In this document: one piece after another, positions 1 through 25,307 of the stretch
Position numbering within the stretch: the first letter of the stretch is position 1
Layout of the letters: the number at the start of each line of letters is the position of its first letter
Virus record (IMG/VR): IMGVR_UViG_3300045453_000071
Coordinates: 1 to 25,307 of that record
DNA from: a virus
Reading direction: 5' to 3' (one strand)
DNA: 25,307 bases
The notes under the pieces: model-generated
The model's input: the letters and a program-made list of their open reading frames with translations, nothing else
What the model was told of the DNA's origin: nothing
Database searches by the model: none
Made by a program: the position numbers and the translations under genes

Positions 1-115
1 AATATGAAAATTTTAATTGTCTGTCCTGATTTAATTTGAAATTTTTCACTAATATCTGGTAAAATGGACCTAAATTAATTTGAGAATTTACTCTGTTTTA
101 ATTTGATAATCTACA
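1..115. mobile_element. Terminal part of an IS element, IS21-like end
   Basis: The first 115 bases are very AT-rich, unlike the GC-rich DNA that follows. They carry spaced copies of one motif, TTTAATTTGA: positions 30-39, 74-83 (first base varies) and 97-106, with a weaker copy near 11-19. Read on the minus strand the segment begins TGTAGATTATC at 115. Multiple short repeats inside the ends and a terminal TG are typical of IS21-family elements. The junction falls exactly where a serine recombinase reading frame (111-212) stops matching its family. The transposase genes would lie left of the window. Family assignment is an inference from end structure only. Confidence 0.5.
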
Positions 116-212
116 TTTCGTCCTTCCCGCAGGAAACGCGGGCATACGCCGCGACCCGTCGTCTGGTTGGCATCTGCGCCGCAGGTTCAATTTTCGTTAT
201 CTTTCTGCCCAT
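111..212 (-). pseudogene. Large serine recombinase (phage integrase), N-terminal remnant cut by IS insertion
   Basis: The minus strand opens at an ATG (212-210) behind a good AAAGGAGG site and encodes 33 residues before a TAG at 113-111. The end reads RRRVAAYARVSCGKDEM, the diagnostic start of large serine recombinases, in which the Ser of YARVS is the catalytic nucleophile. The preceding KITKIEP is also common in this family. The stop codon is made by the inserted DNA, since TGTAG is the IS end. A full protein has about 450-550 residues, so nearly everything is lost or lies beyond the IS. The gene overlaps the SHOCT gene by 26 nt. Position beside SHOCT and the lysis genes makes it the likely prophage integrase. 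Confidence 0.75.
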
Positions 213-426
213 AACGGCCTCCTTTCGCAGTACCATATATCACTCTGTTTTCCTTACATAGCAAGTCTTTTTCGAGGAATATACTGCGCGAGGATAAACC
301 GTATTTCTGAGCAAGCATTGTATTAATTGCCAGCAGGTCGGCTTCGGTAATAACGCCGTCCAAAAACCAATTCTTGAACACCGCCATAGCCGCCTTATAG
401 CGGAGGATTACTTCTTCCTTGTTCAT
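187..426 (-). CDS. SHOCT-domain-like small protein
   Basis: A 79-residue protein. Residues about 5-50 fit the SHOCT pattern: a short hydrophobic helix (AAMAVFKNWFLDG), then ITEAD, then a helix ending in LAQKYGLSSRSIF. SHOCT domains are short oligomerisation-type helices; the role of this subgroup is not known. In Clostridia such proteins often sit directly upstream of a large serine recombinase, as here. The start ATG (426-424) overlaps the stop of the upstream HTH gene as ATGA and has an AAGGAGGG site about 7 nt away, indicating translational coupling. It probably works with the integrase, but that is inferred from position. Confidence 0.7.
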   Translation of the reverse strand: MNKEEVILRYKAAMAVFKNWFLDGVITEADLLAINTMLAQKYGLSSRSIFLEKDLLCKENRVIYGTAKGGRYGQKDNEN

Positions 427-824
427 ACGGAAGCCCTCCTTGCCGCTCCGAAACAAGCTCTGGAGCAGTATTTGCGGCGGGCGTTGCCATAGCTTTCGAA
501 CTCCGCTCCGCAGGCCGGGCAGGCGAAACGGTAGACTGCCTTGCGGTTTACGGCTTCGGGGTGGGCCTTCCACCACACCATACGGCATTTGTCGGAGCAG
601 AAGCGCTTCCGCTTCGCCCCCGGCGTATGTTCCAGGGGGCGGCCGCAGTTGGCGCAAGCGTCCATAGTGGCGGCTTGTTCGGCTTTCTCACCGATGCCGA
701 TATTGCTCCGGCGGCAGTAGGACTTGACGGTGTTTTCGGATATGCCGAGCGCGTCGGCGATAGCGGCGTAGCTGTCGCCTTTGCCGCGCAAATATGCGAT
801 TCGTTGTTTTTGCGTGTTGGTCAT
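423..824 (-). CDS. Sigma-70 region 4-like HTH protein with two zinc-binding clusters
   Basis: A 133-residue protein. Residues about 18-38 (YAAIADALGISENTVKSY) form a helix-turn-helix like sigma factor region 4. Two cysteine clusters follow: C57xxC60 with C76xxxC80, and C102xxC105 with C120xxxC124, both zinc-ribbon-like. There is no region 2, so it is not a complete sigma factor; a DNA-binding regulator is more likely. The ATG at 824 is chosen because GGGAGG lies 6 nt upstream; the 17 codons of open frame before it cross the upstream terminator region. It lies after the terminator closing the lysis genes and is coupled by ATGA to the SHOCT gene. It may regulate the recombinase or late genes, but nothing in the sequence proves this. 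Confidence 0.7.
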   Translation of the reverse strand: MTNTQKQRIAYLRGKGDSYAAIADALGISENTVKSYCRRSNIGIGEKAEQAATMDACANCGRPLEHTPGAKRKRFCSDKCRMVWWKAHPEAVNRKAVYRFACPACGAEFESYGNARRKYCSRACFGAARRASV

Positions 825-854
825 ACGGTCGCCTCCCATTCCGAGGGGAAAAGG

Positions 855-890
855 AAAAAACCCCTCACCATCCACAGGACAGCGAGGGGT
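855..890 (-). terminator. Rho-independent terminator after the amidase gene
   Basis: On the minus strand ACCCCTC (890-884) pairs with GAGGGGT (866-860) around a 17-nt loop, followed by a run of six T (860-855). It lies 25 nt past the amidase stop and would end the late transcript. A second GAGGGG copy in plus-strand reading (843-848) could pair with the same CCCCTC (861-866), giving an alternative fold. Confidence 0.75.
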
Positions 891-914
891 CGGTTGGCAA
901 CCGGAACGTGCGAA

Positions 915-1652
915 TTATTCGGTTTTGATGTAAGCGTCGACAAACCCCGCCGCCTTTACCTTGGCGAGCATCGCGTCGGCATTTGCCTTGGAGCTGAACG
1001 CCCCGACCTGAACGCGGTACAGCTTTTTCGGCTCGGTGGGCGCTGGCGCGGGTGGTTTCGGCGTTTCACCCGACGTGAGCAGCCGCTTGACCTCGGCTCG
1101 GAAGGTGTCCATCGACTTCCCGTGCCTTGGAAACCAGTGACCGGGGTCTGCGTGGTTTGAAGCGATGCCGCGCCTATGCCCTTTATAATGCCCGATGATA
1201 ATGCCGTCAGCCATTGGATCAAAGGTGTATTCCTTGCAGAGGAAAGCGCACAGTTCAGCGGCTTCCTTATACACGGCGTTGAAATAGGCGGCGTCGGTCA
1301 GGTTATCCTCGCAGATCTCAAATGAGATGTGCGTGTCGTTGCCGGAGCCTCTCACGCCTCTGCCGCAGTGCCAGCCGCGATGGTTCCAGGGCAAAGTCTG
1401 GTAAGTGGCAATCGAGCCGTCAGCAAGCTTCCCGATAAAGGCATGGACACACACCTGCCTGCCGTCCGGCCTGTCCTGGTTCCAGTGGTTGTTATGCCGG
1501 TTCCTGCCCAGCAGCCCGTCGTCCGGGCCGACATAACGCCGCAGCCACGGGTTGTTCACGCCGGTGGAATGCACCATGATGCCTCTTGGCGTAATCGTCC
1601 TGCCCGCTTTGTAGCAGGCGTTGTTCGTGAGAATTAACGTGCGCAGGTTCAT
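915..1652 (-). CDS. N-acetylmuramoyl-L-alanine amidase with C-terminal SPOR domain (endolysin)
   Basis: This 245-residue endolysin should cleave the amide bond between N-acetylmuramic acid and L-alanine in peptidoglycan during phage release. Residues about 20-195 form an Amidase_2/PGRP-type zinc amidase: IMVHSTG with H28 as the first metal ligand, HISFEI, and NHADPGHWFPRHG supplying later ligands. A proline-rich linker (PKPPAPAPTEPKK) leads to a SPOR-like domain (YRVQVGAFSSKANADAMLAKVK), known to bind peptidoglycan lacking stem peptides. There is no signal peptide, which fits release through the adjacent holin. The ATG (1652-1650) overlaps the holin stop as ATGA. The arrangement is standard for Clostridia prophages. 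Confidence 0.93.
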   Translation of the reverse strand: MNLRTLILTNNACYKAGRTITPRGIMVHSTGVNNPWLRRYVGPDDGLLGRNRHNNHWNQDRPDGRQVCVHAFIGKLADGSIATYQTLPWNHRGWHCGRGVRGSGNDTHISFEICEDNLTDAAYFNAVYKEAAELCAFLCKEYTFDPMADGIIIGHYKGHRRGIASNHADPGHWFPRHGKSMDTFRAEVKRLLTSGETPKPPAPAPTEPKKLYRVQVGAFSSKANADAMLAKVKAAGFVDAYIKTE

Positions 1653-2065
1653 TTGTCTGCCCCCTCGTCATCGCGGGAGCCCAGCTGTCCCAAAATCGTC
1701 TTAAGTTTCTCGGGGATGGGCAGTCCCACGCGCGCGGCGTTCTCCAGGATGGAAATGCCTTCATTGCTCAAATAAAAGAAGATTACCGCCGTCCGGATCG
1801 CGCCGCCGTCGCCAATCACCTGGCTGTCGACGATATGCCCTACGCCCACCAGCACAAAGATGAGCACCTTTTTAAAGATGCCCCTGGCGCCGATCTCGCT
1901 GGATAGTTTCTTCTCCATGATGGCACGCATCACGCCGGTCAGATAGTCAATTACTATAAAGGCGATTAAGGCGTAGAGAAATCCGTCCAGTCCGCCCAAA
2001 AACCAGCCGAGAAAACCGCCGATGGCGGTAAAGGCCGCCTGTACCCAGTTCCAGAATACTTTCAT
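1649..2065 (-). CDS. Phage holin (toxin secretion/phage lysis holin family)
   Basis: A 138-residue membrane protein that should form lesions in the cytoplasmic membrane so that the endolysin reaches the wall. Hydrophobic segments lie at about residues 10-27 (AAFTAIGGFLGWFLGG), 29-48 (FLYALIAFIVIDYLTGVM) and 70-83 (VLIFVLVGVGHIVD), with a weaker one near 92-108. IDYLTGVMRA and the acidic tail match the TcdE/phage-lysis holin family (Bacteriophage_holin_4). ATG at 2065 is preferred to an in-frame TTG at 2071 because GGAGG lies 9 nt before the ATG. It is coupled to the amidase by ATGA. Confidence 0.9.
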   Translation of the reverse strand: MKVFWNWVQAAFTAIGGFLGWFLGGLDGFLYALIAFIVIDYLTGVMRAIMEKKLSSEIGARGIFKKVLIFVLVGVGHIVDSQVIGDGGAIRTAVIFFYLSNEGISILENAARVGLPIPEKLKTILGQLGSRDDEGADK

Positions 2066-2114
2066 TGTCAAAACCTCCGTTTTTGTTGGTTATTCACACA
2101 GTGCCTGCTCATAT

Positions 2115-2146
2115 AAAAAACGCTTGCCGTTTATACAGCAGAGCGT
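2115..2146 (-). terminator. Minus-strand rho-independent terminator between tail/accessory genes and holin
   Basis: On the minus strand ACGCT(C)TGC (2146-2138) pairs with GCAAGCGT (2127-2120) with one bulged base and a 10-nt loop, followed by six T (2120-2115). It would stop transcripts coming from the tail operon, which must run antisense through the plus-strand gene 2224-2988. No clear promoter for the holin was found in the 50 bases that follow. Confidence 0.6.
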
Positions 2147-2169
2147 CTTTGTAGCTGCGGTTATTTAGC

Positions 2170-2198
2170 TTTACTCTCTCCCAAATTAAGGTTACAAT
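2170..2198 (+). promoter_or_regulatory. Sigma-A type promoter for the plus-strand gene
   Basis: TTTACT (2170-2175) and TACAAT (2193-2198) are separated by exactly 17 bases. They match the vegetative consensus at 4 of 6 and 5 of 6 positions. Transcription would start near 2205, immediately before the ribosome binding site, giving a very short leader. Confidence 0.65.
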
Positions 2199-2223
2199 AA
2201 CTGCTAAAGGGAGGGGTATGTCG

Positions 2224-2988
2224 ATGAAAAGGTCGGCATTATTTACAATAGCAGCGCTTCTGTTTGCTGTCGCCATATCGCTATTCGTGTCCGGCCCCCC
2301 GGAGCAGGCGCAGACTGCGCAAGCCCAACAGCAGAGAATTAAGCAGGACGCGCAAGGTAGGGTCAAAATTGTATCGGACTCCGGTGATGCCATAGACTAT
2401 TTTGAAAACACCAACCTGATTTACGATGAGCAGCGACAAATATTCAGGCTCGACTATGATTATATAAATAAGCTTCCCCAAGAACTGCACCCCGCTTATA
2501 ATAGAACTGTCCAGCTGCCGGACTTTGTTTATGATGAAGGAAATGACCGGTTTATACACAGAAAATCAGGCCTTTGGTATATCATAAAAAATGGAAGGCG
2601 TGTGTTCCCGGCTGAGTACTATATAGAACCTGGCAAACACGAGATAGCCTACGTCGAGATGGAAAACAGACCCGATGACGTGTGGGTACACGCAAGCACT
2701 ACGGAAATTGTAGTTCAACCGGGAGATAGCTTAGTCTGGATCGGCACTGCGCTGCCTCAGCAGTACAGAATGAGCATGAGTTTTTGGCTGGCTGAGCGTG
2801 GACGCTTCCTTGAGCGCAACGGCATCAAGAACCCGGATATGATTTCCCCCGGGCAGGTTCTTATATACCACAATTACGTTGACCGAGAAGCCCCAGCAGC
2901 GATATCTGAATATGTGAGCTCCTTCGCTGGCCGTTTCTACGTAGGAAGGGACCGGTTCGGCTATGCACAGTTAGTCAGAATCGAATAG
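2224..2988 (+). CDS. Membrane-anchored or secreted protein with C-terminal LysM-like domain; moron candidate
   Basis: This is the only convincing gene on the plus strand. The 254-residue product starts KR then a hydrophobic stretch (residues about 4-24, ALFTIAALLFAVAISLFV), a signal anchor or signal peptide, so it acts outside the membrane. A Gln/Ala-rich linker is followed by a domain I do not recognise (about 45-155). Residues about 160-215 look like LysM: VQPGDSLVWIG, then LERNGIKNPDMISPGQVLIY. LysM binds N-acetylglucosamine polymers such as peptidoglycan. ATG at 2218 is also possible, but GGAGG spacing (9 nt rather than 3) favours 2224. The gene has its own promoter, terminator and a lower GC content than the phage genes, consistent with expression in the lysogen, perhaps altering the cell surface. 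Function is not known. Confidence 0.8.
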   Translation: MKRSALFTIAALLFAVAISLFVSGPPEQAQTAQAQQQRIKQDAQGRVKIVSDSGDAIDYFENTNLIYDEQRQIFRLDYDYINKLPQELHPAYNRTVQLPDFVYDEGNDRFIHRKSGLWYIIKNGRRVFPAEYYIEPGKHEIAYVEMENRPDDVWVHASTTEIVVQPGDSLVWIGTALPQQYRMSMSFWLAERGRFLERNGIKNPDMISPGQVLIYHNYVDREAPAAISEYVSSFAGRFYVGRDRFGYAQLVRIE

Positions 2989-2993
2989 GAGTA

Positions 2994-3021
2994 GGGGGCA
3001 CGAGACATTCGTGCCCCCTTT
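2994..3021 (+). terminator. Terminator of the plus-strand gene
   Basis: GGGGGCACGA (2994-3003) and TCGTGCCCCC (3009-3018) form a perfect 10-bp stem with loop GACAT, followed by TTT. It starts 5 nt after the TAG stop. In the minus direction no T-run follows, so it should act only on plus-strand transcription. Confidence 0.85.
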
Positions 3022-3029
3022 GCCTAAAT

Positions 3030-3815
3030 TTAAGTTGGCCCGCCAGTTGGCATCGTTGCGATGTTATACCATGTCCAATCCTGGGTTCCGGTCGGAAAAT
3101 TAAGGTCTGCGTCAATGAATCGAGTGCCAATAGTCAACGGGTCTGTGCGGGAAACACTCCATGCCTGAACGCGAATATGGTCATGTAGGGTTGCACCGGT
3201 CACCGGGGGAGCACCCCATGTGAACCACACCCAGTTATTTCTGGCAAGCCATCGTTCATGCACTCCGTTGATGTCTTTCAACGAAGCTGAATACAAGACT
3301 CTCACCCCAAAGTAAGTCACGTTATTAACAACGCGACTGGCAAAATTTTGGGTGGGATTTCCGAGCGCTTGAAGACGGTCAGAAATCCACGCGAGCAATC
3401 CGGAGTACCGCGCCTCAAGCCAGGACTGAAAAGCACCATGACCGCAAGCAGTATCGCCATAGGGATGCCATGAATGCTGCGTATGGCGCAAAGTAGTTGG
3501 GCAGCTGCTCATTAAATGCCGTAATCGCGCAGCCCACCGGAATTCTCTCAGAACGCCCTCGTTGAAATATCCACCGACACGCCAACCCCAATAGTTATCG
3601 TGACTATCTCCGCGCCACCACTCGAACATCGCTTCCCAAAAACAATCGTCGGTATCGGTGTCTGGCACCTGCGTTCCAGGGAACCAAAAGAGGCAGCCAG
3701 GGAAGAGAGTGCCGGTTACATTGCCGTCTCCAAGGTGATACTCATTGGCGTTCCTAACGTTTTGGCTGGCGGTATGGCGATATACCTGAACAGGGTGGTT
3801 TACTCCGCAACCCAT
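3030..3815 (-). CDS. Tryptophan-rich protein of unknown function
   Basis: A 261-residue protein that I do not recognise. It has 17 tryptophans (about 6.5%), with clusters such as FWEAMFEWWRGD, YWGWRVGG and NNWVWFTWG, many His and Asn, and no signal peptide or membrane segment. The last 85 residues or so read like a beta-sandwich (NWVWFTWGAPPVTG, then IRVQAWSVSR). Aromatic-rich beta proteins at the end of a tail operon may be carbohydrate-binding receptor proteins, but this is a guess. ATG at 3815 has AAAGGAGGGG upstream and shares one base with the stop of the previous gene (TAATG). GC content is lower than in the structural genes, suggesting separate acquisition. Confidence 0.75.
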   Translation of the reverse strand: MGCGVNHPVQVYRHTASQNVRNANEYHLGDGNVTGTLFPGCLFWFPGTQVPDTDTDDCFWEAMFEWWRGDSHDNYWGWRVGGYFNEGVLREFRWAARLRHLMSSCPTTLRHTQHSWHPYGDTACGHGAFQSWLEARYSGLLAWISDRLQALGNPTQNFASRVVNNVTYFGVRVLYSASLKDINGVHERWLARNNWVWFTWGAPPVTGATLHDHIRVQAWSVSRTDPLTIGTRFIDADLNFPTGTQDWTWYNIATMPTGGPT

Positions 3816-4051
3816 TATCTGTCCCCTCCTTTGGCACTGCGTTCTTTCGGGATCCTCTTAACGACGCCTTCTCCCTGCCCGCCGCAAACCGTGCAAGGCA
3901 CCTCATCGAATCCTGCAATTGGTTCAGGAACATCATGAGCAATTTGAGGGATGTTAACGCTTTCTCCATCCGCGTCAACAGATTTGTCTTTAAGCCACTT
4001 GTGATCATATTGCACAACACAGGTTTCGGTATCAGACATTTCCTTACACAT
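3815..4051 (-). CDS. Small acidic protein with CxxCGGxG motif
   Basis: A 78-residue protein of unknown function. Residues about 53-60 read CTVCGGQG, one half of a DnaJ-type zinc cluster; C2 and C11 are the only other cysteines. This could be a single zinc knuckle or the dimer half of one. The start is well supported: AGGAGG lies 7 nt before ATG 4051. Its stop overlaps the start of the Trp-rich gene by one base, so the two are probably translated together. An 81-bp AT-rich gap (4052-4132) separates it from the GH18 gene; I see no clear promoter there. Confidence 0.7.
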   Translation of the reverse strand: MCKEMSDTETCVVQYDHKWLKDKSVDADGESVNIPQIAHDVPEPIAGFDEVPCTVCGGQGEGVVKRIPKERSAKGGDR

Positions 4052-4132
4052 TCCAATTCCTCCTAAAATTTTTTTAAACTACATTAAACACCTTTTCCAT
4101 TTACTGGTTGTTGTGTGTTGCTACTATGGCAT

Positions 4133-6640
4133 TTAAACCACCTCCTCGCGGATATTGAATACCAGCGGGTCCTGGTGCCCAAGCGCCCACAACCCGACCC
4201 CTTTTAACCTCCATCTGTGCTTCGCCAGGTTAGCCAACATATCGAAATGTTCCGCATCGGAGTAGTGGGCGATGGAGAACCCCCTTGCGTCCCCTAGGAA
4301 AAGCTGGGTAAGCCACAGCCCCCGGTCGCGCAGCCGGAAGGTAACAGCCCTGTCGCTGTCAAAAGCCGCGAAAGAATCAGTGTGCAGATAGTCAAAATCT
4401 GTGGAGACGCTTTCCTGCCTGGTCGCCGGTTCTTCCCCGGGGCCTTCAAAGCGGAAGTAATCCCACGATTCAAGCCATGTCACGCCGCTGCGCTGAATAC
4501 GCCCCAGTGTCTGGGCATGGCCGCCCGGCAACGTCACGTCAAGGGCCTCCTGCGGTACATAAACATAAGGGTCTCCCGCGTCCAGCAGGCCGCACTCACA
4601 GGTAGCGCCGCTGGTGCGCAGCCCAAAGCCGCCGGAGACGGGGAGAGCCGCCGTCAAATTAAACACTCTGGTTGTCCCCACCCAGCAGTGCAGCTCGTTT
4701 CCCCGACTTCGCACCCGCAGCGTGTACCAAGTGTTTAAACTCACGCCCTGCGCCACGTCCGGCTGCAGCCTTGTCCATATCCCGCCTTGCCTTTGCCAAA
4801 GCTCCGCCGTCTGCGTGCCGCGCCGCAGCAGAAACAGATACAGATCGTTTACTCCCTGGGCTTTGAAAACCACGCCCATGGTGCCGCTCCCCGCCGTCAT
4901 GCGCAGCGTGGCTCTGATGTTCAGGTCGCCAAACCCGTCGTGGGAGAGTTGCGCCTGGGCGTCCGCGCTTGCCTGGTCGGACTGGATTAACACCCGCCTT
5001 GCCGGGTCCGTATCCATGCTCCAAGTCCCGCCGCTGCGGTTGTAGAAGGCGAGCGTGTTGTCCCTAAAGTCGTCATACCAGACCCAGGCGTGCTCCGGAG
5101 CGCTTCGCAGCACCTCAGCGGTGAGGATAAACCGCTCCGGCAGCACCCAGTTTCCGGCGATATCTTTTAGCCTCCTTGGGGTGAGGGTAAATTCCGCCTC
5201 GCCGCCGGTCATGCTAAAATTAAACTGCGAGCAGACCCTAAAGCCCCAGAACTGCGTACCATACTGGCTGCCCGCGCCGTGTACCTCTAAGGTGTGGCTT
5301 CCGGCAGACAAATAAAAACGCCCGGCCTTCAGCCAGTGGGTGCGACGGTGGAGGGGATACCAATCATCAAACGGCCCGACTTGCACCGGTGCCCCGTTTA
5401 GCCGCAGCTGCAAAACCTGACGGTTCCACCAGGGGCAATTCACCCTCGCCGCCAGGTCATATTCCCCCGCCTGGGGGACGGAAAAAGAAAAAAGGGCCAG
5501 GCCCTCTTCTTCCAGCACCGGTTGAGTCCCGGGAGGCGAACCCGGCGGGACGGGGAGAAGCTGGGGCGCCCTGGGGGAAATCCAGCCGCTGCCTACCGTC
5601 ATAGCGCCGGAAACCTCGTCAAAGCCGCTGCCTGTCCTGTCCGCGACCTGCCCGGCAAACTCATAGCGCGGCTCTTTTTCATAGGCGACCAGGTAGTTCC
5701 GCCTGACCCGGCCCGCCTGGCCGGAAACCTTAAAGATGGGGCTTGTAACCAGCGCCGCGTCCATGCCTTCCTGGTAATCGTAGATATGCAGGAGAAGGTA
5801 CGGGCTTTGGCTGTCCTCGTCCAGAAACCCGGCAAAGGGGAGGCGCGGCTGCAGCTCATGAAAAGTAAAATCCCCTTGCTGCCAGCCTAGCCAGGCGAGG
5901 AAGGTGCCGCCGCTGCCCCGGTAAGCGCCCGGGACAGGCCGCCTATCAATGCGCCAGTTGAAGCCGAAGCCGGGGATGCCGAGAAAGATTTTCTCCTTCG
6001 GTATCCGCGTTACCGCGTAGTCATAGATCTCCTCCATCCACCACACCGGGCTGATGGGCCCGGGAGCGCTGCCCGCCCAGGCAAAGGCGTAGCTCATAAT
6101 CACGCAGGTATCAAAATATGGCTCCATCCGGCGGTAATCGCACCAGCGCTCCCAGGACGGCGCGCCGTCCCCGGTCATGGGAGGCAAGTCCCAATGCACA
6201 TAGTGTTGAATCGGGCGGCTCTTGATGCTATCGTAGATCCTCTTCGCCAGGGCCACCACGCCGTCCGGATTGTCGCTCGGCCCTTTTTCCAGGTCGATAT
6301 CCACCCCGGCGGCGAAAGGGTACATATCCAGAATGCGGTGCAGCTCGCTGATAAACATGTCCTGCGCCCCGCCTGTGTTCTCCACGATGGCCCGAAAGCG
6401 GGAAAGGATGCCGTCGTTTCTGACCGTCAGCAGGTGGGTGATATGCGGCCAGCGCGCTACCCTTTCCAAATCGGCGGCGGGGATAACGCCGGTAATCCGC
6501 CCGGTGTTGTCGGGCACCAGAAAATCAAACAGCCCCATATGGGTCAGCCTGTCGCCGTAATCGCGCCACTCCTGCCTGGCCCGGGTGGTCTTTAAGAAAG
6601 ACCAGGTCATAAACCCCCGGCCTGCTTGTCTCATGCTCAT
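4133..6640 (-). CDS. Tail-associated GH18-like glycoside hydrolase with inserted carbohydrate-binding domains
   Basis: An 835-residue protein, probably a tail-tip enzyme or fibre that binds or cuts cell-surface glycan. Residues about 30-320 carry GH18 features: AGVDIDLE (111-118) in place of the DxxDxDxE motif with E118 as the proposed acid, IMSYAF (181-186), and FLGIPGFGFNW (219-229). The first Asp of the motif is Ala. Residues about 375-475 resemble a CBM6-like beta-sandwich and about 520-690 a concanavalin-like lectin fold. Residues 788-828 resemble the last part of a GH18 barrel (HYSDAEHF, then GVGLWALGHQDP). ATG at 6640 overlaps the previous stop as ATGA and has a purine-rich site 8 nt upstream. 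Bacterial relatives include spore cortex enzymes such as SleL/YaaH. Confidence 0.8.
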   Translation of the reverse strand: MSMRQAGRGFMTWSFLKTTRARQEWRDYGDRLTHMGLFDFLVPDNTGRITGVIPAADLERVARWPHITHLLTVRNDGILSRFRAIVENTGGAQDMFISELHRILDMYPFAAGVDIDLEKGPSDNPDGVVALAKRIYDSIKSRPIQHYVHWDLPPMTGDGAPSWERWCDYRRMEPYFDTCVIMSYAFAWAGSAPGPISPVWWMEEIYDYAVTRIPKEKIFLGIPGFGFNWRIDRRPVPGAYRGSGGTFLAWLGWQQGDFTFHELQPRLPFAGFLDEDSQSPYLLLHIYDYQEGMDAALVTSPIFKVSGQAGRVRRNYLVAYEKEPRYEFAGQVADRTGSGFDEVSGAMTVGSGWISPRAPQLLPVPPGSPPGTQPVLEEEGLALFSFSVPQAGEYDLAARVNCPWWNRQVLQLRLNGAPVQVGPFDDWYPLHRRTHWLKAGRFYLSAGSHTLEVHGAGSQYGTQFWGFRVCSQFNFSMTGGEAEFTLTPRRLKDIAGNWVLPERFILTAEVLRSAPEHAWVWYDDFRDNTLAFYNRSGGTWSMDTDPARRVLIQSDQASADAQAQLSHDGFGDLNIRATLRMTAGSGTMGVVFKAQGVNDLYLFLLRRGTQTAELWQRQGGIWTRLQPDVAQGVSLNTWYTLRVRSRGNELHCWVGTTRVFNLTAALPVSGGFGLRTSGATCECGLLDAGDPYVYVPQEALDVTLPGGHAQTLGRIQRSGVTWLESWDYFRFEGPGEEPATRQESVSTDFDYLHTDSFAAFDSDRAVTFRLRDRGLWLTQLFLGDARGFSIAHYSDAEHFDMLANLAKHRWRLKGVGLWALGHQDPLVFNIREEVV

Positions 6641-7269
6641 ATCCGTTTCCCCCCTTCCGCCAGTTGCCATTCCTGCAGTGTGACGAGCACCATGGCCGAA
6701 GGTTCCGGCCGCAAAGCCGCCAGTCCCGCGTCCAGCCCCAGCAGAGTAACAGGGAAGCGGGGATTCCCCCAAGTGGCATAGAGGAACCGGCCTTTAAAAT
6801 GAACGGGGCTGCCGTTTTGCAGTACTTGCCGCTCAGTGCCGATAACCGCTAACTCCTGGTTGCTCGCCAGCGCTTGCGGGAAATAAAAAAGCCTGGTCAG
6901 CATGTCCTGCCCCAAGGCGATGCCTTTGCTTAAGTTATCCTTTGCCATTAGGCGAAAGTCCAAGGCCGTGGGCACGATTACCGCCCCCGGCTCCACCGCC
7001 CAGTAGAAGCCGCGGTTGGGGACGATCAGGGTTTTAGCGCCCCGCACCACGGCGTTGTAGTGCTTTGGCGGGGACGGGCTGCCGTTTTCCCGCAGTTTTT
7101 GCAGCATCTCCTTGGTATTCTGGGAGTAGCCGGTTAAATGCTTTCCTTCCTGGAGCATCACGTCGGTAAAGAAAAAAGAGCCCGCGGCGTCAGAGATTAC
7201 CGCTTGGGCCCGGATACTGGCCACCCGCTTTCCCTCTTCCGGCGCGAAACGAAACAAATAGCGCTTCAT
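6637..7269 (-). CDS. Phage tail/baseplate accessory protein, function unknown
   Basis: A 210-residue protein in the tail operon between the hub-like protein and the GH18 protein. No family was recognised. Residues about 18-52 (SIRAQAVISDAAG, then TDVMLQEGKHLTGY) resemble the preceding 61-residue protein (7278-7463). The remainder has short beta-rich stretches (KTLIVPNRGFYWAVEPG). It has no membrane segment. TAGGTGA upstream supports ATG 7269. Its stop overlaps the GH18 start, so the two products may be made in proportion and sit together at the tail tip. Confidence 0.7.
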   Translation of the reverse strand: MKRYLFRFAPEEGKRVASIRAQAVISDAAGSFFFTDVMLQEGKHLTGYSQNTKEMLQKLRENGSPSPPKHYNAVVRGAKTLIVPNRGFYWAVEPGAVIVPTALDFRLMAKDNLSKGIALGQDMLTRLFYFPQALASNQELAVIGTERQVLQNGSPVHFKGRFLYATWGNPRFPVTLLGLDAGLAALRPEPSAMVLVTLQEWQLAEGGKRI

Positions 7270-7277
7270 CTGTTCAC

Positions 7278-7463
7278 CTACTCAAAGGAGAAGCGAAGCT
7301 CCGCGGGGTGGCCGTTCCACAGTGTAGCCAGCCTGCCGCCCTGCAGTACGATGTCGGCGACGTTTACCTGGCCGCTGGCGTCCTCCAGGCAAAGGCGCAC
7401 TTCGATTCTATCAACTTTTTTGCTTGGGGACACAGACTGCACATAAGGCTCAAAAACTGCCAT
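7278..7463 (-). CDS. Small tail operon protein sharing a module with its downstream neighbour
   Basis: A 61-residue protein. Residues about 20-52 (RIEVRLCLEDASG, then ADIVLQGGRLATLW) align with residues about 18-52 of the next protein (6637-7269), suggesting a small beta-strand module used twice. ATG 7463 is chosen because AAGGAG lies 9 nt upstream; the longer open frame would run into the upstream gene. Only 13 bp separate it from the tail hub gene. Function unknown; a baseplate accessory role is inferred from context. Confidence 0.65.
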   Translation of the reverse strand: MAVFEPYVQSVSPSKKVDRIEVRLCLEDASGQVNVADIVLQGGRLATLWNGHPAELRFSFE

Positions 7464-7476
7464 GGCGCACAACTCC

Positions 7477-8940
7477 TTACTCAAGGACCAGCGAAACAAA
7501 CCGCGTTTCGCTGCTGCCGTCCTCGTAATGGATAACCACCTCAACCCCGACCCTGCCGTTTGGCCCCAGCCGGATATTTTCCAGGGCCGCCCGCAGGCTT
7601 AACACATAGCTGTCCCGGTGGGCGGGATGCACGGTCTGCGTCAGCGTTTTGGATACGCCCAGCGCGCCCACAGCTTTGAAAGACGCGCCGCCTGAATAGC
7701 CTTGCGTGCCATCCACCGTCCAACCGTCGTTTATCCAGTAAGCGGTACCGCTCTCCGCCCGGGAGTTTAGAAGCAGGTTAAAGACGGAGAGTTGCTCGAT
7801 ATCTTTTTTGTCCACCATATCCGCCGTATCAAACAAAGCCACGGAGTGCTTAACCTGGCTGAGCGTCTCCGAGAGGTCTTTGCGGACGGCGGCCAGCTCG
7901 ATTTCGCTCCGCCAGGGCTCCTCCACAAAATAGCGCATGCGCACGACCCTTGTCTTGACGTGTATGCCGGAGTCCTCGTCGTAAACCGTCACCACGTCCC
8001 CCAGGCTGACTTTTTCCCCCTCATAACCCGGCAGGGCGGAGAGGTCGACAATGCCGCACTCGTAGCTTACCTGCGCCTGGCTGACGGCGGAAAGAAACGC
8101 CTGGGCATATTCTTTCAGCTGGTTGGGGTCGGTGAATTCCTCCGCCGTCAAAACTACGGAAGGAGGGGGATCGTAGCCGCTCTCCACCTCCAGATAGGGG
8201 ATGCCGCTGTTCACCGTGGCGATAGTCAGGCCGCCCTTGCCCCGGGGATAAACCCTGGTCGCCTGCTCGATGACGTTTCTTTCCTCCTGGGCCCGGCGCA
8301 GGTTTTTCCCCCTTAAAAAGAAAACGTTGCGTTCTTCCCCCGCGGCGTCCCGGAGGGACACCGTTTTTTGTTTTGTCTGAAAACCCAGCTCCACTTGAAA
8401 GAGGCGCTCCATCTCCCGCAGCGCCTCCAAACGGTTGCAGCCGCCCCGGAAAACGAAGGGCCGGATGAAGGAGGCAGGAGCGTCCCCCGCCTGCCAGCCT
8501 GTGCCTGATAAGAGGTAGGCAAGCACATCCGCCGCTACGGCGTTTTCCCATTCCCGCGCGGGCGCGTCCGGAGCTTTCAGCAAATCGTACCACAGCGCCC
8601 AGGCTTCAACCTGCCAGTACCTGGCCCCCGAGTCGCCCTCCTCGTTGGCGAGCACCATCGCCCGGTAAACGCTCCCCGCAAGGTCAAGCATCATGCCGGT
8701 CTCCAGTGCTTCCGCGCCGGGCTTTACCGGCAGCTTGAACTCCAGCCGGTCTTCGCTGCCCAGGGTCTGGTGCACGATGATCTCATAGGCGTCGTGCAGG
8801 AGGGCGACCGGCTCCAGCTGCTTGTTGACGACGACAGGCACGGCGAAGCCCAGCCGGTCATACCAGGAGACCGGGTGCCAGGGGAGAAGGATGCGGTTGT
8901 AAAGTTGCCCTGTGTTATACCGCCCGCCGCTGTTATACAC
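7477..8940 (-). CDS. Tail hub/tail-associated protein (ReqiPepy6 gp37-like / endopeptidase-tail type)
   Basis: A 487-residue protein. The order distal tail protein, fibre, then this protein, and its N-terminal half with DAYEIIVHQTLGSEDRLEFKLP, point to the gp27-like tail hub of siphophages; Siphovirus ReqiPepy6 gp37-like is the closest family I can name. Residues about 290-345 (VSLGDVVTVYDED, then RVVRMRYFVEEPWRSEIELA) are the typical end of the hub domain. The last 100 residues or so (YWINDGWTVDGTQGYSGGASF) resemble a carbohydrate-binding beta-sandwich. There is no obvious peptidase motif. The start is GTG at 8940, with AAGGAGGG about 8 nt upstream. It begins 2 nt after the fibre gene's stop. 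Confidence 0.75.
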   Translation of the reverse strand: MYNSGGRYNTGQLYNRILLPWHPVSWYDRLGFAVPVVVNKQLEPVALLHDAYEIIVHQTLGSEDRLEFKLPVKPGAEALETGMMLDLAGSVYRAMVLANEEGDSGARYWQVEAWALWYDLLKAPDAPAREWENAVAADVLAYLLSGTGWQAGDAPASFIRPFVFRGGCNRLEALREMERLFQVELGFQTKQKTVSLRDAAGEERNVFFLRGKNLRRAQEERNVIEQATRVYPRGKGGLTIATVNSGIPYLEVESGYDPPPSVVLTAEEFTDPNQLKEYAQAFLSAVSQAQVSYECGIVDLSALPGYEGEKVSLGDVVTVYDEDSGIHVKTRVVRMRYFVEEPWRSEIELAAVRKDLSETLSQVKHSVALFDTADMVDKKDIEQLSVFNLLLNSRAESGTAYWINDGWTVDGTQGYSGGASFKAVGALGVSKTLTQTVHPAHRDSYVLSLRAALENIRLGPNGRVGVEVVIHYEDGSSETRFVSLVLE

Positions 8941-8942
8941 TG

Positions 8943-9923
8943 CTACGCCCTCCTTAGGAAGACAGCGGGCCTGGCCCCGGTGATCTGCGCCGCGCCTAAT
9001 GGAAAGGCGGCGGGGAAGCCGTCAGCGTAGACCCTGGCCAGCCGGTAGCCGGTGATCCAGGTCGCCCCCAAGTCCTCGCTGCCCAGCGCCAGCATGCCCG
9101 TGCTGGCCAGGCCCTGCAGGCTCGGCGTAGCGTCCTGCAGTCGCGCCAGCCAATAAAGGCCGGGCAGGAGCGTTAAATTCGCATCCAGCCACCTGATGCC
9201 CGTCGTGCCCGTGGTCACTACCCCGGCGTCAAGGATCAGCGCGCCCGGATAGACCGCGCCGCTGTCGGCGTATACCCCGAGCCGCGCGTTGCCCGCGGCG
9301 GCGGTAGTGACGTTGACGGCGACGCGGTCGAAAGACTGGGCGGCCGGCACATAAAACGGCAGCAGGTCAATGTTGTTGGCCGAAGTGGTCAAAGGGGCCA
9401 TACCGGCAGCGGTGATACCGGCGTGGTACAGCCCGAGCCGCCGGTAACGCTGATAATCCAGCGCGTCCAGGCGTAGCTTGTCGCCCGCCGCCATAAACCC
9501 GGCCGCTTCAGCCGTCGCGGCAGTATGTGCTGTGCCGCCCGCGCCCACGTGGCCGCTAAAGGGCGAGGTAGAGTGCACATAAGAAAAATCCGCAGCGATA
9601 GTGACGCCAGAGGGCTGTTGTTCATGAAAGACGACCATCCCCTGGGCGGCGTACAGAATATATTCCCCCGCGGGAACGGTTTCGCCGCTACGCCTGACCA
9701 CAGGCGCGGGGCTTTCCAGCCAGTTGCGCATATCCCCCTCATAGATCCGCCGGTGCAGAGCTTCCTCCGGCTGGTCTTCCACAGGGGAAAGCGTATGGTT
9801 TTCGATACTGGCCACGTCCATCTCCAGCACTGTTTCCAGTTTGTTGACCGCGTCCTGCAGCCCGGAGATGTCCGCCCCGTAGATCTCCCTGCTTGCTACT
9901 CTTTTGAATGGCGTCTTAGCCAC
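8943..9923 (-). CDS. Tail fibre / receptor-binding protein
   Basis: A 326-residue protein. Residues about 1-45 are helical and may attach to the tail. The segment GHVGAGGTAHTAA followed by GFMAAGDKLRLDAL (about 124-155) is a motif repeatedly found in siphophage tail fibres just before the receptor-binding part. The C-terminal half is Ala/Gly/Thr-rich and beta-like (RVAVNVTTAAAGNARLGVY), as in trimeric fibre tips. The GTG start at 9923 has GGAGG 6 nt upstream. The variable tip is expected to decide host range; its ligand cannot be deduced. Confidence 0.75.
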   Translation of the reverse strand: MAKTPFKRVASREIYGADISGLQDAVNKLETVLEMDVASIENHTLSPVEDQPEEALHRRIYEGDMRNWLESPAPVVRRSGETVPAGEYILYAAQGMVVFHEQQPSGVTIAADFSYVHSTSPFSGHVGAGGTAHTAATAEAAGFMAAGDKLRLDALDYQRYRRLGLYHAGITAAGMAPLTTSANNIDLLPFYVPAAQSFDRVAVNVTTAAAGNARLGVYADSGAVYPGALILDAGVVTTGTTGIRWLDANLTLLPGLYWLARLQDATPSLQGLASTGMLALGSEDLGATWITGYRLARVYADGFPAAFPLGAAQITGARPAVFLRRA

Positions 9924-9935
9924 GGTATCCCTCCT

Positions 9936-10697
9936 TTACAGCCAGCGGTTGCGGCAGCTTATCTCTAAGTTTGACCAGGAAGCGCCACCTGCCGCGACCA
10001 CTTGAATGGTGTTGGCCCCCGGCGTGAGCTGGGGGAAGCTTGGCCGCTCCAGCAGGTGCAAGGCTTTTTCCCTGGCTTTCCCCCGCGCGAGAACGGCTGT
10101 CTTTTGCCGGCCATCCACCTCCAGCCGCTCCCCCGCGGAGAGCGCTCCCCGGTAGGTGAACTGCTCCTCATTGACTCTGACCGTCAGAAACTGGCTGCCC
10201 CCGCCCGATATGCCCCGCAGCAAAAAGAGGGGGTCTGACGGCGCCGTCCCCCTTTGATAGTGGGTGTAGGGGCTTGTCGTTATGAGCAGCTCATCCGGCG
10301 CGAGGTCGTAGGCGAAGGGGTCGTCGCAGACCATCCGCAGCGTAAACAGCCCCTGGCTTGCCGTCACCTGCATTTGCAGATCTGTATCCGCCCAGGTGGC
10401 CAGATAGTACCTGTCCGGCGAGTCGTCAAAGACCAGCCGCTGCGCTCCCCGCATCGGGTTTAGCCAGGAGCGCAGCCGGTCCAGCTGCTGATAGAGCTCC
10501 CCATATGACGCGATTTTAAGCCAGCAGTCCAGGCTGAGCACATGAGTTTCAAAGTCGGGCGGCATCCTGAAGACGCCATGCCTGCCCGGCATGACGATCA
10601 CCTTTTCCCGCACCCCCGGAAAAAGGGAGAGCGGGGAGCGCAGGAGATAAACGGAGTAGCTGCCGCAGTGTTCTCCGGCAAACGAGAAATGCCCCAT
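9936..10697 (-). CDS. Distal tail protein (Dit, siphovirus tail component family)
   Basis: A 253-residue protein directly after the tape measure gene, the usual place of Dit. Family features are the N-terminal MGHFSFAGEHCGSYSVYLL, the early PGRHGVF loop, LSLDCWLK, RSWLNPMRGAQRLVFDD and the TLRMVCDDPFAYD segment that ends the N-terminal belt domain; a galectin-like C-terminal domain follows (TVRVNEEQFTYRG). Dit forms a hexameric ring joining tail tube to baseplate. Its ATG shares one base with the tape measure stop (TAATG), indicating coupling. Confidence 0.85.
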   Translation of the reverse strand: MGHFSFAGEHCGSYSVYLLRSPLSLFPGVREKVIVMPGRHGVFRMPPDFETHVLSLDCWLKIASYGELYQQLDRLRSWLNPMRGAQRLVFDDSPDRYYLATWADTDLQMQVTASQGLFTLRMVCDDPFAYDLAPDELLITTSPYTHYQRGTAPSDPLFLLRGISGGGSQFLTVRVNEEQFTYRGALSAGERLEVDGRQKTAVLARGKAREKALHLLERPSFPQLTPGANTIQVVAAGGASWSNLEISCRNRWL

Positions 10698-12754
10698 TAC
10701 AGTCTCCCCCTCCCCCGGTTAGCCGCCTCAATATAGCGGTACAGCCTGCGGCTGATCTCCTCGATATCCGTTTCCGCGCGCACGGTCATATTCTCCACCA
10801 CCACCAGCGGGCCGCTCTGGCCGTATGCTCCCGCCGCTACCGGCTGCGCTGGCGGTTCCGGCGGCAGCGTCAACGCGGGAAGGCTTACTTCCAGCAGGCT
10901 GCCAAGCATCCGCTCCGCCTTGGGGATAGCTGTTTTGATGCTCTCGATCAGCGGGCCGCTGAAATCCAACTTGTCCAAATCCTTCAGCGGGCCTTCCTTA
11001 GCCGGGGAAAAGGGCAGGAAAGACCTGACCCGGGCCACGACGCTTTTGACGCTGTCGGCGACCCTGGCGGCGGCGCTGGTGATGCCGCCGGCGATACTGG
11101 CGATCAGGTTGCGCCCGGCGTCAAAAAAGCTCTTGCCTAGGCCCGTGACTATGGAGAGCGCCTGGTTCAGGGCGCTTCGGATATTGCCCGCCAAAGCGCC
11201 CAGCGCCCGCGTGATGCCGCCTGCCAGGTTCTCGGCCAAGCGCACCCCGCTTGCCACAAGGCCGCTGATCCAGTTTCTGATGTTGTCAAAGGCGCTTTTA
11301 ATCCCGGCGGCCATATTCGAGGCTGCGATTTTAATGCTATTCCATACGGCGATCACCGCGCTTCTGAAACCCTCGTTGGTCTTCCACAGATGGATAATGA
11401 TGGCCACCAGCGCCGCTATGGCCACGATCACAAGCCCGATGGGGTTGGCCGCCATCACCGCGTTCAGGACCTTTTGCGCCACCGCCGCTACTTTTTGCGC
11501 CGCGACCAGGGCATGGGTCTTGAGCGCGGCCAGGTTCTTGGCGTCGGCCAGCCATTTTACCGCCTTAACTGCGGAGCTGACGCCGTTTGCGAGTGTGCCC
11601 ACCAGTGTAAGCAGCGGCCCGATGGCGGCGGCGATGCCAAGAAATGAGAGGATCAGCTTCTGCGAGCCGCCGCTTAGGTTCGCGAACCAGTCCACCAAAG
11701 CGCTGAGTTTGCCAATCAGCCCTTCAATGGCGGGCATGGCGGAGTTGACGGCCTGCATCAATGAAGTCCCCAGCGGCTCCAGGGCCACGGCCGCCTTGTT
11801 CCGCATCACGGCAAGCTGCTCCGCGAAGTCCATCGTCTCAAAGGCCGCGCCGTTAATCGTTTCCCCGCTGGTCTTTAAAGCGGATACCAGCTCTGAGAGC
11901 TCAAAGCGGCCTTCTCTGATGGCCGCCGCCATATCCGGGCCGATACGGGCGCCGAACATCTCCAGGGCGATGGCGTTGGCCTCGCCGGTGGAGCCTGCTT
12001 CCTTGATCCTTTTGGTGACTTCTTCCAGCGCCGCCTTGGTGTCCGTAATGCCCGCTTTGGCCATTTTGCCCAGCGCGATGCGCAGGCCGCCCAGGACCAG
12101 CTCGGTGTTGACCCCTTCTTTTTCAAACTTCCCCAGCATGGCCGCCGCCGTCTCCAGGTCAAAGCCCATCTGCCGCAGCGGCGCGCCAAATTGCACCAGC
12201 TTGGCGTTGAGATCGTTAAAGCCGATGCCGGTGCTCTGGGATACCTTGAAAAGGTAATCCATCGTGCCTGCGGTATCGTCCGCCGCTATGCTCCAGTCGC
12301 CGAACAGGCGGGAGGAGCCGGCGATCATGCCGGAGAGCTCCTCACCGGTAATGCGGGAGAGGTTGAGCATCTGCGTGGACAGCTCCCGCAACGGTTTCCC
12401 GGCCAGGCCCGTCCTGGTGTTCAGATCGGCGATGGCGGTGCTCACCTCGGCCATCCCTGCGGGAACAGTGGAGTAGACCGCCCGGAAATCGTCCTGCAAG
12501 CCTGCCAGGGCCTCGCCGGTAGCGCCGGTGCCGACGCGGATCTTGTCGAAAGCGTCGTCAAAATCCGTTCCCAGCTTTAAGATTCCCGCCGTCGCGGCCG
12601 CGATGGGAAGGGTCAGCCCTGTTGTGAGCGTCCCGCCGATGGAGGTGAGGGTTTCGCCCGCCTTATCCAGGGTTTTGGACGCCTCGTTTAAGCTTTTTTG
12701 CAGCTCGGAGATATCCGCGCCGATTTTCACGACTACATTGCGCAGTACCGCCAT
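10697..12754 (-). CDS. Tail tape measure protein
   Basis: A 685-residue protein that fixes tail length and leads DNA across the membrane. N-terminal coiled coil (DISELQKSLNEASKTLDKAG) is followed by a TP901-type core (about 60-330: LNLSRITGEELSG, MLGKFEKEGVNTELVLGGL). Two hydrophobic segments lie at about 368-390 and 436-456 (IGLVIVAIAALVAIIIHLW), as usual for tape measures. The Ala/Gly-rich C-terminal part contains repeated amphipathic helices. By the rule of roughly 0.15 nm per residue the tail would be near 100 nm, an inference only. The start has a strong GGAGG 7 nt upstream. Confidence 0.93.
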   Translation of the reverse strand: MAVLRNVVVKIGADISELQKSLNEASKTLDKAGETLTSIGGTLTTGLTLPIAAATAGILKLGTDFDDAFDKIRVGTGATGEALAGLQDDFRAVYSTVPAGMAEVSTAIADLNTRTGLAGKPLRELSTQMLNLSRITGEELSGMIAGSSRLFGDWSIAADDTAGTMDYLFKVSQSTGIGFNDLNAKLVQFGAPLRQMGFDLETAAAMLGKFEKEGVNTELVLGGLRIALGKMAKAGITDTKAALEEVTKRIKEAGSTGEANAIALEMFGARIGPDMAAAIREGRFELSELVSALKTSGETINGAAFETMDFAEQLAVMRNKAAVALEPLGTSLMQAVNSAMPAIEGLIGKLSALVDWFANLSGGSQKLILSFLGIAAAIGPLLTLVGTLANGVSSAVKAVKWLADAKNLAALKTHALVAAQKVAAVAQKVLNAVMAANPIGLVIVAIAALVAIIIHLWKTNEGFRSAVIAVWNSIKIAASNMAAGIKSAFDNIRNWISGLVASGVRLAENLAGGITRALGALAGNIRSALNQALSIVTGLGKSFFDAGRNLIASIAGGITSAAARVADSVKSVVARVRSFLPFSPAKEGPLKDLDKLDFSGPLIESIKTAIPKAERMLGSLLEVSLPALTLPPEPPAQPVAAGAYGQSGPLVVVENMTVRAETDIEEISRRLYRYIEAANRGRGRL

Positions 12755-12758
12755 CCCA

Positions 12759-13028
12759 TCACCTCCATTTCGCCGGGACTTTAAGCCCTTTGCTCCGCGC
12801 GATTCCGATCAGCTGCTCCGTGGAAAGGCGGCTTGGGGCGGCCTTTTTTCTCCCGCTGTCTTTGAGCATTTTCTTTAGGCTAGGCAGCCGCTTCTGCCTG
12901 GCGAAGGCTTCGATGTGCCAAGCCAGGTAGATGAGCTCTTGCCTTCGCTCCGCTTTTTCCTCGGCGTGGCCCTCAAAGAAAAGCCCCAGCTCAAAGGGGG
13001 TCAACTCCCAGACTTGGGCCGGGTGCAT
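12759..13028 (-). CDS. Tail assembly chaperone, T part (expressed through -1 frameshift)
   Basis: An 89-residue frame starting at ATG 13028, but the open frame extends upstream without stops past the end of the preceding chaperone gene. The extra residues (GFAELFSAAVKRLK) read straight into MHPAQVWELTPFELGLFFEGHA, which matches the T domain of siphophage chaperones. The ATG has only a weak ribosome site. It is therefore most likely made as a fusion of about 210 residues covering 12759-13390, through the slippery site at 13100-13106. In lambda the equivalent gpGT binds the tape measure and recruits tail tube subunits. The stop overlaps the tape measure ribosome binding site. Confidence 0.8.
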   Translation of the reverse strand: MHPAQVWELTPFELGLFFEGHAEEKAERRQELIYLAWHIEAFARQKRLPSLKKMLKDSGRKKAAPSRLSTEQLIGIARSKGLKVPAKWR

Positions 13029-13069
13029 TTTTAGTCTCTTTACGGCGGCGGAGAACAGCTCAGCAAAGC

Positions 13070-13390
13070 CTATTTCCCGGCTGTTTCCACCGCCTGTGGG
13101 TTTCCCGGCTGCGCGCCGAAGGCCAGCGTCATCGCTTCGCCCAGTTTCCCGGCCACCGTGGTGATGTCGCTGTACTCGTCAATTAAGTCCGCGCACTTTT
13201 CCGGGGTCAGCTCTTTGTCCTCATGAAAAAGACCGGCGTAGACAATTGTCCGCAGGTCTTTCACCGAGATATTGTCGAGGTCAAGCTTTGCCAGGTTTTT
13301 GCCCGTCAGCTCCTCGATCTTGATCAGCGCGTTTATGCCGTAGCGGAGCGTCCTCGGTTTGTCCAGCTCTATGGTGACGCCTGGTTTCAT
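13070..13390 (-). CDS. Tail assembly chaperone, G part
   Basis: A 106-residue protein after the tail tube genes, the standard place of lambda gpG-like chaperones. It starts MKPGVTIELDKPRTLRYG and contains INALIKIEELTGKNL and a helical ending (TTVAGKLGEAMTLAFG), typical of Firmicutes phage chaperones. ATG 13390 is chosen because GGGAGG lies 9 nt upstream; longer starts run into the preceding gene. The last ten codons or so follow an in-frame GGGAAAC slippery heptamer, giving two products: this protein and a G-T fusion. Confidence 0.85.
   Translation of the reverse strand: MKPGVTIELDKPRTLRYGINALIKIEELTGKNLAKLDLDNISVKDLRTIVYAGLFHEDKELTPEKCADLIDEYSDITTVAGKLGEAMTLAFGAQPGNPQAVETAGK
13100..13106 (-). 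promoter_or_regulatory. Programmed -1 ribosomal frameshift site (GGGAAAC)
   Basis: On the minus strand the heptamer G GGA AAC lies exactly in the chaperone reading frame (GGA 13105-13103, AAC 13102-13100). It fits the X XXY YYZ rule and resembles lambda's G GGA AAG. After a slip the -1 frame is open from here through to 12759. The second similar string near the stop (GGGAAAT) is in the wrong phase for slippage. Confidence 0.8.
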
Positions 13391-13394
13391 GCCC

Positions 13395-14009
13395 TCAGTC
13401 CTCCCTGTAATACAGATTGCCGCTGCCCTCAAACTCGATGCCCTCATTGACCACATCGTCGGCGGCTAATTCAATGCTGTCGCTTGCGATTACCGCGTAG
13501 CCCTCATAGCGTTTTTTGCCTGGCCCTGCATCCAAATACAGGGCCACGATGATTTCCCGGCCGAGCCTTTCCGACAAGCGCCCGTCCGCCCAGTAGCTCT
13601 CCGCGGAGGCCGCAAAGCCCTTTACGGCGGGCAGGTACTCCTTCCAGCCGTCGCTCGCAAAGGTGGTTACCTCCGCCGTATCTGCCGCCAGCTCGGCGCT
13701 CCAGTTGAAGAAGCCGCCCGCCTGATCAACCTTGACGCTTTTGCCGCTGACCGTCACCGTGTCTCCTTCAAGCAAGGGCGTTAAAAACCGGACCACGCCG
13801 CCCAAATGCTCTACGGTAAATCCGCCGCTGACCACCATATCGTTGACATACACCACAACGGGCGCGTTTTTGTCCAGATACCTGCACGCCTCATTTTCAA
13901 TGGTATAAACAGTTCTCTGTAGATTCCCCGCGGCGCTTTCCTTGATAAAGGCCACCGGCTCAGCCTCCGTCTGCAGGAACACCGCGCCAACTTTGCCAGC
14001 TAAAGGCAT
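13395..14009 (-). CDS. Tail tube protein-like, larger paralogue
   Basis: A 204-residue protein. Its C-terminal half (NWSAELAADTAEVTTFASDG, then KGFAASAESYW and IEFEGSGNLYY) aligns with residues about 22-127 of the neighbouring tail tube protein (14024-14407). An additional segment of about 70 residues (about 20-95) lies between the conserved start and this region. It may be the main tube subunit with a surface domain, or a minor variant; sequence alone does not decide. The ribosome site is weak (GGTGA), which hints at lower expression than the upstream paralogue. Confidence 0.7.
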   Translation of the reverse strand: MPLAGKVGAVFLQTEAEPVAFIKESAAGNLQRTVYTIENEACRYLDKNAPVVVYVNDMVVSGGFTVEHLGGVVRFLTPLLEGDTVTVSGKSVKVDQAGGFFNWSAELAADTAEVTTFASDGWKEYLPAVKGFAASAESYWADGRLSERLGREIIVALYLDAGPGKKRYEGYAVIASDSIELAADDVVNEGIEFEGSGNLYYRED

Positions 14010-14023
14010 GATTCTTCACCGCC

Positions 14024-14407
14024 TTAGTTGTATTCCAGCGCGCCGGTGCCCTGGAACTCAAAGGAGATACTGACCGTGTCGTCCACCGGGTCCTCCACGG
14101 ACAGGCCGGAGATATGGGCGCTGCCGGAATAATAGTTTGTGGCGTTGATATAGAGCCTGAGCGAGACTTCCGCGCCGCTTAAATACGCCTCCTGCAGCAC
14201 CCTCTGGCCGGTGGCGTCCGTATGCACCGAGTAGAAGCCTTCGGCCGATGCCGACCATTCCCTTAAGCCGGCGATGAATTTCTTCCAGTCGTCGCCCAGG
14301 GCCGTTACGTCAAGCGTATCCGCGCCCAGCTCCAACGACCAGCTGCTGATATCCATGACGGCGCTTGCGCCCAGCCCCAGTTTGCCGCTTTTACCTGCTA
14401 TAGCCAT
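14024..14407 (-). CDS. Tail tube protein (major tail protein)
   Basis: A 127-residue protein starting MAIAGKSGKLGLG. The pattern SWSLELGADTLDVTALGDDW, EWSASAEGFYS and ISFEFQGTGALEYN is that of small phage tail tube proteins, which stack as hexamer rings around the tape measure. GGAGG 8 nt before the ATG indicates strong expression. It lies between the tail completion protein and a larger paralogue. Confidence 0.8.
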   Translation of the reverse strand: MAIAGKSGKLGLGASAVMDISSWSLELGADTLDVTALGDDWKKFIAGLREWSASAEGFYSVHTDATGQRVLQEAYLSGAEVSLRLYINATNYYSGSAHISGLSVEDPVDDTVSISFEFQGTGALEYN

Positions 14408-14410
14408 GGT

Positions 14411-14788
14411 TTAAACCTCCTCAAACTGAAATTCAAATTCTAAGGATACGGAATAAAGCCCCGTATCCTGTTCATAGTCGGACACTTCATCCAGGAGCAA
14501 GACAGCGCCGATGGTTACGCCGTTCATCGCTCCGGTGAAGTCCTGCAGCGCCCCTTGGATGGTCTTAGCCGTCTCCGCCGCCTGTTTGTATGACTTGGCA
14601 AAGCAGCTAAACTGCAGCCGCTGCTTCACAAAGCCGGTGTCCGCTGTCAGGCTGTGCAGCCGCTCTACCGAGACGGGGAAATAGGCCACGGCCGGAAGAT
14701 CGCGCTTTTGCGGCAAGAGGAATGGGTAGAGGGCGCCCTTTAGTTTTGGCTGCAGATAGCCGCTGACCGCTTCCTCCAATCTCATCAT
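14411..14788 (-). CDS. Tail completion/terminator protein (DUF3168-like)
   Basis: A 125-residue protein. Position between the HK97 gp10-like protein and the tail tube, plus features such as LPAVAYFPVS, RLQFSCFAKSYKQA and an acidic beta-rich ending (YSVSLEFEFQFEE), fit the tail terminator family that caps the tail before head joining. ATG at 14788 overlaps the upstream stop as ATGA; a second ATG follows at once at 14785. Confidence 0.75.
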   Translation of the reverse strand: MMRLEEAVSGYLQPKLKGALYPFLLPQKRDLPAVAYFPVSVERLHSLTADTGFVKQRLQFSCFAKSYKQAAETAKTIQGALQDFTGAMNGVTIGAVLLLDEVSDYEQDTGLYSVSLEFEFQFEEV

Positions 14789-15192
14789 CTCACCCTCCCG
14801 ATGGCTTTTAGCAGCTCGTCGTTTACCGCCTTAGCGACGCTCTTTTTGTTCTCGTCAATAGCCGGGCGAAGAAAGGGCTGGGCCTTCATTTTGGATGTCC
14901 CCAGCTCCACCGGGGCGAAATGATCCGCCCCTTTTCCCCTGGTCACCACATGCTCGCTTTTGATATTGGGCTTGCGCACCTTGCTTTTTTTAAGCGTTAA
15001 GCTGTCCCGTAAAAGCCCGGTATCCACCGGCGCTTTTTGCTTGGCTGCCGCCAGCACAATTTCGGCCCCGGCCCCTGAGGCTTTGTCCAGCGCCTCCGCC
15101 GCCGCGTCTCCCAGCTGCCCCACGAGCTTTATGACTTCATCCATACCTTCAATGTGTGTTTTTAGTTTTTTTACCCGCAGCCGTTTAGCCAT
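14785..15192 (-). CDS. HK97 gp10-like neck/tail component
   Basis: A 135-residue basic protein. APVDTGLLRDSL followed by FAPVELGTSKMKAQPFLRPA is the signature of the HK97 gp10 family, a head-tail joining or neck protein. ATG 15192 overlaps the preceding stop by 8 nt and is preferred over upstream in-frame codons that lie inside the previous gene. It is coupled to the next gene through ATGA. Confidence 0.87.
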   Translation of the reverse strand: MAKRLRVKKLKTHIEGMDEVIKLVGQLGDAAAEALDKASGAGAEIVLAAAKQKAPVDTGLLRDSLTLKKSKVRKPNIKSEHVVTRGKGADHFAPVELGTSKMKAQPFLRPAIDENKKSVAKAVNDELLKAIGRVR

Positions 15193-15511
15193 CCGGGACA
15201 CTCTCCTTGCACATGAGGTTGAGCTCGACGCCGCGCTCCTCAAAATTCAGCGCGGAGATAATCTCAAAAATACGCGCGCCAAAGACGACGCGCATTTTCG
15301 GCGTGATCCCGCTGCGATAGCGCATGGTGACCTTTGTGGAAACCTCCGCGTTGGTTTGGGCGGAAGCGAAGTACTCCTTGCCCGAAACCGGCGTAATATT
15401 GGCCCAGACCGTGGCCACGTCCGTCCACGCGGGTTCCTCCGCGCCAAAGCTGTCTCTGCCGGCGGTATATGCCTGAATCCTGACCCGGTGCCGTAGTTTC
15501 CCGATCTTCAT
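15185..15511 (-). CDS. Head-tail adaptor / head closure protein (SPP1 gp16 family)
   Basis: A 108-residue protein with KIGKLRHRVRIQAYT at the start, WANITPVSGKEYF and YRSGITPKMRVVFGARIFEI. These are hallmarks of the head closure family, which forms a ring below the connector and holds DNA in the capsid. ATG 15511 overlaps the preceding stop as TGATG and has GGAG 5 nt upstream; a GTG two codons earlier is less well spaced. Confidence 0.87.
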   Translation of the reverse strand: MKIGKLRHRVRIQAYTAGRDSFGAEEPAWTDVATVWANITPVSGKEYFASAQTNAEVSTKVTMRYRSGITPKMRVVFGARIFEIISALNFEERGVELNLMCKESVPDG

Positions 15512-15789
15512 CACCACTCCGCCTTTCGGTAGGAGAAGAGCAGGGCCTTGAGCACCTGGGTCAGCTCGTCGTGTTTCAAGTCGTTTCGCTCCTCAAAAAG
15601 CTTGGCCACGGCGTAATAGACGGCGTGCTTAACCGGCTCGGGCACGCTTCCCGCAAACTCGCTTAGAGGGAAGCGGAGGATGCCTTCCACCAGCTCCGCC
15701 GCCGCTTCGATCAGGCTTTCGATGAGCGCGTCCTCAGACTCACCGTCAACTCTCAGCCACGCTTTAGTATCATGAAGTGTGACCACCAC
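15511..15789 (-). CDS. Head-tail connector protein (HK97 gp6-like)
   Basis: A 92-residue helical protein: residues about 1-35 (VTLHDTKAWLRVD, then IESLIEAAAELVEG) and 50-70 (VPEPVKHAVYYAVAKLFEER) fit the gp6-like connector ring that docks on the portal. No ATG start exists. GTG at 15789 is chosen because AAGGGGGG lies 8 nt upstream; GTG at 15786 and TTG at 15810 are alternatives. It follows the capsid gene after a hairpin. Confidence 0.82.
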   Translation of the reverse strand: MVVTLHDTKAWLRVDGESEDALIESLIEAAAELVEGILRFPLSEFAGSVPEPVKHAVYYAVAKLFEERNDLKHDELTQVLKALLFSYRKAEW

Positions 15790-15808
15790 CGCGCCCGCCC
15801 CCCTTTCC

Positions 15809-15842
15809 AAAACTGGCAGGCAGCCGTTTAGGACTGCCTGCC
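15809..15842 (-). terminator. Hairpin after the major capsid gene, possible attenuator
   Basis: GGCAGGCAG (minus, 15842-15834) pairs perfectly with CTGCCTGCC (minus, 15823-15815) over a 10-nt loop, followed on the minus strand by AGTTTT. The T-run is short, so it is probably a partial terminator or RNA stabiliser that keeps capsid mRNA more abundant than downstream genes. Confidence 0.55.
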
Positions 15843-15853
15843 GTAAGATAAAA

Positions 15854-17047
15854 CTACGCTTTTTGCTGCAATATCTTGATGGCCTCCGGCAGCACCAGCT
15901 TGCCGTCCACCCGCTGGGTGGCGATGAAGCCTACCTGCCCGGTGGGGGCGAACAGCTCGCTTAGCCGCTTGAACACCCGGCCCTGGCGGTCAGCCACCCA
16001 GTAGTAGCCGAAGTCGCCGAACACCACGGTCTTGGCCCCCGCCTCGATTACCGGCACATAGGCCGAGGTATAGAGGGGACGGTTAAGGATGGTATCGGGT
16101 GTCGCTTCCTTGATGGACGGCTGCCAGAGGTACTGGCCAGTGCTGTCTTTGAGCTTGCGGATGGCCTTGACCGTGGCGTCGTTCATGACAAAGACTGCTT
16201 TTTTGCGGTAAGGGGACTTGAGGCTGTAGAACAGGTCCAGTATTTCGTCCAAGGTGATGGCTGCCGCGGCGGCCGTGGTTACCCCAACCTGCCCGCCGCC
16301 AGTGGCGGCAAGGATGCCGGTGGGTTTGCCAAGGCCGTCGCCCACAAAGAAGGCTTCCTCTTCCTTGGCGCCGATGCGGCGGGCAAACTCCCGGGCAATG
16401 TAGCTTTCCAGATTGAAGACGCTGTCGTTTAACAGCTCCTCGCTGACCTTAATCATGGTGGCCAGCTTGAAAGCGCCGATGGACACCTGTCCGAAGCTGT
16501 CGTCGCTCTCGGGGATTTGCCCCTCCTCATCCACCCAGGAGGCGGTGCCTTTGCTTGCCACCACGGGGATCTTGCGGTCGCCGCTGGAGGTGGTAATGAC
16601 ATTGGCCAGCTGCCGGAAGATGTTTTCTTCCTCAAGCGACTTCACCAGGGTGCGCTCAAACTCGTCGGGCACCAGGTAGCCGCCCTCGGTATCCTCGCCT
16701 ACCTGCAGCGCGTTTTGGATATCGGCAGTGCGCTTGCCGCGCATGGCGTTCCAGAAGGCCCGCTTATACTCGGCGGCGGCCCGGCCGCTTTTGGCCTCGC
16801 CGTGGGCAGACGGCTTGTTGGTGATGGGGTTATTGGTCGGCTGGGAGAGCTCCGCGTCAAGGGCGGCTTGGCGCTCCAACCGTTCGATTTCCCTGCCCAG
16901 CGCCACCACATCGCCCTCCATCTTCTCGTAGGCGGCGGTATCTTCCGCGGACAAAAGCCCGTCGCCGCCCCGCTTGCTGTCAAGGTAAGCCTTGGCGGCT
17001 TCCCACGCCTTGGCGCGCTTTTCGCGCAGTTCCAGGATTTTGCTCAT
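15854..17047 (-). CDS. Major capsid protein (HK97 fold)
   Basis: A 397-residue protein. Residues 1 to about 100 form a charged coiled-coil scaffolding (delta) region (LELREKRAKAWEAAKAYLD), expected to be removed by the prohead protease. The HK97 domain follows: GEDTEGGYLVPDEFERTLV, FRQLANVITTSSGD, SEELLNDSVFNLESYIAREF, GDGLGKPTGIL and FVMNDATVKAIRKLKD. This makes the icosahedral shell. AAGGAGG sits 9 nt before ATG 17047, a very strong site in keeping with high expression. It lies downstream of the protease gene, as usual. Confidence 0.96.
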   Translation of the reverse strand: MSKILELREKRAKAWEAAKAYLDSKRGGDGLLSAEDTAAYEKMEGDVVALGREIERLERQAALDAELSQPTNNPITNKPSAHGEAKSGRAAAEYKRAFWNAMRGKRTADIQNALQVGEDTEGGYLVPDEFERTLVKSLEEENIFRQLANVITTSSGDRKIPVVASKGTASWVDEEGQIPESDDSFGQVSIGAFKLATMIKVSEELLNDSVFNLESYIAREFARRIGAKEEEAFFVGDGLGKPTGILAATGGGQVGVTTAAAAAITLDEILDLFYSLKSPYRKKAVFVMNDATVKAIRKLKDSTGQYLWQPSIKEATPDTILNRPLYTSAYVPVIEAGAKTVVFGDFGYYWVADRQGRVFKRLSELFAPTGQVGFIATQRVDGKLVLPEAIKILQQKA

Positions 17048-17068
17048 TGTGTTTGTCCTCCTTAAAAT

Positions 17069-17758
17069 TTAGTGGGAAATTAATGAGAGCCGCTTATCCA
17101 GCGACTCGATGGGGGTACCCGTTTTTGGTTTGGCCTTGGGGATTTTCCCAAGCAGGGAGTTGGCGACCGCCATGCGGCTGAAGATCAGGCCTTCTCCTGA
17201 GTCTAGCGGTTCCTCGCCGGATGTGAACAGGATCTTGTCCGCAAAGCCGAGTTCCACAGCCTTTTTCGCGTTCATCCAGGTTTCCGCGTCCATCAGGTGG
17301 GAGAGTTTCACCCTTGAAAGGCCGGATTTCAGTTCATAAGCGTTGATGATGCTCTCCTTGACCTCGTCCAGCAGCGCCTTGGCCCGCAGCATCTCCTCGC
17401 TGTCGCCGATGGCGATGGTGCTGGGGTTATGGATCATCAACATGGAGACAGGGGACATATATACCTCGCCGCCGACCATGGCGATAACTGAAGCGGCACT
17501 GGCGGCCAGGCCGTCAATCTTGACGGTGACCTGCCCGGCATAGTCCATGAGCATGTTGTAAATCTGCGCCGCCGCGAAAACATCACCGCCAGGAGAGTTG
17601 ATCCACACCGTGATGTCGCCCGCGCCAGACAGCAGCTCGCCTTTAAACAGCTTGGGCGTCACCTCGTCGCCCCACCAGGATTCCTCGGCGATGGGGCCGT
17701 TAAGATAGAGGGTGCGCTCTTCGTCCGAATTGCGCACCCAGTTCCAGAATTTCCTCAT
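17069..17758 (-). CDS. Prohead protease, ClpP-like (peptidase S14)
   Basis: A 229-residue serine protease. WINSPGGDVFAA, DGLAASAAS with catalytic S87, and SMLMIHNPS with catalytic H110 give the ClpP signature; the third residue is probably the Asp in LSHLMDAETW. In HK97-like phages it cleaves the capsid delta domain during maturation. ATG 17758 overlaps the portal stop as ATGA and has AAGGAGG upstream. Order portal, protease, capsid is canonical. Confidence 0.95.
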   Translation of the reverse strand: MRKFWNWVRNSDEERTLYLNGPIAEESWWGDEVTPKLFKGELLSGAGDITVWINSPGGDVFAAAQIYNMLMDYAGQVTVKIDGLAASAASVIAMVGGEVYMSPVSMLMIHNPSTIAIGDSEEMLRAKALLDEVKESIINAYELKSGLSRVKLSHLMDAETWMNAKKAVELGFADKILFTSGEEPLDSGEGLIFSRMAVANSLLGKIPKAKPKTGTPIESLDKRLSLISH

Positions 17759-19008
17759 GTACTGACCTCCTTCGGTTGATGGTTGGCAAACGCGCCCGCG
17801 TCAGCCAGCTTCGTCATATTGCCGTTGACCAGATACAAATCGCCGCCCTCCTCGGCGGGAATGCGGTTCATGTCCTCAAGTTCGCGGATATCGTTCGCCG
17901 ACAGCCAGCCGTTCTGCCGTCCTGTGGCGTAACCGGTCATGCGGCTTTGGTAGTCGCCCCGCAGCAGCCCGTCCACATTGAACCGCACAAAGTAGCGGGG
18001 CTTTTCCGAAGGCAGGAGGAGGGACTGCTGCAAAGCCTGCTCCCAGCGCACCACCCACGGGTCGAGGGTGTACTTGACGAATTCCAGCGACTGCTGCTCG
18101 ATGTTGGAAAAGCTGGACTTCTCAAGGTCGCCTATCATGTGCGGAGGTATCCGGAAAATGCGGGCGATCTCATTGATCTGGAATTTGCGTGTCTCCAGAA
18201 ACTGCGCCTGTTCCGGCGGGATGCCGATGGCCTGGAATTTCATGCCCTCTTCCAGCACGGCGATGCGGTGGGCGTTGCCGCTGCCCTGATAGACCGCGTT
18301 CCAGCTTTCCCGCACCCTTTTGGGGTCTTTGACCACGCCCGGATGCTCCAGCACGCCGCCCGGATTGGCTCCGTTGGCGAAGAAGGAAGCGCCGTACTCC
18401 TCCGTGGCCATGGCCATGCCGATGGCGTTCTTGGCAATGGCGATGGGCGAGTAGCCGATCAGCCCGTCAAAGCCAAGGCCGGGGATATGCAAGACCTCGT
18501 CCCGGCGCAGCGTCACCGTCCCGCTGTCAGGGTTGATCCGGCTTTCCTCGGCATCACGGCGGTAGGTATAGGTCAGTTCGCCGTTTGCGGCTCGCGCCAC
18601 ATCCATCTTGTTGGGCAGCAGGGGGTAGAGGGCCATTACCTGGCCGCGCCCGTCCCGGATGATCTGCGCGTAGGCGTTGCCCCAAAGCAGAAGATGGCTC
18701 ATCAGCGTTTCCCTGAACACAAATGAAGTCATCTCCGGGTTTGGTTCGTTATGGAGGAGGTAGTACAGCCGGTGCCCCACAGCTTTCTCCTTGCCGCCAT
18801 CGGCTTTGTAGCGGTATACGCGAAGCGGCAGCCCGGCGATGGCTTCGGCCAGTATGCGGACGCAGGCATACACTGCCGTGGCCTGCATTGCCGTCCGCTC
18901 GTTGACCATCTTGCCGCTGGCGGTACCGCCGAACAGGAAGGAGAACCCGCTGCCCACGCGGTTTTGCGGCCTATCCCGCGTTCGGAACAGCCGGGAGAAT
19001 ATACTCAT
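17755..19008 (-). CDS. Portal protein (HK97 family)
   Basis: A 417-residue protein forming the dodecameric ring through which DNA is packaged and ejected. Family features: ATAVYACVRILAEAIAGLPL, MTSFVFRETLMSHLLLWGNAY, GLIGYSPIAIAKNAI, FFANGANPGGVLEHPG, and IFRIPPHMIGDLEKSSFSN near residue 310. ATG 19008 overlaps the terminase stop as ATGA and has only a weak ribosome site, so translation is likely coupled. Confidence 0.95.
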   Translation of the reverse strand: MSIFSRLFRTRDRPQNRVGSGFSFLFGGTASGKMVNERTAMQATAVYACVRILAEAIAGLPLRVYRYKADGGKEKAVGHRLYYLLHNEPNPEMTSFVFRETLMSHLLLWGNAYAQIIRDGRGQVMALYPLLPNKMDVARAANGELTYTYRRDAEESRINPDSGTVTLRRDEVLHIPGLGFDGLIGYSPIAIAKNAIGMAMATEEYGASFFANGANPGGVLEHPGVVKDPKRVRESWNAVYQGSGNAHRIAVLEEGMKFQAIGIPPEQAQFLETRKFQINEIARIFRIPPHMIGDLEKSSFSNIEQQSLEFVKYTLDPWVVRWEQALQQSLLLPSEKPRYFVRFNVDGLLRGDYQSRMTGYATGRQNGWLSANDIRELEDMNRIPAEEGGDLYLVNGNMTKLADAGAFANHQPKEVST

Positions 19009-20609
19009 AGGATCAATAACCCCCTCTCATCATAGACTGAAGCGCCGCCATCGCCGGAACCGCAGCGCAGGGCGCGGTCAAGCGCCATAATCGTCGCCAC
19101 CGCGCCGTCGATTCGTTCCGTGGATTTTTCTTTGTCCGGTTTGATGTTGCCGGCGGGATCGGTGCGAATGAAGATATTGTCCATCATCCAGCGCAGGACA
19201 GGATGGCCGCCGTGGGCGATTTTCTCCTCCAGCGTCAGCTTCATCAGCTCCTTGGTAGGCGGGGACATATCCTTAAAGCCCTGCCCGAAGGGGACGACAG
19301 TAAAGCCCAGCCCCTCAAGGTTCTGCACCATCTGCACCGCGCCCCAGCGGTCAAAGGCGATTTCGCGGATGTTGTACTTTTCGCCTAAGTTTTCAATGAA
19401 CCGCTCAATGAAGCCGTAATGCACCACGTTGCCTTCGGTGGTCAGCAAATATCCCTGCTTCTCCCAGAGGTCGTACTGCACATGGTCGCGCCGCACCCGC
19501 AGGCCGATATTGTTCTCCGGCATCCAGAAGAGGGGGAGGACGCTGTATTTGTCGTCCTCATCCATCGGCGGGAACACCAGCACAAAGGCGGTAATGTCGG
19601 TGGTGGAGGAGAGGTCAAGCCCGCCGTAGCAGACCCGGCCTTCGAGACTCGCCGCATCCACCGGGAAGGCGCAGGCATCCCATTTCGCCATCGGCATCCA
19701 ACGGACGGCCTGCTTTACCCATTGATTCAGGCGCAGCTGCCGGAAGCTGTTCTCCTCGGCGGGGTTCTGTTTCGCGCTTTCACAGGCAGCCCTCACTTTG
19801 TCGATGCCCACCGTAATGCCTAAACTTGGGTTAACCTTCTTCCATACCTTGGGGTCAGTCCAGTCGTCGTCCTCCTTCGCCCCGTAGATCACGGGATAGA
19901 AGGTGGGGTCGCGCTTCCTGCCTTCGAGGATATCTTTGGCCTTCTGGTGCGTCTCGTAGCAGATGCTCTGGTTGTCCGTTCCCGCCGTGGTGATCAGGAA
20001 GTACAGCGGCTGCCGCCTTGCGTCACCGGATCCTTTGGTCATTACGTCAAAGAGCTTGCGGTTAGGCTGGGTATGCAACTCGTCGAACACAACGCCGTGG
20101 ATGTTGAAACCGTGCTTGGAGTAGGCCTCCGCGCTCAGCACCTGGTAGAAGCTGTTGGTCGGCAGGTATACCAGGCGCTTGGTGGACGCAAGCAATTTCA
20201 CTCGCCGGGACAGCGCCGGGCACATCCGCACCATATCGGCAGCCACCTCGAACACGATGGAGGCCTGCTGGCGGTCGGCGGCGCAGCCGTACACCTCGGC
20301 ACGCTCCTCGCCGTCGCCGCAGGTTAACAGCAGGGCGATGGCGGCGGCCAGTTCAGACTTGCCCTGTTTTTTGGGGATCTCCACGTACGCTGTGTTGAAC
20401 TGCCTGCAGCCGTTGGGTTTAAGGATGCCGAAAAGGTCGCGGACAATCTGCTCCTGCCAGTCAATCAGCTCAAAGGGCTTCCCCGCCCAGGCGCCTTTGG
20501 TGTGGGAGAGGGCCTGGATAAAAGAAACGGCGTAATCGGCGGCAGCCTTATCATAGTAAGAGCCTTCCGCCATGAAGGAGGTCGGCCTGTATTTTTTCAG
20601 TTTGCGCAT
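19005..20609 (-). CDS. Terminase large subunit (ATPase/nuclease)
   Basis: A 534-residue DNA packaging motor. Walker A-like IPKKQGKS (78-85), Walker B VVFDE (173-177) and the ITTAG coupling motif near 206-210 form the ATPase. The RNase H-like nuclease begins at GGLDLSSTTD (D332) with a second acidic site around IAFDRWG and a last one near STERIDG. ATG 20609 is chosen because of AAAAAAGGAGG upstream; the longer frame begins in the gap. No small terminase gene is seen in the window. Confidence 0.96.
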   Translation of the reverse strand: MRKLKKYRPTSFMAEGSYYDKAAADYAVSFIQALSHTKGAWAGKPFELIDWQEQIVRDLFGILKPNGCRQFNTAYVEIPKKQGKSELAAAIALLLTCGDGEERAEVYGCAADRQQASIVFEVAADMVRMCPALSRRVKLLASTKRLVYLPTNSFYQVLSAEAYSKHGFNIHGVVFDELHTQPNRKLFDVMTKGSGDARRQPLYFLITTAGTDNQSICYETHQKAKDILEGRKRDPTFYPVIYGAKEDDDWTDPKVWKKVNPSLGITVGIDKVRAACESAKQNPAEENSFRQLRLNQWVKQAVRWMPMAKWDACAFPVDAASLEGRVCYGGLDLSSTTDITAFVLVFPPMDEDDKYSVLPLFWMPENNIGLRVRRDHVQYDLWEKQGYLLTTEGNVVHYGFIERFIENLGEKYNIREIAFDRWGAVQMVQNLEGLGFTVVPFGQGFKDMSPPTKELMKLTLEEKIAHGGHPVLRWMMDNIFIRTDPAGNIKPDKEKSTERIDGAVATIMALDRALRCGSGDGGASVYDERGLLIL

Positions 20610-20689
20610 AGGTACCGCCTCCTTTTTTGGGCAAAAGAAAAGAGCCTCCATGAGAAGCCCTGTTTCTATTTGTTATCGCTGATTTTAAT

Positions 20690-20875
20690 TTATTCCATGT
20701 CCGCTTCGCCCGTCAGGATAAAGCGGCTGTACTCGCCCTTGTGTTCCTCCAGGTACAGCACAAGTTCGTAGAAGCCGCGCACATAGGCTTCGTGCTGGAC
20801 GCGCGGCAGGTCAAACATATTGGTGGCGCCGCTTGCCCGGATGGAGAGGATTTGCTCCTTTATCTTTTCATTCAT
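20690..20875 (-). CDS. DUF5049-like small phage protein
   Basis: A 61-residue protein, MNEKIKEQILSIRASG with TNMFDLPRVQ and a helix GFYELVLYLEEH. This is the pattern of the DUF5049 family, found near terminases in Clostridia phages; its role is unknown. GGAGG lies 9 nt before ATG 20875, and the gene overlaps the preceding one by 8 nt. Length is typical. It belongs to the same transcript as the cyclotransferase and amidoligase. Confidence 0.8.
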   Translation of the reverse strand: MNEKIKEQILSIRASGATNMFDLPRVQHEAYVRGFYELVLYLEEHKGEYSRFILTGEADME

Positions 20876-21332
20876 AGACGGTTTCCTCCGTTTCCGCAGA
20901 ATCGATGGTCGCTTGGCGCAGGATCTCCACATCGAAGCCAGCGTCCCTGTAGCCTTCAAGGATAACCGAGTAGTAATAGCAGCTTGGTTGCCCCAGCGGC
21001 CTGCCCTCGTTCATGATATACACCATCGCGCTGACGGTCTTGCCGTCCAGCGCCACCTCGACCAGCTCCTTGCGGTAGAAGAACGGCCAGCCCTCATAGC
21101 GGTCGAGCGCCGCCTCGTCAGCCGGGGTGATCTCCCAAACCAGCACGGGGACGCTGCCGCCCTGACAAGGCTCCACCGTCGCCACCGCGTTCTCGCGCGC
21201 TCCCCGAAACAGGAGTTGCCAGTCTTTCAGAACGCTCGCCCCCAGCACCCTCGCCGTGGGGCATCTGTCCGCCATCTGCTCCCGGTTTAAGTTGGAACCG
21301 TAGGCGATATATAGCTTGTTGCGCTTATCCAT
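20868..21332 (-). CDS. Gamma-glutamylcyclotransferase-like (AIG2-type) protein
   Basis: A 154-residue protein of the GGCT fold. The substrate loop YGSNL (11-15) and the proposed catalytic Glu in RYEGWP (E80) are present, with YRKELVEVALDG continuing the barrel. These enzymes release 5-oxoproline from gamma-glutamyl amines. Paired with the amidoligase upstream, it may reverse or process gamma-glutamyl or isopeptide links. ATG 21332 has AAGGAGGG 9 nt upstream. It lies 38 nt after the amidoligase and overlaps the DUF5049 gene. Confidence 0.88.
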   Translation of the reverse strand: MDKRNKLYIAYGSNLNREQMADRCPTARVLGASVLKDWQLLFRGARENAVATVEPCQGGSVPVLVWEITPADEAALDRYEGWPFFYRKELVEVALDGKTVSAMVYIMNEGRPLGQPSCYYYSVILEGYRDAGFDVEILRQATIDSAETEETVYE

Positions 21333-21363
21333 AGTCTATGCCCTCCTTGCTCTTAGGCTGCGG

Positions 21364-21381
21364 GGGCGGCTTAAGCCGCCC
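21364..21381. repeat. Perfect palindrome across the amidoligase stop codon
   Basis: GGGCGGCTTAAGCCGCCC is a perfect 18-bp palindrome (7-bp GC-rich arms around TTAA) containing the TAA stop. It should form an RNA hairpin but lacks a T-run, so it may stabilise the upstream mRNA rather than terminate. Confidence 0.5.
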
Positions 21382-22270
21382 GAAACCGCCAGGCCGCCGA
21401 GCCGTTTAAGTGTGCGGTCAAGTGCTCCCTGCAGTTGGCGAACTCCTCGCCGATGAAGCCGATGCGGTTTAGGTAGGTCCGCATGGCGAACTTCTCGTTC
21501 TCGGCCTGGGGCTTTTTCGCCGAGGCGCATTTTTGCGTCAGCGCCTGGTGGTTCAAGGCGAGGGCGAGAACTATGTAGCTGCGTATCTTGCCCGCGTGAA
21601 GCTCGCTGTTGAAGCCTCTTAGCTCCACCGTGCGGTTGCCGGTGAAAAAGCTGTGCAGGTTGAGGAAGTGGTAGCGGCTGTGGTGGTAATGCCGGTCGCG
21701 GCTTTCGCTGTAGCCCTCGTACCAGATTTCCTCAATCGCCCGCAGGGTTTTGGGCTTTCTGCGGTTCATCTTCTCCACCAGCAGGCTGTCCATCTTCTTG
21801 CAGTAGCTCATCCGCTCCGGCGCAATCTGCAGCGCTTTGTAGAAAAGGTCGTTCTTGCTGGCGATGATGTTCACAAAGTTGCGGAGGCTGCGCGGCGTGT
21901 GGCTTCCCCCGTCAAGGTGGATGTGGATGCCGCAGGTGGCGCTGGCGAAGGTTCCGGCCTTGCGCAGTTTGCGCACCAGCTCCTGCAGGGTGGCGATATC
22001 CTCGCGGTAGGTGAGGATGGGGCTGACCAGCTCCACGCTGTATTCGCGGCTGGCGGGAACCCGCTGCCGCCCTTGCCTCATTTGGCAGGTGATGCTGCCG
22101 TCGCTCATAAACTTCCAGACCCTGCCGTCCGGCGCGGTGACCTTCTTGGTGTCGTAGTAGTCGCCTGCGCTTGTCACCGTTCCGCCGAGGTGGTCCGCCG
22201 CGATACGCGCCGCCTCGCTTCTGGTGATGCCCGTGAACTCGATCTCGATCCCGAATCTTCCCGTTAGCAT
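21371..22270 (-). CDS. Amidoligase-family enzyme (Amidoligase_2, glutamine synthetase-like fold)
   Basis: A 299-residue protein. GIEIEF (7-12), WKFMSDGS (52-59), EYSVELVSP (77-85), CGIHIHLD (113-120), RYHFLNLHS (199-207) and TVELRGFN (214-221) are the ATP and metal-binding motifs of the amidoligase branch of the glutamine synthetase/COOH-NH2 ligase superfamily. Such enzymes form amide bonds using ATP; the substrate here is unknown, with peptidoglycan peptides or a protein side chain being the main options. AAAGGAGG 9 nt before ATG 22270 supports the start. Its 3' end overlaps an 18-bp palindrome. Confidence 0.9.
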   Translation of the reverse strand: MLTGRFGIEIEFTGITRSEAARIAADHLGGTVTSAGDYYDTKKVTAPDGRVWKFMSDGSITCQMRQGRQRVPASREYSVELVSPILTYREDIATLQELVRKLRKAGTFASATCGIHIHLDGGSHTPRSLRNFVNIIASKNDLFYKALQIAPERMSYCKKMDSLLVEKMNRRKPKTLRAIEEIWYEGYSESRDRHYHHSRYHFLNLHSFFTGNRTVELRGFNSELHAGKIRSYIVLALALNHQALTQKCASAKKPQAENEKFAMRTYLNRIGFIGEEFANCREHLTAHLNGSAAWRFRAA

Positions 22271-22388
22271 GCTGTTTATCCTCCTTTAAGGGCGCTTGTT
22301 GTGTGCCTTCCGGCATACACATATATCACTCTGAAAGGGGATAATAGCAAGCTATTTCTGCGGAAAAAGCACAGAAATATCGGGGATT

Positions 22389-22493
22389 TTACAGCTTTTT
22401 CACCGCGTCCTCGCCGTAGACCACGCCAAGGCGAGAGCCGCTGTCCCAGATGCAAAACAGGGTGCCGTTATGTGAAGCTTCACATAAAGGCAC
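22389..22493 (-). pseudogene. Remnant of a small phage gene at the RIT junction
   Basis: The minus strand encodes GTLFCIWDSGSRLGVVYGED and a short tail ending in TAA (22391-22389). Composition and balanced codon use look like a real protein end. A GTG at 22493 could start a 34-residue product, but it has no ribosome site and an in-frame TAA lies immediately upstream. I read it as the 3' end of a gene whose 5' part was displaced by the neighbouring recombinase element. No family recognised. The rest of the stretch 22271-22388 holds only the amidoligase ribosome site and a weak hairpin (22300-22321). Confidence 0.4.
22462..22493. repeat. 32-bp near-perfect palindrome
   Basis: The core TTATGTGAAGCTTCACATAA (22468-22487) is a perfect 20-bp palindrome. 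Adding one mismatched pair and GTGCC/GGCAC on the outside extends it to 22462-22493. It sits 15 bp from the inverted half-sites of the recombinase element and could be a protein-binding site, a recombination target or a hairpin. Confidence 0.7.
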
Positions 22494-22507
22494 TTATGAA
22501 AAGCTGT

Positions 22508-22577
22508 ACGTTATGGAAAGTAAATGCAAATACTTTATTAATTCTTGAAAGTGTATCACGAATACTTTCCATAACGT
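22508..22577. repeat. Inverted half-sites at the end of the recombinase trio
   Basis: ACGTTATGGAAAGTA (22508-22522) and TACTTTCCATAACGT (22563-22577) are perfect 15-bp inverted repeats. Between them lie weaker copies of the core: TACTTTAT (22531-22538) and TGAAAGTG (22546-22553). The four cores alternate in direction and make two inverted pairs with 8- and 9-base spacers, the geometry of tyrosine recombinase core sites. It lies 8 bp past the stop of the last recombinase gene. Confidence 0.7.
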
Positions 22578-22585
22578 TTGAGTAC

Positions 22586-23614
22586 CTAATTTCCACACAA
22601 TCCAGCTAAAAACTCCATCAGGGAGGCATCTTCGTTCCATAATGGTTCATTATTTGTCGTAAGCGTTGCCGAATGAGCCTTGTTTAAAGCTTCGCGTATA
22701 CTTTTGCTGTCCGCTTTGGCGTAAACCTCGGTCGTTTTAACGCTTTCATGCCCAAGAAAATCGCGTATGTATATCAGAGGAACGCCTGCCTGCAGCAAAT
22801 GCATGGCTTTTGAATGTCTCATGCAATGCGGGGAGAACTTTTCGGGAATCTGCCCAGGCAGTTCCAGCCTTACCTTGTCTGTGTACCTTTTTAAGATATA
22901 TGTGACGCCTGCCCGCGTCAGTTGTCCTCCACTATGGTTAACAAACAGCAACTTATCCTTTGTTTCAGGCTGTCCCAATCGTTCGCGTAAAAGGTAATTT
23001 TTAATAAGAGCGTTTGTTTTATCGGACAATGGAACAACTCTGTCCTTATTACCCTTACCGTGCAGGGTAAGCGTTGCCGGCATCTGGGTACGGATATCGC
23101 CTATGCGTATTTGCGTGATTTCACTAACCCTTGCGCCGCTGTCATAAAGCATAGTAAGAATAAGCATATCACGGTATCCAGACCTCCTTGTGCTATCAGG
23201 CTGCCTGAGCAAGCAGGCTACCGCAGCGTCTGTCATGTAACTAACCGTCGGTTCGGGCTGTTTTTTAATTCGAATCGATAGGATTTCGCTTGCCGTACTC
23301 AAATATTCTGGGAACGCGAATTTAATATAGCCGAAAAATGATTTTAATGCCGCCAACCGCTGGTTACGGGTTGAAACTGATTTTCCATCCGCCTCAAGCT
23401 TGGAGAGAAATCCGGTAATCAGTTCACGGGAAAAATCAGAAATAACCAGTTTTTCCGGCGGGATTCTCGCTGTTTCCATGCAATAGAGGATGAATTGCTT
23501 GAAGGTGTCGCGGTATGAGCTTATTGTGTTTTCGGAAAACCCGCGTTCCCCTGGCAAGTATACTTTAAAGAAACGCGATACGGCATACCCGAAGTTTTGC
23601 TTTTCATTCTTCAT
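22586..23614 (-). CDS. Tyrosine recombinase, third of trio (RitC-like)
   Basis: A 342-residue tyrosine recombinase. Residues about 10-105 form the SAM-like core-binding domain (FSENTISSYRDTFKQF). The catalytic domain keeps all key residues: Arg in YDSGARVSEI, Lys in HGKGNKDRVVPL, HxxR in SPHCMRHSKAM, and His then Tyr in LGHESVKTTEVYAKAD. It should cut DNA through a phosphotyrosine bond. GGAGG lies 9 nt before ATG 23614, which overlaps the second gene by 11 nt. The inverted half-sites follow its stop closely and are likely its substrate. Confidence 0.92.
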   Translation of the reverse strand: MKNEKQNFGYAVSRFFKVYLPGERGFSENTISSYRDTFKQFILYCMETARIPPEKLVISDFSRELITGFLSKLEADGKSVSTRNQRLAALKSFFGYIKFAFPEYLSTASEILSIRIKKQPEPTVSYMTDAAVACLLRQPDSTRRSGYRDMLILTMLYDSGARVSEITQIRIGDIRTQMPATLTLHGKGNKDRVVPLSDKTNALIKNYLLRERLGQPETKDKLLFVNHSGGQLTRAGVTYILKRYTDKVRLELPGQIPEKFSPHCMRHSKAMHLLQAGVPLIYIRDFLGHESVKTTEVYAKADSKSIREALNKAHSATLTTNNEPLWNEDASLMEFLAGLCGN

Positions 23615-24602
23615 ATCCGGTTACCTCCGGCAGAATCGCCGCACAGACCGAGGCGGCAGTTTCCAGGAATTCTGGGTAAACCTCAGCGGTGAGGCGCAGA
23701 TACTTTTCAGTCGAAGTAATTTTACTGTGTCCTAGATATGACATCAAAATCGGCAAAGAAACATATATATCTTTGCCCTCGGCGACGTTCTTTTGCAACG
23801 AGCGGACGGCAAAAGTGTGTCGCAGATCATGAACCCGAGGACCCTTGCCTTGCCCCTGATGAGGGATATCGCTCTGCCATAGCACTGTACGGAACTTATC
23901 ATACACAGTACGCTGGCTATATTTCTCGCCAAGCGAGTTTGGAAAGAAGAAACCCTCGGCAGCTATCCCAATAGAATTTTTATTGGCTTCGGCGTAAACC
24001 CTCAATGTTTCCAACAACGAAGCCGAAATAGGCAAACGTCTGCAGTTGTCGAATTTCGAGTTTTCAATGAACAAAAGACCCTTATCGAGGTCAACGTCCC
24101 TAACGCGGAGTTCGAGAGCCTCTGAAACCCGCAATCCGCAGCAATACAGGACTTTCAGTATCGCGGGAAACACCAGATGAAACATCGACCGTCCTTTGGG
24201 TTTGCCGAGATTGTTGGCGACTCGAAAAATCCGCACCATCTCATCTTCGGTAAAGATATATGGAATGTACCGTTCCTTTTGTGCGCAGTATCCAGGGTAA
24301 GGATTCCACGTAACAAGACAACCGACGGAACGCATATAGTCCGAAAAGCATTTCAAGATTGATGTGCGGTGTGCCAATGTGCTTGAAGATTGACTTTGGC
24401 TTTCAGAAATCCAGTCAGAAACAAGATCCGCTTCCACTAACGGTTCCGCACAGCCTTGTCTTACACAATACCGGTCGAACTGCCTAAGCACCCCTGATTG
24501 GACACAGAACTTTGCGCCGAGAGACTCACGCAGTTCTATGTAGTCGCGGATATACGGCGCAAACACACTGTTGAATTCGAAGGTTGGCTTCTTGTAAATC
24601 AT
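23604..24602 (-). CDS. Tyrosine recombinase, second of trio (RitB-like)
   Basis: A 332-residue tyrosine recombinase. N-terminal core-binding domain at about 10-100 (IRDYIELRESLGAKF), then the catalytic domain with Arg in YCCGLRVSEALEL, Lys in FIENSKFDNCRRLPI, HxxR in VHDLRHTFAVRSL, and His then Tyr in LGHSKITSTEKYLRL. All catalytic residues are present. ATG 24602 is chosen because GGAGG lies 7 nt upstream and it overlaps the previous stop as ATGA. Its place between two other recombinases suggests they act as one complex. Confidence 0.92.
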   Translation of the reverse strand: MIYKKPTFEFNSVFAPYIRDYIELRESLGAKFCVQSGVLRQFDRYCVRQGCAEPLVEADLVSDWISESQSQSSSTLAHRTSILKCFSDYMRSVGCLVTWNPYPGYCAQKERYIPYIFTEDEMVRIFRVANNLGKPKGRSMFHLVFPAILKVLYCCGLRVSEALELRVRDVDLDKGLLFIENSKFDNCRRLPISASLLETLRVYAEANKNSIGIAAEGFFFPNSLGEKYSQRTVYDKFRTVLWQSDIPHQGQGKGPRVHDLRHTFAVRSLQKNVAEGKDIYVSLPILMSYLGHSKITSTEKYLRLTAEVYPEFLETAASVCAAILPEVTGYEE

Positions 24603-25307
24603 ACCGGCACCTCCAAAGCGCAAACGATGAGTTGCGGAACGTCTATCTTGGTATAGAGCGTTGTCACGTTCAGTTCAGAGTGGCCGAGTATTCCTGAAAT
24701 CGTAGTAAGCGAAACGTCCTGTTTCAGCAACTCACTGGCAAGGCCATAGCGGAGCATGTGGAAACTGCTCTTGCTTTTCGCTCCGCCCTTAACACCTGCC
24801 GCTGTTGCGTATTTCCCTATTATGTGTGCCAAGTTGTCATGCGTTCCAAATGAATCATACGGAGCCACATGGCGTACAAATACGGTGCTCGTTTCGGTTT
24901 GCGGCCGACCATTCTTTAAGTAGTCAATGATTGCCCAACCGACGTCCGGCAGCAAATCCAACATAAGGGACCTGCCTGTCTTAACTTGGACAATACTGAT
25001 TTTATTTGAAACAAAATCAATATCGGAAAGCTTGAGGTTCTTGATGTCGCTGATTCTCAAACCATAACGTGCGCCAATTAAAATCATTGCGTAATCTCGC
25101 TTACCGCGCGGGTTGGCTCGGTCGATTTGAGCCAGCATTAGCCCGATTTCTTTTGATTCGTAGTACTCCGGGACTTTTCGGTCTTTGAATACCGACACGT
25201 CTGGGAATGTAAATCTTTCAACAGCGGAGTTTTCGATTCTCGCAAAGTCTAAGAAGGCTTTCAACACGCTAATCCTACCGGAAATATAGCTTTTCGCACA
25301 ACCTGCA
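24599..25307 (-). CDS. Tyrosine recombinase, first of trio (RitA-like), 5' end outside window
   Basis: The reading frame is open to the window edge, so the N-terminus is missing; 236 codons are visible. Residues just inside the edge (SYISGRISVLKAFLDFAR) belong to the core-binding domain. The catalytic domain shows Arg in GARYGLRISDIKNL, Lys in IVQVKTGRSLML, HxxR in FHMLRYGLASELL, and His then Tyr in LGHSELNVTTLYTKID, a complete set. A GTG at 25267 exists but lies inside the conserved domain and is not a credible start. Confidence 0.9.
   Translation of the reverse strand, partial: AGCAKSYISGRISVLKAFLDFARIENSAVERFTFPDVSVFKDRKVPEYYESKEIGLMLAQIDRANPRGKRDYAMILIGARYGLRISDIKNLKLSDIDFVSNKISIVQVKTGRSLMLDLLPDVGWAIIDYLKNGRPQTETSTVFVRHVAPYDSFGTHDNLAHIIGKYATAAGVKGGAKSKSSFHMLRYGLASELLKQDVSLTTISGILGHSELNVTTLYTKIDVPQLIVCALEVPV

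Follow-up and report, generated by a model that had tools for sequence, protein, structure and literature searches.

A nearly obligate pair of putative amidoligase and gamma-glutamyl cyclotransferase genes in a phage packaging locus

Why would a phage carry, next to its terminase, one gene for a predicted ATP-dependent amide-forming enzyme and another for an enzyme that breaks gamma-glutamyl links, and on what would the two act? Predictions of amidoligases in this family go back more than fifteen years, and we know of no established substrate for such an enzyme in any phage. Gene-neighbourhood work on the ligase and cyclotransferase, published in 2008, is said to have been extended by Iyer et al. 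in 2009 (Mol Biosyst). The passage of the 2008 study that bears on the pair (Iyer et al. 2008, PMC2588565) places a glutamine-synthetase-fold ligase, likely the family that we call AmLB, next to a cyclotransferase of the Aig2 family in Firmicutes; the link that the initial annotation attributed to earlier surveys is right in substance. The pair's genes are also listed, without analysis in the portions that mention them, in reports on Clostridium difficile Tn6164 (PMC3485107), Clostridium clostridioforme prophages (PMC11318856) and a Terrisporobacter phage (PMC11253131). Compared with the neighbourhoods covered in the 2008 passage, the pairing described here is quantified as near-obligate and is situated in a phage TerS–TerL locus, accompanied by a putative pseudo-amidoligase and by a leader element that several of the genes share. 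In the portions of the literature that deal with these genes, neither the strictness of the pairing nor the pseudo-enzyme nor the leader element appears to have been described.

Gene order in the window and in its relatives

The window, i.e. the whole stretch of DNA that was analysed, is a virus record of 25,307 bases (IMGVR_UViG_3300045453_000071). The initial annotation had placed an amidoligase, a cyclotransferase and a DUF5049 gene beside the terminase, and Pfam and PHROGs matches confirm all three; read along the minus strand, the genes run AmLB (Amidoligase_2), GGCT, DUF5049 and TerL:

19005–20651, minus strand: TerL, the usual downstream neighbour of the cassette (TerL_nuclease, E 1.8e-47; TerL_ATPase, E 4.9e-20)
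20690–20875, minus strand: DUF5049 small protein, an optional cassette member (61 aa; Pfam E 3.8e-31)
20868–21332, minus strand: GGCT, putative gamma-glutamyl cyclotransferase (154 aa; Pfam GGACT E 8.9e-14, AIG2_2; phrog_2520 E 6.2e-48)
21371–22270, minus strand: AmLB, intact Amidoligase_2, predicted glutamine-synthetase-fold carboxylate-amine ligase (299 aa; Pfam E 1.5e-73; phrog_2443 E 3.5e-93)
22278–22352, minus strand: predicted RNA hairpin formed by the leader element and the AmLB ribosome-binding site AAAGGAGGAT (MFE -30 kcal/mol)
22317–22352, minus strand: leader element CTTGCTATT-N-CNTTYAGAGTGATATATGT, one copy before AmLB (core match with 0 mismatches)
22389–22467, minus strand: 3′ remnant of DUF4314, reading ...GTLFCIWDSGSRLGVVYGEDAVKKL up to its stop (homology to the intact DUF4314 region of locus L008)
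22468–25307, minus strand: insertion of three tyrosine recombinase genes (22586–23614, 23604–24623 and 24599–25306, the last partial; Phage_integrase in 3/3)

DUF5049 and the end of GGCT, stop codon included, share 8 nt (ATGAATGA, read directly from the sequence). Describing these genes as part of a phage late operon, as had been done, is too simple, since a conserved leader element of its own precedes AmLB at 22317–22352.

The window also encodes a portal protein, a ClpP-like protease and an HK97-type capsid, which, together with TerL and the taxonomy given in the records of relatives, point to a phage of the Ca. Heliusvirales type. The Ca. Heliusviridae/Heliusvirales are gut phages described as sharing nine genes; TerL, portal, Clp protease and major capsid are found there as in the window, whereas the amidoligase–GGCT pair does not figure in the list of nine (PMC9226167, in the part that lists them). 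Towards the other end of the window (4133–6772, minus strand), an 879-aa tail-region protein carries a domain of glycosyl hydrolase family 18 (E 6.1e-10) as well as a match, below threshold, to 3-keto-disaccharide hydrolase; it is possibly a wall- or receptor-cutting tail protein.

Relatives that share 96–97 % identity in AmLB carry, in this order, TerS, two ParB_N/N6_N4 methyltransferases, AmLA, DUF4314, AmLB, GGCT, DUF5049 and TerL. The cassette is larger than the three genes first annotated, and its left part has been lost from the window. DUF4314 is cut at 22467/22468, as alignment with L008, where the DUF4314 region is intact, shows homology starting exactly at 22467, and the recombinase trio separates AmLB from the 5′ half of DUF4314 and from AmLA, which is absent from the window. 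Short inverted repeats lie near the end of the insertion, within 22462–22577 (22462–22493 and 22508–22577), and the three overlapping tandem recombinase genes resemble ‘recombinase in trio’ (RIT) elements. Elsewhere in the set, single frames join two of the families: DUF4314 and DUF5049 in L003 (7198–7746), L039 (7109–7846) and L044 (7169–7846), and GGCT and DUF5049 in one open frame of L047 (4714–5397). A putative S-adenosylmethionine synthetase-like gene, whole or as a fragment, lies upstream of the methyltransferases in L019 (about 5379–5597) and in a neighbouring relative (a 409-codon frame).

Motifs, paralogy and pairing of AmLB and GGCT

The initial annotation had stated that both enzymes keep their active-site motifs, and this holds for the window as well as for relatives. 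AmLB retains GIEIE, GIHIHL, HYHHSRYHFLN and TVELR. Its strand-1 motif is G7-I8-E9-I10-E11 (GxExE in 248/250 distinct AmLB sequences), H116-I-H118 falls on a predicted strand at 114–120 (GhHhH in 245/250), and the catalytic motifs are invariant in alignment A6, as are R218 (TVELR, strand 214–221) and the loop residue R199. The superfamily of carboxylate-amine/ammonia ligases is characterized by GhExE or Ex[EH] on strand 1 and [HD]x[NH] on strand 4 (PMC2588565, in its account of the family), and the set that it requires (GhExE, HxH, a strand Arg, here in TVELR, and a loop Arg) is present in AmLB. We found no solved structure matching AmLB by sequence; a Foldseek search with the AF2 model (pLDDT 92.4) returned YbdK (1r8g, E 1.8e-5) as the best match, followed by glutamine synthetase (5.6e-4) and Dop (8.4e-4), all distant (TM about 0.4, identity 12–13 %). 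By predicted fold and motifs, AmLB is probably a glutamine-synthetase-fold carboxylate-amine ligase.

GGCT keeps YGSN and LDRYEG in the window, and among its distinct relatives YGSN and LDxxEG each occur in 243/245; Y11, G12, S13, N14 and E80 are invariant in alignment A3. Its profile matches human GGCT (2pn7, E 7e-13), and the column of the catalytic Glu, identified in the human enzyme through a Glu-to-Gln change in 3cry, aligns with Glu80. With both the YGSN loop and the catalytic Glu in place, the product is a putative gamma-glutamyl cyclotransferase (PF06094). PADLOC returned no defence-system match.

AmLA aligns to AmLB with 99.6 % probability over 204 columns (hhalign). Its model (pLDDT 92.9) keeps the order of the AmLB elements, with the counterpart of AmLB residues about 150–212 missing, and gave no significant structural match. 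GxExE at strand 1, GhHhH and hE[LF]R are each found in 0/247 distinct AmLA sequences, while a C-terminal NEK-R-LGFIG tail is carried by 210/247 of them and by 234/250 AmLB. We read AmLA as a probable paralogue of AmLB and a pseudo-enzyme in which every catalytic motif has been lost; public records name it amidoligase, virulence-related or hypothetical protein. Candidate introns in AmLB, raised by matches over 1,240 bp, were really merged matches to AmLA and AmLB.

The distribution of the genes was assessed using profiles for six families, with loci fetched through several anchors and one locus retained per sequence cluster; loci counted as room-checked had 4 kb of DNA or more flanking the anchor in both directions. 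Among room-checked viral loci, GGCT was present in 66 of the 68 with AmLB, and AmLB in all 67 with GGCT, and TerL lay nearby on the same strand in 63/68 AmLB loci. Most of the mismatches listed fall where a contig ends; in L230, GGCT was not detected although AmLB and TerL are present, and L300 has AmLB with no GGCT in about 6 kb of downstream sequence. Bacterial host genomes gave a similar picture (GGCT in 77/80 AmLB loci), and the two of the three misses that could be checked were both at contig ends. The pair is also absent together: two phages with complete genomes, Javan105 of Streptococcus (MK448667) and PV036425 of Oscillospiraceae, retain AmLA–DUF4314–DUF5049 and encode neither AmLB nor GGCT anywhere. 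AmLB and GGCT are thus a nearly obligate pair, close to absolute in these data.

Protein distances across 78 thinned loci were correlated at 0.88 for AmLB and GGCT (0.876 when controlled for TerL), compared with 0.34 for AmLB and AmLA and 0.23 for AmLB and TerL. Much of the first value is driven by two deep AmLB clades; within them the AmLB–GGCT correlation is 0.67 and 0.52, the highest among the AmLB pairs tested, with AmLB–AmLA close behind (0.57 and 0.46). Taken with the joint absence, these correlations suggest that the pair moves between phage backbones as one unit, bearing out the amidoligase–cyclotransferase link that had been proposed. In at least 14/36 DUF5049-anchored clusters, as well as in the complete phages, DUF4314 and DUF5049 are adjacent without the pair. 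Missing between the same flanking genes in relatives, and preceded by its own leader element as a candidate signal, the pair would fit the description of a moron. AmLA and DUF4314 are best explained as an older core, usually accompanied by DUF5049 when the pair is absent.

DUF5049 behaves differently. A co-occurrence check of the three families had been proposed, and of these the enzymes are not independent of each other, whereas DUF5049 is independent of them: it was found in 29/68 room-checked AmLB loci, and AmLB in 29/41 DUF5049 loci. A role for DUF5049 as dedicated substrate or carrier, raised in the initial annotation, finds no support in this pattern, as the gene is absent from most AmLB loci and is kept without both enzymes; a Pup-type C-terminal G[EQ] ends only 4 of 151 distinct DUF5049 proteins (GE or GQ). 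A Pup-like modifier was ruled out by the C-terminus and the co-occurrence together. The best explanation is that DUF5049 is a neighbour, not a substrate, and is dispensable for the pair. No paper naming DUF5049 or DUF4314 was found in the literature searched.

Proposed function and candidate targets

The reading that we favour, with a probability of about one half, is that AmLB and GGCT are an accessory unit for adding and removing gamma-glutamyl groups, whose target, in a cell that is infected or lysogenic, would most likely be a protein or a small metabolite bearing an amine and not peptidoglycan. The two genes would form one moron-like unit that Heliusvirales-type phages carry in their packaging locus. 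AmLB would use ATP to join a gamma-carboxyl group, most likely that of glutamate or of a glutamate-ended peptide, to an amine of the target, and GGCT would later convert the gamma-glutamyl group into cyclic 5-oxoproline and thereby free the amine, so that the net effect would be a group added and removed, or protection followed by deprotection. AmLA, catalytically dead by its motifs, may regulate or scaffold AmLB. If both enzymes acted simultaneously on one product, ATP would merely be wasted; hence, timing or substrate would have to separate them.

This logic has a parallel in butirosin biosynthesis, an antibiotic pathway in which the ATP-grasp ligase BtrJ adds a gamma-glutamyl group that BtrG, a GGCT-fold enzyme, removes as 5-oxoproline (protection and deprotection). 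By analogy, the phage pair may follow the same add-and-remove scheme, whereas AmLB has a predicted glutamine-synthetase fold and is phage-borne. PafA and Dop share the fold class of AmLB, Dop being among the structural matches, and likewise ligate and reverse a gamma-glutamyl amide; however, reversal in the phage would fall to a cyclotransferase and not to a PafA-like paralogue, and no Pup-like protein was found.

Wall peptides were among the targets first suggested for the pair, and Iyer et al. reportedly proposed in 2009, for phage phiEco32, a modification of peptidoglycan that blocks superinfection. Applied here, the pair would modify the peptides of peptidoglycan in a lysogen or during infection, a suggestion also made in the relevant passages on Terrisporobacter phage TPDSL_ph1 (PMC11253131) and C. 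clostridioforme prophages (PMC11318856) and in keeping with hosts that are mostly Firmicutes. However, neither AmLB nor GGCT has a wall-binding domain in Pfam, and the genes lie in the packaging locus, not beside lysis genes. Further weakening comes from metagenome-assembled genomes, which could be incomplete or misbinned: an Acholeplasmataceae prophage has an intact pair in a genome where transpeptidase and MurB were not found and the one Mur-ligase match is weak and possibly FolC, and a Sphaerochaeta genome has four AmLB copies and MurB, with transpeptidase not found. The Acholeplasmataceae prophage contig also carries recombinase and other non-phage-looking genes of similar G+C content, and an Anaeroplasmataceae example, in which wall genes are present, is no evidence either way. 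That the pair is kept in a genome in which wall-synthesis genes were not found is suggestive against a wall target, and we judge such a target quite unlikely.

Alternatively, the pair could act with the two adjacent methyltransferases on phage DNA or nucleotides, placing a gamma-glutamyl amide on a base as anti-restriction before packaging. The order in relatives, where the cassette directly follows the two ParB_N/N6_N4 genes between TerS and TerL, favours this; yet the methyltransferases also accompany the AmLA core in phages without AmLB and GGCT, such as Javan105, and an unsystematic look at the surroundings of the cassette revealed no gene for hypermodification, leaving this reading with little probability in our estimate. 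A gamma-glutamyl peptide metabolite of the glutathione kind, made and degraded without a specific target so as to reshape the amino-acid or redox pools of the host, would agree with the best fold match of AmLB, YbdK being a gamma-glutamyl:cysteine ligase, and with the match of the GGCT profile to human GGCT, an enzyme whose substrates are gamma-glutamyl amino acids. Metabolite synthesis is also what the relevant passage of Iyer et al. 2008 (PMC2588565) favours for the family. Net accumulation is less easily seen when maker and breaker are strictly paired, however, and the AmLA core would be left unexplained, such that we consider this unlikely too. For the favoured add-and-remove unit, the search for a target is narrowed by a nearly inseparable maker and breaker, a dispensable DUF5049, an unlikely wall and an apparently dead paralogue marking an older core, and complete phages with and without the pair are now at hand for direct comparison.

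The shared leader element

A start-associated motif of ~40 nt (CTTGCTATTNNNNNCNTTYAGAGTGATATATGTA; consensus from 274 instances) is found ahead of AmLA, AmLB and further accessory genes. Of its 412 non-redundant instances, 159 lie before AmLA, 119 before AmLB and 128 before other, mostly small, genes; the idea that it stands before AmLA and AmLB only was dropped on account of these 128. The window contains a single copy of the core, without mismatches, against 0 copies expected by chance. When ten whole host genomes were scanned allowing up to two mismatches, each of the 22 matches was inside these cassettes, compared with 0 matches for a reversed control pattern.

Leaders of AmLB are predicted to fold strongly, the element pairing with the ribosome-binding site (in the window, MFE -30 kcal/mol, z -4.3 relative to shuffles). 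Native arms gave -14.2 kcal/mol and arms swapped between leaders -11.8 kcal/mol, a test that shared ancestry and base composition inflate. RNAalifold returned no consensus structure for the AmLB leaders, probably owing to misalignment of the 3′ arm, and the hairpin is drawn from single folds and the arm-swap comparison. Rfam gave no family match for the leader and one sub-threshold match elsewhere. The element is possibly a promoter, an operator or an RNA element: a promoter would place the transcription start within or just after ATATATG, and an RNA element would place it upstream of TTGCTATT.

A more elaborate version of the favoured reading, tentative and on balance unlikely, joins these elements into a reversible gamma-glutamylation switch, in which AmLB would add, GGCT would remove and AmLA, with DUF4314, would serve as a non-catalytic regulator or targeter, AmLA and AmLB being co-regulated through a leader that masks the ribosome-binding site and also marks other TerS–TerL accessory genes. 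The repeated element offers a route to other genes controlled alongside the pair. Several unidentified small-protein families lie behind it, one with 32 members of about 155 aa, and these may serve as pointers to the function of the cassette.
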